NCBI RefSeq assembly: GCF_002631185.1
Contig: NZ_PDNU01000017.1
Location: forward strand, 1-64,000
Source of the DNA: Teichococcus rhizosphaerae
GTDB lineage: Bacteria > Pseudomonadota > Alphaproteobacteria > Acetobacterales > Acetobacteraceae
Length of the DNA stretch: 64,000 bases
Reading direction: 5' to 3'
Shown: positions 1 through 64,000 of the stretch, one piece after another
Position numbering within the stretch: position 1 is the first letter of the stretch
Layout: every line of letters starts with the position of its first letter
Position numbers and translations under genes: made by a program
The notes under the pieces: generated by a model
The model's input: the letters and a program-made list of their open reading frames with translations, nothing else
What the model was told of the DNA's origin: nothing
Databases searched by the model: none

Positions 1-708
1 GTGATGCAGGCCTTCTCGGCCGGGCAGATCGAGGCCTCCTCGATGGGCGCCTCGGGCTATGCCGGTGCCTGGCTCGACACCAACGGGGCGGTGGAGCCGC
101 TGGTGGTGCCGCTGGAGAGCGACGGCTCCTCTTCCTACATCTCGGTGATGGTGACGCGGAAGGATTCCGGCATCACCTCGCTGGAGCAGATGAAGGGCAA
201 GTCCCTCGCCTGGGCCGACCCGAACTCCACCTCCGGCTACCTGATCCCGCGCTCCGAGCTGCGCAATTCGGGCGTCGACATCAACGGCTTCTTCTCCCGC
301 ACCGGCTTCGCCGGCGGGCATGAGCAGGCGGTGGTGGCGGTGCTGCAGAAGCAGTACGACGCCTGCTGCACCTGGGCTTCCGGCATCGGCGACCAGAGCC
401 AGGGCTTCAGCCGCGGCAACCTGCAGGCGATGGTCTCCAAGGGCATGCTGAAGATGTCCGACCTCAACCTGATCTGGAAGTCCCGTCCCATCCCAAACGG
501 CCCGCTGGTGGTGCGCTCCGCCCTTCCGGCGGCGTTCAAGGAGGACTTCACCAACTTCCACCTGGCGCTGCCCACCAGCCACCCGAAGATCTACTCGGAC
601 ATCGAGCGCGGCGGCGGCAAGGGCTATGAGCGCGTGACCCACGCCATGTTCGAGCCGATCATGCAACTGCGCCGCGAGGAGGCCGCCGAGCGCCGCCGGC
701 GCTCCTGA
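1..708 (+). CDS. phnD: Phosphonate ABC transporter substrate-binding protein PhnD, 3' part
   Basis: C-terminal 235 residues of a periplasmic phosphonate/phosphite-binding protein; the 5' part with the export signal lies outside the window. The fragment shows the family pattern of a serine-rich ligand loop (SDGSSSYISVM), then LEQMKGKSLAWADPNSTSGYLIP, which in this family begins the second lobe, and a late NGPLVVRSALP segment. Two phnE permease genes follow on the same strand, which supports the substrate class. The ATPase gene phnC is presumably upstream. The gene ends in an arginine-rich tail whose last codons are the first copy of a 29-bp tandem repeat running downstream. Confidence 0.9.
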   Translation: MMQAFSAGQIEASSMGASGYAGAWLDTNGAVEPLVVPLESDGSSSYISVMVTRKDSGITSLEQMKGKSLAWADPNSTSGYLIPRSELRNSGVDINGFFSRTGFAGGHEQAVVAVLQKQYDACCTWASGIGDQSQGFSRGNLQAMVSKGMLKMSDLNLIWKSRPIPNGPLVVRSALPAAFKEDFTNFHLALPTSHPKIYSDIERGGGKGYERVTHAMFEPIMQLRREEAAERRRRS

Positions 709-879
709 ACATCGCCCCGCGCCGCCGGCACTGCTGAGCGACGGCCCGCGCCGTCGGCGCTGCTGAGCGACAGCCCGCGGCGCCGGCGCCGCCGAACAAC
801 AGCCCGCGCCGTCGGCGCTGCTGACCATGGCCTGGCGCCGCAGGCGTCGTTGACCATGGGCCGGCGTCGCCGAGCCGGC
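706..879 (+). repeat. 29-bp tandem repeat starting at the phnD stop codon (about 6 units)
   Basis: Six imperfect 29-bp units start at 706, 735, 764, 793, 822 and 851. The first begins with the phnD stop TGA, and five of six carry TGA at the same place. Each unit is TGA, a short spacer, then a GC dyad such as GCGCCGTCGGCGC. The last codons of phnD resemble the dyad, so the array looks like a duplicated gene end. Later units are more diverged. No spacer sequences separate the units, so this is not a CRISPR. Confidence 0.8.
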
Positions 880-926
880 GGGCCGGGGGAGAGATCCACC
901 CTCCCCCGGCCCCTTCCCGCCCCCGC

Positions 927-1835
927 ATGAGAGAGTTCATGGACGCCATCGCCGCGCATCTTCCGGTGGTGCAGCGCGGGGAGGCCGCCTTCCAGGCGCT
1001 TCGCCGCCAGCGCCGCAACGCCACGCTGCTGGGCCTCGGCCTGCTGGCCGCCCTGTTGCTGCTGGCCGCCCGCATCAGCGAGTTCCACCCCGCCACCCTG
1101 GCCGCCGGCCTGCCGCGTATCGGCGAGTATTTCCAGCGCATCCTGCCGTCGCTGCAATGGTCCGCCCTGCTCGCCGGGCCGGACACCGAGGGCAGCATCG
1201 CCTTCTGGTTCTACCGCCTCGATTCCTGGCTGCTGCTGCTGGCGCAGACGGCGCAGATGGCGGCGCTCGCCACGCTTTCCGGCGCCGCCGTGGCGCTGCT
1301 GCTGGCCTTTCCCGCCGCGCGCAACCTGGGCGCCGGGCGCTGGCTCTCGCCGCTGACGCGCCGCGCGCTCGAGGCCACCCGCACCGTGCCCGAGATCGTC
1401 TATGCGCTGATCTTCGTCTGGGCCTTCGGCGTCGGGCCGCTGGCCGGCATCCTGGCCATCGCCATCCACACCGCCGGCGCGCTGGGCAAGCTCTTCGCCG
1501 AGGTGATCGAGAACGCCGAGATGCAGGCCTGGGACGGCATGCGCGCCTCGGGCGCCAACTGGGCGCAGGCCTGCCGCTACGCCATCCTGCCGCAGGTGGC
1601 GCCCAACCTGCTGAGCTACGCGCTGCTGCGCTTCGAGATCAACGTGCGCGGCGCCAGCGTCATCGGCTTCGTGGGCGCGGGCGGCATCGGGCAGGAGCTC
1701 TACCAGGTGATCGCCTTCAACTACTACGAGGAGATCAGCGCCATCGTCCTGCTGGTCATCCTCGCCGTCATGCTGATCGACCTCGTCTCCGAGCGGCTGC
1801 GGCACCGTCTGATCCATGTGGCGGGAGGGCGCTGA
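927..1835 (+). CDS. phnE: Phosphonate ABC transporter permease PhnE (first copy)
   Basis: Inner-membrane permease of the phosphonate importer, 302 residues with several hydrophobic segments. The cytoplasmic coupling (EAA) loop is visible around residues 192-230, ending in the GANWAQACRYAILPQVAPN stretch typical of PhnE, followed by GASVIGFVGAGGIGQEL. It is followed after one base by a second phnE, the usual arrangement for heteromeric PhnE1/PhnE2 transporters. The start ATG at 927 lies beyond the repeat array; an in-frame ATG four codons later (MDAIAAH) is an alternative. Confidence 0.93.
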   Translation: MREFMDAIAAHLPVVQRGEAAFQALRRQRRNATLLGLGLLAALLLLAARISEFHPATLAAGLPRIGEYFQRILPSLQWSALLAGPDTEGSIAFWFYRLDSWLLLLAQTAQMAALATLSGAAVALLLAFPAARNLGAGRWLSPLTRRALEATRTVPEIVYALIFVWAFGVGPLAGILAIAIHTAGALGKLFAEVIENAEMQAWDGMRASGANWAQACRYAILPQVAPNLLSYALLRFEINVRGASVIGFVGAGGIGQELYQVIAFNYYEEISAIVLLVILAVMLIDLVSERLRHRLIHVAGGR

Positions 1836-1836
1836 G

Positions 1837-2688
1837 ATGCGGCCGGATGCACGAACCGTTGCGCTGTGGCAGGCCCGCATGCCCGCCGCCTTCGGCCCCG
1901 CCGGCACCACCCGCGCGCTGCGCTGGGCGGGCGGCGCCGCCTTCCTGCTCTGGCTCGGCTGGAGCTTCTGGCTGTTCGACATCACGCCCCTGCGGCTGTG
2001 GAACGGGCTGGAGGGCCTGGCCACCATCCTGCGGCTGATGGTGCCGCCCAATCCCGGCGCGCTGTGGCTGGAGATCCTGAAGGGCATGGCGGAAAGCGTG
2101 GCCATGGCCTTCCTGGGCACCTTCCTGGCGGCGCTGGTGGCGGTGCCGCTGGGCTTCCTCGGCGCGCGCAACATCGTCACGGTCACGCTGCTGCGCTTTT
2201 CCGTGCGGCGCCTGTTCGACGGCATCCGCGGCGTCGACCAGCTCATCTGGGCGCTGGCCTATGTGCGGGCGGTGGGGCTCGGGCCGCTGGCCGGCGTGCT
2301 GGCCATCTTCACCAGTGACCTCGCCGTGCTGGCCAAGCTCTACGCGGAGGCGATCGAGAACGTCGAGAAGCGCCAGGGCGAGGGCGTCACCGCCTCGGGC
2401 GGGGGGCGGCTGCACGCGCTGCGCTTCGGCGTGCTGCCGCAGGTGCTGCCGGTGATGCTGGCCCAGGCGCTCTACTTCTTCGAGAGCAACACGCGCTCGG
2501 CCGCCATTCTCGGCGTGGTGGGCGCGGGCGGCATCGGCCTGCAGATCGCCGAGCGCATCAAGGTGCGGCACTGGGACGAGGTGGCCTTCATCATCATCCT
2601 GATGGTGCTGACCGTGGCCGCGATCGACACGCTGTCCGGCGCGCTGCGCCGCCGCCTGATCGGCCGCCGCGAGGCCGCCATCGCCTGA
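1837..2688 (+). CDS. phnE: Phosphonate ABC transporter permease PhnE (second copy)
   Basis: Second permease subunit, 283 residues. It shares the PhnE signature region (GVLPQVLPVMLAQALYFFESNTRSAAILGVVGAGGIG) and the EAA-type loop near residues 180-210. The ATG at 1837 follows the first phnE stop by one base, so the two are translationally linked; the frame is open further upstream but that would overlap the first gene. A long hairpin terminator follows at 2699-2750, closing the phn operon. The first and second copies are clearly different sequences, consistent with a heterodimeric channel. Confidence 0.92.
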   Translation: MRPDARTVALWQARMPAAFGPAGTTRALRWAGGAAFLLWLGWSFWLFDITPLRLWNGLEGLATILRLMVPPNPGALWLEILKGMAESVAMAFLGTFLAALVAVPLGFLGARNIVTVTLLRFSVRRLFDGIRGVDQLIWALAYVRAVGLGPLAGVLAIFTSDLAVLAKLYAEAIENVEKRQGEGVTASGGGRLHALRFGVLPQVLPVMLAQALYFFESNTRSAAILGVVGAGGIGLQIAERIKVRHWDEVAFIIILMVLTVAAIDTLSGALRRRLIGRREAAIA

Positions 2689-2698
2689 CCTCACGCCG

Positions 2699-2750
2699 CC
2701 GCGCATGAAAAGGCCCGGAAGGAGAACCTTCCGGGCTTTTTCATGCGCGG
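2699..2750. terminator. Long bidirectional Rho-independent terminator between phnE and gcrA
   Basis: Two 24-base arms (2699-2722 and 2727-2750) pair with a single mismatch around an AGAA loop. The core is GCCCGGAAGG/CCTTCCGGGC, with T runs on both strands beside the core. It lies between the converging phnE and gcrA genes and can serve both. Confidence 0.9.
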
Positions 2751-2766
2751 TTCAGGGCCGACCGCG

Positions 2767-3351
2767 TCAGGCGGCGTCGTCGCGCCGGTCGCGGGCCTTC
2801 ACATAGGCCACCGCCGCGTGCTCGGGGCAGTAGGGCTTCGCCGGGATGGCCTCGGCCGTGCAGAAGCGGAATTCTGGCGTGCCCGGCTCGCCGATCGGCC
2901 AGCAGCAGGAGCGGCCTCCCCGGCGCTGGAAGGGCCGGACCACGGCCGGCGGCGGCGCGGGGCGGCGGGCCGGCGCGGGCGGGCGCGGCGCGGCCAGGGC
3001 GGCGGCGGGCGCGATGGGCTGGGTGGCCGGCGGCAGGGTGGTGAGGGCGGGGCGCACCGGTTCCGGCTCGGGCGCCGGCGCGGCGGCGGGTGCCACCGGC
3101 AGGGGCTGCGGCTCGGCCACCGGCTCGGCCGCGGCCACCGGTTCCGCAGCGGTCGCGGCGGCGGGCGCCACGGTGGCGCGGGCCTCGCTTTCACGGCGGA
3201 TCGGGCTGGGGCGCGCCGGCAGGTTCAGGCGGTGCGCCTTGCCGACCACGGCGTTCTTGGAGATGCCCATGCGGCGGCCAATCTCGGCCGTTGAATGGCC
3301 TTCGGCCCAGAGGGTCCGCAGAGCCTCGATTGCTTCCGCTGTCCAATCCAT
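2767..3351 (-). CDS. gcrA: GcrA-family cell cycle regulator
   Basis: Sigma-70-associated cell-cycle transcription factor found in alphaproteobacteria; in Caulobacter it acts at methylated promoters. The protein is 194 residues from the MDWT start, the classic GcrA N-terminus. Residues 1-45 form the DNA-binding helix-turn-helix (TAEIGRRMGISKNAVVGKAHRLNLPARPSPI). A long Ala/Pro-rich linker follows, then the C-terminal RNA-polymerase-interacting segment with CCWPIGEPGTPEFRFC and YCPEH. The frame is open 28 codons upstream, but MDWT is preceded by a GGAG-type ribosome-binding site and matches the family. Confidence 0.93.
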   Translation of the reverse strand: MDWTAEAIEALRTLWAEGHSTAEIGRRMGISKNAVVGKAHRLNLPARPSPIRRESEARATVAPAAATAAEPVAAAEPVAEPQPLPVAPAAAPAPEPEPVRPALTTLPPATQPIAPAAALAAPRPPAPARRPAPPPAVVRPFQRRGGRSCCWPIGEPGTPEFRFCTAEAIPAKPYCPEHAAVAYVKARDRRDDAA

Positions 3352-3568
3352 ACCCAGGCTCCTGCCTCCACCCCCAGATACGGTAGTTAACGCCGGGGTG
3401 GCGACACAAGATGCGGCGCAAGCAGCGACTCGCAAAAGTTGTGGAAAAGAATTTCCCCTCCTCCGGATGAGGCGAGGCGGGCGTGGCGGGGCCGCGCCGG
3501 CCGCCTCTGTTCCCGCGAAACGGCGCCCGATGCAAGGCGGCGTTTCACGGGAACGGGAGAGCGCTGGA

Positions 3569-4555
3569 TCAGAACAGCAGGCCCTTGCGCAAAAGGCCGT
3601 GCACGCCCTTCTCGCCGTTCACCGTCTGGGTGACGTGGAAGTCCACCGCCAGCGAGCAGAACTGGTAGGCGTCGGCCGCCGAGAGGCTGCTGCGCGCGGT
3701 GATGAAGGCGATCATCTCCCGCAGCGCCTGCTTCATGGCGATGTCGAGATCCTCGTGCATGCCCATGCTGATGTAGTGGGTCGGCGTCTCGGCGCGCGGG
3801 TAGCGCAGGGCCGGGCGGCGGGTGCCGTCGCCCTTCTCCAGGCTCAGGCGGAAATGGCCGGTCAGGCACATCTCCAGCGCGGTGACGCAGACCTCGCCGT
3901 CACCCTGCACGCCATGGCCGTCGCCGGCGCTGAACAGGCCGCCCGGGCGGTGCACCGGCAGGAAGAGGGTGCTGCCCGCCACCAGCTCCTTGTTGTCCAG
4001 GTTGCCGCCATGGGCGCGCGGCTCCTTGGTGGAGATCTGCCCCCACTCCACCGGCGGCGCCACGCCCATCACGCCGAAGAAGGGCGCGAGCGGCAGGGTC
4101 ATGCCATGGTTGTCCGGCCCGAAGGGCAGGCGGCAGGTGCTGGCCGCGCGGTCCACGGGGATGTGGATGAGGCGGCGATAGGGAAAGTCCTCCGGCAGCG
4201 TGCCGACCAGGGCGCGGAAGTGGTTGTAGCCCCAGTCCGCCCCCAGCTCGATGCCCTCGATGTCGATGCGCAGGCAGTCGCCCGGCTCGGCGCCCGCCAC
4301 CGCCACGGGGCCGGTGACGAAATGCGGCCCGAGCCGCGGCATGGCGCCGGCCGCGATGGCCTCGTGGATCCCGGCCAGGGCCGCCGGCTTGGCCAGGCCG
4401 CTGCTTTCGGGCGGCATCACCTCGGCGGGGCCGGAGACGCATTCCATCACCACCAGGTCGCCGGATTCGACCGTGAGCACGGGCGGAAACGCGGCGTCGA
4501 ACGCCCCGAAGCGCACCGTCTCGGGCGAAGCGCGCAGATGATGGGTGGCAGGCAT
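3569..4555 (-). CDS. Acetamidase/formamidase family protein
   Basis: Cytoplasmic amidohydrolase of the FmdA/AmdA family, which hydrolyses formamide, acetamide or related short amides to ammonia and a carboxylate. The 328-residue length is normal. Family motifs include DNHGMTLPLAPFFGVMGVAP in the middle and GDGHGVQGDGEVC with the conserved His/Asp/Glu set, then YISMGMHEDLDIAMKQA. The gene stands alone on the minus strand between gcrA and the ABC exporter. The true substrate cannot be read from the sequence. Together with urease, asparaginase and nicotinamidase it adds to the ammonia-releasing enzymes in the window. Confidence 0.9.
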   Translation of the reverse strand: MPATHHLRASPETVRFGAFDAAFPPVLTVESGDLVVMECVSGPAEVMPPESSGLAKPAALAGIHEAIAAGAMPRLGPHFVTGPVAVAGAEPGDCLRIDIEGIELGADWGYNHFRALVGTLPEDFPYRRLIHIPVDRAASTCRLPFGPDNHGMTLPLAPFFGVMGVAPPVEWGQISTKEPRAHGGNLDNKELVAGSTLFLPVHRPGGLFSAGDGHGVQGDGEVCVTALEMCLTGHFRLSLEKGDGTRRPALRYPRAETPTHYISMGMHEDLDIAMKQALREMIAFITARSSLSAADAYQFCSLAVDFHVTQTVNGEKGVHGLLRKGLLF

Positions 4556-4618
4556 GACGGGTTCCCTCCTGGCCCCGCCACATTCCCGGCGATGCGGCGG
4601 CCGGTCAACTCCCGCCGC

Positions 4619-6514
4619 CTATTCCTTCAGGAAGCCGCCCGACTGGCGGCGCCACAGCCGCGCATAGGCGCCGCCGCGCGCCAGCAGCTCCGCGTGGCTG
4701 CCCTGCTCGGCGATGCGCCCCTGCTCCAGCACCACCAGCCGGTCCATGCTGGCCAGGGTCGAGAGCCGGTGGGCGATGGCGATCACGGTCTTGCCCGCCA
4801 TCAGGCCGGTGAGCTGTTCCTGGATCGCCGCCTCCACCTCGGAGTCGAGCGCGCTGGTGGCCTCGTCCAGCACCAGGATGGGGGCGTTCTTCAGCAGCAC
4901 GCGGGCGATCGCCACGCGCTGGCGCTGGCCGCCGGAAAGCTTCACGCCGCGCTCGCCGACATGCGAGTCGTAGCCCGCGCGGCCGCGCCAGTCGCGCAGG
5001 CCGGCGATGAAGTCGTGCGCCGCCTGGCGCGCGGCCGCCTCCACCTCGGCCTGGGACGCATCGGGGCGGCCATAGCGGATGTTGTCGCGGATCGAGCGGT
5101 GCAGCAGCGCCGTGTCCTGCGTCACCACGCCGATGGCGCCGCGCAGGCTCTCCTGCGTCACGCCGGCGATGTCCTGGCCGTCGATGAGGATGCGGCCCCC
5201 CTGGGGAGCGAAGAAGCGCAGCAGCAGGCTCATCGCCGTCGTCTTGCCCGCGCCGGAATGGCCGACCAGCCCGACCCGCTCGCCCGGCGCGATGTCGAGG
5301 TGGAAGTCCTCCAGCACCCCGCGCCCGGCCTTCGGCTCCTGCGCGCCCATCTCCTGCGTGCCGGCATAGGCGAAGCGCACATGCTCGAAGGTGATGCGGC
5401 CCTCGCGCACCGCGAGCGGGCGCGCGCCCTCCGGGTCCGGCGCCGTGGGCGGCACGGCGATGCTGCCGCTCGCCTCCTGCACCACGCCGAGATTCTCGAA
5501 GATGCCGGCGACGTTGAAGGCCACCCAGCCGGAGATGTTGGCGATCTGCCACGCCATCGGCAGCGCGGCCGCGACGATGCCGAGCTCGATCCGCCCCGCA
5601 TCCCACAGCCCGAGCGCGATGCTGGCCATGGAGACCAGCATGGTGGCGTTGAGGGTGGAGAGCAGCAGCGCGTTGAGCGTGACGAGCCGCATCTGCCGCT
5701 GGAAGGCGGCGGTGAGGCCGAGGATGCCCTCGCGCACGAAGGCGTCCTCGTCCTCGGCGCGGGCGAAGAGCTTGAGCGTGAGGATGTTGGTGTAGCTGTC
5801 GACGATGCGGCCCGTCAGCAGGCTGCGCTGCTCGGAGGCGGCGCGGGCACGGGCGCGCATGCGCGGCACGATGAAGCGCAGCAGCAGGCAATAGGCCGCG
5901 AACCACACCAGGATGGGCAGCGCCAGCCAGAGGTTGGCCGAGGCGAGGTAGAGCACCGCCCCCGTGCCATAGACCAGGATGTACCAGACGGCGTTGACCG
6001 ACTGCACCACGCTCTCGCGCAGCGCCGGCCCCGCCTGCATGACGCGGTTGGCGATGCGCCCGGCGAAGTCCTCCTGGAAGAAGGACCAGCCCTGGCGCAC
6101 CACGTGCCAGTGGCTCTGCCAGCGGATCATGCTGGTGACGCCGGCGTTGATCGCCTGCTGGCCCACCAGGTTCTGCGCCAGGATGGCAACGGGCCGCGCC
6201 AGCAGCAGCACGAGCGCCATGCCGAGCAGCGCCGGCCAGCGCTCGGCCAGCAGCGCGCCCGGCGGGTGCTCCGACAGCATGGCGACGACGCGGCCGATGA
6301 ACACCGGGATCAGCGCGTCGAGCAGCGCCACGCAGAGGCCGGCGAGGAAGAGCAGCCCGAACAGCGCCCGCGACTGCCGGATGAAGTGCCAGTAGAAGCC
6401 CCACAGCCCCGCCGGCGGCGGCGCCTCCGGCACCGGGCTGCCGAGGAGGCGGCTGGCCCGCTGCCCGGGCGCCGCCACGGGGTCGATGATTCGCTCGAAG
6501 ATGCGGCTGGCCAT
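4619..6514 (-). CDS. ABC exporter, fused transmembrane and ATPase domains
   Basis: Half-transporter of the MsbA/multidrug ABCB class, 631 residues. Residues 1-330 hold a six-helix transmembrane domain. The nucleotide-binding domain follows, with Walker A (GHSGAGKTT), the signature LSGGQRQRV, Walker B plus D-loop (ILVLDEATSALD) and the H-loop histidine in IAHRLSTL. It would work as a homodimer in the inner membrane. No paired half-transporter lies next to it. Substrate is unknown: lipids, drugs or a secreted compound are possible. The next gene (RTX-like) is separate and no membrane-fusion partner is nearby, so a type I secretion role is not supported. Confidence 0.92.
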   Translation of the reverse strand: MASRIFERIIDPVAAPGQRASRLLGSPVPEAPPPAGLWGFYWHFIRQSRALFGLLFLAGLCVALLDALIPVFIGRVVAMLSEHPPGALLAERWPALLGMALVLLLARPVAILAQNLVGQQAINAGVTSMIRWQSHWHVVRQGWSFFQEDFAGRIANRVMQAGPALRESVVQSVNAVWYILVYGTGAVLYLASANLWLALPILVWFAAYCLLLRFIVPRMRARARAASEQRSLLTGRIVDSYTNILTLKLFARAEDEDAFVREGILGLTAAFQRQMRLVTLNALLLSTLNATMLVSMASIALGLWDAGRIELGIVAAALPMAWQIANISGWVAFNVAGIFENLGVVQEASGSIAVPPTAPDPEGARPLAVREGRITFEHVRFAYAGTQEMGAQEPKAGRGVLEDFHLDIAPGERVGLVGHSGAGKTTAMSLLLRFFAPQGGRILIDGQDIAGVTQESLRGAIGVVTQDTALLHRSIRDNIRYGRPDASQAEVEAAARQAAHDFIAGLRDWRGRAGYDSHVGERGVKLSGGQRQRVAIARVLLKNAPILVLDEATSALDSEVEAAIQEQLTGLMAGKTVIAIAHRLSTLASMDRLVVLEQGRIAEQGSHAELLARGGAYARLWRRQSGGFLKE

Positions 6515-6604
6515 GGAGCGGCATGGCAGAACCCGATGGCGCGGCCTGTCAAGCGCAGGGCCATGACAGGCCGCGCCACGGTGGCGCGAGCGCCGCGCCC
6601 GCGC

Positions 6605-8569
6605 TCAGCCCAGGCCGAGGTCGCGGTTCTCGCCGATGCCGAACTGGAGGTAGTGCGCCAGCGGGTTCACCCCCGCCGCCGCCACATCCGCGTTGGCCGC
6701 GAGATAGGCATCGCCCGAGAAGGCGGCGCTCGGGTCGCGGTGCTCGGTCCAGCCGAACTCCAGGTAGTGCTGCACCGGGTTGACCCCGGCCGCCGCCACG
6801 TCCGCGTTGTTGGCGAGGTAATAGTCCAGGTCGAACCAGGCATTCGGGTCGCGCCCTTCCCGCCAGCCGAACTGGTCGAAATGCGCCTGCGGGTCCATGC
6901 CCGCCGCCGCCACGTCCGGGTTGCGCGCGAAGTAGAAGGCGGCATCCATCAGCGGGCCCTGCGGCGCGGTGGCGTGCGGGGTGGCCCCGGCGGTCGGGCT
7001 GTCCTGCGCCTGGCCGATGGTCAGGTAGTGCAGCAAGGGGTTGCCGCCGGCCGCCTCCGGGTTCTCCGCCAGATAGAGGCCGGTGGAGAAGGAGAGCGAC
7101 GGGTCGCGCCCTTCCTGCCAGCCGAACTCCATGTAGTGCTGCAGCGGGTCGAGGCCGGAGGCCGCCACGTCGGGGTTCTGGTCCAGGTAGTAGGTGACGT
7201 CGAACAGGGCGTTCGGGTCGCGGCCCTCCCGCCAGCCGAATTGCTGATAGTGCTCCAGCGCATCCATGCCGGCGGCCGCCACGTCCGCGTTCCGCACCAG
7301 GTAGAAGTCGCGGTCGAAGCCGGGGGTGGGGAAGTCCTCCGCCGCGCGCGGCAGGTTGATCACCAGCGCCAGGGAGGCGGAAGGGTCGGAGCGCAGGTCG
7401 CCCAGGCTGGCCACCGCCACCAGGTTGTGCGCGCCGCCCGCCAGCTCGGCCGCGGTGATGCTCCAGGCGCCGTTCTGGGCCGTGGCGGTGCCCAGCACGG
7501 TCACGCCATCGGTGCCGTAGAGGGTGACGGTGCTGCCCGTGGCGGCCGTGCCGTGCAGGATGGGGGTGGTGTCGGCGGTGATGTTGTTGCCTGCCACGCC
7601 CGTGTCGCTCGCGGCGTCCAGCAGCAGCGTCGGCGCCGGGGGCGGCACCTCCTCTTCCGCAGGTCCGGCCGGCACCGTCACGGCGAGGGGGCTGGAGGTG
7701 GACACCTCGAAGAAGTGCATCAGCCCGTCATCGGGGCTCCGCTTCGCCTCCACCGAGGTGGCGGTGAAGGCATGGGTGCCCTCCGCCAGCGGCGCGGTGG
7801 TGAAGTGCCAGATGCCGTTGGCGTCGGTCGTCGCCTCGCCCAGCTTCGTGCCCGCCGCGTCCTTGATGTAGACGAGGGTGTACTGGTCGTCGGGCGTCGG
7901 GGCGTAGATCTCGGCGCGGCCGGTCAGCACCGCGACGGTGCGGCCCTGCGCGTCCGTTTCCAGGCGCGGTGTCCCGGTCAGGCTGGCGGTGAGGTCGAAG
8001 TCGCGCGCGGTGAAGTCGGCGGCGCGCAGGGCAATCTCGCCGCGCACGGTGAGCGCCTGCGTTTCCGAAAGGCGGAACACCACCGCGCCGTCCACCTCGG
8101 TGGCCGTCGCCAGCAGGCCCGCGAGGCTGCGGTAGTCGAAGCCGGGCAGGCTGATCAGGTCGCCGCCATCGTCGCCGGGATGGAAGCCGAGGATGGTGTC
8201 GCTGCCCTCGCCCGCGCGGATGATGAAGGTGTCGCCGCGCGGGATCACGTGGCCAGCCTCATGCGGGCTGCCGCCGCCCATCAAGACATCGTCGCCCGCG
8301 CCGCCATCGAGGATGTTGGGCTGCGCGTTGCCGGTGATGGCGTTGTTCAGCGCATTGCCGGTGCCGGAGGACCAGGAGGTGCCGGTCAGCCGCAGGCTCT
8401 CCACATTGTCCGGCAGGGTGTAGCCGGAAAGCCAGGTCTCGACCGTGTCGGTGCCGCCGCCCGGCGCCTCGATCACCTGGTCCGACAGGTCGGAGACCAG
8501 GTGGGTGTCGTCCCCGGGGCCGCCGGAGATGATCCTGCCGCCGTTCAGCGGGCTGATTGCCGTGCTCAA
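6605..8569 (-). CDS. RTX-like/Ig-like protein with six C-terminal repeats
   Basis: Probable secreted or surface protein of 654 residues from the TTG chosen here. The N-terminal third has hemolysin-type calcium-binding features (SGGPGDDTHL, LDGGAGDDVLMGGG, AGEGSDTILGF). The middle carries two bacterial Ig-like modules, the second reading ATGSTVTLYGTDGVTVLGTA. Residues 418-654 hold six repeats of about 38 residues built on YYL..NPDVAAAG.....HYLEFGW.EGRDP; the third is degenerate and longer. There is no signal peptide, as expected for type I secretion. The frame is open to a GTG at 8722, but that part overlaps an AT-rich, promoter-like stretch, so TTG at 8569 is preferred with moderate certainty. 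Confidence 0.8.
   Translation of the reverse strand: MSTAISPLNGGRIISGGPGDDTHLVSDLSDQVIEAPGGGTDTVETWLSGYTLPDNVESLRLTGTSWSSGTGNALNNAITGNAQPNILDGGAGDDVLMGGGSPHEAGHVIPRGDTFIIRAGEGSDTILGFHPGDDGGDLISLPGFDYRSLAGLLATATEVDGAVVFRLSETQALTVRGEIALRAADFTARDFDLTASLTGTPRLETDAQGRTVAVLTGRAEIYAPTPDDQYTLVYIKDAAGTKLGEATTDANGIWHFTTAPLAEGTHAFTATSVEAKRSPDDGLMHFFEVSTSSPLAVTVPAGPAEEEVPPPAPTLLLDAASDTGVAGNNITADTTPILHGTAATGSTVTLYGTDGVTVLGTATAQNGAWSITAAELAGGAHNLVAVASLGDLRSDPSASLALVINLPRAAEDFPTPGFDRDFYLVRNADVAAAGMDALEHYQQFGWREGRDPNALFDVTYYLDQNPDVAASGLDPLQHYMEFGWQEGRDPSLSFSTGLYLAENPEAAGGNPLLHYLTIGQAQDSPTAGATPHATAPQGPLMDAAFYFARNPDVAAAGMDPQAHFDQFGWREGRDPNAWFDLDYYLANNADVAAAGVNPVQHYLEFGWTEHRDPSAAFSGDAYLAANADVAAAGVNPLAHYLQFGIGENRDLGLG
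6608..7318 (-). repeat. Six coding repeats of about 114 bp (HYLEFGW-type)
   Basis: DNA encoding the six C-terminal repeats of the RTX-like protein. Each unit begins with a Phe/Met-Asp segment and ends in Gly-Arg-Asp-Pro; units 1, 2, 4, 5 and 6 are 38 codons, unit 3 is 47 codons and has lost the GRDP end. The codons differ between copies, so the array is old rather than freshly duplicated. Confidence 0.75.
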
Positions 8570-8818
8570 GATGAAGCCTGTCCCCTTGCCGGCAGCCCCC
8601 GCGCGGGCCGCCGCGTCCGCCTCTCTTGAAGCAGCCTCGGCATGGCGGCCGCAAGCGTGGGCTTGGGCAAGAAAACGCGAGCAGAATCCGATAATTAACA
8701 AGAATTCAGGCGGCGGAAACACGGCCGGGGCGAAAGATGGCGAAAACCGGCGGATTGAAATGCCCCGCCCCCGCTTCCCGCCTGGCGCCGGAGCTGGAGG
8801 CCAGTCGGGCGCCCGCCC

Positions 8819-9808
8819 CTACAGCCAGCCCTTGCGCTTGAAGTAGAGGATCGGCAGCACGGCGCTGACCACCATCACCAGCAGCGCGGCCGGATAGCCG
8901 AACTGCCATTGCAGCTCGGGCATGGCGGCGAAGTTCATGCCGTAGATGCTGGCCACCAGCGTGGGCGGCATCAGCGCCACGCTGGCGACGGTGAAGGTCT
9001 TGATGATGCCGTTCTGGTCGATGTTGATGATGCCCAGCACCGCGTCGAGCAGGAAGTTGGCCTTGTTGTTGAGGAAGGCCGCGTGCTCCACCAGCGAGCG
9101 CACGTCGCGCATCAGGGTCTTGATGCCGCCCTTGTTCTCCTTGCGCACGGCGATCGACTTCTCGGCGCCCACGAAGGAGAGGATGCGCGAAAGGCCGAGC
9201 AGCGTCTCGTTGGCGCGGCTGGTCACCTCGCCCACCTGGCCGAGCGCGATCAGCACGTCCTTCAGGTCGGCGTCGCGCGCCTTCACCTTCACCTTCTTGG
9301 TGCTGCGGGCGTTGCGGAAGGCGGATTTGCTGGCGCGGTCCATGTCGGCGCCGATGCGCTCCAGCACGTCCGCCAGCCGGTCCACCACCGCCTCGAACTG
9401 CGCCAGCATCACGCCGTCCGGGCTGGCCAGAAGCGCGGGCGTGCGCAGCACGCGGTTGGCGAAAAGGGCGAAGGCCTTGGGCGTCGCGTAGCGGACGGTG
9501 ACGAGGCTGCGCTCGGCCAGCACGAAGGTGATGGCGGTGGAGCCGAACTCCCCCTCATCCACCCCGTAGAGGAAGCTGGCGGTCAGGAAGAGCGCCTCGT
9601 CCTCCTTGTAGAGGCGCGAGGAGCTCTCGATCTCCTGCATCTCCTCCCGCGTCGGGATCTCCAGGCACAGCGCCGCCTGGACCGCCTTCTCCTCCTCCGG
9701 GCTGGGGTTGAGCAGGTCGATCCAGACCGCGTCGCGCAGCGCCTCGGGCGCCGGGATGCCCTCGTGGCGCAGGGTCCGGCCCTCGCGCACGGTGTAGGTG
9801 GTCATCAT
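8819..9808 (-). CDS. corA: CorA-like magnesium/cobalt transporter
   Basis: Inner-membrane divalent-cation channel of 329 residues. A large N-terminal cytoplasmic domain is followed by a long helical stalk (EHAAFLNNKANFLLDAVLGIINIDQNGIIKTFT) and two C-terminal membrane helices. The signature Gly-Met-Asn of the selectivity loop is present in YGMNFAAMPEL at the end of the first helix, and the C-terminus is basic (FKRKGWL). Two consecutive ATG codons can start it. It sits 65 bases downstream of mtnC, so it may be co-transcribed with the methionine-salvage operon, though nothing functional links them. Confidence 0.95.
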   Translation of the reverse strand: MMTTYTVREGRTLRHEGIPAPEALRDAVWIDLLNPSPEEEKAVQAALCLEIPTREEMQEIESSSRLYKEDEALFLTASFLYGVDEGEFGSTAITFVLAERSLVTVRYATPKAFALFANRVLRTPALLASPDGVMLAQFEAVVDRLADVLERIGADMDRASKSAFRNARSTKKVKVKARDADLKDVLIALGQVGEVTSRANETLLGLSRILSFVGAEKSIAVRKENKGGIKTLMRDVRSLVEHAAFLNNKANFLLDAVLGIINIDQNGIIKTFTVASVALMPPTLVASIYGMNFAAMPELQWQFGYPAALLVMVVSAVLPILYFKRKGWL

Positions 9809-9873
9809 GCCGTGCGCACTCCCGGCGATGCGTTGTCGAGGGAAAGGAGGTCGAGAAGGAGCGAGGGTGCCGC

Positions 9874-10629
9874 TCAGGCGGCGGAAAGGCGCGGCACGGG
9901 TAGGCCGAATGCCGCCGCGACGCCAGGGAAATCCTCGGCCCAGGGGTGCCGCCCGCTGGCCGCCGTGCCGTCCTGCGCCCGCACCAGCTGGCAGACGCGC
10001 AGGCCGGCATGCGCCGCCGCGTCCAGCTCCTCCGCCACGTCGGACAGGAACAGGATCTCGGCCGGCGGCCGGTGCAGCCCCTGCGCGATGGCGGCGTAGC
10101 TGGCCGCTTCCCGCTTGCCGCCCACCGCCGTGTCGAAGAAGCCGCCGAAGAGCGGCGTCAGGTCGCCGGCCAGGGAATGGCCGAAGAGCAGCTTCTGCGC
10201 CGCCACCGAGCCGGAGGAATACACCGCCAGGAACAGGCCCGAGCGCGCCCAGGCGCGCAGGCAGGGCGCCACGTCCGGCCAGAGATGCCCCTCGATCTCG
10301 CCGCTGACGAAGCCCTGGCGCCAGATCAGCCCCTGCAGCGTCTTGAGCGGGCCGATCTTGGCGTCCTCGGCCATCCAGCGTCGCAGCGCGGCGCGCTCGT
10401 CCTCGCCCGGCTTGGCCATGAGCCGCACCTCGCGCAGGCAGGCGGCCACCGCCGCCTCCTCCGCATGGGCGTCGAGGAAGGCGTCCAGCGCCCGCTCCGC
10501 GAAGGGGAACAGCGTCTCCTTCACGAAGGCGATGGCGCTGGTGGTGCCCTCGATGTCGGTCAGCACCACGCTGAGCGGCGCCGCTCCCGCGCCACCCGGA
10601 GCCATGCCGCCCGCCACGTTGCCGCTCAC
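9874..10629 (-). CDS. mtnC: Acireductone synthase (enolase-phosphatase) MtnC
   Basis: HAD-superfamily enzyme of methionine salvage. It enolises and dephosphorylates 2,3-diketo-5-methylthiopentyl-1-phosphate to the acireductone that MtnD uses. The 251-residue protein shows motif I LTDIEGTTS, motif II YSSGS, the lysine in KREAASY and motif IV FLSDVAEELDAA. The ATG overlaps the mtnD stop by four bases, so translation is coupled. The first 18 residues are Gly/Ala-rich and variable, so a later start is possible but none is better supported. Confidence 0.95.
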   Translation of the reverse strand: MSGNVAGGMAPGGAGAAPLSVVLTDIEGTTSAIAFVKETLFPFAERALDAFLDAHAEEAAVAACLREVRLMAKPGEDERAALRRWMAEDAKIGPLKTLQGLIWRQGFVSGEIEGHLWPDVAPCLRAWARSGLFLAVYSSGSVAAQKLLFGHSLAGDLTPLFGGFFDTAVGGKREAASYAAIAQGLHRPPAEILFLSDVAEELDAAAHAGLRVCQLVRAQDGTAASGRHPWAEDFPGVAAAFGLPVPRLSAA

Positions 10630-11165
10630 CCGGTCACCGCGGGGAAGCGCTCGGAGATGTCGGTGCCGGTGTAGTGCGGCGTCCAGCCCGTGGTGTCGGT
10701 GAAGACGCGCAGCGCCGTGACGCGCGGCTCGGTGCCGGCGTCGAACCAGTGCTGGGTGTTGGCCGGCACGCTGATCAGGTCGCCCCGGGTGCAGTGCGCG
10801 TCATACACCTTGCCGCCCACATGCATGATGAAGTTGCCGCTGCCCTCGTGGAAGAAGCGGATCTCATCCTCCGTGTGGGTGTGCTCGGACAGGAACTTGG
10901 CGCGCAGCGCGTCCTTCTGGGGGTGGCTGCTGTCCAGCTTGATCACGTCCGCCGTGCCGGCGTTGCTGCCGGCCATGAAGGCGTCGAGCTGCGGGCGGTA
11001 GGCCTCCAGCACGGCCTCGGCCGGGGCGCCCTCCGGCAGGTCGGCCACCTGCCAGCGCTCGAAGCGCACATTGATCGGCGCCAGCGCCCGGGCGATCTCC
11101 TCCGCGTCGCTGGTGCGCAGCAACTCGGCGCCGGTGGCGGCGTCCTTGACGGTCAGAAGGCTCAT
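10626..11165 (-). CDS. mtnD: Acireductone dioxygenase MtnD
   Basis: Cupin dioxygenase of methionine salvage, 179 residues. With iron it makes the keto acid precursor of methionine; with nickel it makes an off-pathway product. The metal-binding pattern is intact: His-x-His-x4-Glu in EHTHTEDEIRFF and a second histidine in VPANTQHWFDAG. The frame is open upstream, but the ATG at 11165 gives the normal length and overlaps the mtnB stop by four bases. The gene order TRAP-mtnB-mtnD-mtnC is joined throughout by such overlaps. The nearby urease nickel supply makes the metal form in vivo an open question. Confidence 0.95.
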   Translation of the reverse strand: MSLLTVKDAATGAELLRTSDAEEIARALAPINVRFERWQVADLPEGAPAEAVLEAYRPQLDAFMAGSNAGTADVIKLDSSHPQKDALRAKFLSEHTHTEDEIRFFHEGSGNFIMHVGGKVYDAHCTRGDLISVPANTQHWFDAGTEPRVTALRVFTDTTGWTPHYTGTDISERFPAVTG

Positions 11166-11815
11166 CGGCTCCTCCGCTCCTGTAATTCGCATTCCAGCAT
11201 GAATTCGAGCGCCTCCAGCCGGGCCAGCGCCGCATCCATGTCCCGCGCCCATACATAGACGCCATGGCCCCGGATCAAATAGCCCGGGGGAATGACAGAA
11301 CCGGTGGCGGGGGAAATGGCAGCCATGCCATCCCAGCGCGCATCCACCGCCCGCTGCAGCCGGGCGATGTCCTGGTCGTTGTCGAACACCGGCAGCGTCA
11401 CCGCCGCCTCGTGGGTGGGCAGGCCGGGAAAGGCCTTCAGCAGCTCGTAGCCGGCAAGCTCGATCCCCTCGCCCGCCTGGCGGGACAGCACGGTGTTGGC
11501 CACGGAATGGCCGTGCAGCACCGCGCCCGCCTCGGGGAAGCGGCGGTAGATGCCGCAATGCAGCAGCGTCTCGGCCGAAGGACGCGCCCCCGCCTCCTCC
11601 GGCCGTCCCTCCAGGTCCACCCCCATCACCGAATCGGCGTCGAGGAAGCCCTTGTGCCGGCCGGAGCGGGTGATGGCGACGCGGCCGCCCGGCAGCCGCA
11701 CGGAGAAGTTCCCGGCCGTGGCCGGCACCCAGTGGAAGCGGTCCATGCGGCGCCCGGCGCCGATGATGGCCTGGATGGCGGCGTCGGGGATGGCCAGGGA
11801 GGAGGATGGGCTCAT
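11162..11815 (-). CDS. mtnB: Methylthioribulose-1-phosphate dehydratase MtnB
   Basis: Class II aldolase-fold, zinc-dependent dehydratase of 217 residues that converts 5-methylthioribulose-1-phosphate to the diketo substrate of MtnC. Family landmarks are TAGNFSVRL near residue 33, the zinc histidines in LHGHSVANT and in IRGHGVYVWA, and the catalytic Glu region PSAETLLHCGIYR. The start ATG overlaps the stop of the TRAP permease gene by four bases and its own stop overlaps mtnD. The kinase and isomerase genes (mtnK/mtnA) are not in the window. Confidence 0.94.
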   Translation of the reverse strand: MSPSSSLAIPDAAIQAIIGAGRRMDRFHWVPATAGNFSVRLPGGRVAITRSGRHKGFLDADSVMGVDLEGRPEEAGARPSAETLLHCGIYRRFPEAGAVLHGHSVANTVLSRQAGEGIELAGYELLKAFPGLPTHEAAVTLPVFDNDQDIARLQRAVDARWDGMAAISPATGSVIPPGYLIRGHGVYVWARDMDAALARLEALEFMLECELQERRSR

Positions 11816-13803
11816 GCGGCGGGCTCCGGTCTGCCGGCGGGGTGGATGCGGCGCTGATACAGCACCAGCGCCACCGTGCCAGCCACGCCCAGCATGTCCG
11901 TGTAGCCTTCGGGCACCATCAGCGAGAGGCCGAGCAGCCCCGCCGCCAGCCGCAGAACCGGGGGCAGCGGGCCGTTCAGCATCCAGCCCTCCGTGGCGCA
12001 GGCCAGCATCCACACCCCCGCCACCGCGGTCGCCACCGCCAGCAGGATGCCGGGCAACGGCCCCTGCGCCAGCAATGCCGGCGAGATCCAGAACAGGAAC
12101 GGCACGATGAAGGTGGCCAGTCCCAGCTTCACCGCGATGAGGCTGGTGCGCCAAAGGTCGGCCCCCGCCATGCCGGCGGCGGCGAAGCTGGCGAGCGCCA
12201 CCGGCGGCGTGATGGCCGAGAGGGTGGCGTAGTAGAAGATGAACATGTGCGCCACCAGCGGCTCCACCCCGATGCGGGTGAGGCCCGGCGCCACCACGGC
12301 GGCGGCGATGGCGTAGGCCGCGGTGGTGGGCACCCCCATGCCGAGGATGATGGCGACCCCCATGGAGAACAGCATGGCCAGGAAGGTGGAGGCACCGGCG
12401 ATCTCCAGCAGCAGGCTGGCGAAGCGCCCGCCCACCCCGGTGAGGCCGATGACGCCGGCCACGATGCCCGCCGTGGCGCAGACGGCGATGAGCTGCATCA
12501 TCTCCCGCGCGCTGCCGGAAAGCGCGCCATAGATCGCCCCGGCCGTTTCGCGCGCCGCGCCGGCGATGGCGGCGGCGGCGCCCTGCCCGCCCAGCGCCAG
12601 CCGGTGCGCCAGCGCGGTGCCGAGCATGATGACGATGGTGGCGCCGATGCCCCAGGCGGCGGCGCGGAAGGGCGAGAAGCCGATCACCAGCATCCAGATC
12701 AGCAGCACCAGCGGCGCCGCCATGTAGGCGCGGCGGGCCAGCGCCACCCAGCGCGGCAGCTCCTCGCGCGGCAGGCCATGGATGCCGGCCTTGCGGGCGT
12801 TGAGGTCGCAATGGATGTAGTTGGCGACATAGAACAGCAGCGCCGGGATCAGCCCCGCCAGGGCGATCTCGGTGTAGGGCACGCCCAGCACCTCGGCCAT
12901 GATGAAGGCGCCCGCCCCCATTACCGGCGGCGTGATCTGCCCGCCGGTGGAGCTGGTGGCCTCCACCGCGCCCGCCGTGGCGCGGTCATAGCCCACGCGC
13001 CGCATCATCGGGATGGTGAACATGCCCGAGGCCACCACGTTGGCCACCGCCGAGCCCGAGATGGTGCCGAACAGCAGGCCGGACAGCACCGTCACCTTGG
13101 CCGGTCCGCCGCGTGCCCAGCCCACCGCCGCCAGCGCCAGGTCGTTGAAGTAGGTGCCGGCGTTGGACACCTGCAGAAAGGCCGCGAAGGTGACGAACAT
13201 GGCGATGAAGGTGGCCGAGACCTGCACCACCGTGCCCAGCAGGCCGTTGTTGCCGAACACCTCGACCAGCGCCGGCGCCAGCTCCACGCCCCGGTGGTAG
13301 AGCGGCCCCGGCATCCAGGGGCCGATGAAGCAGTATACCAGGAACGCCGTGGCGATCGCCGGCATGATCAGCCCGGCGGTGCGGCGGGTGAACTCCAGCA
13401 CCAGCAGGATGCCCAGCCCCGCCGCCGCCAGGTCCCGCCAGTTGGGGCCCATGAAGGAGCGCATCTCGATGCCGTCGGCATCCAGCGCGTAGTGGGCGAC
13501 GATGAGCAGGCAGGGCAGCATCAGCGCCCAGTCATGCCAGGGGATGCGCGAGCCCCCCTGCCGCCCAGGCGCGAACAGCGCGAAGCCCAGCGCGGCGCCG
13601 ATGAACACATGCGCGGCGCGCGACACGGTGGGGTCGGCCGGCACCACCAGCAGCACCCAGAGATGCCAGGCGATGAAGGCGGCGCCCACCGCCTGCCAAA
13701 GCCTCCCCTGCCAGCCCGCCAGCGCGCGCCGCGAATTGGCGAATTCCAGATCGTCGACCGGCGTGGTCCCGCCAGCCGCCTGCATGGCGCCCGAATGCGT
13801 CAA
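11812..13803 (-). CDS. TRAP transporter fused permease (DctQM-type)
   Basis: Polytopic inner-membrane protein of 663 residues, the fused small-plus-large permease form normally paired with a TAXI-type binding protein. The large-subunit part has the conserved GQITPPVMGAGAFIMAEVLG and GMGVPTTAAYAIAAAVVAPGL segments, and ITPPVALASFAAAGMAG near the C-terminus. No binding protein is encoded next to it. Its stop overlaps the mtnB start by four bases, placing it first in a methionine-salvage operon. Substrate is unknown; the operon suggests a methylthio-sugar or related sulfur compound, as inference only. Confidence 0.93.
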   Translation of the reverse strand: MTHSGAMQAAGGTTPVDDLEFANSRRALAGWQGRLWQAVGAAFIAWHLWVLLVVPADPTVSRAAHVFIGAALGFALFAPGRQGGSRIPWHDWALMLPCLLIVAHYALDADGIEMRSFMGPNWRDLAAAGLGILLVLEFTRRTAGLIMPAIATAFLVYCFIGPWMPGPLYHRGVELAPALVEVFGNNGLLGTVVQVSATFIAMFVTFAAFLQVSNAGTYFNDLALAAVGWARGGPAKVTVLSGLLFGTISGSAVANVVASGMFTIPMMRRVGYDRATAGAVEATSSTGGQITPPVMGAGAFIMAEVLGVPYTEIALAGLIPALLFYVANYIHCDLNARKAGIHGLPREELPRWVALARRAYMAAPLVLLIWMLVIGFSPFRAAAWGIGATIVIMLGTALAHRLALGGQGAAAAIAGAARETAGAIYGALSGSAREMMQLIAVCATAGIVAGVIGLTGVGGRFASLLLEIAGASTFLAMLFSMGVAIILGMGVPTTAAYAIAAAVVAPGLTRIGVEPLVAHMFIFYYATLSAITPPVALASFAAAGMAGADLWRTSLIAVKLGLATFIVPFLFWISPALLAQGPLPGILLAVATAVAGVWMLACATEGWMLNGPLPPVLRLAAGLLGLSLMVPEGYTDMLGVAGTVALVLYQRRIHPAGRPEPAA

Positions 13804-14161
13804 TAACCGCTCCCCCTTGCCTGCCGCCGGCTGGCCCCTTCAGCGGGGTGCCGCGTGCTTCCTGGGCGGCGCGCCGGCGGCGCGCCACGCCCGCAGGCTA
13901 CCGGGCGGGGCGGACAGGTTTCAACGCCGCGTTGGCGGCGCCGGCAAAGAGCCTGCCCCTGCGGGGTGCCACGGCGGCCAAGGCGGGAGGCGGGAGGTCA
14001 TCGACGCGCGGCGACGGCGCCCGGGCATGGCCCTGGGCCACCCCGGCGCGCCGCAGGGCGCCGCGACAAGGGAGCGGGAGGCTCGCTCCCGGCACCCGAT
14101 TTCCGCCCCGGACAGGGCGGGCCAGAGCCGGCGGCCGGGCCTCGCGGCCCGGCCAGGCGGC
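13804..14161. other. 358-bp gap between the TRAP permease and tatA genes
   Basis: No convincing gene. It should hold the promoter of the TRAP-mtnBDC operon near 13804-13870. Around 13865-13885 there is a dyad GGCGCGCC-GGC-GGCGCGCC. The rest is GC-rich sequence with only short open frames. Confidence 0.5.
14133..14154 (-). terminator. Candidate hairpin downstream of tatA
   Basis: Nine-base perfect arms (GGCCGGGCC and GGCCCGGCC) around a TCGC loop, starting eight bases after the tatA stop. It lacks a clear T run, so termination is uncertain. Confidence 0.45.
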
Positions 14162-14440
14162 TCAGGCCGCCGGGTGGGACGAGGTGGAGGTGTTCGGCTG
14201 CGTGCTCGCGTTGCGCGCCTGGGCGGGGCTCGCCGGGCCGGAGATGTTGCCGGCGGGCGGCGCGGGCGGCGCGTCGGCCGCCATGGAGGCATCCTTCTCG
14301 TCGTCCTCCTTCATGTTCTGCTTGAAGGACTTGATGCCCTTCGCGAGGTCGCCCATCAGGCCGCTGATCTTCCCGCCGCCGAACAGCAGCAGGATCACGA
14401 GCAGCACGACAAGCCAGTGCCAGATGCTGAAGGAACCCAT
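14162..14440 (-). CDS. tatA: Twin-arginine translocase subunit TatA/TatE-like
   Basis: Pore-forming component of the Sec-independent Tat export system, 92 residues from MGSFSIWHW. It has one N-terminal membrane helix ([15 protein letters not shown]), the FGGGKI hinge and the amphipathic helix [21 protein letters not shown]. The tail is Ala/Pro/Ser/Thr-rich and unstructured. The frame extends six codons upstream, but MGSF is the family start. No tatB or tatC is adjacent, so the rest of the translocase must be elsewhere. Possible Tat clients in the window are the superoxide dismutase and the redoxin. Confidence 0.92.
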
Positions 14441-14801
14441 AGCCACGCCTCGATCCAATTTGGGCGGCCACCGGCGTGACGGGAATGCCCCAGCCAGCCT
14501 GACCGCGTCTCCTCGCCTTGATGCCGCAGACTACTGTCCCGCGCACCGTCGCGCAAACCAGGACATGGCGTGAATCGCGCCCGGAAACAACCACCCTTGC
14601 AACCGGATGACATTTCGTCCATTAAATCCGCGGATCCGGGCCCCTCTGGCGACCCGGCGGCCTCTGCGCCTCGCCGCGGACTGCCGCCTTCGTGATGTCG
14701 GATCGACTTCTCGTGCAATCCGGGCCCGGTCTGCATCCCCTGTAGCGATCCCTCCACGGCCGAAATGTGGCCGGGCCCCTATTCTGAGGAGCCGTCCCTC
14801 C
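14441..14801. other. Divergent promoter region and long leader of the TerC-family gene
   Basis: This 361-bp gap lies between divergent tatA and the TerC-family gene. It holds a candidate sigma-70-like promoter (14597-14625) pointing right, which would give a leader of roughly 170 bases. The leader contains two copies of an ATCCGGGCCC element (near 14634 and 14730) and a CGGCC/GGCCG stem shortly before the start. I do not recognise a known riboswitch in it. Confidence 0.5.
14597..14625 (+). promoter_or_regulatory. Candidate promoter for the TerC-family gene
   Basis: TTGCAA and CATTAA separated by 17 bases, in one of the few AT-richer stretches of the gap. The -35 match is good and the -10 match partial. 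Nothing else supports it. Confidence 0.35.
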
Positions 14802-15776
14802 GTGGAAGCTTCCATCTGGTTCTGGGTTATCTTCAACGCGGTCGTGCTGGGCCTGCTGCTGCTCGATCTGGGCGTCTTTGCCCGAAAGGACGCCAATGGC
14901 GACCCGGCGCCGGTGCCGGTCAAGACCGCGCTGATCAAGTCGGCCGCCTATGTGGGCCTGGCCTTGCTCTTCTTCGGCTGGCTGCGCATGAGCTACGGCC
15001 TGACGCCGGAGGAACGCAGCGCCAAGAGCCTCGAGTTCCTCACCGGCTACGTCATCGAGTGGTCGCTCTCGGTCGACAACATCTTCGTCTTCGTGCTGCT
15101 CTTCGCCAAGTTCGGCGTGCCCGCGGCCTACCAGCACCGCGTGCTGTTCTGGGGCATCCTGGGCGCGCTGGTGATGCGCGGCATCATGATCCTGGTGGGC
15201 ACCGCGCTGATCCGCGAGTTCGACTGGGTGATGATCATCTTCGGCCTGTTCCTGGTCTATAGCGGCTGGGCCATGCTGCGCGCCGCCGACGAGGAGCCGG
15301 ACCCGACCAACAATCCGGTGCTGGGCTGGATGCGCCGCCACCTGCCGGTGACGGACACCTTCCGCGGCAAGAACTTCAGCGTCGTCGAGAACGGCAAGCG
15401 CATGCTGACGCCGCTGGCGCTCGTGCTGGTGCTGGTGGAGCTGACCGACCTGCTGTTCGCGCTGGACAGCATCCCGGCCATCTTCGCCGTCTCGACCGAC
15501 CCGTTCATCGTCTACACGGCGAACGTCTTCGCCATCCTCGGGCTGCGCGCCATGTACTTCGCGCTCGCCGGCATCATCCACCGCTTCAAGTACCTGAAGC
15601 ACGGGCTGGCGATCGTGCTGATGATCGTGGGCGTCAAGATGCTGGCCAACTGGTTCGCCGGCGGCAAGGCCGTGCCGGTGGAGTACGCCCTGATGGTGAC
15701 GGCCGCGATCATCGCCGGCTCCATCGCCCTCTCGCTGTGGAAGACCCGCGGCGAGAAGGAGGAGCCGATCCTCTGA
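14802..15776 (+). CDS. TerC-family integral membrane protein (Alx/TerC-like)
   Basis: Polytopic inner-membrane protein of 324 residues in the TerC/Alx family, linked in other bacteria to manganese export and to tellurite or alkaline stress. The family core is clear: EWSLSVDNIFVFVLLFAKFGVP, LFWGILGALVMRGIMI, and VELTDLLFALDSIPAIFAVSTDPFIVYTANVFAILGLR, whose acidic residues are the presumed metal ligands. A GTG start at 14802 is chosen because TGAGGAG lies about nine bases before it and it begins just before the first helix; the frame is open further up but that stretch is not membrane-like. Confidence 0.92.
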   Translation: MEASIWFWVIFNAVVLGLLLLDLGVFARKDANGDPAPVPVKTALIKSAAYVGLALLFFGWLRMSYGLTPEERSAKSLEFLTGYVIEWSLSVDNIFVFVLLFAKFGVPAAYQHRVLFWGILGALVMRGIMILVGTALIREFDWVMIIFGLFLVYSGWAMLRAADEEPDPTNNPVLGWMRRHLPVTDTFRGKNFSVVENGKRMLTPLALVLVLVELTDLLFALDSIPAIFAVSTDPFIVYTANVFAILGLRAMYFALAGIIHRFKYLKHGLAIVLMIVGVKMLANWFAGGKAVPVEYALMVTAAIIAGSIALSLWKTRGEKEEPIL

Positions 15777-15787
15777 CGGGAAGCGCC

Positions 15788-15811
15788 GGGGGAGCGGAGG
15801 CTCCCTCCCCC
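15788..15811. terminator. Candidate hairpin after the TerC-family gene
   Basis: GGGGGAG and CTCCCCC arms enclose a smaller dyad, between the converging TerC-family and binding-protein genes. There is no T run, so this is a weak call. Confidence 0.35.
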
Positions 15812-15857
15812 GCCGCCCGCTTCCCCGCCCTGCCGGCGGGGAAGGCTTTCCGGCGGC

Positions 15858-16844
15858 TCAGTCGGCCCTGATGCCGAGCCGCTCGATCATGCCGCCCCAG
15901 CGCGCGGTTTCCGCCGCCACGAAGGCGGCCAGCTCCTCCGGCCCGCTGGCGACGATCTCGAAGCCCGCCGTGCCGGTGGCCTGGCGCGCCTCGGGGGTTT
16001 CCAGCGCCGCCCGCGTCTCGCGCGCCAGCCGGGCGATCACCCCGGGCGGCATGGAGGCGGGCGCCACCAGCGCGTTCCAGGCATAGGAGACGGCGCCGGG
16101 CAGCCCGGCCTCCTGCAGCGTCGGCACCTCCGGCAGCTGCGGCAGCCGCGCCTCGGCCGTCACGGCCAGCGCCCGCACCTGACCTTCCCGCACCTGCGGC
16201 AGGATGCCCGCAACCGTCAGGATCATCGCGTCGATCCGGCCCGCCACCAGGTCCAGCACCGCCTGCGGGAAGCCGCGATAGGGCGCGTGCTCCAGCGCGA
16301 TGCCGGCCCGCGCCTTGAGGTCCTCCATCGCGAGATGCCCGCCCGAGCCGGCGCCCACGGAGCCGTAGGTGAGCCTGCCCGGCCGCTCCCGGGCATAAGC
16401 GATGAAGCCGGCCACGTCCTGCGCCGGAATGCCGGGGCGGACCACCAGCACCTGCCCGGACCGCGCCAGCAGCGAGATGGGGGCGAGATCCTTCACCGGG
16501 TCGTAGGGCAGGTGGGCGTAGAGGGCGGGGGCGGTGGCCAGCGGGCCATTGATGGTGAGGCCGATGGTGTGGCCGTCCGTCGCCTTGGCCACCGCGTCGG
16601 TGCCGATGTTGCCGCCCGCGCCCGCGCGGTTCTCCACCACGAAGGGCTGGCCGAACACGCTGCCGTAATGCGGCGTCAGGGCGCGGGCCAGGATGTCCGG
16701 CGTGGAGCCGGCCGGAAAGGGCACGACGAAGCGCACCGGCCTGTCGGGCCAGGCCGGCTGCGCCCGCAGCGGCCGCGGCGCGGCCAGGGCGGCGGCGCCC
16801 AGGGCAAGGGTGCTGGCGAGCAGGGTGCGGCGATGCGGTGTCAC
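15858..16844 (-). CDS. Tripartite tricarboxylate transporter substrate-binding protein (TctC/Bug family)
   Basis: Periplasmic solute receptor of 328 residues. The GTG start at 16844 follows a GGAGG site by about eight bases and gives a signal peptide (RRTLLASTLALGAAALAAPRPLRAQP). The Bug core follows: WPDRPVRFVVPFPAGSTPDILAR, VVENRAGAGGNIGTDAVAKA, a Bug-type GVGAGSGGHLAMEDLK-like loop and a C-terminal helical segment. The TctA/TctB membrane partners are not nearby, as is common for this expanded family. It follows CoA-transferase, lyase and CHAP genes on the same strand, so its ligand may be the acid those enzymes degrade. An earlier ATG at 16937 would bury the signal peptide. Confidence 0.92.
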   Translation of the reverse strand: MTPHRRTLLASTLALGAAALAAPRPLRAQPAWPDRPVRFVVPFPAGSTPDILARALTPHYGSVFGQPFVVENRAGAGGNIGTDAVAKATDGHTIGLTINGPLATAPALYAHLPYDPVKDLAPISLLARSGQVLVVRPGIPAQDVAGFIAYARERPGRLTYGSVGAGSGGHLAMEDLKARAGIALEHAPYRGFPQAVLDLVAGRIDAMILTVAGILPQVREGQVRALAVTAEARLPQLPEVPTLQEAGLPGAVSYAWNALVAPASMPPGVIARLARETRAALETPEARQATGTAGFEIVASGPEELAAFVAAETARWGGMIERLGIRAD

Positions 16845-16908
16845 GGGCCAACCTCCGGCAGGGCTTTTCCACGCTTGCAGCACGGGCGGCGCGCGGCGTC
16901 CAGCGGGG

Positions 16909-17430
16909 CTAGCGCGCCGCCACCGCCTGCCCGCCATGCACGAAGCCGGCGGCCGGGTAGGCCGTCACCCCGTAGCTCCGCGCCGGCGGGTACCAGACCC
17001 GCACCAGCGACCAGTCGTTGCGCGGCGAGACGTCCATCACCGGCTGGTCCAGCGCGATGCGGCCCTTGGAGGAGCCGCTGGCCCAGTTGGCGTGGTCCAC
17101 CCGGATCTCGCGCGCCGACAGCACCCGGCTGACCACGGCCACATGGCCATCCCGCATCCGCCCCGCCGGGCGCAGCACCAGCACGCTGCCGGGGCGCGGC
17201 GAATGGCCGCGCGCGTAGCGGCCGGAGGCGGCCTCCCACCAGGTGCCGGCATCGCCGTGCAGTTCCACGCCCGAGCGGGCGCGGGCATAGGGCACGCAGG
17301 CCACCGGCTCGCGCAGGGCGGCGGCGCCGGTGACGGGCCCGCCACCCCCGCCGCCGCAGGCGGACAGGAACAGCGCCGCCAGCAGCGCCAGCGCCCCGGG
17401 AAGGGCGGCGCCCCTGCCCGGAGCCCCCAC
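16909..17430 (-). CDS. CHAP-domain lipoprotein
   Basis: Probable outer-membrane or periplasmic lipoprotein of 173 residues. A hydrophobic leader ends in a lipobox-like LSAC followed by a glycine run. The CHAP (cysteine/histidine amidohydrolase) fold follows: the cysteine in REPVACVPYARARSG, a WW segment in GTWWEAASGRYARG, the histidine in RDGHVAVVSRV and the asparagine in VDHANWASG. CHAP enzymes cut peptidoglycan amide bonds. The GTG start is three bases after the lyase stop; an earlier ATG at 17502 would overlap the lyase gene by 70 bases. Start is uncertain, domain call is firm. Confidence 0.85.
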   Translation of the reverse strand: MGAPGRGAALPGALALLAALFLSACGGGGGGPVTGAAALREPVACVPYARARSGVELHGDAGTWWEAASGRYARGHSPRPGSVLVLRPAGRMRDGHVAVVSRVLSAREIRVDHANWASGSSKGRIALDQPVMDVSPRNDWSLVRVWYPPARSYGVTAYPAAGFVHGGQAVAAR

Positions 17431-17432
17431 CC

Positions 17433-18332
17433 TCAGGCCGCGCGGGCGGCGGGAACGCCGCGCATGCGCCCGCCCGGCGTGCCGCCGGGGACGGCGGCGC
17501 ACAGGTCGGCGGCCTTCAGCAGCTTCGCCCAGTCCAGCCCGGTGGAGACGCCCATGCGCCGGAACATCCAGGCCAGGTCCTCGGTGGCGGTGTTGCCGGT
17601 GGCGCCGGGGGCGAAGGGGCAGCCGCCGAGGCCGCCCGCGGCGCCGTCGAACACCCGCACCCCCGCCTCGAAGGCCGCCAGCGCATTGGCCACGCCCATG
17701 CCGTAGGTGTCGTGGCCATGGAAAGCGAAGGGGTTGTTCCAGGAGGCCAGGGCGTGGCGGAACACCTCGGCCACCTGGTCCGGCGCGGCGTTGCCGGTGG
17801 TGTCGGCGATGCCGATCTCCATCTCGGGGTCGAGCGAGTAGACCTTCTCGACCATGTCGATGGCATCCGCCACCGGCACCACCCCCTCGAACGGGCAGTG
17901 GAAGGCGCAGGACAGGTTGAAGCGCATCTTCACGCCCAGCCGCGCGCCCTCGCGCACCAGCTCGGACAGCTCGGCCAGGCTGTCGGCGCGGCTGCGGTTG
18001 AGGTTGGCGCGGTTGTGCGCCTCGGTGACGGACATGAAGAAGCCCAGCCGGTCCGCCCCCGCCGCCATGGCGAGGTCGAAGCCCTTGCGGTTGGGCACCA
18101 GCACGGTGCTTTCCAGCCCCGGCAGCGCGCGGGCGGCCTTCAGCACCTCGGCCGTGTCGGCCATCTGCGGCACGTGGCGGGGGCTGACGAAGCTGCCCAC
18201 CTCCATCCGCCGCAGGCCCGCCTCGTGCAGCGCCCGCACCATGGCCACCTTGGTCTCGGTGGCCACGAAGGGGCCGATGGATTGCAGCCCGTCGCGCGGG
18301 GCGACCTCGCTGATGGTGACGCTCTCGCCCAT
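17433..18332 (-). CDS. HMG-CoA lyase-family enzyme
   Basis: TIM-barrel lyase of 299 residues that cleaves a 3-hydroxy-3-methyl acyl-CoA to acetyl-CoA and a keto acid. Motifs are APRDGLQ near the N-terminus, the metal histidines in FHGHDTYGMG, and the cysteine loop GGLGGCPFAPGATGNTATED near the C-terminus. It starts two bases after the CoA-transferase stop. That pairing suggests a two-step route in which a hydroxy-diacid is activated by CoA transfer and then cleaved, as in citramalate or 3-hydroxy-3-methylglutarate breakdown; the exact acid is inference. Confidence 0.92.
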   Translation of the reverse strand: MGESVTISEVAPRDGLQSIGPFVATETKVAMVRALHEAGLRRMEVGSFVSPRHVPQMADTAEVLKAARALPGLESTVLVPNRKGFDLAMAAGADRLGFFMSVTEAHNRANLNRSRADSLAELSELVREGARLGVKMRFNLSCAFHCPFEGVVPVADAIDMVEKVYSLDPEMEIGIADTTGNAAPDQVAEVFRHALASWNNPFAFHGHDTYGMGVANALAAFEAGVRVFDGAAGGLGGCPFAPGATGNTATEDLAWMFRRMGVSTGLDWAKLLKAADLCAAVPGGTPGGRMRGVPAARAA

Positions 18333-18334
18333 GG

Positions 18335-19570
18335 TCAGACCTCCTCCCCCAGCCACTGGCCGAACACCCGCGCGTTGTGCTCCCCGAGGGCCGGCCCCGT
18401 CCAGCGCACCATGTCGCGCGGCGCCACGCCGTCGAAGCGGAAGGGCGCGGCCGGGTGCAGCACCGGGCCGATCAGCGGGTCGCGCAGCTCCATCACTGAG
18501 TCCCGGGCGCGGAAATGCGGGTCCTCCGCGATGTCGCGGATGTCGTAGAGGCGTGAGCAGGGCACGTCCACCGCCTCCAGGATGTCCTGCGCCTCCTTGG
18601 CCGGCAGGGTGCGCGTCCAGGCGCCGATGGCGGCGTCGAGCTCCGCGGCGTGGGCGCAGCGGCCGCCATTGTCGGCCATGCGCGGGTCCTCGGCCAGCTC
18701 GGGCCGGCCGATGGCGCCCATCAGCCGGCGGAAGATGAGGTCCGAGTTGCCGGCGACGCAGAGCCACTTGCCGTCCGCGCAGGGGTAGGTGTTGGTGGGC
18801 GCGGCGGTGGGGATGGCGGCGCCCGCCGGCTGGCGGATCTTTCCCGTCAGGCCGTATTCGGGGAGCATCCCCTCCATCAGGCTGAGCACGCTGTCCACCA
18901 GGTTGATGTCGATGATGCGGCCGCGCCCGCCCTCGCCGGCGCGGTCCCGCCCCCAGCAGGCCGAGACCACGGCCATAGCCGCGTACATCCCCGCCAGGTC
19001 GTCGCTGATGGAGATGCCGCAGCGCGGCGGCGGCAGCTCGGTCTGGCCGGGATTCGCGGTGAGGTGGCGCAGGCCCCCCATCGCCTCGCCGATGGCGCCG
19101 AAGGCCGGCTTGTCCCGGTACGGCCCGTCCTGCCCGTAGCCCGAGACGCGGGCGATGACGAGGCGCGGGTTCTCCGCCTGCAGCACCTCCGGCCCCAGCC
19201 CGATCCGCTCCAGGTAGCCGGGGCGGAAATTCTCCACCAGCGCGTCGGCGCCGGCGGCGAGCTTCAGCAGGCGCGCCTTGTCGCGCGGGTTCTTCAGGTC
19301 GAGCGTGACCGAGAGCTTGTTGCGGCCATGGATGCTGAACCACACCGGGTGCCCCTGGGCCTTGCTGCCCCAGCCGCGGATCGGGTCGCCTTCCGGCGGC
19401 TCCACCTTCACCACCTCGGCCCCCATGTCGGCCAGCAGGCGGGTGGCGAAGGGGCCGGCGATGTAGTGGCCAAGCTCCAGCACCCGCAGCCCGGCCAGGG
19501 GAAGGCCGGATTGCGGCGAAGTGGGCTGGGGCGAAGTGGGCTGGGGCGAAGTGGGCTGGGCCGTGCTCAT
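18335..19570 (-). CDS. CaiB/BaiF family CoA-transferase
   Basis: Family III CoA-transferase of 411 residues. The N-terminal core begins LAGLRVLELGHYIAGPFATRLLADMG and continues with VKVEPPEGDPIRGWG and NKLSVTLDLKNPRD. The family III signature SGYGQDGPYRDKPAFG and the downstream SDDLAGMYAAMAV, near the expected catalytic aspartate, are present. The ATG at 19570 precedes a Pro-Thr-Ser-Pro-Gln repeat (residues about 4-20) encoded by three 15-bp units; the conserved protein starts after it. It is the first gene of a four-gene minus-strand cluster with the lyase, CHAP lipoprotein and TctC-type receptor. Confidence 0.93.
   Translation of the reverse strand: MSTAQPTSPQPTSPQPTSPQSGLPLAGLRVLELGHYIAGPFATRLLADMGAEVVKVEPPEGDPIRGWGSKAQGHPVWFSIHGRNKLSVTLDLKNPRDKARLLKLAAGADALVENFRPGYLERIGLGPEVLQAENPRLVIARVSGYGQDGPYRDKPAFGAIGEAMGGLRHLTANPGQTELPPPRCGISISDDLAGMYAAMAVVSACWGRDRAGEGGRGRIIDINLVDSVLSLMEGMLPEYGLTGKIRQPAGAAIPTAAPTNTYPCADGKWLCVAGNSDLIFRRLMGAIGRPELAEDPRMADNGGRCAHAAELDAAIGAWTRTLPAKEAQDILEAVDVPCSRLYDIRDIAEDPHFRARDSVMELRDPLIGPVLHPAAPFRFDGVAPRDMVRWTGPALGEHNARVFGQWLGEEV
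19516..19560 (-). repeat. 15-bp tandem repeat, 3 units, in the CoA-transferase 5' end
   Basis: Three identical copies of GCGAAGTGGGCTGGG on the + strand, in frame, adding Pro-Gln-Pro-Thr-Ser repeats before the conserved domain. Perfect identity suggests recent slippage. Confidence 0.9.
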
Positions 19571-20024
19571 GCGCGTGTCTCTCTCCCCTGTTGGCAAGGC
19601 GCAGCCTTGGCGAGACGGCGGCCCCCGGCAAGGGGGCGGCGGTTTTTTTGCGCCGCACCGATCCTGGAAACCGAAGCTCAATGATTGCCGTAGCAGAATG
19701 CGCCCGGGCCATGAACCCGGGCCCTGCTTTCCCCGATCGGATGCCGGCCCCCGAACCCGCCGGCATCCCCCGCGCCACCCAGCCTGCCCGGCGCGGCACC
19801 TCCCCCCTGAGGGCGGACCTTCCCCCGGAGGTCCGCCCTGTTTTTTCGCCTCCGCTTGTTGTGCGGCGCGGCAGGCCTGGATCGGGCCGGGCGGCGGCCC
19901 GATCATGCGCGGCCTCCCCGTCTGCCGAAGGAGCCCTGCCCATGCCCGTCCCGCCCCATCCCACCCTGCCCCATCCCCTCCCGTTTCCTTCCGCCACCCT
20001 CCGGCCGTTCCGGAAGGCGCGCGC
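19571..20024. other. 454-bp divergent gap between the CoA-transferase and lrgA genes
   Basis: No convincing gene. On the + strand it holds several stems: GCCCCC/GGGGGC at 19621-19637 with a T run at 19643-19649, a GCCCGGG/CCCGGGC dyad near 19706-19726, and a strong terminator at 19810-19846. Promoters for both flanking genes should lie here. The terminator ends nothing annotated, so a leader RNA or small RNA is possible. Confidence 0.55.
19810..19846 (+). terminator. Strong + strand Rho-independent terminator upstream of lrgA
   Basis: Eleven-base perfect arms (AGGGCGGACCT and AGGTCCGCCCT) around an eight-base loop, followed by G and six T residues. It faces right, in a divergent gap, 178 bases before lrgA and with no gene upstream on that strand for more than 4 kb. 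Confidence 0.8.
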
Positions 20025-20393
20025 ATGATCAACGGCCTGACCCTTCTCCTCCTTTGCCAGCTCTGCGGCGAGGTGCTGGGCCGCGCGCTGCACCTGCCGG
20101 TGCCCGGGCCGGTGATCGGCATGGCGCTGCTCTTCGCCGGGCTGCTGCTGCGTGACAGGCTGAGCGACAGGCCGGCCGAGGCCCCCGCCGCCCCCGGCCT
20201 CGGCCAGACGGCAGACACGCTGCTGATGCATCTCGGCCTGCTTTTCGTGCCGGCGGGGGTGGGCGTCGTGGTCTACCTGCCGCAGCTGGCGCGGGACTGG
20301 GCGCCGCTCTCGCTGGCGGTGGTGGCGGGCACGCTGGCCGGCATCGCCTTCACGGGCCGGCTGGCCCAGGCGCTGATCCGGCGCCTCGGCTGA
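20025..20393 (+). CDS. lrgA: CidA/LrgA family protein
   Basis: Small membrane protein of 122 residues with about four hydrophobic helices. The family motif LPVPGPVIGMALLFAGLLL is near residues 24-42 and MHLGLLFVPAGVGVV near residue 68. LrgA/CidA proteins form holin-like or metabolite (for example pyruvate) transport complexes with LrgB. The lrgB gene begins 13 bases downstream, the standard pair. The ATG at 20025 overlaps a TGA in another frame and begins right at the first helix; no strong ribosome-binding site is visible. Confidence 0.9.
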   Translation: MINGLTLLLLCQLCGEVLGRALHLPVPGPVIGMALLFAGLLLRDRLSDRPAEAPAAPGLGQTADTLLMHLGLLFVPAGVGVVVYLPQLARDWAPLSLAVVAGTLAGIAFTGRLAQALIRRLG

Positions 20394-20406
20394 GGGCGCG
20401 GAAGCG

Positions 20407-21126
20407 ATGGTCGATCTTTCCGAGATCTGGGTCTATCTCGCGCGGGACCCGCTGGCGGCGCTGACCGCCACGCTGCTGGCCTGGATGGCCGGGCTGCGGC
20501 TGGCGGCGCTGTGCCGCTGGCACCCGGCGGCCAACCCGGTGCTGTTCGCGGTGGCGCTGCTGGCGGCCGCGCTGCTGCTTGCGGGCATCGACTACCGGCA
20601 ATATTTCCAGGGCGCGCAGTTCGTGCACTTCCTGCTGGGGCCGGCCACGGTGGCGCTGGCGGTGCCGCTCTACCGGCAATGGCAGCATGTGCGAAGCTCG
20701 GCGCTGGCGGCCCTGCTGGCGGTGATCGCGGGGGGCGGCGTGGCGGCGGCGGTGGGCGTGGCCTTCGCGCTCGCCCTCGGCGCCGCGCCCGAGATCACCG
20801 CGAGCCTCGCGCCGCGCTCCGTCACCACCCCCGTCGCCATGGGCATCGCCGAGCAGATCGGCGGCCTGCCGGGGCTGACGGCGGCGGTGGTGCTGGCCTC
20901 CGGCGTGACGGGTGCCACGCTCGGCCCGATGACGCTGAACCTCATGCGGGTGAAGGACTGGCGGGCCCGCGGCCTGGCCATGGGCACGGCGGCGCATGGC
21001 CTCGGCACCGCCCGCGCCATTGCGGTGAACGCCACGGCGGGTGCCTTCAGCGGCATGGCGATGGGCCTGAACGCCCTCGCCACCGCGCTGATGCTCCCCC
21101 TGCTTTGGCGCCTGGTCTTCGGCTGA
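20407..21126 (+). CDS. lrgB: LrgB family protein
   Basis: Inner-membrane partner of LrgA, 239 residues, almost entirely hydrophobic. Family landmarks are YFQGAQFVHFLLGPATVALAVPLY, LAPRSVTTPVAMGIAEQIGG (the conserved PRSVTTPVAM) and GTAAHGLGTARA near the C-terminus. It follows lrgA after 13 bases and starts with a GGAAGCG-type site before the ATG. The pair has been tied to control of murein hydrolases and to transport of small organic acids; the sequence does not tell these apart. Confidence 0.93.
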   Translation: MVDLSEIWVYLARDPLAALTATLLAWMAGLRLAALCRWHPAANPVLFAVALLAAALLLAGIDYRQYFQGAQFVHFLLGPATVALAVPLYRQWQHVRSSALAALLAVIAGGGVAAAVGVAFALALGAAPEITASLAPRSVTTPVAMGIAEQIGGLPGLTAAVVLASGVTGATLGPMTLNLMRVKDWRARGLAMGTAAHGLGTARAIAVNATAGAFSGMAMGLNALATALMLPLLWRLVFG

Positions 21127-21134
21127 ACTCGCGG

Positions 21135-21169
21135 AAAAAAGATCCGGGGGAGAATTCTTTCTCCCCCGG
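21135..21169 (-). terminator. Terminator of the superoxide dismutase gene
   Basis: Arms CCGGGGGAG (21144-21152) and CTCCCCCGG (21161-21169) with an AT loop; on the minus strand the stem is followed by ATC and six T residues. It sits just past the dismutase stop and also faces the end of lrgB. It resembles the recurrent GGGGGAA...TTCCCCC terminators elsewhere in the window. Confidence 0.8.
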
Positions 21170-21177
21170 TGCTGCCT

Positions 21178-21921
21178 TCAGATGGCCAGCGTCCCCGCCT
21201 TGGCCGCGGCGTAGCGCTCGCCCACCTTCGCCCAGTCCACCACGTTCCACCAGGCCGCCAGGTATTCCGGCCGGCGGTTGTTGTATTTCAGGTAGTAGGC
21301 GTGCTCCCACACGTCGTTGCCCATCAGCACGCGCTGCCCGTCCATGATGGGCGTGTCCTGGTTCGGCCGGCTGGCCAGCGCCAGCTTGCCCGAGCGGTCC
21401 ACCGTGACGAACACCCAGCCCGAGCCGAACACCCGGCCGCCGGCGGCGTTGAAGTCGGCCTTCATCTTGTCGAGGCCGCCGAGGTCGCGGTCGATCGCCT
21501 GGGCCAGCTCGCCCGAGGGCGCGCCGCCCTTGCCGCCCATGATCTGCCAGAACATGGCGTGGTTGGCATGGCCGCCGCCATTGTTGCGCAGCGCCGTGCG
21601 CACCGCCTCCGGCGCCTCGCCCAGCTTGGCGAGGAGCTGCTCCAGCGGCATGGCGGCGAGCTGGCCATGGTCCTTCAGCGCGTTGTTCAGGTTGGTCACA
21701 TAGGCCGCGTGGTGCCTGCCGTGGTGCAGCTCCATGGTCGCGGCGTCGATATGCGGCTCCAGCGCGTTGGCGGCATAGGGCAGCGCCGGCAGGGTGTAGG
21801 GGCCGGAGGGCGCCGCCTGGCCGAGGCTCCGGCGCGGAGCGGCGAAAAGGCCGGCGGCGAACAGCGTGGCGCCGGCGGCCAGCATGCCGCGGCGCGCCAG
21901 CATGGGGGTGGTCGTGGTCAT
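21178..21921 (-). CDS. Exported iron/manganese superoxide dismutase
   Basis: Removes superoxide as oxygen and hydrogen peroxide. The 247-residue protein has an N-terminal export signal with a twin-arginine-like start (ARRGMLAAGATLFAAGLFAA...LGQA), so it is probably periplasmic. The catalytic part keeps all ligands: ELHHGRHHAAYV, GGHANHAMFW, the GSGWVFV loop and NDVWEHAYYLKY. The Gly-Gly-His in GGHANH is more usual in manganese forms, but metal use cannot be settled from sequence. A family terminator follows the stop. A periplasmic Fe/Mn enzyme is less common than the cytoplasmic form. Confidence 0.93.
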   Translation of the reverse strand: MTTTTPMLARRGMLAAGATLFAAGLFAAPRRSLGQAAPSGPYTLPALPYAANALEPHIDAATMELHHGRHHAAYVTNLNNALKDHGQLAAMPLEQLLAKLGEAPEAVRTALRNNGGGHANHAMFWQIMGGKGGAPSGELAQAIDRDLGGLDKMKADFNAAGGRVFGSGWVFVTVDRSGKLALASRPNQDTPIMDGQRVLMGNDVWEHAYYLKYNNRRPEYLAAWWNVVDWAKVGERYAAAKAGTLAI

Positions 21922-22040
21922 GGCGTCTGGGTCTCCCTTGCCCGTCCTGCGGGTTCAACACGACAGGTGGCGCCGGGATGCGAGGCGGAAAGGGCCGGGC
22001 CGCGCTTGACACGCGGGTTTCACGCCGGCAGGGGCGGCGC

Positions 22041-22370
22041 ATGGCGAGCCTGCACCTCTTCCTGGCCATCCTGCTCGAAGTGATCGCCACCTCCGCGCTG
22101 GTGGCCGCGAAGGGCTTCACGCGCCCGCTGCCGTCCGCTGTGGTGGTGCTGGGCTATGGCGGCGCCTTCTATTTCCTGTCGCTCGCGCTGCGCGCGTGGC
22201 CCGTGGGCATCGCCTACGCCCTGTGGTCCGGCATCGGCATCGTGCTGATCTCGGCGGCGGGCTGGGTGCTCTACGGGCAGCGGCTCGACGCGCCGGCGCT
22301 GATCGGCATCGGGCTGATCCTGGCCGGGGTTCTGGTGATCAACCTGCTCTCGGGCAGCGCCGGCCACTGA
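22041..22370 (+). CDS. Small multidrug resistance (SMR) family transporter
   Basis: Four-helix inner-membrane proton antiporter of 109 residues for quaternary ammonium or guanidinium-type compounds. The essential membrane glutamate is in FLAILLEVIATSALVAAKGF, and helix 3 has GIAYALWSGIGIVLISAAGW. The ATG at 22041 begins the first helix; the frame is open 21 codons upstream but that stretch is basic and not family-like. It is a single gene, so probably a homodimer of EmrE/SugE type. It converges on the GFA gene with a 10-base gap. Confidence 0.92.
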   Translation: MASLHLFLAILLEVIATSALVAAKGFTRPLPSAVVVLGYGGAFYFLSLALRAWPVGIAYALWSGIGIVLISAAGWVLYGQRLDAPALIGIGLILAGVLVINLLSGSAGH

Positions 22371-22380
22371 GCCGGGGCGC

Positions 22381-22779
22381 CTATTCCTCCGTGCGCCAGC
22401 CCTGGTGTTGCGGCAGCCCGTCATCCAGCCTCATCCAGGAAAGGCGGCCGCGCATCAGGGTGTGGTCGGCCGGCGGCACGGCCTCCGGGTCGTCCAGGCT
22501 GGCGATGGTGACGTCGATCTCGCCCGGCGTGGCATGGCCGCGCCAGGTGAGGGTGGTGCCGCATCCGGCGCAGAAGCCGCGCTCCGCCTTGGGGCTGGAG
22601 GCGAAGAAGCGCGGCGCGCCGCGGGTGAAGCGCAGCGCCGCCGCCGGCACGCTGAACCAGGCGACGCAGGGCGCCCCCGCCGCGCGCCGGCAATCGGCGC
22701 AATGGCAGAGGGTGGGGTTGAAGGGCTCGCCCTCCGCCACATAGCGCACCGCGCCGCAGAAGCATCCGCCTTCCAGCAT
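22381..22779 (-). CDS. GFA family protein (Mss4-like zinc fold)
   Basis: Zinc-binding protein of 132 residues related to glutathione-dependent formaldehyde-activating enzyme. The zinc cysteines appear as GGCFCGAVRY, LCHCADCRRA and CAGCGTTL. Most members have no proven activity. It begins 28 bases after the ABC permease stop on the same strand and is likely the last gene of that operon. Confidence 0.92.
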   Translation of the reverse strand: MLEGGCFCGAVRYVAEGEPFNPTLCHCADCRRAAGAPCVAWFSVPAAALRFTRGAPRFFASSPKAERGFCAGCGTTLTWRGHATPGEIDVTIASLDDPEAVPPADHTLMRGRLSWMRLDDGLPQHQGWRTEE

Positions 22780-22807
22780 CGCCCGTCTCCCTGGCTGCGT
22801 TTCCCCT

Positions 22808-23716
22808 TCAACGCGCGCGGCGCAGCAACGTCACCGCCAGAAGCAGCAGGCCCGAGATCAGCACCAGCACCATGGCCGCCGCCATGATGGTCAGGCTGAT
22901 CGAATCGTTCAGGCCGGAGAACATCTGGCGCGGCAGGGTGCGCTGGGCGGGGCCGGCGATGAACAGCGCCACCGCCACCTCGTCCAGGCTGGTGGCGAAG
23001 GCGAACACCGCCCCCGCCGCCACGCCGGGCATGATCTGCGGCAGGCAGACGCGCCAGAAGGCGCGCAGCGGCGAGGCGCCGCAGGCCGCCGCCGCACGCA
23101 GCTGCACCGGGTCGAACTGCTGCAGCGCCGCCAGCACCGTCACCACCACGAAGGGCGCGCCGAGCGCGGCATGGCCCAGGATCAGCCCGGTGAAGCTGTT
23201 GGTCAGCCCCAGCGGCCCGAAGAACAGCAGCAGCGCCACCGCCACGATGATGGCCGGCACCACCATGGGCGCCAGCAGCACCGCCATCACCACCGCCTGC
23301 CCCCGGAAGCGCCCGCGCCACAGGCCGAAGGCGGCCAGCGTGCCGAGCGCGCCCGCCAGCAGCGCGGCACCGGCGCCGACGCGCAAGGAGTTCCACAGCG
23401 CCGGCAGCCAGAAATCGGAGTTCCAGAAATCGGCGTACCAGCGCAGCGACAGGCCGGGCAGCGGGTAGTGCAGGAAGGAGCCGGCCGAGAAGGAGAGCGG
23501 CAGCACCGCCAGCACCGGCGCCAGCAGGAACAGGATGGCCAGCAGGCCGAAGGTCCAGAGCAGGATGCGGCCGGGCCTTGGCGCGGGGCGCGCCCGCGCT
23601 GCCACGGGCGGCGGCGCCGAGGGGGGTGCCGGAGGGGGTGCCGGAGGGGGTGCGCCCCCCGGCTCCGCGCCCGCGAGGCGCGCCGGGATCCGCGGCAGGG
23701 CGGGGTCCGGGCTCAT
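22808..23716 (-). CDS. ABC transporter permease (PotC-like)
   Basis: Second inner-membrane subunit of a spermidine/putrescine-type importer, 302 residues. A proline-rich N-terminal extension (about residues 15-45) precedes six helices. The EAA loop reads AAAACGASPLRAFWRVCLPQIMPG. Its ATG overlaps the stop of the other permease by four bases. With the binding protein, PotB-like permease and ATPase it forms a complete importer. The substrate may be a polyamine or another small organic cation or acid. Confidence 0.93.
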   Translation of the reverse strand: MSPDPALPRIPARLAGAEPGGAPPPAPPPAPPSAPPPVAARARPAPRPGRILLWTFGLLAILFLLAPVLAVLPLSFSAGSFLHYPLPGLSLRWYADFWNSDFWLPALWNSLRVGAGAALLAGALGTLAAFGLWRGRFRGQAVVMAVLLAPMVVPAIIVAVALLLFFGPLGLTNSFTGLILGHAALGAPFVVVTVLAALQQFDPVQLRAAAACGASPLRAFWRVCLPQIMPGVAAGAVFAFATSLDEVAVALFIAGPAQRTLPRQMFSGLNDSISLTIMAAAMVLVLISGLLLLAVTLLRRAR

Positions 23717-24930
23717 GCGGGGCGCATCCGCGAGAAGCCGACGAGCCGGCCATACACCGCCAGGATCACCGCCACCGCCGCCAGGATCAGGCAGGACAGC
23801 GCCGCAGCCATCCCCCAGTTGACGGTGCGGGACGCGTAGAAGGCGACGAAATAGGGCAGCATCTGGTCGTTGGCGCCGCCGAGCAGGGCGGGCGTCACGT
23901 AGAAGCCCAGCGCCTGGATGAACACCAGCAGGCACCCCGCCCCCACCCCTGGCAGGGAAAGCGGCAGCGTGACCCGCCGGAAGGCCCGCGCCGGCGAGGC
24001 GCCGAGCGACACGGCGGCGCGCGGCAGCCGCCAGTCCAGCGACTTCAGCGAGGCATAGATCGGCAGCACCATGAAGGGCAGCAGGATGTGCACCATGGCC
24101 AGCAGCACGGCGCCGCGGTTGAACAGCAGCGGCAGCGGCTCCTCCACCAGCCGCAGCGCGCCGAGCGCGGCGTTGACCACGCCCTCGCGCTGCAGCAGCA
24201 CCATCCAGGCGGCGGTGCGGACGATCAGGCTGGTCCAGAAGGGCAGCAGCACGCCGGCCATCAGCCAGGGCACGGCGCGCGGCGGGGCGGTCGCGATCAG
24301 CCAGGCCAGCGGGTAGCCGATGGCGAGGCAGATGGCGGTGGCCAGCACCCCCATCCACAGCGTGCGCCACAGGATGGCGCGGAAGATCGCCTCGTCCGGC
24401 GGCGCGGTGCCGAGGCCGCCCGTGGCGTCCCGCTTGAGGTCCAGCACCGCCAGCAGGTTGAAGTCCGAGACCGGGCCGCCCGCGCGGCGGATGGCGGCCC
24501 AGGGGGCGATCGCCCCCCACTCCTCGCTGATGGCCAGCACTGCGGCGCGCGCCTCGCCCTCGAAGGGGGCGGCCACGCGCCGGGCGGTCATCGGCAGCAG
24601 GCTGCGGAAGCCGGGCAGGTCGGCGTTCAGCCGCGCCGAGGCGCGGGCGACCTCGCCGCCGCCGGATTGCTGGTCGCGCGCCCGGGCTTCCCGCAGATCC
24701 TCCACCAGCGCGGCGAAGGCCGCCTCGCCGGGCGGCGCCGCGCCGTCCCATGCCGAGAGCGCGGCGACGGTGCGCGGCAGCACGGGCGCCACGTCGCTTT
24801 CCTGCACCGCGCGGAACAGGAAGGCGCCGATCGGCAGCACGAACACGCCGAGCAGGAACAGCAGCAGCGGCGCCACCAGCGCCGCCGCCGCCAGCCGCGC
24901 CTTCAGCGGCGTGGCGACCCCTGCGGCCAA
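23713..24930 (-). CDS. ABC transporter permease (PotB-like) with a large periplasmic insertion
   Basis: First membrane subunit, 405 residues, about 100 longer than usual PotB. A first helix (residues 12-38) is followed by some 130 mostly charged residues with no homology I recognise, then the standard permease domain with the EAA loop AAVSLGASPARAFRRVTLPLSLPG. The start appears to be TTG at 24930, directly after the binding-protein stop; no ATG or GTG fits better. The long insertion is probably periplasmic and may contact the binding protein. Confidence 0.9.
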   Translation of the reverse strand: MAAGVATPLKARLAAAALVAPLLLFLLGVFVLPIGAFLFRAVQESDVAPVLPRTVAALSAWDGAAPPGEAAFAALVEDLREARARDQQSGGGEVARASARLNADLPGFRSLLPMTARRVAAPFEGEARAAVLAISEEWGAIAPWAAIRRAGGPVSDFNLLAVLDLKRDATGGLGTAPPDEAIFRAILWRTLWMGVLATAICLAIGYPLAWLIATAPPRAVPWLMAGVLLPFWTSLIVRTAAWMVLLQREGVVNAALGALRLVEEPLPLLFNRGAVLLAMVHILLPFMVLPIYASLKSLDWRLPRAAVSLGASPARAFRRVTLPLSLPGVGAGCLLVFIQALGFYVTPALLGGANDQMLPYFVAFYASRTVNWGMAAALSCLILAAVAVILAVYGRLVGFSRMRPA

Positions 24931-24931
24931 C

Positions 24932-25996
24932 TCAGCGCGAGACCCAGTTGTTGAAGCGCTGGTTCAGCTTGTCGAGGTTGTCGAGCCAGAACTGGTCGTT
25001 CAGCTGCAGCGCCCCCTCGATGTTCTCCGGCGCGGTGGGCAGGTTGGCCAGCACGGCCGGCGGCAGGCCGGCATTGGCGCCCTTGGCCGTCACGCCATAG
25101 GGGATACGCGGCGGCAGCCCCGCCTGCCGGTCGGGCTGGCCCACGAATTTCAGGAAGTCGAGCGCCGCCTGCCGGTTCGGGCTGCCCTTCATGATCACCC
25201 AGGAATCGAGGGTGAAGACGTTGCCGGCCCAGGCGATGCCGAAGTTGCGCCCGTCATTCTGGTTGGCGGCGCTGATGCGGCCGTTATAGGCGTTGGTCAT
25301 GGCGACCTCGCCGCTGGCCAGGAGCTGCGGCGGCTGGCTGCCGCGCTCCCACCAGATGATGTCCTTCTTCAGCTGATCGAGCTTGCGGAAGGCGCGGTCC
25401 ACGCCGGCATTGGTGCCGAGCAGCCTGTAGACCTCGGAAGGCGCCACGCCATCGGCCAGCAGCGCGATCTCCAGCGTCACCTTGGGGCCGCGGCGCAGGC
25501 CGCGCTTGCCGGGGAACTTCGCCGTGTCGAAGAACTCGGCCCAGTTCTTCGGGCCCTCGGGCATGCGGGCGCGGTCATAGGCCAGCACGAAGGAATAGAG
25601 GATGTTGCCGACGCCGCACTCGCTCACCGCCTCGGGGATGTAGTGGTCCCGCCCGCCGATGGCGGCGAAGTCCATCTTCTCGAACAATCCCTCCTCGCAG
25701 CCGAGCAGCAGCTCCTCGCTCTCCACCTGCACCAGGTCCCAGTTGTTGGCGCCGGACTGGATCTTGGCGCGCAGCACGCCGACGCCGCCATCCCAGGTCT
25801 CCTCCAGCAGCCGCGCCTGGCTCTGCTGCTGCCAGGGGCGGAAGAACACCTCGCGCTGCGCGTCCTGGTAGGCGCCGCCCCAGGAGACGATGGTCAGGTC
25901 GCGCCCCTGCGCCTGGGCGCCGCCGGCGCCCGGCAGGCCGCAACCCAGGATGCCAACACCCAGCGCCAGCATGGCGCCGAAACCTCTCCGCAGCAT
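24932..25996 (-). CDS. ABC transporter extracellular solute-binding protein (PotD-like)
   Basis: Periplasmic receptor of 354 residues with a signal peptide (MLRRGFGAMLALGVGILGCGLPGAGGAQAQ; the internal cysteine is not in a good lipobox). The mature part begins RDLTIVSWGGAYQDAQREVFFRPW, typical of the spermidine/putrescine-binding family 1, and contains DLVQVESEELLLGCEEGLFEKMD and a late ALQLNDQFWLDNLDKLNQRFNNWVSR. It lies between the ATPase gene and the permeases on one strand. The ATG at 25996 is chosen for the signal peptide; the frame is open further upstream. Confidence 0.93.
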   Translation of the reverse strand: MLRRGFGAMLALGVGILGCGLPGAGGAQAQGRDLTIVSWGGAYQDAQREVFFRPWQQQSQARLLEETWDGGVGVLRAKIQSGANNWDLVQVESEELLLGCEEGLFEKMDFAAIGGRDHYIPEAVSECGVGNILYSFVLAYDRARMPEGPKNWAEFFDTAKFPGKRGLRRGPKVTLEIALLADGVAPSEVYRLLGTNAGVDRAFRKLDQLKKDIIWWERGSQPPQLLASGEVAMTNAYNGRISAANQNDGRNFGIAWAGNVFTLDSWVIMKGSPNRQAALDFLKFVGQPDRQAGLPPRIPYGVTAKGANAGLPPAVLANLPTAPENIEGALQLNDQFWLDNLDKLNQRFNNWVSR

Positions 25997-26102
25997 CGTC
26001 TTGCTCCCCTGGCCGGGACCGCCGGCTTTCCCGCCGCGCAGCCTAGGCCAGGAGACGGGAGGGTTGAAGGGCAAAGCGATTTCCCGCCCGCCGCCTTCCC
26101 GC

Positions 26103-27215
26103 TCAGCCCCCGGCGGCGAAGGCGTGGGCATGCGCCGGGTCCCACGCGACCGAGACCAGCGTGCCCGGCTCCGGCATCATGCCGCCCCCCACCGGGCGCT
26201 TGGCCACCACCTCGGCGCCATCGCCGAGGCTCAGGCGCAGCCGCACATGGTCGCCCTGGAAGATCACCTCCGCCAGCCGCGCGGAAAGCGCGTCCTCCCC
26301 CATCTCGGAGGCCAGGATGGCGGCCACCGCCACCCGCTCGGGCCGCACCGCCACCACGCAGCGGCTCCCCGGGGCGCCCGCATCCACCGGGCGGGCCAGC
26401 ACCTCCGTGCCGCCATCCAGCATCACGCGGATGGCGCGGTCCCGCCCCTCGCCCTCGGGGTGGCTGCGCACCGTGCCCGGCAGCCGGTTGTTCTCGCCCA
26501 CGAAGCCGGCGACAAAGGCGTTCTCCGGCTGCTCGTAGAGCCGGCGCGGGGGCGCGAGCTGGCGGATGCGCCCGCCCTCGAACACCGCGATGCGGTCCGA
26601 CAGCGTCAGCGCCTCCTGCTGGTCGTGGGTGACATACATCATGGTCAGGCCGAGGCGCTGGTGCAGGGAGCGGATCTCGTACTGCATCTCCTCGCGCAGC
26701 GCCTTGTCGAGCGCGCCCAGCGGCTCGTCCAGCAGCACGATGGGCGGCTCGAACACCATGGCGCGGGCCAGGGCGATGCGCTGCTGCTGCCCGCCCGAGA
26801 GCTGCGCCGGGCGCCGCTCCCCGAACGTCTCCAGCCGCACCATCGAAAGCGCCCGCTCCACCCGCCGCGCCCGCTCGGGCTTCGGCACGCCGCGCACCTC
26901 CAGCGAAAAGGCCACGTTCTCCGCCACGCTCATATGCGGAAACAGCGCATAGGACTGGAACACCACGCCGATGCCCCGCTTGTGCGGCGGCAGGCGGGCG
27001 ATGTCCCGCCCCCCCAGCAGGATCCGCCCCTCGCTCGGCATCTCGAAGCCGGCCAGAAGCATCAGCGTCGTCGTCTTGCCGGAGCCGGACGGGCCGAGCA
27101 GGGTCAGCAGCTCGCCCTTCTCCACATCCAGGTCCAGCCGCTGCACGGCATAGCCGGAGGCCGCCGCGCCATAGGCCTTGCGCACGCCCTCGAAGCGGAC
27201 CAGCGGCTCGGCCAT
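26103..27215 (-). CDS. ABC transporter ATP-binding protein (PotA-like)
   Basis: Cytoplasmic ATPase of the spermidine/putrescine-type importer, 370 residues. Motifs are Walker [17 protein letters not shown]-loop [13 protein letters not shown], signature [15 protein letters not shown], Walker [13 protein letters not shown] and the H-loop in [10 protein letters not shown]. Residues from about 280 form the C-terminal TOBE regulatory domain. First gene of the operon. Several in-frame ATGs cluster at the 5' end (27254, 27245, 27224, 27215); 27215 is chosen because AGGGG sits about nine bases before it and the conserved protein starts there. Confidence 0.94.
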
Positions 27216-27329
27216 CCTGTTCATCCCCTGCTTCTGTGCCGTCATCCGCTGCATTCCCGGCGGCGGGCGGGTTGTCAACCGCCGCCTCTGCCGCGACCCT
27301 GCGCCGCGCAACCGATTGGAGGATCGTCG

Positions 27330-28334
27330 ATGACCGAAGCCGAAGCCAGCCTGATCATCCGGCGCGAAGGTCCCGTGGGCCGTCTCACCATGAACCGCCC
27401 CCGCGCGCTCAACGCGCTGGACCTCGCCATGATCGACGGCTTCGCCGCCGCCCTCGCCGAATGGCGGGACGACGCCTCGGTGCGGCTGGTGCTGCTGGAA
27501 GGTGCCGGCGACCGCGCCTTCTGCGCCGGCGGCGACGTGCGCCAGGTGCGCCAGGACGTGCTGGATGGCCGCCTCGACGCGGTGGAGGCCTTCTTCACCC
27601 GCGAATACGCGGTGAACGAGGGCATCGCCACCTTTCCGCGCCCCTGGGTCAGCCTGATCGACGGCGTGTGCATGGGCGGCGGCCTCGGCGTCTCGGTGCA
27701 TGGCAGCCACCGCATCCTGTCCGAGCACGCGCTGCTGGCCATGCCGGAAACGGCCATCGCCCTTTTCCCCGATGTCGGCACCAGCTATGTGCTGCCGCGC
27801 CTGGCCGGCTCGCCCAGCGGCGCGATGGGCCGCTGGATCGCCCTCACCGGCGCCCGGCTGAAGGGCGCCGAGGGCGTGGAGGCGGGCCTCGCCACCCATT
27901 TCGTGCCGCGCGCGAAGCTTCCCGCCTTGCGCGCCGCCCTGCTGGAAGGCGGCGACGCCTCGGTGGTGGAGCGGTTCGCCGAGGCCGTGCCGCAAGGCCG
28001 CATCGCGGAGCTCCGCCCGGCCATCGAGCGCTGCTTCGGGCCGCAGGACCGCGCCGGCATCGAGGCGGCGCTGGAGGCCGAGGGCACGGACTGGGCGCGC
28101 GAGCAGCAGGCCATCCTCGCCCGCGTCTCCCCCACCAGCGTGGCGGTGACGCTGGAGCTGCTGCGGCGCGGCGCCACGCTCGACCTGGCGGGCTGCCTGG
28201 AACAGGAGCTGGTGCTGACCCGCAGCGTCACCCGGCATCCGGACTTCGCCGAAGGGGTGCGCTCCGTGCTGGTGGACAAGGACGGCAAGCCCGACTGGCA
28301 GCCGCTCGGGGACGTGCTGCCGATGTTCGGCTGA
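27330..28334 (+). CDS. Enoyl-CoA hydratase/isomerase family, 3-hydroxyisobutyryl-CoA hydrolase-like
   Basis: Crotonase-fold enzyme of 334 residues. The long C-terminal part and the motif set fit 3-hydroxyisobutyryl-CoA hydrolase of valine breakdown better than a simple hydratase: GDRAFCAGGDVRQV (oxyanion hole), GVCMGGGLGVSVHGSHRI, PETAIALFPDVGTSYVLPRLAG, where the Glu and Asp are the usual catalytic pair, and SPTSVAVTLELLRRGA. A GGAGG site seven bases before ATG 27330 sets the start. It is divergent from the ABC operon and ends in a strong terminator. Confidence 0.9.
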   Translation: MTEAEASLIIRREGPVGRLTMNRPRALNALDLAMIDGFAAALAEWRDDASVRLVLLEGAGDRAFCAGGDVRQVRQDVLDGRLDAVEAFFTREYAVNEGIATFPRPWVSLIDGVCMGGGLGVSVHGSHRILSEHALLAMPETAIALFPDVGTSYVLPRLAGSPSGAMGRWIALTGARLKGAEGVEAGLATHFVPRAKLPALRAALLEGGDASVVERFAEAVPQGRIAELRPAIERCFGPQDRAGIEAALEAEGTDWAREQQAILARVSPTSVAVTLELLRRGATLDLAGCLEQELVLTRSVTRHPDFAEGVRSVLVDKDGKPDWQPLGDVLPMFG

Positions 28335-28340
28335 GGGATA

Positions 28341-28378
28341 AGGCTTTGGGGGAATGGATTTTCCCCCAAAGCCTTTTT
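28341..28378 (+). terminator. Rho-independent terminator after the crotonase-fold gene
   Basis: Fourteen-base arms (28341-28354 and 28361-28374) with a six-base loop and a T run. The arms hold the GGGGGAA/TTCCCCC core seen in the terminators at 47353 and 49915. It lies between converging genes. Confidence 0.9.
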
Positions 28379-28388
28379 CGTTTTCCCG

Positions 28389-28820
28389 TCAGCTTCCGGG
28401 AGCGAGCGCGGCGAGGGTGCGCCGGTCGCGGGCGCCGCCGTAGTACTTGTCCAGGGCGGCGCCGAACTCGGGCTCCGCCGGGTCGGCCAGGGCGAACAGC
28501 GTCATGCTGGACTGGAACTTCATGTCGTCCGGGCTGCCCAGGATCTCGTGCGCCGAGCGGCCCCGCGCGGCGTTCATCAGCGCCGCGCATTCCCTGAGCC
28601 TGGCGCCGAGTACGGGATGGGCCAGATAGGCGCGCGCCTCCTCCAGCGAGGCGATGCCGTAGCGCTGCGCCATCGCGCTGTGGCCGAGGCCGCGCAGCTG
28701 CGGAAAGACGAACCACATCCAGTGGCTGCGCTTGCGCCCCTCCGCCAGCTCGCGCCGCACCTGGCCGATGACCGGCGCCTGGGCCTGGACGAAGCGGGCG
28801 AGGTCGAACGGGTCTGTCAT
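28389..28820 (-). CDS. DUF1810 family protein
   Basis: Cytoplasmic protein of 143 residues in the DUF1810 (calpastatin-like in some databases) family, function not established. It shows the family core KRSHWMWFVFPQLRGLGHSAMAQRYGI near residues 35-61 and AYLAHPVLGARLRECAALM, with the end DKYYGGARDRRTLAAL. The ATG at 28820 starts the conserved FDLARFVQAQ region; upstream codons in the open frame are Ala/Arg-rich and not conserved in type. Confidence 0.9.
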   Translation of the reverse strand: MTDPFDLARFVQAQAPVIGQVRRELAEGRKRSHWMWFVFPQLRGLGHSAMAQRYGIASLEEARAYLAHPVLGARLRECAALMNAARGRSAHEILGSPDDMKFQSSMTLFALADPAEPEFGAALDKYYGGARDRRTLAALAPGS

Positions 28821-28903
28821 GCCGCGACACTGGACGCCCGGTGCCGCGCCGGGAAGCGCCCCGCCCCGCACGATCGGGCGAGGCGCCACGCCGGTTGCCC
28901 GCT

Positions 28904-29068
28904 CAGGCACGGCGCCGCCCGGGTTGCCCGCTCAGGCGGGGCGCCGCCCCGGTTGTTGGTTCAGGCGGGGCGCCGCCCCGGCTGTTTGTTCAGGCGGGGC
29001 GCCGCCCCGGCTGTTTGTTCAGGCGGGGCGCCGCCCCGGCTGTTTGTTCAGGCGGGGCGCCGCCCCGC
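28904..29068 (-). repeat. 29-bp tandem repeat at the 3' end of the MFS gene (about 6 units)
   Basis: Units start at 28904, 28933, 28962, 28991, 29020 and 29049 in exact 29-bp register. On the minus strand a unit reads TGAACAAACAGCC followed by a GGGGC-GGC-GCCCC dyad. The copy nearest the gene supplies its stop codon and last five codons. The three nearest copies are almost identical; those farther away are diverged. Part of a further copy precedes 28904. Confidence 0.92.
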
Positions 29069-30184
29069 ATGGGCCACCGCCAGCGCCGCCAGCGAGGCCA
29101 GCAGCCCGGCGCCGAACACCGCCGCATGGCTCTCCCCCGTGGCATGGAACAGCGCCGCCAGGGCGAAGCCCGTCACCGCCTGGGCCAGGGCGTAGATCAC
29201 CGTGGCGCGCGCCCAGAGGATGCCGGCCGAAAGGCCGCCGATCTCGCGCGCCGCCGCCAGGGCCACGGCACTGGCGCCGACGCCGGCAAAGCCGCAGAGG
29301 GGTGCCGCCAGCAGCACCGCCGACGCGCCGGGCAGCAGGCACAGGCCGAGCGCCGCCACCTGCACCGCCATCCACAGCGCCAGCGTCCGCCGCCCCCCGA
29401 TGCGCCCCGAAAGCCGCCCGCCCAGCAGCGTGCCCGCCGCGGCGCCGAGCCCGAACAGCACCCAGAGCAGCGCCGTGGCCGCCGCCTCCAGCCCGCGCCC
29501 GCGCACGCCGAGATCGGCCAGGTAGACCATGGGCGGCACCATGCCGATGGCGGACAGCAGGTAGGCCAGCAGCAGCGCCCCGGCGCGCGGCGCCGGCTGG
29601 CCCACCGGCAGGCGCATGGTCTCGGCGGCGGGCGGCGCCGGCCAGCCGCGCCGCAGCCCGAGCCAGACCAGCAGCGACAGCAGCCCGAGCCCCGCCCAGG
29701 CCAGCGGCAGGCCGGACGGCACCAGCGCCGGCACCGCCAGCGCCCCCGCCACCACGCCCGCCCCGATCCCCGCCACCACCACCCCCGCCGCGGCGGGGCG
29801 CTGCCCCGGCGGCAGCACCGCCTGCACCGCCGGGCCGGCCAGGGACATCAGGATGCCTCCCGCCAGCCCCGCGAGGCCGCGCCACAGCGCCAGCCAGAGC
29901 AGCCAGGCGAGGCCCGGGCCGTGCAGCGCGCAGGCCAGGAAGGAGAGCACCACCAGCGCCATGCCCGCATCCAGCGCCGCCGGCACGCCGAGGCGCCGCC
30001 CCAGCGCCCGCCCGCCCAGCGCGCCCGCCAGGTAGCCGGTGAGGTTGCAGGCACCGAGCAGCCCGGCCTCGCCCCCCTCCACCCACCCGGCCGCCACCAT
30101 GGCGGGAAAGAGCGGCACATAGGCGAAGCGCGCCAGCCCGATGCCGGCGCAGAGCGCCCCCGCCCCCGCCAGGGCCACGCGCAT
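29048..30184 (-). CDS. YbfB/YjiJ family MFS transporter
   Basis: Twelve-helix major facilitator of 378 residues. The start MRVALAGAGALCAGIGLARFAYVPLFP carries the G.GLARF..PLFP pattern of the YbfB/YjiJ subgroup, and RGLAGLAGGILMSLAGPAV follows the first domain. A GTG one codon earlier could also start it. It lies 39 bases after a small exported-protein gene that follows a two-component system, so the four may share a transcript. Substrate is not predictable. Its 3' end is embedded in the 29-bp repeat array. Confidence 0.9.
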   Translation of the reverse strand: MRVALAGAGALCAGIGLARFAYVPLFPAMVAAGWVEGGEAGLLGACNLTGYLAGALGGRALGRRLGVPAALDAGMALVVLSFLACALHGPGLAWLLWLALWRGLAGLAGGILMSLAGPAVQAVLPPGQRPAAAGVVVAGIGAGVVAGALAVPALVPSGLPLAWAGLGLLSLLVWLGLRRGWPAPPAAETMRLPVGQPAPRAGALLLAYLLSAIGMVPPMVYLADLGVRGRGLEAAATALLWVLFGLGAAAGTLLGGRLSGRIGGRRTLALWMAVQVAALGLCLLPGASAVLLAAPLCGFAGVGASAVALAAAREIGGLSAGILWARATVIYALAQAVTGFALAALFHATGESHAAVFGAGLLASLAALAVAHAGRRPA

Positions 30185-30223
30185 CACCGGCCGCCGCCTT
30201 GCCGCCGGCCGGGCGCGGCGCGC

Positions 30224-30514
30224 TCAGGGGTGGGCGGACCTGGCCAGCCGCGGCGCGCCCTGGGCGGCGCGCAGCGCCCGGCGCAGCCTGGCCACGCCGG
30301 CGCGGGCATGCCCCGCCTCGCACAGCCTGCCGCCCTCCGCCGCCAGGCCGCGCGCGGCGTCCTGCCGGGCGCCGGGAAGGCGCGAGAAGCGGGCGGCCAG
30401 CTCGTCGCAATAGGCGAGGCCGGGCGGCAGCAGCCGCAACTCGGCGCCCCGGGCCGGCAGGGCGGCAAGCAGCAGGGCCAGCAGCCAGGAAAGGCGGAGC
30501 AGCATGGCGCCCAT
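30224..30514 (-). CDS. Small exported protein of unknown function
   Basis: I do not recognise this protein. It is 96 residues with a clear signal peptide (MLLRLSWLLALLLAALPARGAE) and a mature part of about 70 residues rich in Ala, Arg and Leu, predicted helical, with two cysteines (AYCDELAARF and GRLCEAGHA) that could form a disulfide. It lies 49 bases after the histidine kinase gene on the same strand and before an MFS gene. Position suggests a periplasmic accessory of the two-component system, as inference only. The start may instead be the ATG three codons later. Confidence 0.65.
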   Translation of the reverse strand: MGAMLLRLSWLLALLLAALPARGAELRLLPPGLAYCDELAARFSRLPGARQDAARGLAAEGGRLCEAGHARAGVARLRRALRAAQGAPRLARSAHP

Positions 30515-30563
30515 CCTGGAGGCGCGCCCCCTGCCCTCCGGTGGGCGGCGCATGAAGCATGGG

Positions 30564-31982
30564 TCATGCGGCGACGGGGAGGCGGAACAGCACCGCCAAG
30601 CCCGGCTGGCCGGGCGGCCCGCCCGCATCCTCGAACCACAGCGCCCCGCCATGCAGCTGCACCACCGCCCGCACCAGCGAGAGGCCGAGCCCCGAGCCCG
30701 GCGTGGTGCGGGCGGAATCGGCGCGGAAGAACCGCTCGCCCACCCGCGTCCGGTCCTGGGCCGAGAGGCCCGGCCCCTCATCGGCCACCCGCACCACCAC
30801 CCAGTCCGCCTCGCGCCAGGCGGACAGGACGATGGTGCCGTGGGGGGCGGTGAACTTCACCGCGTTGTCCAGCAGGTTGGCCACCACCTGCAGCAGCAGG
30901 TCGCGGTCCCCCACCAGGGGCAGGCTTTCCGGCCAGAGGGTGTTCAGCGTCTGGCCGCGCGCCTCGGCCGAGGCGCCGTAAAGCTCGGCGGCGTCGGCCA
31001 GCAGCAGGGACAGGTCGAGCGGGGCGAAGGCGGCGCGGCGCGCGCCCGCCTCCACCTCGGCGATGCGCAGCACCGCCTGGAACACGCGGGTGACGTTGTC
31101 GAGGTCGGCGATGCCGCGCTCGATCGCGCCGCGCAGCGTCGCGGGGTCGTCCGCCTCGCTCAGCAGCGCCTCCTCCAGCCCGTTGCGGGCGCGGGCGATG
31201 GGCGTGCGCAGGTCGTGCGCGATGGCGTCCGACACCCCGCGCACGCCGTCCATCAGGTGGGCGATGCGGTCCAGCATGGCGTTCATGCTGGCGCCCAGCC
31301 GGTCGAACTCGTCGTCATGCAGCGAGAGCGGCACGCGCTGCGAGAGGTCGCCGCCGGCGATCAGCGCGGCGGTGGTCGCGGCCGGCGTCAGCCGCCGCTC
31401 CAGCGCCCGGCGCATCAGCCAGGCACCGAGCAGCGCGAAGAACAGCGCCGCCCCCGCCGCCCAGGCCAGCCCCTCGGTGAGCAGGGCGCGCAGGCGGCCC
31501 TTCTCGCTCACCTCGCGCCCCACCGCCAGCTTGCTGCCATCCGGCAGGTCCAGCACCAGCAGCCGCGCCTCGCCCGGGCCGGTGTCCTCGTGCTCCACGT
31601 TGAGGCGGTACCAGGAGCTGTCGCCCGAGCGTGGCGGCGGCAGGGCGGCGAGGTTGCCGGCCAGCCGCCGCCCCGACGGGTCCAGCAGCAGGTAGATGGA
31701 CAGCCCTTCCGCATCCAGCGCCAGCCGCTCCTCCACCGCCTCGGCCAGCACGGCGAGGCCGGAATCGCGCCCGCGCTCGGCCAGCGCCATGGCGTCGGCG
31801 CGGATGGCGGAATCCGTCTGCCGCTCCAGCGTGCCGGCGGTGCCCCACCAGAGCACCCCGGCGAAGGCCAGCCCGGCCGCCAGGAACACCACGGCGAACA
31901 GCAGCGCGAAGCGGAATCCGGCCGAGGAAAGCAGGCGCCAGAGGGGGCCGGGGTGCTGCTGCCGCCGCCGCGTGTGGGGCAT
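30564..31982 (-). CDS. Sensor histidine kinase (OmpR-partner type)
   Basis: Membrane kinase of 472 residues. Two membrane helices (about residues 22-46 and 165-190) flank a periplasmic sensor of some 120 residues. A HAMP domain follows (LAGGDLSQRVPLSLHDDEFDRLG-like region), then the H-box with the phosphorylated His in SDAIAHDLRTPIARARN, the N-box LLQVVANLLDNAVKFT, G1 VADEGPGL, the F-box ERFFRAD and G2 GSGLGLSLVRAVVQLHGG. It starts 24 bases after the regulator gene. The signal sensed is unknown. Confidence 0.94.
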   Translation of the reverse strand: MPHTRRRQQHPGPLWRLLSSAGFRFALLFAVVFLAAGLAFAGVLWWGTAGTLERQTDSAIRADAMALAERGRDSGLAVLAEAVEERLALDAEGLSIYLLLDPSGRRLAGNLAALPPPRSGDSSWYRLNVEHEDTGPGEARLLVLDLPDGSKLAVGREVSEKGRLRALLTEGLAWAAGAALFFALLGAWLMRRALERRLTPAATTAALIAGGDLSQRVPLSLHDDEFDRLGASMNAMLDRIAHLMDGVRGVSDAIAHDLRTPIARARNGLEEALLSEADDPATLRGAIERGIADLDNVTRVFQAVLRIAEVEAGARRAAFAPLDLSLLLADAAELYGASAEARGQTLNTLWPESLPLVGDRDLLLQVVANLLDNAVKFTAPHGTIVLSAWREADWVVVRVADEGPGLSAQDRTRVGERFFRADSARTTPGSGLGLSLVRAVVQLHGGALWFEDAGGPPGQPGLAVLFRLPVAA

Positions 31983-32006
31983 CAGGCGCCCTTCACGTCC
32001 GGCGGC

Positions 32007-32687
32007 TCACGGCTCGGCGCGGATCATGTAGCCGGCGTTGCGCACCGTGTGGATCAGCGGCCTGTCCTGCCCCTTGTCCAGCTTCTGCCGCAGGCGGGAG
32101 ACGTGCACGTCGATCACGTTGGTCTGCGGGTCGAAATGGTAGTCCCACACCTTCTCCAGCAGCATGGTGCGCGTCACCACCTGCCCGACATGGCGCATCA
32201 GGTGCTCCAGCAGCCGGAACTCGCGCGGCTGGATGTCGATCTTCTTGCCCGCGCGGGTCACGGTGCGGGACAGCAGGTCGAGCTCCAGGTCGGCCACCTT
32301 GAGGCGCGTGGCCGGCGCGTCCACCGCAGGCCGGCGGCCCAGCGCCTCGACGCGCGCCAGCAGCTCGGCGAAGGCGAAGGGCTTCACCAGGTAGTCGTCG
32401 CCGCCCGCCTTGAGGCCCTTCACCCGCTCATCCACCCCCGACATGGCCGAGAGGAACAGCACAGGCGTGTGGTTGCCCTGGCCGCGCAGCGTTTCCACCA
32501 GCCGCACGCCATCGACGCCGCCAGGCAGCATCCGGTCGAGCACCAGCAGGTCGAAGCTCTCGCCCGCCGCCATGAACAGGCCGTCCCGCCCGTTGGTGGT
32601 GTGCTCGACCGTGTGCCCCGCCTCCTGCAGGCCCTTCTTCACGAAGCGGCCCACCTCGGCATCATCCTCCACCAGCAGAATTCGCAT
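32007..32687 (-). CDS. OmpR-family response regulator
   Basis: DNA-binding regulator of 226 residues. The receiver domain has the acidic pocket in LLVEDDAEVG, the phospho-acceptor aspartate in DLLVLDRMLPGG and the lysine in YLVKPFAFAELLAR. The C-terminal winged helix covers about residues 125-226, with DIQPREFRLLEHLMRH and TNVIDVHVSRLRQKLD. The ATG at 32687 starts at the first receiver strand. It is first in a set with its kinase, a small exported protein and an MFS carrier. Confidence 0.95.
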   Translation of the reverse strand: MRILLVEDDAEVGRFVKKGLQEAGHTVEHTTNGRDGLFMAAGESFDLLVLDRMLPGGVDGVRLVETLRGQGNHTPVLFLSAMSGVDERVKGLKAGGDDYLVKPFAFAELLARVEALGRRPAVDAPATRLKVADLELDLLSRTVTRAGKKIDIQPREFRLLEHLMRHVGQVVTRTMLLEKVWDYHFDPQTNVIDVHVSRLRQKLDKGQDRPLIHTVRNAGYMIRAEP

Positions 32688-32870
32688 GGTGCTGCGCTCC
32701 TTGTCGCGGCGTGCCGGCCCCGCGGAAGCGGAGGGCCTCATCCATGGCGCGCCGGGCCGGCCAACATGCCCCGGCCCGCGCCCGCGCGCCAGAGCAGGAG
32801 AGCGGGAGCGGGAGCGGGATGCCGGCCCTGCCCTGCCCTGCCCTGTCCTGCCGGCGCCGCCCGCCCGGCT

Positions 32871-33650
32871 TCAGAGCGGCGCGTCGGCCAGCACCTGGAG
32901 ATGGCCGAGCGAGCAGCGCTCCACCCGCGCGGAGACGCCATAGACATCGGCCAGCATCGCCGGCGTCAGCGTCGCCTCCGGCGTGCCCTGGGCGCGCAGC
33001 CGGCCCTCGCCGATCACCGCCACGCGCTCGGCGAAGCGCGCGGCCAGCGCCAGGTCGTGCACCACCAGCACCGTCACCAGCCCGTGCTGCCGCGTCAGCT
33101 CCCGCACCAGCCGCATCACGCCGAGCTGGTGGCGCAGGTCGAGCGCGCTGGTCGGCTCGTCCAGCAGCAGCACGCGGGGGCGGCGCACCAGGGCCTGGGC
33201 GAGCCCGGCGAGCTGCCGCTGCCCGCCCGAGAGCCGGTCCAGCCCGACCAGCGCCAGCTCGGCGATGCCAAGGCGCTCCAGCAACTCCAGGGCGCGGCCG
33301 GCGGCGGCGCGGGCGGACAGCACGCCCTCCTCCGTGGGGCTCGCCTTCAGCGCGCCGACCAGCGCCTCCATCACCGTCAGCGCCACGCCCTGCGGCAGGC
33401 TCTGCGGCATGTAGGCGATGCGCCGCGCCCGCCGCTCCAGAGACTGGCCGATCATCTCCTCGCCCTCGAGCCGCACCGAGCCGCGCGCCGGCAGCAGCCC
33501 CGCCAGCCCACGCAGCAGGGTGGACTTGCCGGCGCCGTTCGGCCCGATCAGCGCGGTGATGGCGCCGCCCGGCAGCGGCTCCAGGCTCACGTCGCGCAGG
33601 ACGAGGCGGCGGCCATAGCCCAGGGTGAGCCGCTCGATCTCCAGCGTCAC
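32871..33650 (-). CDS. FecE-like ABC transporter ATP-binding protein (iron/siderophore type)
   Basis: ATPase of 259 residues for a ferric-siderophore, heme or cobalamin-type importer. Motifs are Walker A LIGPNGAGKSTLLRGLAG, Q-loop YMPQSLPQG, signature LSGGQRQLAGLAQAL, Walker B VLLLDEPTSALDLRHQ and H-loop VVHDLALAARFAER. The GTG at 33650 overlaps the permease stop as GTGA, so the two genes are coupled. A binding-protein gene is missing from the locus. Confidence 0.93.
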   Translation of the reverse strand: MTLEIERLTLGYGRRLVLRDVSLEPLPGGAITALIGPNGAGKSTLLRGLAGLLPARGSVRLEGEEMIGQSLERRARRIAYMPQSLPQGVALTVMEALVGALKASPTEEGVLSARAAAGRALELLERLGIAELALVGLDRLSGGQRQLAGLAQALVRRPRVLLLDEPTSALDLRHQLGVMRLVRELTRQHGLVTVLVVHDLALAARFAERVAVIGEGRLRAQGTPEATLTPAMLADVYGVSARVERCSLGHLQVLADAPL

Positions 33651-34702
33651 GCGCGGCGCCCCCGGGTGAAGACCAGCAGCACGAAGACCGGCACGCCGAC
33701 CAGGGCGGTGACGATGCCGACCGGCACCATCAGCCCCGGCACCAGCAGCTTGCTGGCCACCGAGGAGAGCGAGAGCAGCAGCGCGCCGCACAGCGCCGCG
33801 GCGGGCAGGAAGAAGCGGTGGTCCTCCCCCACCATCAGCCGCGCCGCGTGCGGCCCGACCAGCCCGATGAAGCCGATGGTGCCCACAAAGGCGACCGAGA
33901 CGGCCGAAAGCAGGCTGACGCGCAGCAGCGCGCCGTCGCGCAGGCGGTTGGCGTCGATGCCGAAGGACAGCGCCCGCTCCTCGCCCAGCCGCAGCGCGGT
34001 GAGCTTCCAGGCGGCGCGGGCGGTGAAGGGGATGGCGAGCGCCAGCGCCAGCGCCAGGATGCCGATCTTGGGCCAGGTGGCGCGCGCCAGGCTGCCCATC
34101 GACCAGAAGACGAGCTGCTGCAGCGCCTGCTCGGTGGCGACGAACTGCAGCAGCGCCACCGCCGCGTTGAAGGCGAAGACCAGCGCGATGCCGAACAGCA
34201 CCAGCGCCTCCACCCCCGCCCCGCGCAGGCGCGACAGGCTGCGCAGCAGCAGCACCGAGGCGAGGGCGAACAGGAAGGCATTGCCCGAGAGCAGCCATTC
34301 CTGCGGCACCCAGGGGATGCCGACGCCCAGCACGATGGCCAGCGCCGCGCCCAGCGAGGCGGCGGAGGAGACGCCCAGCGTGAAGGGGCTGGCCAGCGGG
34401 TTGTTCAGCACCGTCTGCATCTCGGCCCCCGCCAGGGCGAGCGCCGCGCCCACCAGCACGGCCATCACGGCATAGGGCAGCCGCACGTCCCACACGATGA
34501 CGGAAACCGGGCCGCTGGCCGAGGCCGGGTTCAGCAACACCCTGGCCACGTCGGCGAGGCCAAGGCGGGACGAGCCGGTGGCGACGTCGAGCAGCAGCGA
34601 GGCGCCGAGCAGCACGGCCAGCAGCGCCAGCAGCGCCGCGCGCCGCAGCACCAGCGCGCGGTAGCCGGCGGCCCCCGCCAGGGTCGCGGCGGCGCCGCTC
34701 AA
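33647..34702 (-). CDS. FecCD-family ABC transporter permease
   Basis: Inner-membrane permease of 351 residues with about nine or ten helices. Family motifs are LPYAVMAVLVGAALALAGAEMQTVLNNPLASPFTLGVSS and FVGTIGFIGLVGPHAARLMVGEDHR. The start is read as TTG at 34702, six bases after a GGGGGA site; no ATG or GTG fits. It is cotranslated with the FecE-like ATPase. A Fur-box-like site lies about 200 bases upstream. Iron complexes are the likely cargo, but a B12-type cargo cannot be excluded. Confidence 0.9.
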   Translation of the reverse strand: MSGAAATLAGAAGYRALVLRRAALLALLAVLLGASLLLDVATGSSRLGLADVARVLLNPASASGPVSVIVWDVRLPYAVMAVLVGAALALAGAEMQTVLNNPLASPFTLGVSSAASLGAALAIVLGVGIPWVPQEWLLSGNAFLFALASVLLLRSLSRLRGAGVEALVLFGIALVFAFNAAVALLQFVATEQALQQLVFWSMGSLARATWPKIGILALALALAIPFTARAAWKLTALRLGEERALSFGIDANRLRDGALLRVSLLSAVSVAFVGTIGFIGLVGPHAARLMVGEDHRFFLPAAALCGALLLSLSSVASKLLVPGLMVPVGIVTALVGVPVFVLLVFTRGRRA

Positions 34703-35065
34703 CGCATGTCCCCCGCCACGGCGGCGGCGGGCCGGAGGCGGCCTCCCGGCGCCGGGCCGAACGGCGCCCCTTCCCGGCCGGCGGCATCGCGCGGCACGGT
34801 CGGCGCGGTGCCGGGCGGCAGCGGCACCCTGGCGCGGGACAGGCGAAGAAGCTTCAACGGGAGGGACCCTTCCAGCAGGGGCGGATAATCCGGCAATCCA
34901 TAATCATTCGCATCTGCCAGACCAAGCCCTTCTCGCGCCTCCGCCGCGCGGGCCGGCCATGGGCGCGGCGCGGCCGCGCGCCGCTTTCCCCTCCCGAGGC
35001 CGGAAGCGGCTTCGCCAGGCCGGGAACAGGGCGGGTGCCGTGGAGGGCGCCCGCCCACGCGCCTC
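34703..35065. other. 363-bp gap upstream of the FecCD-type permease gene
   Basis: No binding-protein gene is present here. The gap holds an AT-richer patch (34884-34920) with the Fur-box-like site; the rest is GC-rich. Open frames in it are short and have no family features. Confidence 0.5.
34898..34912. promoter_or_regulatory. Candidate Fur-box-like site upstream of the FecCD/FecE genes
   Basis: CCATAATCATTCGCA, an imperfect 7-1-7 dyad around AAT-C-ATT, in an otherwise very GC-rich gap. It resembles the Fur consensus TGATAAT-N-ATTATCA in its core but not its ends. Its position fits iron control of the downstream minus-strand transporter. A RirA or Irr site is an alternative. Confidence 0.4.
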
Positions 35066-36157
<1,092 letters not shown>

Positions 36158-36320
36158 TCCTTCGGCGGCGTGGGCTGCGGCGCGAGCCGCGGGGGCATCG
36201 TCGGGGCGGAGCGGCGGCATGCCAGGGGGGAAGGCCGGCGCGCTCCGCCCGCATGTTGTGCGGGAGGGGCTTGCCGTTGCGCAAGCCGTCAGGGCGCGCG
36301 CGGGTTGCAGGGCGCGCGCC

Positions 36321-38804
36321 TCAGCCGGCGCGGGCCGGGTCTTCCGGCCAGTCGTGGCGGGGGTAGCGGCCGCGCATGTCCTTGCGCACATCCGCCCAGG
36401 CGCCCCGCCAGAAGCCCGGCAGGTCGGCCGTCACGGCGATCGGCCGCCCGGCGGGCGAAAGCAGCGCCACCTGCAGCGGGATACGCCCGCCGGCCAGCGG
36501 CGGCAATGTGGACAGACCGAACAGCCATTGCGCCCTCGCCTCCAGCCGCGGCACCTCGCCGGCATAGTCGATGGGGGCGGCGCGGCCATTCGGCAAAGCG
36601 AGGCGCGGCGGCAAGGCCGCGTCCAGCGCCTTCTTCGCGGCGTGGGGCAGCAGGCCGCGCAGCAGCGCCACCACGTCGAGCCCCCGGAGCTGGGCGAGGC
36701 GCGTCATGCCGGAAAGCCAGGGAGCCAGCCACTCGGCCGCAGTCGCGGCCAGGGCGGCGTCGGAAACGTCGGGCCAGCCTTCCGGCTCCAGGGCGTGCAT
36801 GCGGGCGATGCGGGCGCGGAACTGGCGGGCGGCCTCGGTCCAGTCCAGGTCGCGGAAGGCGCGGCCGGCGGCGGCCTCGGCCAGCGCCGTGGCGAGCGCC
36901 GCCGGGTCGGCATGCGGCAGGGTGCTTTCCTCCAGCACCAGCGGGCCGAGGCGCAGGCGCCGCCTCGCCACGACCGCGCCGGCCCGCGCATCGAAGGAGG
37001 CGCCCTCCTCGCGCACCAGCCGCTCCGGGAATTTCCGCTCCAGCGCCTCGCGCGTCAGCGGCGCGGCCATGCGGATCCGGGCCTCGGTGCCGGCCAGCTC
37101 CAGGTCTGCCACCGCCAGCAAGGGGGACTTGCCGAGGCGGTCGGTGGCCGGCAGGCGGGCGCCCTGGCCCCCGGCGGAGCCGGAGCCCGAAAGCCCGGCG
37201 AGGCGGAAGGCGCCGTCCATGCTGCCGCGCCGGGCGGCGATGCGGTCGGGGAAGCCGGCGGCCAGCAGCAGCCCGGCATCCCCCGCCGCCTCCGTGCCGC
37301 CCGGCACGCCGAGCCGCCGCCGGTGCAGCGACACGGCGCGGCGGATGCGGCCCAGCGCGGCGCGGTCGGCGTTCGGGTCGTCGGCGCCGTGCAGCAGGTC
37401 GAGGCGGAGCTGGATGTCGGAGGGCGCCTCGCGGCCGCGGATCGGGTCGCGCTCCTCCAGCAGCGCGGCGAGCTCGGCGGCCAGCGCGGCCTCCTCCGCA
37501 TCCGCCGCCTCGGCCATCATGCGGGCCAGCCGCGGATGGGTGCCGAGCCGCGCCATGCGCCGGCCCATAGCGGTGATGCGCCCCTGCGCGTCCAGCGCGT
37601 CGAGGTCGCGCAGCAGGGCGCGGGCGGCGGCGAGCTGGCCGGCGGGCGGCGGGTCGAGAAAGGCCATCGCCTCCGGCTCGCCGCCCCAGGCGGCGCAATC
37701 GAGCGCCAGGCCGGACAGCTCGCTTTCCAGGATCTCGGGCCGGTCGGAGAGCGGCAGGCCGCGGTGCAGCGCCTCGGTCCAGAGGCGGATGGCGACGCCC
37801 GGCTCGGTGCGGCCGGCGCGCCCCGCCCGCTGCTCGGCGCTCGCGCGGGAGATGCGCAGCGTGGCCAGCCGCGCGAGGCCCGTCGCCGGGTCGAGGCGCG
37901 GCGCGCGGCGGAAGCCGCCATCGACCACGATGCGCACGCCCGGCACGGTCAGCGAGGTTTCGGCAATGGAGGTGGCCAGAACCACCTTGCGGTTGGGGGA
38001 AGGGTTGAGCGCGCGGTCCTGCTCGGCCGGCGGCAGCTCGCCATGCAGCGGCAGCACATCCGCCTTCACGCCCCCCAGCCGCTCGGCGGTGCGGCGGATC
38101 TCGCCCCAGCCGGGGAGAAAGGCCAGCACGTCGCCCGGGTGCTCCACCAGCGCGCCGCGAATAGCGCTGGCCATGGCCTCGGGCAGGTCGCGCGGGTCCT
38201 GGATGTCGCGCGGGCGGTGGTGGACGGCCACCGGCCAGGCACGGCCGAGGCTCTCGATGACCGGCGCCCCGCCCATCAGCCGCGAGAACCCTTCCGTCTC
38301 GATGGTGGCGGACATGGCCAGCAGGCGCAGCTCCGGCCGCAGCCCGCGCTGGAGATCCAGGCACAGGGCGAGGGCGAGGTCTGTGTCGAGGTTGCGCTCA
38401 TGCGCCTCGTCGAACAGCACCGCCGCCGTGCCTTCCAGCCCGGGGTCGGTCTGCAGCCGGCGCACCAGCAGCCCTTCCGTCACCACCTCGATGCGGGTGG
38501 CGGCGGAAACGGCGCGCTCCAGCCGGGTGGCCAGGCCCACCGTCTGCCCCACCTTCTCGCCCAGCAGGTCGGCCATGCGGCGCGCGGCGGCGCGGGCGGC
38601 GACGCGGCGCGGCTCCAGCACGACGATTTTCTGTCCCTGCGCCCAGGGCTCGTGGCGGAGCGCGAGCGGCACCAGGGTCGTCTTGCCGGCGCCCGGCGGG
38701 GCCACCAGCACGGCGTTCGGCGCCCTGTCGTCCCGCATGACGCGCAGTGCATCGAGCAGGCGCGGCAGGGCTTCGGTGACGGGCAGCGGGGGCAGGGCAT
38801 CCAT
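36321..38804 (-). CDS. hrpB: ATP-dependent helicase HrpB
   Basis: DEAH-family helicase of 827 residues, the usual HrpB length. Motifs in order: I LVAPPGAGKTTLVPLAL, Ia LEPRRVAARAAARRMA, II VLFDEAHERNLDTDLAL, III AMSATIE, then VLATSIAETSLTVPGVRIVVDGG and VI QRAGRAGRTEPG. HrpB-specific HA2 and C-terminal domains follow, ending in PGFWRGAWADVRKDMRGRYPRHDWPEDPARA. The RNA substrate is not established in most bacteria. The start MDALPPLPVTEALPRLLDAL matches family N-termini; the frame is open far upstream only because of GC bias. Confidence 0.95.
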   Translation of the reverse strand: MDALPPLPVTEALPRLLDALRVMRDDRAPNAVLVAPPGAGKTTLVPLALRHEPWAQGQKIVVLEPRRVAARAAARRMADLLGEKVGQTVGLATRLERAVSAATRIEVVTEGLLVRRLQTDPGLEGTAAVLFDEAHERNLDTDLALALCLDLQRGLRPELRLLAMSATIETEGFSRLMGGAPVIESLGRAWPVAVHHRPRDIQDPRDLPEAMASAIRGALVEHPGDVLAFLPGWGEIRRTAERLGGVKADVLPLHGELPPAEQDRALNPSPNRKVVLATSIAETSLTVPGVRIVVDGGFRRAPRLDPATGLARLATLRISRASAEQRAGRAGRTEPGVAIRLWTEALHRGLPLSDRPEILESELSGLALDCAAWGGEPEAMAFLDPPPAGQLAAARALLRDLDALDAQGRITAMGRRMARLGTHPRLARMMAEAADAEEAALAAELAALLEERDPIRGREAPSDIQLRLDLLHGADDPNADRAALGRIRRAVSLHRRRLGVPGGTEAAGDAGLLLAAGFPDRIAARRGSMDGAFRLAGLSGSGSAGGQGARLPATDRLGKSPLLAVADLELAGTEARIRMAAPLTREALERKFPERLVREEGASFDARAGAVVARRRLRLGPLVLEESTLPHADPAALATALAEAAAGRAFRDLDWTEAARQFRARIARMHALEPEGWPDVSDAALAATAAEWLAPWLSGMTRLAQLRGLDVVALLRGLLPHAAKKALDAALPPRLALPNGRAAPIDYAGEVPRLEARAQWLFGLSTLPPLAGGRIPLQVALLSPAGRPIAVTADLPGFWRGAWADVRKDMRGRYPRHDWPEDPARAG

Positions 38805-39060
38805 GGCCCTGCCTGTAGCGCAAACCGGCGGTGGGCGGCCAGTTGGGACCGGGGGCGGGGGGCCGGGCGCGTGGGAAGGGGCGCGGCGCGGAGGACGATG
38901 CGGAGCCAGGGCGGAAACAGCCCCCGGCCGCGCGACGGAAACCCTGACAGGCGCGGAGCCGGCCCCATATGCTGGGCGCGAAGGCGGGGCGGCGGGGGCG
39001 ACACGTTTCGTTACCCCGCTCCCCTTCCCTTCGCCGCACCGAAAAGGTTTCATCCCCTCC

Positions 39061-41247
39061 ATGTTGCGCGCCCCGCCTTCACCGCTGGCCCTGGCTGCCC
39101 CTGTCCTGGCCTTCCTGCTGGCCTCCCTCCCGGCTCCGGGCGCCCAGGCGCTGGAAAGCGTGCCCGCGCGCTCCGAGCGGGCCAGCATGACCCTGGCGGC
39201 GGAGCTGGAGGCGGTGGCACCCGGCCAGCCCTTCCGCCTCGGGCTGAAGCAGGTCCTGGCGCCGGGCTGGCACACCTACTGGAGCAATCCGGGCGATGCC
39301 GGCACGCCGCCCGAGATCGGCCTCACCCTGCCCGAGGGGGCGAGCGCCACCGGCTTCGACTGGCCGGCGCCGGAGCGCATCCCCTTCGGCCCGCTGGTGA
39401 ACTACGGCTACGAGAACGCCGTGCTGCTGCCGCTGACGGTGACGCCCCCCGCCACGCTGCGCCCGGGCGACGTGTTCACGGTGGAGGCGCAGGCGAGCTG
39501 GCTGGTGTGCGAGAAGGTGTGCATCCCGGAGGAGGGCGTGTTCCGCCTCGACCTGCCGGTGGAGGCCGCGCCGCGCCCCGACGCCGCGCTGGCCGCCGAT
39601 TTCCGCGCCGCCGAGGCCGCCCTGCCCCGCCCCTCCCCCTGGAACGCCGCGCTCGGCTTCGAGGGCCAGCAGGGGGCGCTGCGGCTGGAAGGGCCGGCGC
39701 TTTCACCCGCCCTGGTGCGGGAGGCGCATTTCTTCCCCGCCGAATGGGGCGTGCTGGACCATGCCGCGCCGCAGCCCGTGCGGCTGGCCGAGGGCGCCCT
39801 GCGCATCGGCCTGCCGCGTGGCGCGGCGCCGCTGCCGCCAGGCCCCTTGCGGGGCGTGCTCGTGCTGACCGACGCGGGCGGCACCCGCAGCGCCTATGAC
39901 ATCGCCGCCACGCCGGGCGCGCTGCCGGCGCAGCTCGCCGATGCGGGCATGCTCGGCGGGGGCAGCCTGGGCGCTGGTTCCCTGGGCGCTGGTCCCGTGG
40001 GCGCTGGTCCCGTGGGCGCGGCCCCGCCGCTGTGGCGGGCCATGCTCTGGGCGGCGCTGGGCGGGCTGATCCTGAACCTGATGCCCTGCGTCTTCCCCAT
40101 CCTGGCGATGAAGGCGATGGCCGTCGCCCGGCTGTCGGGCGCGGCGCGTGGCGCGGTGCGCGGCCACGCGCTGAGCTACACGGCGGGCGTGGTGCTGTCC
40201 TTCCTGGCGCTGGCCGGCGTGATGATGGCGCTGCGCGCCGCCGGCGGCGTGGCGGGCTGGGGCTTCCAGTTCACCGCGCCGGCCTTCGTGGCCGGCATGG
40301 GCTGGCTGATGCTGGCGGTGGGGCTGAACCTGTCCGGCGTGTTCCAGGTCGGCGGGCCGGTGGCGCTGGGCTCGGGCATCGCGGCCCGCGGCGGGCATCT
40401 CGGCAGCTTCGCCACGGGCGGGCTCGCGGTGCTGGTGGCGACGCCCTGCACCGCGCCCTTCATGGCCGCCGCCATCGGCGCCGCCATGCTGATGCCGCCC
40501 GCCGCCACGCTGGCCGTCTTCGCCGCCATGGGTCTCGGCATGGCCGCGCCCTATGCGCTGCTGGCCCTCGCCCCCGGGCTGGCCAACCGCCTGCCCCGCC
40601 CCGGCGCCTGGATGGAGCGGCTGAAGGAGATCCTGGCCTTCCCGATGTACGCGGCGGCGCTGTGGCTGCTCTGGGTGCTGGCGCAGCAGGTGGGGCCGGA
40701 AGGGCTGGCGGCGGCGCTGGCCGGGGGCCTCGCCGTGGGCTTCGCCGCCTGGGCGCTGGGCCGGGCGCAGCAGGCGCGGGGCGGGCGCGGGCGGATGGCC
40801 GGGCGCGGCGGCGCCGCGCTTGCCCTGCTGGCGGCGCTGGCCCTGCTGCCGCCGCTCGCCATGACGCCCCCCGCCAGCGCCGGCACCCGCGCCAGCGCCG
40901 CCGAACCGGGCGCAGAGCCCTGGTCGGAGGCGCGGCTGGCCGAGCTGCGCGCCGAAGGGCGCCCCGTCTTCGTCAACATGACCGCCGCCTGGTGCATCAC
41001 CTGCAAGGTGAACGAGCGCGTCGCCCTGCAATCGGATGCGGTGCGCGATGCCTTCGCGGAGCGCAACATCGCCTATCTCAAGGGCGACTGGACGGATGGC
41101 GGTCCCGCCATCGCCGCCGTGCTGCGCGCCCATGGGCGCGAGGGCGTGCCGCTCTACCTGGTCTACCCGCCCGGTGGGGGAGAGCCGGCCGTGCTGCCGC
41201 AGATCCTCACCGAATCCCTGGTGCTGGAGGCCCTGCCCCCCGGCTGA
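39061..41247 (+). CDS. dsbD: Thiol:disulfide interchange protein DsbD/ScsB-like
   Basis: Inner-membrane electron carrier of 728 residues that passes reducing power from cytoplasmic thioredoxin to periplasmic partners. After a signal peptide, a long N-terminal periplasmic domain carries the cysteine pair CEKVC, typical of the larger ScsB-like form. A Gly/Ala/Leu repeat linker (about residues 300-320) leads to eight helices with LNLMPCVFPILAMKAMA and LVATPCTAPFMAAA. The C-terminal thioredoxin domain has AAWCITCKVNERVAL. A redoxin gene follows 74 bases downstream and may be its client. Confidence 0.94.
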   Translation: MLRAPPSPLALAAPVLAFLLASLPAPGAQALESVPARSERASMTLAAELEAVAPGQPFRLGLKQVLAPGWHTYWSNPGDAGTPPEIGLTLPEGASATGFDWPAPERIPFGPLVNYGYENAVLLPLTVTPPATLRPGDVFTVEAQASWLVCEKVCIPEEGVFRLDLPVEAAPRPDAALAADFRAAEAALPRPSPWNAALGFEGQQGALRLEGPALSPALVREAHFFPAEWGVLDHAAPQPVRLAEGALRIGLPRGAAPLPPGPLRGVLVLTDAGGTRSAYDIAATPGALPAQLADAGMLGGGSLGAGSLGAGPVGAGPVGAAPPLWRAMLWAALGGLILNLMPCVFPILAMKAMAVARLSGAARGAVRGHALSYTAGVVLSFLALAGVMMALRAAGGVAGWGFQFTAPAFVAGMGWLMLAVGLNLSGVFQVGGPVALGSGIAARGGHLGSFATGGLAVLVATPCTAPFMAAAIGAAMLMPPAATLAVFAAMGLGMAAPYALLALAPGLANRLPRPGAWMERLKEILAFPMYAAALWLLWVLAQQVGPEGLAAALAGGLAVGFAAWALGRAQQARGGRGRMAGRGGAALALLAALALLPPLAMTPPASAGTRASAAEPGAEPWSEARLAELRAEGRPVFVNMTAAWCITCKVNERVALQSDAVRDAFAERNIAYLKGDWTDGGPAIAAVLRAHGREGVPLYLVYPPGGGEPAVLPQILTESLVLEALPPG
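39969..40013 (+). repeat. 15-bp tandem repeat, 3 units, in the dsbD linker
   Basis: Three in-frame 15-bp units of the form GGGCGCTGGTYCCNT, partly repeated again at the right edge. They encode Gly-Ala-Gly-(Ser/Pro)-(Leu/Val) repeats in the linker between the periplasmic and membrane domains. Confidence 0.85.
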
Positions 41248-41321
41248 GCCTGCCCGACCGAGCTTCCCGGTCCGGGCTTCCCGGGCCGGCGCCTGTTCCC
41301 CGAACCCTGGAGTGACCGACC

Positions 41322-41960
41322 ATGGCCAAGCTGCTGTCCCGCCGTGCCACTCTCGCCATTCCCCTCGGCGCGGTGCTGATGCCCGCCCTGCCCCGGCTGG
41401 CATGGGCCACACCCGTCATCGGCGCGCCGGCGCCCGATTTCGCCGCGCCGGACCAGGATGGCACCACCCGCCGCCTCGCCGACTACCGCGGCAAGGTGGT
41501 GATGCTGGAATGGACCAACCATGACTGCCCCTTCGTGCGGAAGCACTACAACAGCAGCAACATGCAGACCCTGCAGAAGCAGGCGGCCGAGCGCGGCATC
41601 GTCTGGCTTTCCGTCATCTCCTCGCCGCCCGGCGAGCAGGGGCATGTGGATGGCGCCCGCGCCCGCGGCCTGACCGCCGAGCGCGGCGCCGCTCCCGCCG
41701 CCGTGCTGCTCGACCCCGAGAGCCGCATGGCCCGCGCCTATGGCGCCACCACCACGCCGCACATGTACGTCATCGATCAGGCGGGGGTGCTGCGCTACAT
41801 GGGCGGCATCGACAGCATCGCCTCCAACAAGGTGGAGGACGTGGCGAAGGCCGAGCCGCTGGCGCGCAACGCCATGCTCGCCGTGGCCGATGGCAGGCCG
41901 GTGGAGCGCGCGGTGACGCGCAACTATGGCTGCGCCATCAAATACGCGCCCGGCGCCTGA
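41322..41960 (+). CDS. Exported redoxin/thioredoxin-family protein
   Basis: Thioredoxin-fold protein of 212 residues with an export signal containing twin arginines (SRRATLAIPLGAVLMPALPRLAWA). The fold is of AhpC/TSA type: PAPDFAAPDQDGTTRRLADYRGKVVMLEW then NHDCPFVRKHY with a single active-site cysteine (Cys69), not CxxC. A second cysteine is close to the C-terminus (Cys204 in NYGCAIKY), as in a two-Cys peroxiredoxin layout. It lies downstream of dsbD, whose periplasmic domain could reduce it. Function as peroxidase or chaperone is not settled. Confidence 0.9.
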   Translation: MAKLLSRRATLAIPLGAVLMPALPRLAWATPVIGAPAPDFAAPDQDGTTRRLADYRGKVVMLEWTNHDCPFVRKHYNSSNMQTLQKQAAERGIVWLSVISSPPGEQGHVDGARARGLTAERGAAPAAVLLDPESRMARAYGATTTPHMYVIDQAGVLRYMGGIDSIASNKVEDVAKAEPLARNAMLAVADGRPVERAVTRNYGCAIKYAPGA

Positions 41961-42148
41961 CCGGCGGCGGGGGGAGGGGGAAAGGGGCGCCGCCTTTCCC
42001 CCCCGGTGGGCGGCCGCCCGGCGGGCCCACGCCCCGGCGCCGGCCAGGCCCGCGCTTGCCGCGCGGCGGCGCTAACCCTTTCCGGACAAAGGCTTCGCAA
42101 GCCCTTCCCCTGCGCTAGACTGCCTCCACCCCCTGGAGGAAAACGCAC

Positions 42149-43681
42149 ATGGACGCCGCGGCCGACACACCCTTCATCCGCCTGCACCCCGAGGACAGCG
42201 TGCTGATCGCCCGCCGCGCCGCGCCGGAAGGCACGCCGGTCGCGCCCAACGTGCTCACCCGCGCGCGCATCCCGCCCGGGCACAAGGTGGCGGTGCGCGC
42301 CCACGCGCCGGGCGAGGCGGTGAAGCGCTACGGGCAGATCATCGGCTTCGCCACGCAGTCCATCGCGCCGGGCGACTGGGTGCACACCCAGAACTGCGGC
42401 ATGGGCGATTTCGACAAGGACTATGCCTGGGGCGTGGATGCCAGGCCGACGCTCTACGTGCCGAAGCCCGCCAGCTTCATGGGCATCCTGCGCCCCGATG
42501 GGCGGGTGGCGACCCGCAACTACATCGGCATCGTCACCAGCGTGAACTGCTCGGCCCATGTCGCCTCGCTGATCGCCGATGCCTTCAAGCGCAACCCCTT
42601 CACCGGCAGCGACCCGCTGGCCGAATTCCCCAATGTGGACGGCGTGGTGGCGCTGACCCACAAGACCGGCTGCGGCATGGGCGACAATGACGGTCTGCGC
42701 ATCCTGCGCCGGACGCTCGCCGGCTACGCCCGCCACGTGAACTTCAGCCATGTCATCGCCATCGGGCTCGGCTGCGAGGTGAACCAGATCTCCGGCCTGC
42801 TGGAAGAGCAGAACCTCGCAGGCCGCCTGCGCAACATGGACATCCAGTCCATGGGCGGCACCCGCAAGACGGTGGAGGCCGGCATCGCCTTCGTGCGCGA
42901 GGTGCTGGCCGAGGCCAACCAGGTGCACCGCCAGGAGGTGCCCGCCGGCAACCTGACCATCGCCCTGCAGTGCGGCGGCTCGGACGGCTATTCCGGCATC
43001 ACCGCCAACCCGGCGCTGGGCCATGCCTCGGACCTGCTGGTGCGGCATGGCGGCACCGTCATCCTCTCCGAGACGCCCGAGACCTATGGCGCCGAGCATC
43101 TCCTCACCCGCCGCGCCGTCAGCCGCGAGGTCGGCGAGAAGCTGGTCGGGCTGATGCGCTGGTGGGAGGAATACGCGGCGCGCGGCCAGGCGGAGCTGAA
43201 CAGCAACCCCTCCCCCGGCAACAAGGCGGGCGGGCTCACCACCATCCTGGAGAAGTCGCTCGGCGCCATGGCCAAGGCGGGCACCAGCAACCTCACCGCC
43301 GTCTACGACTACGCCGAGCCCGTGACCGAGAAGGGCTTCGTCTTCATGGACACGCCGGGCTACGACCCGGTGGCCGCCACCGGGCAGGTGGCGGGCGGCG
43401 CCAACATGGTGTGCTTCACCACCGGGCGCGGCAGCGTCTTCGGCTGCAAGCCGGCGCCCTCCATCAAGCTCGCCACCAACTCGGCGATGTATGAGCGGAT
43501 GGAGGAGGACATGGACGTGAACTGCGGCACCATCCTCTCGGGGCGCGAAACCGTGGAGCAATGCGGGGAGCGGATCTTCCAGCTCATCCTGCGCGTGGCG
43601 TCGGGCGAGCGGACCAAGAGCGAGAACTACGATTTCGGCGGCGCGGAGTTCGCGCCCTGGCCGATCGGCGCCACCATGTGA
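42149..43681 (+). CDS. UxaA/GarD-family altronate or galactarate dehydratase
   Basis: Sugar-acid dehydratase of 510 residues that uses an iron centre to dehydrate altronate or galactarate. It contains both the small SAF N-terminal domain (about residues 1-90, HTQNCGMGDFDKDYAWG) and the large catalytic domain (VATRNYIGIVTSVNCSA, THKTGCGMGDNDG, ALQCGGSDGYSGITANPALGHASD, GNKAGGLTTILEKSLGAMAKAG). It stands alone before the urease operon. A second sugar-acid locus lies at 49955-53493, so sugar-acid breakdown is a theme. Confidence 0.92.
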   Translation: MDAAADTPFIRLHPEDSVLIARRAAPEGTPVAPNVLTRARIPPGHKVAVRAHAPGEAVKRYGQIIGFATQSIAPGDWVHTQNCGMGDFDKDYAWGVDARPTLYVPKPASFMGILRPDGRVATRNYIGIVTSVNCSAHVASLIADAFKRNPFTGSDPLAEFPNVDGVVALTHKTGCGMGDNDGLRILRRTLAGYARHVNFSHVIAIGLGCEVNQISGLLEEQNLAGRLRNMDIQSMGGTRKTVEAGIAFVREVLAEANQVHRQEVPAGNLTIALQCGGSDGYSGITANPALGHASDLLVRHGGTVILSETPETYGAEHLLTRRAVSREVGEKLVGLMRWWEEYAARGQAELNSNPSPGNKAGGLTTILEKSLGAMAKAGTSNLTAVYDYAEPVTEKGFVFMDTPGYDPVAATGQVAGGANMVCFTTGRGSVFGCKPAPSIKLATNSAMYERMEEDMDVNCGTILSGRETVEQCGERIFQLILRVASGERTKSENYDFGGAEFAPWPIGATM

Positions 43682-43689
43682 GGCGCGGC

Positions 43690-43710
43690 GGGAGGGGCAC
43701 CACCCCTCCC
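43690..43710 (+). terminator. Candidate hairpin after the UxaA-family gene
   Basis: GGGAGGGG and CCCCTCCC arms around CACCA, nine bases past the stop. No T run directly follows, so it is a weak terminator candidate. Confidence 0.4.
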
Positions 43711-43726
43711 GGTGCGGCGTCAGATC

Positions 43727-43750
43727 GTTATTTTGTTGCTAAATCATAAC
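43727..43750. promoter_or_regulatory. Candidate operator/promoter patch upstream of the urease operon
   Basis: An AT-rich patch in a GC-rich setting holds GTTAT and ATAAC as perfect inverted arms 14 bases apart. It lies 65 bases before the first gene of the urease operon. The layout is compatible with a LysR-type or other dimeric regulator, but no specific consensus matches. Confidence 0.4.
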
Positions 43751-43815
43751 TGAAAATGCCTGCTTCCCGGCGGCGGGACGCCCATGGGGCGGCCCGCCCC
43801 GTCACGGGGGCAGTC

Positions 43816-44100
43816 ATGGCTGCGCAGGATCGACCCGGGGAAAGGACGCCTTCGCTGCTGGAAAGGGCGGGCGTCTCCAGAGGCTGGCGCCTGGTGGCGG
43901 CGGTCCTGATCGTCGTGCTGGCCCCCGTCTGGCTGCCCCTGCTCTTCCTGGCCTTCGGCCTGGCCGCCAAGGCCTTCTCCCTGTTCCAGGACCTGGCGAA
44001 GCTGGAGGAAAGCTGGAGCCGGCGCGCCATGAGGCGCCCCGCCGCCCCAGCCGGGGCAGCGGTGGCCAGGCGGCACGTCTTTTGCTTTTCTGGCGCATGA
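43816..44100 (+). CDS. Small single-helix membrane protein at the head of the urease operon
   Basis: I do not recognise this protein. It has 94 residues from the ATG at 43816, which follows a GGGGG site by about six bases; an earlier ATG at 43756 lacks one. One long hydrophobic helix ([29 protein letters not shown]) is followed by an amphipathic, basic tail ([15 protein letters not shown]). Its TGA overlaps the ureD ATG as ATGA, which supports it being translated. It might aid nickel or urea handling or anchor a urease accessory, but nothing in the sequence proves that. Confidence 0.5.
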
Positions 44101-44954
44101 CCGATGCCCTGCCAGAGCGGGAAAGCATGACCCTTCCCCTTCCGCGCCACCAGCGCGCCCATGGCCGGGCGGAGCTGGGCTTCGGCCTCAGGCTGCGCGG
44201 CACGGCGCTGCGCCACCTCTACCACGCCGCGCCGCTCCGCGTGCTGTTCCCCACCCCCGAGCCGGGCGAGCCGCCCATGGCGGCGCTGGTCAATGTCGGC
44301 GGCGGGCTGGCGGGCGGCGACTCGCTGGATGTCGCGGTGGAGATCGCCGAAGGCGGCACGGCCGGCGTGACCACCCCGGCGGCCGAGAAGATCTATCGCA
44401 GCCTCGGCGAGGACAGCCTCGTCTCCACCACGCTGGAGCTGCGGCGGGACGCCACGCTGGAATGGCTGCCGCAGGAAACCATCCTGTTCGACGGCGCCCG
44501 CTTCGCGCGGCACATGCGGGTGCGGCTGGCCCCCGGCGCGCGGCTGCTGGCGGCGGAGATGCTGGTCTTCGGCCGGGCCGCCCGGGGCGAGCGTCTCGAA
44601 AGCGGCGCGCTGTTCGATTCCTGGCGCCTCTGGCGCGACGGGCGGCTGGACTGGGCGGACGCCACCGACCTTTCGGGCGGCCCCGGCACGCGGCTCTCCC
44701 AGCGCTTCGGCTTCAACGGCGCCGGGGCGGCGGCGCTGCTGCTGCTGGCCGCCTCCCCCGCCGAGGCCCTGGCGGGGCGCGACCTGCTGCGCGGGGCCGG
44801 GCACGACGCCACCCTCCCCCGCCCCGGCCTGCTGCTGGCCCGCTGGCTGGGCGAGGCCATGGCGGTGCGTGCCGCGCTCTCGGCCACCCTGCCCATGTTG
44901 CGGGCATCCGTGCTGAAGCTGCCGCCGCAGCTGCCCCGCCTGTGGACCAGCTGA
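44097..44954 (+). CDS. ureD: Urease accessory protein UreD
   Basis: Scaffold that binds apo-urease and, with UreF and UreG, delivers nickel. The 285-residue protein has the UreD core [68 protein letters not shown]. The ATG at 44097 overlaps the stop of the small membrane-protein gene. An ATG ten codons later (44127), preceded by GGGAAAG, is a realistic alternative start. Confidence 0.94.
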
Positions 44955-45011
44955 GCGTCCCCGCGCCACAATGCCGGCCCCCGCCCTTCCCCACCGCCCC
45001 AGGATGGCTCC

Positions 45012-45314
45012 ATGCACCTGACCCCCCGCGAAAAGGACAAGCTGCTGGTCGCCATGGCGGCCGAGGTGGCCCGCAGGCGCCTGGCGCGCGGCGTGCGGCT
45101 GAACCACCCCGAGGCGGTCGCGCTGATCACCGACCATGTGGTGGAGGGCGCGCGGGACGGCCGCAGCGTGGCGGAGCTGATGCGCGACGGCGCCACCGTG
45201 CTCACGCGCGAGCAGGTGATGGAGGGCATCCCCGAGATGATCCACGACATCCAGGTGGAGGCCACCTTCCCCGACGGCACCAAGCTCGTCACCGTCCACA
45301 ACCCGATCCGCTGA
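45012..45314 (+). CDS. ureA: Urease subunit gamma UreA
   Basis: Small structural subunit of nickel urease, 100 residues, the standard length. It matches from end to end: [63 protein letters not shown] and the end LVTVHNPI. It is followed after 11 bases by ureB with a GGAGGAG site between them. The short gap after ureD (57 bases) holds no hairpin. Confidence 0.97.
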
Positions 45315-45325
45315 GGAGGAGCGCC

Positions 45326-45631
45326 ATGATTCCCGGAGAGATCATCCCGGCCGCCGGCGAGATCCTGCTGAATGCGGGGCGCGAGGCGGTGGAGCTGGTC
45401 GTGGCCAACACCGGCGACCGCCCCGTGCAGGTCGGCAGCCACTACCATTTCTTCGAAACAAACCCGGCGCTGGAATTCGACCGCGCCGCCGCGCGCGGCA
45501 TGCGCCTCGACATCCCCGCCGGCACCGCCATCCGCTTCGAGCCGGGGCAGAGCCGCGCGGTGCGGCTGATCGCCTTCGGCGGCGGCCGCACCGTGCACGG
45601 CTTCCGCGGGCAGGTCGAGGGGAGGCTCTGA
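45326..45631 (+). CDS. ureB: Urease subunit beta UreB
   Basis: Structural subunit of 101 residues. It opens [20 protein letters not shown], contains [22 protein letters not shown] and ends [10 protein letters not shown], all typical of UreB. An AGGAGGAG ribosome-binding site lies about six bases before the ATG. The stop is two bases before the ureC start, consistent with stoichiometric expression of the structural subunits. Confidence 0.97.
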
Positions 45632-45633
45632 GC

Positions 45634-47346
<1,713 letters not shown>

Positions 47347-47352
47347 GCAAGG

Positions 47353-47389
47353 CTGGGGGAATGAATTCCCCCAGGCCCCCTTCTTTTTT
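47353..47389 (+). terminator. Terminator-like hairpin inside the urease operon (ureC-ureE gap)
   Basis: Nine-base arms CTGGGGGAA and TTCCCCCAG around TGAA, then nine bases and a T6 run. It is almost identical to the element after pncA. Placed between ureC and ureE it could act as an attenuator or protect the 3' end of the structural-gene message. Confidence 0.75.
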
Positions 47390-47426
47390 CTGGCAGAAAG
47401 TCAGGGGGACTTTGGAGACGAGACGA

Positions 47427-47981
47427 ATGAGCGACGCCACCCTTCCCCGTGCGACCCAGGTCCTTCCGGCCGGGCAGTGGCAGGCGCGCACGGCGCGCGA
47501 CGCCGTAACGGTGGATTTCGACGACCGCCACCGCCGCCGCAGGCGCTACACCGGCGAGAAGGGCACCGCCTTCCTGCTCGACCTGCCCGAGGCCACCGTG
47601 CTGCGCGACGGCGACGGACTGCTGCTGGAAGGCGGCGGCGTCATCCTGGTGCGCGCCGCGCCGGAGCCGCTGGTGGAGATCCGCGCGCGGAACGGGCTGC
47701 ACCTGATGCGGCTGGCCTGGCACCTCGGCAACCGGCACCTCCCGGCCGAGATCGGCGCCGAGCGCATCCTGATCCGCGCCGACCACGTCATCGAGCGGAT
47801 GCTTCAGGGCCTCGGCGCCACGCTGGCCAGGGTGGAGGCGCCCTTCAACCCCGAGGGCGGCGCCTATGGCGAGCACAACCGCCATGCCGGCCACCACCAC
47901 CACGAGCATGGGCACGCGCATGACCACGAGCATGGCGCCTGCGGCCACGACCACGGCGATGGCCATCACCACCATCACTGA
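47427..47981 (+). CDS. ureE: Urease accessory protein UreE
   Basis: Nickel metallochaperone of 184 residues that hands nickel to UreG. Residues 1-145 carry the peptide-binding and metal-binding domains ([56 protein letters not shown]). The last 35 residues are extremely histidine-rich and end in HHHHH, a nickel-storage tail seen in some UreE proteins. A GGAGACGAG site precedes the ATG at 47427. Its 3' end overlaps the ureF start. Confidence 0.95.
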
Positions 47982-48657
47982 GGTGGCCGCGCTGCAGCGC
48001 CTGCTCACCTGGCTCTCGCCCGCCTATCCGGTGGGCGCCTACACCTACAGCCACGGGCTGGAGATGGCGGTGGAGGAGGGCGCGGTGCGCGACCGCCACG
48101 GCCTCGCCGCCTATATCAGCGCGGTGCTGGAAGCGGGTGCCGGGCGCATCGACGGCGCGCTGCTCGCCGCCGCCCACCGCGCCGCCGCGGCCGGGGACGA
48201 CGCGGCGCTGGACGAGGTGGCCGCCCTCGCCGCCGCCTGGCGCGGCACCGCCGAGACGGCGCTGGAAACCATGGCGCAGGGCGCCGCCTTCCTGAAGGTG
48301 ACCAACGCCGCCTGGCCGGATGCCCGCCTTGCCGCCTTCACCGCGCGTCAGGGCGGCAGCGTGGCGCATCCGGTGGCCTTCGGCGCCGCGGCGGCATGGC
48401 ACGGGCTGCCGTTGCGCATGGCGGCCTTCGGCTTCCTGTCCGCCTTCGCGGCCAACCTGGTCTCGGCCGGCGTGCGGCTGGTGCCGCTCGGCCAGACGGA
48501 CGGGCAGATCGCCACGGCTGGCCTGCTGCCCGCGCTGGAAGCCGCGACCGATGCGGCGCTCGCCGCCGAGCTCGACCGCCTGGGCAGCGCCGCCCCCATG
48601 CTCGATCTTTTCTCCATGCGTCACGAGACGCAGTACACGAGGCTCTTCCGCTCATGA
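47959..48657 (+). CDS. ureF: Urease accessory protein UreF
   Basis: Helical maturation factor that links UreD and UreG. From the ATG at 47959 it has 232 residues, normal for UreF, with [30 protein letters not shown] near the N-terminus and a C-terminal [13 protein letters not shown]. The start region overlaps the histidine-rich end of ureE by 23 bases; earlier ATGs in the same frame (back to 47866) would only add a Thr/Met-rich frame-shadow of the ureE tail. The stop overlaps the ureG start as ATGA. Confidence 0.93.
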
Positions 48658-49292
48658 CGATCCCCGCCAACGGCCCCTTCCGCGTCGGCATCGGCGGCCC
48701 CGTCGGCTCCGGCAAGACGGCGCTGACCGAGCGCCTGTGCAGGCACCTGCGCGACACGCACAACATCGCCGTCATCACCAACGACATCTACACGCGCGAG
48801 GATGCCGAGTTCCTGACGCGCAACGACGCGCTGGCGCCGGAGCGCATCATCGGCGTGGAAACCGGCGGCTGCCCGCACACCGCCATCCGCGAGGACGCCT
48901 CGATCAACCTCGCCGCCGTGGCGGAGATGGAGGGGCGCTTCCCCGGCCTCGAGATCCTGCTGATCGAGAGCGGCGGCGACAACCTGGCCGCCACCTTCAG
49001 CCCGGAGCTCGCCGACCTCACCATCTACGTCATCGACGTCTCGGCCGGCGACAAGATCCCGCGCAAGGGCGGCCCTGGCATCACCCGCTCCGACCTGCTG
49101 GTGATCAACAAGATCGACCTCGCCCCGCTGGTCGGCGCCGATCTCGGCGTGATGGACCGCGATTCGCGGAAGATGCGCGGCGCGCGCCCCTTCATCTTCA
49201 CCAACCTCAAGGCGCTGCAGGGCGTGGCCGAGATCGCCGACTTCATCCTGGAATCCGGCGGCATCGAGAAGCGCGCGAAGCCCGCCGCATGA
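48654..49292 (+). CDS. ureG: Urease accessory GTPase UreG
   Basis: SIMIBI GTPase of 212 residues that drives nickel insertion. The P-loop is [15 protein letters not shown]; the nickel/zinc site Cys-Pro-His is in [18 protein letters not shown]; switch and base motifs are [17 protein letters not shown] and VINKIDLAP. Start overlaps ureF and stop overlaps pncA, both by four bases, so the whole 3' half of the operon is translationally coupled. Confidence 0.97.
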
Positions 49293-49906
49293 CCGGGGAG
49301 AACAACCTCCTGCTGGTGGTGGATCTGCAGCCGGACTTCATGCCGGGCGGCGCCCTGCCCGTGCCGGAAGGGGATGCGGTGCTGCCCGTCATCAACGCGC
49401 TGATGCCACGCTTCGGCAACATCGCCGCCACGCAGGACTGGCACCCGGCGGACCATGCCTCCTTCGCCAGCCAGCATCCCGGCAAGGCGCCGTTCGACAC
49501 CGCCATGCTTTCCTATGGTGAGCAGGTGCTGTGGCCGGACCATTGCGTCCAGGGCACGCCCGGTGCCGCGCTGCACCCGGCGCTGAACGCCGACCGCATC
49601 CAGATGGTGATCCGCAAGGGCTTCCGCCGCGCCATCGACAGCTACTCGGCCTTCCGCGAGAACGACCGGCGCACCGGCACGGGGCTGCATGGCTACCTGA
49701 GGGAGCGCGGCATCACGCGCGTCTTCATCGCCGGGCTGGCGCGCGGCTACTGCACCGATTTCTCGGCCGAGGACGCGGCGGAGCTGGGCTACGAAGTGGT
49801 GCTGGTGGAGGATGCCTGCCGTGGCATCACGCCGGAAGCGACGGCGGCGGGAACGGCGCGGCTCAGGGCCAGGGGCGTGCGGTTCATCACCAGTACAAGC
49901 ATCTAG
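49289..49906 (+). CDS. pncA: Nicotinamidase PncA
   Basis: Cysteine amidohydrolase of 205 residues that converts nicotinamide to nicotinate and ammonia in NAD salvage. The catalytic Asp is in [17 protein letters not shown], metal ligands in [14 protein letters not shown], the lysine in [17 protein letters not shown] and the nucleophilic cysteine in [16 protein letters not shown]. Its ATG overlaps the ureG stop by four bases, making it the last gene of the urease operon; that link is unusual and its reason unknown. A strong terminator follows. Confidence 0.95.
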
Positions 49907-49914
49907 AAAAGAGT

Positions 49915-49951
49915 CTGGGGGAAGGAATTCCCCCAGGCCCCCATCTTTTTT
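49915..49951 (+). terminator. Rho-independent terminator of the urease-pncA operon
   Basis: Nine-base arms CTGGGGGAA and TTCCCCCAG around GGAA, then nine bases and T6. It lies nine bases past the pncA stop and is a near copy of the element in the ureC-ureE gap. Confidence 0.85.
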
Positions 49952-49954
49952 CTG

Positions 49955-50800
49955 TCAGTGTCCGGCGACGGTCTTCTGCGTCTGCTCGCCCAGCCCCTGG
50001 ATGCCGAGGCGCATGGTCTGGCCTGCCTTCAGATAGACCGGCGGCTTCTGGCCGAGGCCCACGCCGGGCGGCGTGCCGGTCGAGATCACGTCGCCCGGGT
50101 GCAGCGTGATGAAGTGGGAGACGTAGGAAACGAGCTTCTCCACGCCGAAGATCATCGTGCGCGTCGAGCCGTCCTGGAAGCGGTGGCCATCCACCTCGCA
50201 GAACATGGCGAGGTCCTGCGGGTCGGGCACCTCGTCCTTGGTCACCAGCCAGGGGCCAAGAGGGCCGAAAGTGTCGTGCCCCTTGCCCTTGTCCCAGGTG
50301 CCGCCGCGCTCGGCCTGCCATTCGCGCTCCGAGACGTCGTTGCACACGGCATAGCCCGCGACGTGCGACATCGCGTCCGCCTCGGAGACGCGCTTGGCGC
50401 GGGTGCCGATGATGACGGCCAGCTCCACCTCCCAGTCGGTCTTGACGCTGTCGGGCGCGATCTCGACGTCGTCGTTCGGCCCCTGCAGCGCGCCGAGCGA
50501 CTTCAGGAACACGATCGGCTCCTTCGGGATGGCAGCCCCCGTCTCGGCAGCGTGGTCGGCATAGTTGAGGCCGATGCACACGAAGTTCCTCATCCCGGCC
50601 ACCGGCGGGCCGAGGCGCGGATGGCCCTCCACCACCGGCAGCGAGGACGGATCGAGCGCGGCGAGGCGCTCCAGCCCCGCCGGGGAGAGCACCTCGCCCG
50701 CCAGCTCGGGCACCACGCCGGACAGGTCGCGGATCCGTCCCTCGGCATCGAGCAGGCCCGGCTTCTCCTGGCCCGGCGGGCCAAAGCGCAGCAGCTTCAT
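49955..50800 (-). CDS. Fumarylacetoacetate hydrolase (FAH) family protein
   Basis: Metal-dependent hydrolase of 281 residues. The FAH core is present: VCIGLNYADHAAETGAAIPKEPIVFLKS, the metal Glu pair in TDWEVELAVIIGTRA, GYAVCNDVSEREWQ, and GDVISTGTPPGVGLGQKP. Downstream of an SDR and an IlvD/EDD-type dehydratase on the same strand it fits a 2,4-diketo-3-deoxy sugar acid hydrolase, as in the non-phosphorylative L-fucose or L-rhamnose routes. That is inference from the set; the family also includes many other hydrolases. Confidence 0.9.
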   Translation of the reverse strand: MKLLRFGPPGQEKPGLLDAEGRIRDLSGVVPELAGEVLSPAGLERLAALDPSSLPVVEGHPRLGPPVAGMRNFVCIGLNYADHAAETGAAIPKEPIVFLKSLGALQGPNDDVEIAPDSVKTDWEVELAVIIGTRAKRVSEADAMSHVAGYAVCNDVSEREWQAERGGTWDKGKGHDTFGPLGPWLVTKDEVPDPQDLAMFCEVDGHRFQDGSTRTMIFGVEKLVSYVSHFITLHPGDVISTGTPPGVGLGQKPPVYLKAGQTMRLGIQGLGEQTQKTVAGH

Positions 50801-50865
50801 TGTTCAGCGTTTCCCTTCAGCGAACTCGTTCGTGGCCGAGCATAGATCCTGGCCGGAGGTCCGCC

Positions 50866-50945
50866 CAGCGGGCGGAGCCGCACACTTCAGCCAGCGGGCG
50901 GCGCCGCATACTTCAGCCAGCGGGCGGCGCCCGCATGCGTCACCC
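50866..50945 (-). repeat. 26-bp tandem repeat, 3 units, downstream of the SDR gene
   Basis: Units start at 50866, 50892 and 50918 on the + strand. Read on the minus strand each unit is TGA, a short AGTATGC-type spacer and a GCGGCGCCGC dyad. The array starts about 20 bases after the SDR stop. It shares the TGA-spacer-dyad plan of the 29-bp arrays but has a different length and sequence. Confidence 0.8.
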
Positions 50946-50962
50946 AGCGCATCACAGGCGCG

Positions 50963-51712
50963 TCAGTTCGTCCAGCCGCCGTCGATGACGATGGCCTGTG
51001 CCGTGACGAAAGCCGATTCCGGCGCGGAGAGATAGACCACCAGGGCCGCGATCTCCTCCGGCGTGGCGAGCCGGCCCATGGCCTGGCGGCCGACAAAGGC
51101 GGCGCGCGCCGCCTCCAGCCCGCCCGCCGCCCGCGCATTGGCCGCGATGCGCTCGCCGAGCGAGGGCGTGTCCACCGTGCCGGGGCAGACGCAGTTGCAG
51201 CGTATGCCGCGCGCCACATAGTCGGCCGCGACGCTCTTGGTCATGCCCACCACCGCCGCCTTGGTGGCGCCATAGACGAAGCGGTTGGCGACCCCCTTCA
51301 CCGAGCCGGCGGCCGAGGCCATGTTGACGATGGCCCCGCCCCCCTTGCCCAGCATGCCCGGCAGCGCCGCCTGCATCACCTTCCACTGCGCGCGCACATT
51401 GAGCGCGAAGGCGAAGTCCCAGTCGGCATCGGTGCAGCTCAGCACGTCGTTCTGGTGGACGAAGCCGGCGCAGTTGAACACCACGTCGAACGGCCCGTGC
51501 GCGGCGATGGCGGACTTCACCGCCGCGTCGTCCAGCACGTCCAGCGCCTGGGTGGCGATGCCATGGGCGGCGAGATCGGCGAGCTTGCCCGCGTCGCGGT
51601 CGGTGGCCAAGACCGTGGCCCCTTCCGCCGCATAGGCGAGCGCGGCCGCGCGCCCGATGCCCTGCCCCGCCGCGGTGACGAGGCAGTGCTTGCCATTGAG
51701 ACGGCCGGGCAT
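50963..51712 (-). CDS. SDR-family oxidoreductase (2-keto-3-deoxy sugar acid dehydrogenase-like)
   Basis: Short-chain dehydrogenase of 249 residues. The nucleotide site is VTAAGQGIGRAAALAYA with an acidic residue after strand 2 (LATDRD), favouring NAD. Catalytic residues are Ser in NMASAAGS and Tyr-x3-Lys in FVYGATKAAV. The stretch RGIRCNCVCPGTVDTPSLGERI is characteristic of the DHRS6/2-keto-3-deoxy-L-fuconate dehydrogenase subgroup. Its start overlaps the dehydratase stop by one base. Expected role: oxidise the 2-keto-3-deoxy acid made by the dehydratase for the FAH hydrolase. Confidence 0.92.
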   Translation of the reverse strand: MPGRLNGKHCLVTAAGQGIGRAAALAYAAEGATVLATDRDAGKLADLAAHGIATQALDVLDDAAVKSAIAAHGPFDVVFNCAGFVHQNDVLSCTDADWDFAFALNVRAQWKVMQAALPGMLGKGGGAIVNMASAAGSVKGVANRFVYGATKAAVVGMTKSVAADYVARGIRCNCVCPGTVDTPSLGERIAANARAAGGLEAARAAFVGRQAMGRLATPEEIAALVVYLSAPESAFVTAQAIVIDGGWTN

Positions 51713-53493
51713 CAGTGGTTGTGGCGGCTCTCGCCGCGCGTCTCGAGGATGTTGAGGTAGAGCGTCGCCGGCTCCAGGCAGCCACCCGTGCCGAGCTGGC
51801 CCACCATGGAGCGGTAGATCTCCTCCCAGGGCGTCTTGTGCTGCAGCCTGGGCGGTGTCCAGGCGGCGCGGCGGGCGGCCAGCTCCTCGGGCGGGATCAG
51901 CACGTCCACCTTGCGGCTGCGCAGGTCGATGCGGATCGGGTCGCCCGACCTCAGCAGGGCGAGGCCGCCGCCCACCGCAGCCTCCGGCGAGACGTTCAGG
52001 ATGGAGGGGCTGGCGGACGTGCCGCTCTGCCGCCCGTCACCCATGGTGGGCAGGCTTTGCAGCCCCGCCTTGATCATGGCGCCCGGCGGCTGCATGTTCA
52101 CCACCTCGGCGCTGCCCGGATAGCCCACGGGGCCGCAGTTGCGGATGACCAGCACGGTGTGCTCGTCGACGCCGAGATCGGGGTCCTCGATGCGCTCGTG
52201 GTAGTCCTCGGGGCCCTCGAAGACGATGACCTTGCCCTCGAACACGTCCTCCGGGTCGGACAGGAAGCGGCGGCGGAACTCGGCGTCGATGACGCTGACC
52301 TTCATCACCGCGCTCTCGAACAGGTTGCCCGAGAGCACCACGAAGCCGGCCTGCTCCTTCAGCGGCTCGCTGTAGCGGCGGATCACCTCGCGGTCCGGCA
52401 GCGGCGCGCGCTTGAGGTCCTCCTCCAGCGTCTGGCCGGTGACGGTTCTCACCCCGGTGTGCAGCTTGCCGGCATCGGCCAGCTCCTTCATCACCGACTG
52501 CACGCCGCCGCCGCGATAGAACATTTCTCCGAGAAAGCGGCCGGCGGGCTGGCAGTCCACCAGCAGCGGGATGTCGGCGCCGACCGTCTGCCAGTCCTCG
52601 GTGGTCAGTTCCACGCCCATGTGGCGGGCGATGGCCACCAGGTGCGGCGGGCAGTTCGACGACGCGCCGATGGCGCTGGCCAGCACGATGGTGTTCTCGA
52701 AGGCCTCGCGCGTCATGATGTCGGAGGGGCGGAGGTTCTCGCGCACCATGTCCACGATCCGCAGGCCCGTGGCGTGCGCCATCTGCCCGCGCTCGCGGTA
52801 GGCGGCGGGAATGCTGGCGCAGCCCGGCAGCGACATGCCGAGCGCTTCCGCCAGGGAGTTCATGGAGAGCGCGGTCCCCATGGTGTTGCAGTGGCCGACC
52901 GAGGTCGCGCTGCTCGCCACCATCTGCATGAAGCCGTCATAGTTGATCTCGCCGGCGGCGAGCAGCTTGCGCGCCTCCCAGACGATGGTGCCGGAGCCGG
53001 ACAGGCGGCCCTTCCAGTGCCCGTCCAGCATCGGGCCGCCCGAGAGCACGATGGCCGGGATGTTCACGGTGGCCGCGCCCATCAGGCAGGCGGGCGTCGT
53101 CTTGTCGCAGCCGGTGGTCAGCACCACGCCATCCAGCGGATAGCCGTGCAGGATCTCGACCAATGAGAGATAGGCCAGGTTGCGGTCCAGCGCCGCGGTC
53201 GGGCGCTTGCCGGTCTCCTGGATGGGATGGATCGGGAATTCGAGGGGGATGCCGCCGGCATCGCGGATGCCCGCCTTCACCCGCTCGGCCAGGGCCAGGT
53301 GGTGGCGGTTGCAGGGGGCGATGTCGCTGCCGGTCTGGGCGATGCCGATGATCGGCTTGCCCGATTGCAGCTCGCCGCGTGTCAGGCCGAAATTCAGGAA
53401 GCGCTCGATGTAGAGCGCCGTCATGCCCGGGTCTTCCGGGTCGTCGAACCAGCGCTGGCTGCGCAGCCTGAAATTCTTCTTGGTCTGGTCCAT
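51712..53493 (-). CDS. IlvD/EDD-family sugar-acid dehydratase
   Basis: Iron-sulfur dehydratase of 593 residues. The three cluster cysteines are in SDIAPCNRHH, TTGCDKTTPACLMGA and GHCNTMGTALSMN. Length and the N-terminal RSQRWFDDPEDPGMTALYIERF are those of pentonate/sugar-acid dehydratases such as L-arabinonate dehydratase rather than of IlvD proper. Late motifs are RNCGPVGYPGSAEVVNMQPP and DGRQSGTSASPSILNVSPEAA. First gene of the dehydratase-SDR-FAH set. The ATG at 53493 matches the family start; the frame is open 21 codons further. Confidence 0.94.
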   Translation of the reverse strand: MDQTKKNFRLRSQRWFDDPEDPGMTALYIERFLNFGLTRGELQSGKPIIGIAQTGSDIAPCNRHHLALAERVKAGIRDAGGIPLEFPIHPIQETGKRPTAALDRNLAYLSLVEILHGYPLDGVVLTTGCDKTTPACLMGAATVNIPAIVLSGGPMLDGHWKGRLSGSGTIVWEARKLLAAGEINYDGFMQMVASSATSVGHCNTMGTALSMNSLAEALGMSLPGCASIPAAYRERGQMAHATGLRIVDMVRENLRPSDIMTREAFENTIVLASAIGASSNCPPHLVAIARHMGVELTTEDWQTVGADIPLLVDCQPAGRFLGEMFYRGGGVQSVMKELADAGKLHTGVRTVTGQTLEEDLKRAPLPDREVIRRYSEPLKEQAGFVVLSGNLFESAVMKVSVIDAEFRRRFLSDPEDVFEGKVIVFEGPEDYHERIEDPDLGVDEHTVLVIRNCGPVGYPGSAEVVNMQPPGAMIKAGLQSLPTMGDGRQSGTSASPSILNVSPEAAVGGGLALLRSGDPIRIDLRSRKVDVLIPPEELAARRAAWTPPRLQHKTPWEEIYRSMVGQLGTGGCLEPATLYLNILETRGESRHNH

Positions 53494-53603
53494 CTGAGGC
53501 GTTCCCCGCTTCTCCCATTGGAAGGCAGGGTCCGCCGCCAGGGACGGCACTGTCAATGCGGCGGTCCGCGCGGCGGCCGGAAAAAGCCGCCGCCGCGCCG
53601 GGT

Positions 53604-53804
53604 TCAGCCGGCCTTCTCGTCCTCGGTCTCGCCGTCCGGCGGCAGCGTCACCGGCTCGCCGATATCGGGGTCCTGGCCGGCCGCGATGGCGGCCTTGCGG
53701 CGGGCCCGCTCTTCCTCGCGCTGCTGCGCCTTGGCATCTGCCTTGGCCTGCTTGGCGCGGTTCCGCTCGGCCCGTTGCTGTCCGTAATTGGGGATGCGTG
53801 CCAT
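53604..53804 (-). CDS. Small, highly charged protein of unknown function
   Basis: A 66-residue protein, MARIPNYGQQRAERNRAK then a Lys/Gln/Glu/Arg-rich helix that would form a single charged helix or coiled coil, ending in an acidic tail (GETEDEKAG). Short proteins with a MARxPNYGQQR start are familiar from alphaproteobacteria but I know no function. The GTG seven codons upstream could also start it. It is a single gene between the sugar-acid set and the cold-shock gene. Confidence 0.7.
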   Translation of the reverse strand: MARIPNYGQQRAERNRAKQAKADAKAQQREEERARRKAAIAAGQDPDIGEPVTLPPDGETEDEKAG

Positions 53805-53865
53805 GAAAGGAGCGCCCTCACTCACTGGGATAAGGGAAAGGGCCTTGCGGGGGGCCCTGAACGAG

Positions 53866-53901
53866 GCGAGCCGGGCGGCGCCATCGGCGTGCCCGGCTCG
53901 C
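53866..53901 (-). terminator. Hairpin downstream of the cold-shock gene
   Basis: Eleven-base perfect arms, GCGAGCCGGGC and GCCCGGCTCGC, with a 14-base loop, about 50 bases past the cold-shock stop. It lacks a T run, so it may be a Rho-type or mRNA-stabilising stem. Confidence 0.45.
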
Positions 53902-53949
53902 GATCCCTGGGGGAGCCCCGCCGCGCGGCGGCGGCAGGGCCAGCCTGCC

Positions 53950-54156
53950 TCAGGCCTGCTTCAGGTTGCCGGCAGAGACCTTGCCTTCACGGCCGCGCTG
54001 CAGCTCGAACTCCACGCGCTCGCCTTCCTGCAGGCCCTGCAGGCCGGCGCGCTGCACATCGGAGATGTGCACGAACACGTCCTTGGAGCCGTCTTCCGGC
54101 TGAATGAAACCAAAACCCTTGGTCGGGTTGAACCACTTCACGGTACCGATGGGCAT
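53950..54156 (-). CDS. Cold-shock protein (CspA family)
   Basis: Single cold-shock domain of 68 residues that binds single-stranded RNA and DNA. RNP1 is KGFGFIQPE and RNP2 is DVFVHISDV; the start [14 protein letters not shown] is standard. A GGAG site lies nine bases before the ATG. The 220-base upstream gap contains a stem that could be part of a temperature-sensitive leader. Confidence 0.96.
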
Positions 54157-54181
54157 CGCGGTGCTCCGTCAGAATGCGTTG

Positions 54182-54204
54182 CCGCCGCACGACATGCGCG
54201 GCGG
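54182..54204 (-). promoter_or_regulatory. Stem in the 5' leader of the cold-shock gene
   Basis: CCGCCGC and GCGGCGG arms with a nine-base loop, about 26 bases before the start codon. Cold-shock leaders often carry regulatory structure, but this stem alone does not prove it. Confidence 0.3.
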
Positions 54205-54376
54205 ATCAACTTCGTATGGGAACGGGCACCAGGCACGCTACGTTCCCGCGCGAGCGCGGGATGGGCGAGCTGGAACAGCAAGCCGAACCAAAACAAACAG
54301 TCGACGAACCCTATCTAGGCGCACCGAAGCGCTTCCACAACCGGCATGACGGCCTGACCCGAAATCAACCGCGTGA

Positions 54377-55435
54377 TCAGCCGCCGATCGCCTCCTCCAG
54401 GAACACCTGCACGGCCTGGAAGAGCGCGCCGCGCTGGCGCTCCAGCATGATGCCGTGGGTGCCGCCGCCGAGCAGCACCAGCCGCTTGCCGGGGCTGTTC
54501 GTCAGCAGCGGAAACAATGCCATGGCCATGGAGGGCGGCGTGTCCCGGTCCCATTCGGCCAGCACCACGAGGGTCGGCGCGGTGATCGCCGCCGGGTCGT
54601 AATAGGGGCGGCCCGCCTGCCAGAACTCCCGCGAATCCTGCAGCACGCCATTGGGCGCGCGCAGCGCGGAAGGCACCTGCCGCATCCCCTCCGGGTCGGT
54701 GGCGAAGGTGGAATCGGCCCAGTGCTCGTACCAGCCGGCGGGAAACAGCCGGGCGCGCTGCGCCTCCGGCACGCCGTTCATCCAGCGGGCGCGGGCCTGG
54801 GCGCGGGTCACGCTGCGATAGGCGCCGAGCGTCTCGCCCGCCGTGCCGGCGGCGGCGGGGGAAGGCCCCTCGCGCAGCCATTGCGGGGCGTAGAGCACCA
54901 GCCGCTCCACCAGCGCCGGGTTGTCGGCGGCGAAGCGGGCCTGCAGGCTGCTGCCCCATGACCAGCCCAGATGCACGAGCTTCTGGAGGCCGCGCTGCTG
55001 CCGGATATGGGCGGCGGCGGCGGCGATGTCCTTCTGCGCCACCTCCCCGCGCGTCAGGGGCGGGTTGGCCTCGGGCGGCTGGCCCATCGCCGCCTCGCGG
55101 GTCGAGCGGCCGTAGTTGCGCAGGTCCAGGCACCAGACGTCGAAGCCGCGCCCGGCCATGTAGTCCATCCAGGAAACGCCGCCCACCGCCAGGTCGAAGG
55201 TGGTGCTGGCCGGGTAGGTGGCGCTATGGACGCAGAGGATGGTTCTGTCCGGCCGCGCGGCGGCGGCCTGCTCGGGCCGCTTGTTGCGCAGGTAGAGCTG
55301 GATGCCCGGATCGCCTCCGGGGATCATCACCTCGTCCATCGCGACGCCGGCCGGCTGCGCCACGGCGGGCGCGGCGGCGAGGCTGAGCAGCGGGGGCGCG
55401 AGGAGCGGGGCGGCGAGCAGCGCGCGGCGTCGCAT
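54377..55435 (-). CDS. Exported alpha/beta hydrolase
   Basis: Periplasmic hydrolase of 352 residues. A signal peptide (RRRALLAAPLLAPPLLSLAAAPAVAQP) is followed by the fold, with the oxyanion segment ILCVHSATYPASTTF, WCLDLRNYGRSTR and the nucleophile elbow HLGWSWGSSLQARF, where Ser sits in GWSWG. The acid is likely the Asp in LAEWDRDTPP and the base the His in GGGTHGIML near the C-terminus. Substrate is unknown. No operon partner; the gene lies between the cold-shock gene and a hypothetical gene. Confidence 0.9.
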   Translation of the reverse strand: MRRRALLAAPLLAPPLLSLAAAPAVAQPAGVAMDEVMIPGGDPGIQLYLRNKRPEQAAAARPDRTILCVHSATYPASTTFDLAVGGVSWMDYMAGRGFDVWCLDLRNYGRSTREAAMGQPPEANPPLTRGEVAQKDIAAAAAHIRQQRGLQKLVHLGWSWGSSLQARFAADNPALVERLVLYAPQWLREGPSPAAAGTAGETLGAYRSVTRAQARARWMNGVPEAQRARLFPAGWYEHWADSTFATDPEGMRQVPSALRAPNGVLQDSREFWQAGRPYYDPAAITAPTLVVLAEWDRDTPPSMAMALFPLLTNSPGKRLVLLGGGTHGIMLERQRGALFQAVQVFLEEAIGG

Positions 55436-55552
55436 GGCGTTCTCCCGAAGCCGGCCCGCCCATTCGCGGGCCCTGGATTCGCCGCAGCCTAGAGCAGATC
55501 GCGCGCCCTCGGGAATCCCCCCGGCGCCCCGCCTGGCACGGGGCCGCGGCGG

Positions 55553-55858
55553 TCAGGACTGCTCGAAGCGCGTGTCCAGCCAGTTGTGGATGGCCTGGTA
55601 GGCCTCCGCCTTCCGCGGAAAGATGGCGGTGTTGTAGAGGCAGACCAGCGTGCCCTGGGACATGTGCTTGATCGGCACCTCGCCGAGCGGCAGGGCGTGG
55701 CCGGCCTTTTCCAGCGCCGCCTGGACCTCGCCGCAGCGCCCGGCGACGGACTGGCCCGGCGGCACGAAGTCGTGCCGGTCGGTGAGGAAGCCGTCCGTGG
55801 CGAGCGTTCCGGCGGCCTGGCGGATGAAGTCCTCGGTCAGCAGGGCGGTGTCGGTCAT
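55553..55858 (-). CDS. Conserved-looking hypothetical protein
   Basis: A 101-residue soluble protein that I do not recognise. It starts MTDTALLTEDFIRQAAGTLATDGFLTDRHDFVPPGQSV and ends KAEAYQAIHNWLDTRFEQS, with IKHMSQGTLVCLYNTAIFPR in the middle. The balanced composition, unlike the Ala/Arg-rich shadow frames around it, supports a real gene. It is divergent from the MATE gene. Confidence 0.75.
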   Translation of the reverse strand: MTDTALLTEDFIRQAAGTLATDGFLTDRHDFVPPGQSVAGRCGEVQAALEKAGHALPLGEVPIKHMSQGTLVCLYNTAIFPRKAEAYQAIHNWLDTRFEQS

Positions 55859-56086
55859 GGGGCGCCTTTCCTGTGCCGGCCCGCTCCCCCCGGCGCGGGT
55901 CGGGGCGGGGCGCGGGGCCTCTGTCGCGGGGCTAACGCGGCAGGCGGCGCCGGGCTGCACCTTTGGCACCGGCCGGGCGGGCGGCCCCGCCTGCGCGGGC
56001 CTCTTGCGCGCGCCTCCTGCGCGGGGCCGCCTACACGGCATCGTCGCGAGCCAGGCGGCACGTCCTGCGCTAAGGAGCGCCGCATC

Positions 56087-57526
56087 ATGCAAGAGAACCC
56101 AAGGAGGCCGCTGCCGCGCGCAGGATGGGCGCGGGAGCTGGGCGCCATGCTGGCGCTCGCTTGGCCGCTGGCCCTGACCAACCTGTCCCAGGTCGCGCTG
56201 GTGCTGACCGACACGCTGTTCCTCGGCCAGCTTGGCGAGGTGCCGCTGGCCGCCGCCACGCTGGGCGGCAACCTCTACTTCATCGCCATGGCGCTGCCCT
56301 TCGGCCTGGCCTTCGCCACCGCCGCCATGCTGGCGCAGGAGCGCGGCCGGGTGCGCCACCACATGCGCGAGATGCGCCGCACCGTGCGCCAGGGCGCCTG
56401 GCTGATCGTGCCGCTCTTCGCCGTGCTGGGCCTCGCGCTGTGGCACACCGGCGCCATCCTGCGCGCCACCGGCCAGGACCCGGCCCTGGCCGAGGCGGCG
56501 CAGACCTACAACCGGGCCCTGCTGTGGGGGATGGTGCCGTTCTACGGCTTCCTGCTGCTGCGCGGCTTCCTGGCGGCGTTGGAGCGGCCCGGGCCGGCGC
56601 TCTGCGTCTCGATGGGGGCCATCGGGCTGAACGCGGTGCTCGACCACGCGCTGGTGGGGGGCGGCTTCGGCCTGCCGTCCCATGGCGTGCTGGGCGCCGG
56701 CATCGCCAGCGCGGTCGCCAATGGCAGCATGTTCACCGGGCTGGCGCTGTGGGTGGCGCTCGACCGGCGGCTGTCCCGCTTCCGCCTCGCCGGCCGCTTC
56801 TGGCGGGCGGACTGGCGGCGGATGCGCGAGATCGTCGTGATCGGCCTGCCCATCGCCGGCACGATGCTGCTGGAGATCGGCATCTTCAGCGCCACCGCCC
56901 TGGTGATGGGCTGGTTCAGCCCCGGCGCCGTGGCGGCGCATGCGGTGGCGCTGCAGGTGGCCAGCGCCAGCTTCATGGTGCCCATGGGCATCGGCCAGGC
57001 GGCCACGGCGCGGGTGGGGCTGGCGGCCGGCGCGCATGACGCGGCCGGCGCCCACCGCGCGGGCTGGACGGCCATCGGCCTCGGCGCCGGCTTCATGCTG
57101 CTGGCGGCGGCGGTGCTGCTGAGCGTGCCCCACCGCATCGCCGCCCTGTTCCTGGCGCCGGAGCTGGCCGAGACGCGGGCGCTCGCCGTCACCCTGCTGA
57201 TGATGGCCGGGCTGTTCCAGCTGGCCGACGGGGTGCAGGCGGTGGCCGCCGGCGCGCTGCGCGGGCTGAAGGACACGCGCGTGCCGATGCTGATCGCGGC
57301 GCTGGGCTACTGGGGGCTGGGGCTGCCGATCGGCCTCGGCCTCGGCTTCCCGGCCGGATGGGGGCCGCTCGGCGTCTGGGTCGGGCTTGCCAGCGGCCTC
57401 GCCATCGTCGCGGTGCTGATGACGCTGCGCTGGGCAAGGATGGCCCGGCACGGCCATGCGGCGCCGGCAGCGCCCCAGAACACGGAAAGTTTCTCAACTT
57501 CTGGACTGGGACTTGTGGAGAAATAG
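56087..57526 (+). CDS. MATE family efflux transporter
   Basis: Twelve-helix multidrug/cation antiporter of 479 residues. It shows the MATE pattern ELGAMLALAWPLALTNLSQVALVLTDTLFLGQLG at the start, the mid-protein repeat IVVIGLPIAGTMLLEIGIFSATALVMGWF, and GAHRAGWTAIGLGAGF. Coupling to sodium or protons cannot be read off. An AAGGAG site lies nine bases before ATG 56087. The last 25 residues are hydrophilic. A hypothetical gene follows 53 bases downstream. Confidence 0.94.
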   Translation: MQENPRRPLPRAGWARELGAMLALAWPLALTNLSQVALVLTDTLFLGQLGEVPLAAATLGGNLYFIAMALPFGLAFATAAMLAQERGRVRHHMREMRRTVRQGAWLIVPLFAVLGLALWHTGAILRATGQDPALAEAAQTYNRALLWGMVPFYGFLLLRGFLAALERPGPALCVSMGAIGLNAVLDHALVGGGFGLPSHGVLGAGIASAVANGSMFTGLALWVALDRRLSRFRLAGRFWRADWRRMREIVVIGLPIAGTMLLEIGIFSATALVMGWFSPGAVAAHAVALQVASASFMVPMGIGQAATARVGLAAGAHDAAGAHRAGWTAIGLGAGFMLLAAAVLLSVPHRIAALFLAPELAETRALAVTLLMMAGLFQLADGVQAVAAGALRGLKDTRVPMLIAALGYWGLGLPIGLGLGFPAGWGPLGVWVGLASGLAIVAVLMTLRWARMARHGHAAPAAPQNTESFSTSGLGLVEK

Positions 57527-57579
57527 CCGCTCCGTTGCCACACTGCACCGGTTCCCAGCAGGCCAGGAGCAGCCAGCCA

Positions 57580-58050
57580 ATGACGTTCCCCCCCGGCGTC
57601 ACCGACCGCATGCTCGTCGCCGCCCTCGTGGACCGGATCATCCATGGGGCGGAGGATGTGTTTCCCGCCGAGGATGCGCGGCAATTGCTGCGCCTCCTGC
57701 CGCCGCCGCCCCTGTGGCGGCAGGCCCTCGGCGCCTTCACCGGCGAGGATGGCGCGGTGCGGGCCGGGCCATGGCGCCTGCGCCACGCCACCACGCCGCT
57801 CGCTGCGCTGAGCGGGGGGATGGTGCTGGAGATCGGCCGGGCCGGCCCGGAGGAGGAGGCACCGGAAGGCGAGGCCGCCCTGCTGGTCTTCCATCGGGGC
57901 GAGCCGGCGCGGCTGCTGCGGCAGGTGCCGCAATCGGCCAGCTTCGGCACGCTGGTCGTCACCCGGGCGGACAGCCTGCCCTGGAAGTCGCCCGACAACC
58001 CCACCAACACCCCCACCGCCCACCCCACCGGCGGCCTGCACGCCGCCTGA
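57580..58050 (+). CDS. Hypothetical protein
   Basis: A 156-residue soluble protein with no family I recognise. The first 45 residues look helical (MLVAALVDRIIHGAEDVFPAEDARQLLRLL), followed by a mixed domain (ATTPLAALSGGMVLEIGRAG, AALLVFHRGEPARLLRQV) and a Pro/Thr-rich end. An AGGAG site lies 12 bases before the ATG at 57580. It sits between the MATE and asparaginase genes on the same strand. Confidence 0.65.
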   Translation: MTFPPGVTDRMLVAALVDRIIHGAEDVFPAEDARQLLRLLPPPPLWRQALGAFTGEDGAVRAGPWRLRHATTPLAALSGGMVLEIGRAGPEEEAPEGEAALLVFHRGEPARLLRQVPQSASFGTLVVTRADSLPWKSPDNPTNTPTAHPTGGLHAA

Positions 58051-58125
58051 TCGCGGCGCGGCCGATTCCGGAGGCGCGGCGGATGGTCTAAAGCGGCGCG
58101 GACGCCTGCACAGGAGCCCGCGCCG

Positions 58126-59136
58126 ATGCCCAATTCGCCCGCCCTGCCCCGCATCGCCTTCATCGGCACCGGCGGCACCATGGCCTCGCTCGGCCAGGAC
58201 GCGCTGGACATCCAGGATTACGGCCGCCACGGCCGGGTGATGGAGGCGGAGGCCATCCTGGCCCGCGTGCCGGAGCTGGCGCGGGTGGCCGAGGTCATCC
58301 CCCGCCCCTACAGCGCCGTCATCTCCAGCCGCATCGGCTTCCGGGACTGGAAGGCCATCGCCCTGGAGTGCCACCGCGCGGCGGCGGAGATCCCGGGGCT
58401 CGCCGGCATCGTCATCGGCCACGGCACCTCCACCATGGAGGAGACGGCCTACGCCCTGAACCTCGGCCTCAAGGTCGGCGTCCCCGTGGTGATGGTGGGC
58501 GCCCAGCGCCCCGCCTCGGGCCTTTCCTCCGACATGCCGATGAACCTGCTGAACGCGGTGCGCACCGCGGCGAGCCCCGGGGCGCGCGGCCTTGGCGTGC
58601 TGCTGCTGCTGAACGACGAGATCCACGCCGCGCGCGAGGTCAGCAAGACCGCCACCTGGCGGATGCAGACCTTCCGCACCCCCGATTTCGGCGTGCTCGG
58701 CCAGGCGGACGCCGACCGCGTGGCGTTCTACCGCCGCCCCACCCGCCGCGTGATGCCCGACACCGAGTTCGACCTCCGCGCCATCGACACCCTGCCGCGG
58801 GTGGACATCGCCTATTCCCACGCCGATGCCGACGCCACCGCGATCCGCGCCTTCGTGGCGGCGGGGGCGCGCGGCATCGTCAGCGCCGGCTTCGCGCCCG
58901 GCTCGCCCACGCCGGCCGAGGCGGACGCGCTGGCGGAGGCGGTGAAGGCGGGTGTGGTGGTGGTGCAGTCCACCCGCGTCGGCAGCGGGCGGGTGGTGCG
59001 GGGCGAGAAGATGGTCCGGCAGGGGCTGCTCGCCGCCGACAACCTGACGCCGCAGAAGGCGCGCATCCTGCTCGCCATGGCGCTGACGGTGACGCGGGAC
59101 CCGGCCGAGATCACGCGGATCTTCGACACCTACTGA
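58126..59136 (+). CDS. Asparaginase family protein with an altered active-site motif
   Basis: Amidohydrolase of the bacterial L-asparaginase family, 336 residues, no signal peptide. The nucleophile motif IGTGGTMASL and the KTATWRMQTF lysine region are present. The second threonine motif, usually HGTDTMEET, reads HGTSTMEET: the aspartate that binds the substrate amino group is Ser102. PVVMVGAQRPASGLSSDMPMNLLNAV also deviates slightly from the asparaginase pattern. A substrate without a free alpha-amino group is possible. AGGAG lies ten bases before the ATG. Confidence 0.9.
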   Translation: MPNSPALPRIAFIGTGGTMASLGQDALDIQDYGRHGRVMEAEAILARVPELARVAEVIPRPYSAVISSRIGFRDWKAIALECHRAAAEIPGLAGIVIGHGTSTMEETAYALNLGLKVGVPVVMVGAQRPASGLSSDMPMNLLNAVRTAASPGARGLGVLLLLNDEIHAAREVSKTATWRMQTFRTPDFGVLGQADADRVAFYRRPTRRVMPDTEFDLRAIDTLPRVDIAYSHADADATAIRAFVAAGARGIVSAGFAPGSPTPAEADALAEAVKAGVVVVQSTRVGSGRVVRGEKMVRQGLLAADNLTPQKARILLAMALTVTRDPAEITRIFDTY

Positions 59137-59149
59137 GGGCCGGCCGGAG

Positions 59150-59191
59150 GCGGAAGGGGGCGGGGAAGATCAACCCCCCGCCCCGTTCCGC
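59150..59191. terminator. Candidate shared hairpin between the asparaginase and EipB-like genes
   Basis: GCGGAA and TTCCGC outer arms enclose a GGGGGCGGGG/CCCCCCGCCCC core with a small internal mismatch, between the two converging genes. No T run. Confidence 0.4.
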
Positions 59192-60187
59192 TCAGCAATG
59201 CCCGGGCAGCGGGTCCAGGCTTTCCATCGCCGCGTCCACGGCGAAGTCGCCGAAATCCATCTTCATCTCGTCGGCCACGCCATTGGCGTAGTAGCGCAGC
59301 CCCACCTCGTATTCCGGGGCGCTGGCGCCGGCCGCGGCCTCCTTGCCGAAGAAGGCGATGCGCATGCGCGCGCTGGCCTGCCCCGCCATCAGGGGGAAGC
59401 GCGGCTCGGCGGGGGCGGGCGTCCAGGGGGAGAGGATGGTGGTGCTGTCCTGCGCGCCATCCTCGCCGGTGCCGTCGAACAGCGGCGTCACCAGCATGCG
59501 CTGGCCGGCGCGCGCCATCTGCAGGGCGCGGATGGTGTGCGCCATGGGCAGCAGCGTGCCGGGCGGCAGGCGGAGCCGGGTGGCGCTGGGCGCCTCATAG
59601 GTCACGCTGCCGCCGCTGGCGCCATCCAGCTCCGCCTCGCCGCTGATGCGCTGGGTCACGGCGCCCTGGGCGGCCTGGGTCAGGGTGAAGCGCAGGCGCC
59701 TGCCATCCTTGCTTTCCCAGGTGGAGTAGTCGGAGGACGTCTCCACCGTCTGGCCGGCGCGGTCCGCCACCACCAGCTGCAGGCGCTGGCGGGTGGTCCA
59801 GCCGTCGCAGGCATCCATCACCTCGAACAGCATGGCGCCCTCGGCCTGGATCACCTCGCCGCCCTGGCGGGCACGGTCCAGCGTCAGCCGGTAGGCGGCG
59901 CGGTGCGGCGCCATCTCCAGCGCCCCGTTGCCAGCCTCGGCCTTGCCAGCCTCGGCCCTGCCTCCCTCAGCCCTGCCTCCCTCAGCCCTGCCTCCCTCGG
60001 CCTTGCCTCCCTCGGCCTTGCCGGGCGCCGGCTTCCCGGACGCGGCCTTTCCGGGCGCGGCCTCGGGCGGCGCGCCCGGCGCCTGGGCGGCAACGGGCCC
60101 GGCCATGCCGCCCGCCGCTCCCAGCGCCGCCAGCAGGGCGAGTGCGGGGAGGGTCCGGGGTCCGGCCAGGAGATCGCGCAGGCGCAT
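59192..60187 (-). CDS. EipB-like (DUF1849) cell-envelope protein
   Basis: Periplasmic protein of 331 residues in the DUF1849 family; the Brucella member EipB is needed for envelope integrity. A signal peptide (LPALALLAALGAAGGMAGPVAAQ) is followed by a Gly/Lys/Ala/Glu repeat region (about residues 45-88) unique to this copy. The family domain starts at LEMAPHRAAYRLTLDRARQGGEVIQAEGAMLFEVMDACDGWTTRQRLQLV and ends in EYEVGLRYYANGVADEMKMDFGDFAVDAAMESLDPLPGHC; the two cysteines (DACDGW and the last residue) are conserved in type and probably form a disulfide. Confidence 0.9.
   Translation of the reverse strand: MRLRDLLAGPRTLPALALLAALGAAGGMAGPVAAQAPGAPPEAAPGKAASGKPAPGKAEGGKAEGGRAEGGRAEGGRAEAGKAEAGNGALEMAPHRAAYRLTLDRARQGGEVIQAEGAMLFEVMDACDGWTTRQRLQLVVADRAGQTVETSSDYSTWESKDGRRLRFTLTQAAQGAVTQRISGEAELDGASGGSVTYEAPSATRLRLPPGTLLPMAHTIRALQMARAGQRMLVTPLFDGTGEDGAQDSTTILSPWTPAPAEPRFPLMAGQASARMRIAFFGKEAAAGASAPEYEVGLRYYANGVADEMKMDFGDFAVDAAMESLDPLPGHC
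59932..60021 (-). repeat. 15-bp tandem repeat, 6 units, in the EipB-like gene
   Basis: Six in-frame 15-bp units from 59932, of the form CTCCCTCAGCCCTGC on the + strand, encoding five-residue Gly-(Lys/Arg)-Ala-Glu-(Gly/Ala) repeats between signal peptide and domain. Copies are near identical, pointing to slippage. Confidence 0.9.
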
Positions 60188-60273
60188 GGGATGATCCTTC
60201 TCGAGGGTCCGGGCCCGAGTATGGCCCGGGGCGCGCGCGGCGGAACCCCCGCCCCGCGCGCCATCCGGCAGAG

Positions 60274-62076
60274 TTAGGAAGCCTTGGGCCCGGCCGCACC
60301 CTTGGCGGGCGGCAGATCGAGCTTGATGGAGAGCTCCTTCAGCCGCGCGGGCTCCACCGCCGCGGGCGCCCCCATCATCAGGTCCTGGCCCTGCTGGTTC
60401 AGCGGGAACAGGATGACCTCGCGGATGTTGGGCTCGTCGGCCAGCAGCATCACCATGCGGTCGATGCCCGGCGCCGAGCCGCCATGCGGCGGCGCGCCGT
60501 AGCGGAAGGCGTTCAGCATGCCGCCGAAGCGCTCCTCGACATCCTGGGCCGTGTAGCCCGCGATCTCGAAGGCGCGGATCATGATGTCGGGGCGGTGGTT
60601 GCGGATGGCGCCGGAGGACAGCTCGATGCCGTTGCAGACGATGTCGTACTGGAAGGCCTTGATCTCCAGCGGGTCCATCGTGTTCAGCGCCTCCAGCCCG
60701 CCCTGCGGCATGCTGAAGGGGTTGTGGCTGAAATCGACCTTCCCGGTCTCCTCGTTCAGTTCGTACATCGGGAAGTCGACGATCCAGCAGAAGCGGAACT
60801 CGCCCTGCTCGATGAGGTTCAGCTCCTCGCCCAGCCGGGTGCGGACCTTGCCGGCGAATTTCGGCGTCTCATCCTTCTTGCCGGCGGCGAAGAACACGGC
60901 ATCGCCCGGCTGCAGGTCGCAGGCGCTCCGGATGGCCTCGACGCGCTCGGCCTCCAGGTTCTTGGCGATCGGGCCCTTGGGGCCCTCGGCCGCGAACTGG
61001 ATGTAGCCCAGGCCCCCGGCGCCCTCGGCGCGGGCCCATTCGTTCAGCTTGTCGAAGAAGCCGCGCGGGCGGTCCGCGGCGCCCGGCGCGGGGATAGCGC
61101 GCACGATGCCGCCCGAGGCCACCACCTTGGAGAACAGCCCGAAGCCGGAATCGCGGAAGGCTTCCGTCACATCCGTGATCTTCAGCGGGTTCCGCAGGTC
61201 CGGCTTGTCCGAGCCGTATTCCAGCATCGCGGTGTCATAGGCGATGCGGGGGAACGGGGCCGGCGTCACCTTGCGGCCATTGCCGAACTCGTTGAACACG
61301 CCCTCCATCACCGGCTCGATGGCCGCGAAGACGTCTTCCTGGGTGACGAAGCTCATCTCGAAGTCGAGCTGGTAGAACTCGCCCGGGGAGCGGTCGGCGC
61401 GGGAGGCCTCGTCGCGGAAGCAGGGGGCGATCTGGAAGTAGCGGTCAAAGCCCGCCACCATGGCCAGCTGCTTGAACTGCTGCGGCGCCTGCGGCAGCGC
61501 GTAGAAGGTGCCGGGGTGGTTGCGGGAGGGGACCAGGAAGTCCCGCGCGCCCTCGGGGCTGCTCGCCGTCAGGATCGGCGTCTGGAGCTCGGTGAAGCCC
61601 TGCTCGATCATCCGCCGCCGGATGGAGGCGATGACGCCGGCCCGCAGCATGATGTTGCGGTGCTGCTTCTCCCGCCGCAGGTCCAGGAAGCGGTAGCGCA
61701 GCCGCAGCTCCTCGGGGAATTCCTGCTCGCCCGCCACCTGGATCGGCAGCACCTCGGCATGGGACTGCACCTCGAGCGCCTTCACCCGCAGCTCGATGGC
61801 ACCGGTCGGCAGCTTGTCGTTCACCGTGGCGCCCTCGCGGGCCACCACCTCGCCGGTGACGGTGATCACGCTCTCGGGGCGGATCGCGTCAGCCTGGGCG
61901 AAGACATCCGAGCCGGCGGGGATGACGCATTGCGTCACGCCATAATGGTCGCGCAGGTCGATGAAGAGCAGGCCGCCATGGTCGCGCTTGCGGTGCACCC
62001 AGCCGGAGAGGCGGGCGGTCTGCCCCGCGTCGCTGGCGCGCAGCGCGCCGCAGGAATGGGTGCGGTAGGCGTGCAT
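60274..62076 (-). CDS. aspS: Aspartyl-tRNA synthetase AspS
   Basis: Class II synthetase of 600 residues. The N-terminal OB-fold anticodon domain ([24 protein letters not shown]) is followed by motif 2 ([24 protein letters not shown]), the bacterial GAD insertion in the middle, and motif 3 ([22 protein letters not shown]). The [10 protein letters not shown] start at 62076 is standard. The frame stays open upstream only by reading through the 12-bp polypyrimidine repeat. Whether it also charges tRNA-Asn, as many alphaproteobacterial enzymes do, cannot be told here. Confidence 0.97.
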
Positions 62077-62196
62077 CGATGAAAAACCCCGAGGCTCGGA
62101 CGGAAAGGGCCGCAGAAGGGGCGCCGGAGGCCCCGGTGTCAAGGGCGGAGCGCATCCTGCGGCCCGGGCGCGGCCGGAAAGCCACGGTGGCGGGCG

Positions 62197-62292
62197 GCCC
62201 CTCCGCCTGCCCCTCCGCCTGCCCCTTCCCCTGCCCCTTCCCCTGCCCCTTCCCCTGCCCCTCCCCCTGCCCCTCCCCCTGCCCCTCCCCCG
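62197..62292. repeat. 12-bp polypyrimidine tandem repeat, 8 units, between aspS and rnd
   Basis: Eight 12-bp units from 62197, of the form GCCCCTTCCCCT with small variants; the + strand is almost all C and T. It sits in the 297-base divergent gap that must hold the aspS and rnd promoters. Confidence 0.9.
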
Positions 62293-62373
62293 CCCCGCCA
62301 TGCCCCGGGCACCCCTCCGCTTCGGGGGGCAGGCTTTGCGGCTTGCCCCAGCTTCGCTAGAACACTCCACACA

Positions 62374-63558
62374 ATGAGCCGACGCATCCAGGCGCAGGAC
62401 GCCGATCCGATCCTGATCACGACCACCGAGGATCTCGCCGCGCTATGCGACCGGCTGCGGCAGGAGCCGTTCGTCACGGTCGATACCGAGTTCATGCGGG
62501 AGCGGACCTATTGGCCCGAGCTGTGCGTGGTGCAACTCGCCGGCGCCGGCGAGGTGGCGGTGATCGACGCGCTGGCGGAGGGGATCGACCTCGCCCCCCT
62601 CGGCGCGCTGTTCGCCGACCCGGCCGTGACCAAGGTGTTCCACGCCGCCCGCCAGGACGTGGAGATCTGCATCCTGCGCTTCGGCGCCCCCCCGCGCCCG
62701 CTGTTCGACACCCAGGTGGCCGCCATGGTGGCCGGCTTCGGCGACCAGGCGAGCTATGACAGCCTGGTGCGGGCGCTGGCCGGCGCGCAGATCGACAAGG
62801 CGCACCGCTTCTCCGACTGGGCCGCGCGCCCCCTGTCCCCGGCCCAGATCAACTACGCCGCCGCCGACGTGACGCATCTGCGCCGCGTCTACACCGCCCT
62901 GGTGGAGCGCCTGACGGAGGAGGGGCGCCTGTCCTGGGTGGCCGAGGAGATGGCGGAGCTGACCGACCCCGCCACCTACCGCCAGGACCCCGAAACGGCG
63001 TGGGAGCGCCTCAAGCCCCGCTCCGGCAACCGCCGCTTCCTGGCCGCCGTGCGCGCCGCCGCCGCCTGGCGGGAGCGCGAGGCGCAGCGTGTGAACATCC
63101 CGCGCCAGCGCCTGGTGCGCGACGAGACGCTGCTGGAGATCGCCGCCACCGGCCCGGCCACGGCGGCCGAGCTGTCCCGCGCGCGGGGCATCAGCAAGGG
63201 CTTCGCCGACGGCAAGACCGGCGCCGGGCTGCTGGCGGCGCTCGCCACGGCGCGCGAGCTGCCCGAATCCGCCCTCCCCGAGCCTTCGCGCGATGGCCGC
63301 CAGGGTCCGCCCGCCTCGCCGGCGCTGATCGCGCTGCTGAAGGTGCTGCTGGCGGCCAAGGCGGAGGAGCACCATGTGGCGCCGCGCCTGATCGCCAGCG
63401 CCGACGAGCTGGAGCGGCTGGCCACGGAGGCGGAGCCGCAGATTCCCGCCCTGCATGGCTGGCGGCGCCAGATCTTCGGCCAGGCGGCGCTGGCGCTCAA
63501 GGGCGGGCGGCTGGCCCTCGGCGTCGAGGGCCGCAAGGTGAAGCTGATCCAGAGCTGA
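62374..63558 (+). CDS. rnd: Ribonuclease D
   Basis: 3'-5' exoribonuclease for tRNA 3' maturation, 394 residues. DEDD motifs are [22 protein letters not shown] (I), [16 protein letters not shown] (II) and [15 protein letters not shown] (III). A first HRDC domain follows around residues 215-290 and a second C-terminal one to the end. The ATG at 62374 is preceded by a short A-rich stretch and no strong ribosome-binding site. It is divergent from aspS across a polypyrimidine repeat. Confidence 0.95.
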
Positions 63559-63564
63559 GCGGGC

Positions 63565-64000
63565 TCAGCCCCGCGCTTCCGGCGGGCCCGCTTCCAGAGG
63601 ATCGGGGCCGTAGCGGTTGGGGCCGCGCTGCCCGTCGCGGCAGAAGAGGCTGAAGAACACCCAGAGCCAGCCGATGACCGGCACCAGCAGCAGCAGGCTC
63701 CACCAGCCGCTGCGGCCCCGGTCGTGCCACCGCCTGGTCATGCCGGCGAAGCCCGGGACCAGGGACAGCCAGGACCATGCCGCGCTGACCGGCCCCGAGA
63801 AGCTGGCGACATAGAACACCGCCTGCCCCTCGGCCGCCTCGGCGGACGGCACGAGGCCGCGGCGGATGCTCCAGCCCGACCAGCCGAACAGCGCGAGATC
63901 GACCGCCAGGGCCAGCAGCTGCAGGCCGATGAGCGGCAGCACATAGGCCAGCCAGAAGCGCCCCAGGGAGATGCGGCCCGAGAAGCTGATCCAGCGCAGA
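63565..64000 (-). CDS. DUF805 membrane protein, partial
   Basis: Inner-membrane protein of the DUF805 family; 144 residues visible, and the 5' end is cut by the window edge. The N-terminal family motif FSGRISLGRFWLAYVLPL is complete, then a helix, and the second signature MTRRWHDRGRSGWWSLLLLVPVIGWLWVFF near the end, followed by the usual CRDGQRGPNRYGPDP tail. The frame reads through the window edge, so only a few residues are missing. Function unknown. It converges on rnd with a six-base gap. Confidence 0.9.
   Translation of the reverse strand, partial: LRWISFSGRISLGRFWLAYVLPLIGLQLLALAVDLALFGWSGWSIRRGLVPSAEAAEGQAVFYVASFSGPVSAAWSWLSLVPGFAGMTRRWHDRGRSGWWSLLLLVPVIGWLWVFFSLFCRDGQRGPNRYGPDPLEAGPPEARG

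Follow-up and report, generated by a model that had tools for sequence, protein, structure and literature searches.

The fused TRAP permease encoded directly ahead of the methionine salvage genes mtnB, mtnD and mtnC in Teichococcus rhizosphaerae is, in our judgement, likely to belong to a stand-alone TRAP-TAXI importer of an organic acid, with a permease gene that lies in the gap between tatA and mtnB and is probably co-expressed with mtnBDC by position. The permease would form the membrane part of this importer, and its binding protein would be encoded far away, at C59 in the same genome (G000; 4.65 Mb, 113 contigs). The neighbourhood of permease and salvage genes is most likely positional, and we see no good evidence that the permease imports a sulphur compound; the original prediction suggested that it supplies the pathway with a methylthio compound from outside.

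Within the window, that is, the whole 64,000-nucleotide stretch analysed here, the permease gene, mtnB, mtnD and mtnC follow one another head to tail on the minus strand (Table 1), and at each of the three junctions the neighbouring genes share exactly 4 nt (ATGA, ATGA and GTGA), so that the four-base stop-to-start overlaps described in the original prediction are borne out by both the coordinates and the junction letters. The first 30 kb contain 20 same-strand junctions, and the 3 within this run are the only ones with an overlap. The family assignments of the four genes are firm: the permease match to TIGR02123 (cut-off 320.65) extends over residues 42-651, nearly the whole profile, mtnB exceeds the cut-offs of both NF006672 and TIGR03328, and mtnD is assigned through PF03079 only, with no NCBIfam match. 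With the MtnB, MtnD and MtnC families adjacent, the locus qualifies as a methionine salvage operon. The start of the permease is uncertain, since a TTG at 13803, with GGGGGAG ahead of it, is followed by an in-frame ATG at 13785. Overlapping mtnB by four bases, the permease gene probably shares a message with mtnBDC; promoter and terminator scans returned nothing, no riboswitch match was found upstream, and no methionine riboswitch was found in the window. RNA elements elsewhere in the window include a terC element (RF03067, 46.6 bits, 14628-14710, plus strand) ahead of a TerC/Alx gene, and a 5_ureB_sRNA match (RF02514, 107.8 bits, 45788-46073, minus strand). The terC element falls inside the open reading frame listed for the TerC/Alx gene (from 14607), whose true start is thus probably further on, at about 14802.

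Table 1 Genes of the permease-mtnBDC locus and its flanks, with positions in the window and profile matches
Gene	Product	Position	Strand	Profile matches	Remark
tatA		14162..14458	-	NF001940, 99 bits	conserved upstream neighbour of the tatA-mtnB gap
permease	TRAP transporter fused permease	11812..13803	-	TIGR02123, 594 bits; PF06808, 274 bits	
mtnB	methylthioribulose-1-phosphate dehydratase	11162..11815	-	NF006672, 255 bits; TIGR03328, 192 bits	
mtnD	acireductone dioxygenase	10626..11165	-	PF03079, 114 bits	
mtnC	acireductone synthase (enolase-phosphatase)	9874..10629	-	TIGR01691, 267 bits	
corA		8819..9808	-	TIGR00383, 208 bits	conserved downstream neighbour, 65 nt past mtnC

The order permease-mtnB-mtnD-mtnC is not unique to this genome. 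It is shared by Pseudoroseomonas aestuarii, several Roseomonas, Falsiroseomonas tokyonensis and other Acetobacteraceae and spans relatives from the window to G038, whose permease is 56% identical; corA holds the same downstream place in relatives. The 4-nt overlap between permease and mtnB is kept in 8 of the 10 distinct loci having this order (the same overlap is found in L019, L020, L021, L023, L024, L030 and L132) and down to 65% permease identity (L030), while the two genes are 22 nt apart in L130 and separated by another gene in L129; in G038 the gene between permease and mtnB is ExoD-like by inspection. Persistence of the order as far as G038, with the overlap in most loci, speaks against a purely positional reading, because co-expression may be selected. 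An importer with a substrate unrelated to methylthio compounds could then be held in place by selection for co-expression with mtnBDC, for instance in the same growth state; we regard this as unlikely, for reasons that emerge from the behaviour of the permease gene in the rest of the family.

The standing order of the family is tatA-mtnB-mtnD-mtnC without the permease. This order was found in 20 of 20 sampled permease-free loci, in every one of which tatA and mtnB share a strand and their hit ends are 22-410 nt apart, and two of these loci come from the window's own genus (G016 and G107), both lacking this permease as well as its TAXI protein. Across 150 family genomes (orthologue thresholds of at least 53% identity for the permease and at least 50% for the TAXI protein), the permease was present in 8 of the 80 genomes with mtnB and missing from the other 72, and mtnB was missing from 5 of the 13 genomes with the permease. 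The presence of the permease is thus unrelated to that of mtnB across the family (mtnB in 8/13 genomes with the permease versus 72/137 without; P = 0.58, Fisher), with Fisher values here and below serving as a guide only because family genomes are related rather than independent samples and kinship is uncorrected. Beyond the family, mtnB is rare (9 of 189 other genomes in a class-wide search); in 8 loci of other alphaproteobacterial families, through which distant permeases near mtnB were sought, mtnB-mtnD-mtnC again forms one run, and no similar permease lies beside mtnB.

Loss and relocation separate the two in both directions. In Elioraea, mtnBDC is gone and the permease still follows tatA wherever the contig reaches far enough before corA, several genomes showing tatA-permease and then corA; mtnA remains in the Elioraea-like genomes tested. 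In the Neoroseomonas/Roseococcus/Rhodovarius clade, the permease lies outside the gap, probably through relocation, and two members (G044 and G124) have an intact tatA-mtnBDC-corA block without it. Five genomes (G033, G045, G077, G097 and G125) have mtnA, with mtnB not found. A different TAXI-TRAP pair is convergent with mtnA in G045, G125, G038 and G097 (L170:8699-11672, L171, L172 and L173) and, by inspection, adjoins amino-acid ABC transporter and hydantoinase-like genes. As a second link between TRAP transport and the pathway this pair carries little weight: it lies on the opposite strand, beside those other genes, and both the window's genome and G005 have mtnA in a comparable block that lacks the pair.

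A binding protein for the permease was sought elsewhere in the genome; the original prediction had it that TAXI, mtnA and mtnK genes are absent from the locus, which holds, and that the system draws on genes elsewhere. G000 encodes three fused TRAP permeases that pass the family cut-off (window, C20 and C32), along with three full-length TAXI proteins (C59, C32 and C20). The C32 and C20 TAXI genes adjoin the permeases there; the C59 gene (C59:21609-22730; PF16868, 234.9 bits) stands alone without a permease neighbour. Its orthologue is convergent beside the orthologous permease in five loci (L022, L025, L026, L028 and L029; Neoroseomonas lacus, Roseococcus pinisoli, a Rhodovarius assembly and two others; 69-76% identity) and lies directly upstream of the permease on the same strand in L037-L041, from more distant alphaproteobacteria (52-57%). 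Permease and TAXI orthologues also occur in the identical 13 of 150 family genomes (Fisher P of 1e-15 or lower), four further genomes having TAXI proteins at 46-49% identity without a window-type permease, and this co-occurrence is no by-product of adjacency because most of those 13 genomes have the permease and TAXI genes at separate sites. From linkage in relatives together with occurrence in the same genomes, we identify the C59 protein, with good confidence, as the partner of the window permease. The orphan TAXI gene is followed immediately by an asd-like gene of the same orientation (L014:7353-9731), and TAXI and asd-like genes are close together in L140, L143, L144, L145 and L146 as well. 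Three tandem TAXI copies in G038 (L146:7198-10655; 51-64% identity to the C59 protein) lie far from its permease.

With a fused large permease matching TIGR02123 and a cognate TAXI protein whose length can be aligned to solved TAXI structures (9oz4, 8s4j and 1us4; glutamate binders are among the solved TAXI matches), the system resembles VcGluP-VcGluQM of Vibrio cholerae (PMC11574862), but its permease and TAXI genes are unlinked in G000. The pockets also differ. VcGluP binds glutamate through Tyr45, Ser75, Gln93 and Glu125, and loss of Gln93 or Tyr45 costs it most affinity (PMC11574862). Tyr45 is retained in nearly all orthologues of the C59 protein, whereas VcGluP positions 75, 93, 123 and 125 are Pro, Thr, Tyr and Thr in all of them, whether linked to mtn genes or not. 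Because Ser75, Gln93 and Glu125 are replaced by Pro, Thr and Thr, the protein departs from the glutamate-type pocket of VcGluP and TtGluBP and its ligand is probably not glutamate. By the same residues the ligand is probably the same in all orthologues, with or without mtnBDC, which makes a substrate specific to MtnBDC unlikely. From general knowledge of TRAP transporters, the ligand would be an organic acid, and transport would be ion-driven uptake of a TAXI-delivered solute; permease and C59 TAXI protein would probably take up an organic acid through a pocket unlike the known glutamate type.

For the salvage genes themselves, the internal route is complete. MtnP, MtnA and MtnBDC can salvage internally made methylthioadenosine with neither a transporter nor a methylthioribose kinase, and G000 has the route from methylthioadenosine to the MtnB substrate, with mtnP at C32 (311 bits) and mtnA at C37 (423 bits). 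The best reading is that MtnB, MtnD and MtnC run ordinary salvage of internal methylthioadenosine with these unlinked genes, as in classical methionine salvage (MtnP, MtnA, MtnB, MtnC, MtnD), from whose block the locus differs solely in having a TRAP permease as upstream neighbour instead of a direct tatA-mtnB junction. The expectation that the system draws on genes elsewhere therefore stands for TAXI, mtnA and mtnP and falls for methylthioribose kinase (mtnK, TIGR01767), which is without a match in G000 and nowhere passes the cut-off in the remaining 12 genomes with the permease.

Import of an external methylthio compound for processing by MtnBDC, as originally proposed, could draw on the conservation of order and overlap across several genera, and MtnP and MtnA would offer imported methylthioadenosine a way into the pathway, but nothing points there. 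Methylthioribose, the compound suggested, would be a dead end because mtnK, the kinase for the imported sugar, is absent, and the characterised TAXI ligands found are glutamate-like, with no ribosides (PMC11574862). The mutual absences of permease and mtnB in the family, the survival of the permease through loss of mtnBDC and relocation, the pocket shared with and without mtnBDC, and the lack of a permease beside mtnB in the 8 loci from outside the family but within the class all argue against the proposal, and we consider it highly improbable. We found no report of a TRAP transporter tied to methionine salvage genes in the open-access literature, seen mostly as titles and abstracts. Less probable still is that the permease and C59 TAXI protein import methylthioadenosine or 2-keto-4-methylthiobutyrate through a new pocket, with Thr for the glutamate-binding Gln, lineages without mtnBDC using another route past mtnA.

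In the permease tree, TAXI-permease operons of other alphaproteobacteria branch first, followed by a grade of permeases resident in the tatA-mtnB gap, with the relocated clade nested inside that grade (100/99), so that residence needs two changes. In the mtnB+mtnD tree, loci with the permease are scattered, and at least 4-6 changes in its presence are needed. Both trees fit a history of one arrival in the gap, one departure and several losses; alternatively, recombination in the flanks may have exchanged the gap between lineages. We infer the direction of these moves: the block tatA-mtnB-mtnD-mtnC-corA would have received the permease gene, between tatA and mtnB, in an ancestral lineage of this part of the Acetobacteraceae. 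The gap held the permease through repeated losses elsewhere, a retention that pure accident does not require and that counts against a positional reading. Selection for co-expression with mtnBDC, in turn, sits poorly with a permease that left the gap in a whole clade, stayed without mtnBDC in Elioraea, was lost many times on the mtnB+mtnD tree and has no riboswitch or promoter match upstream.

An operon-like overlap would here mislead the prediction of function, and overlap is no evidence of a shared substrate. Comparison with relatives tells the stable housekeeping block apart from a transporter gene of changing presence, and exposes the unlinked TAXI partner. That partner points to a TAXI subfamily whose pocket is conserved but differs from the glutamate type, and the ligand of this subfamily can be assayed.
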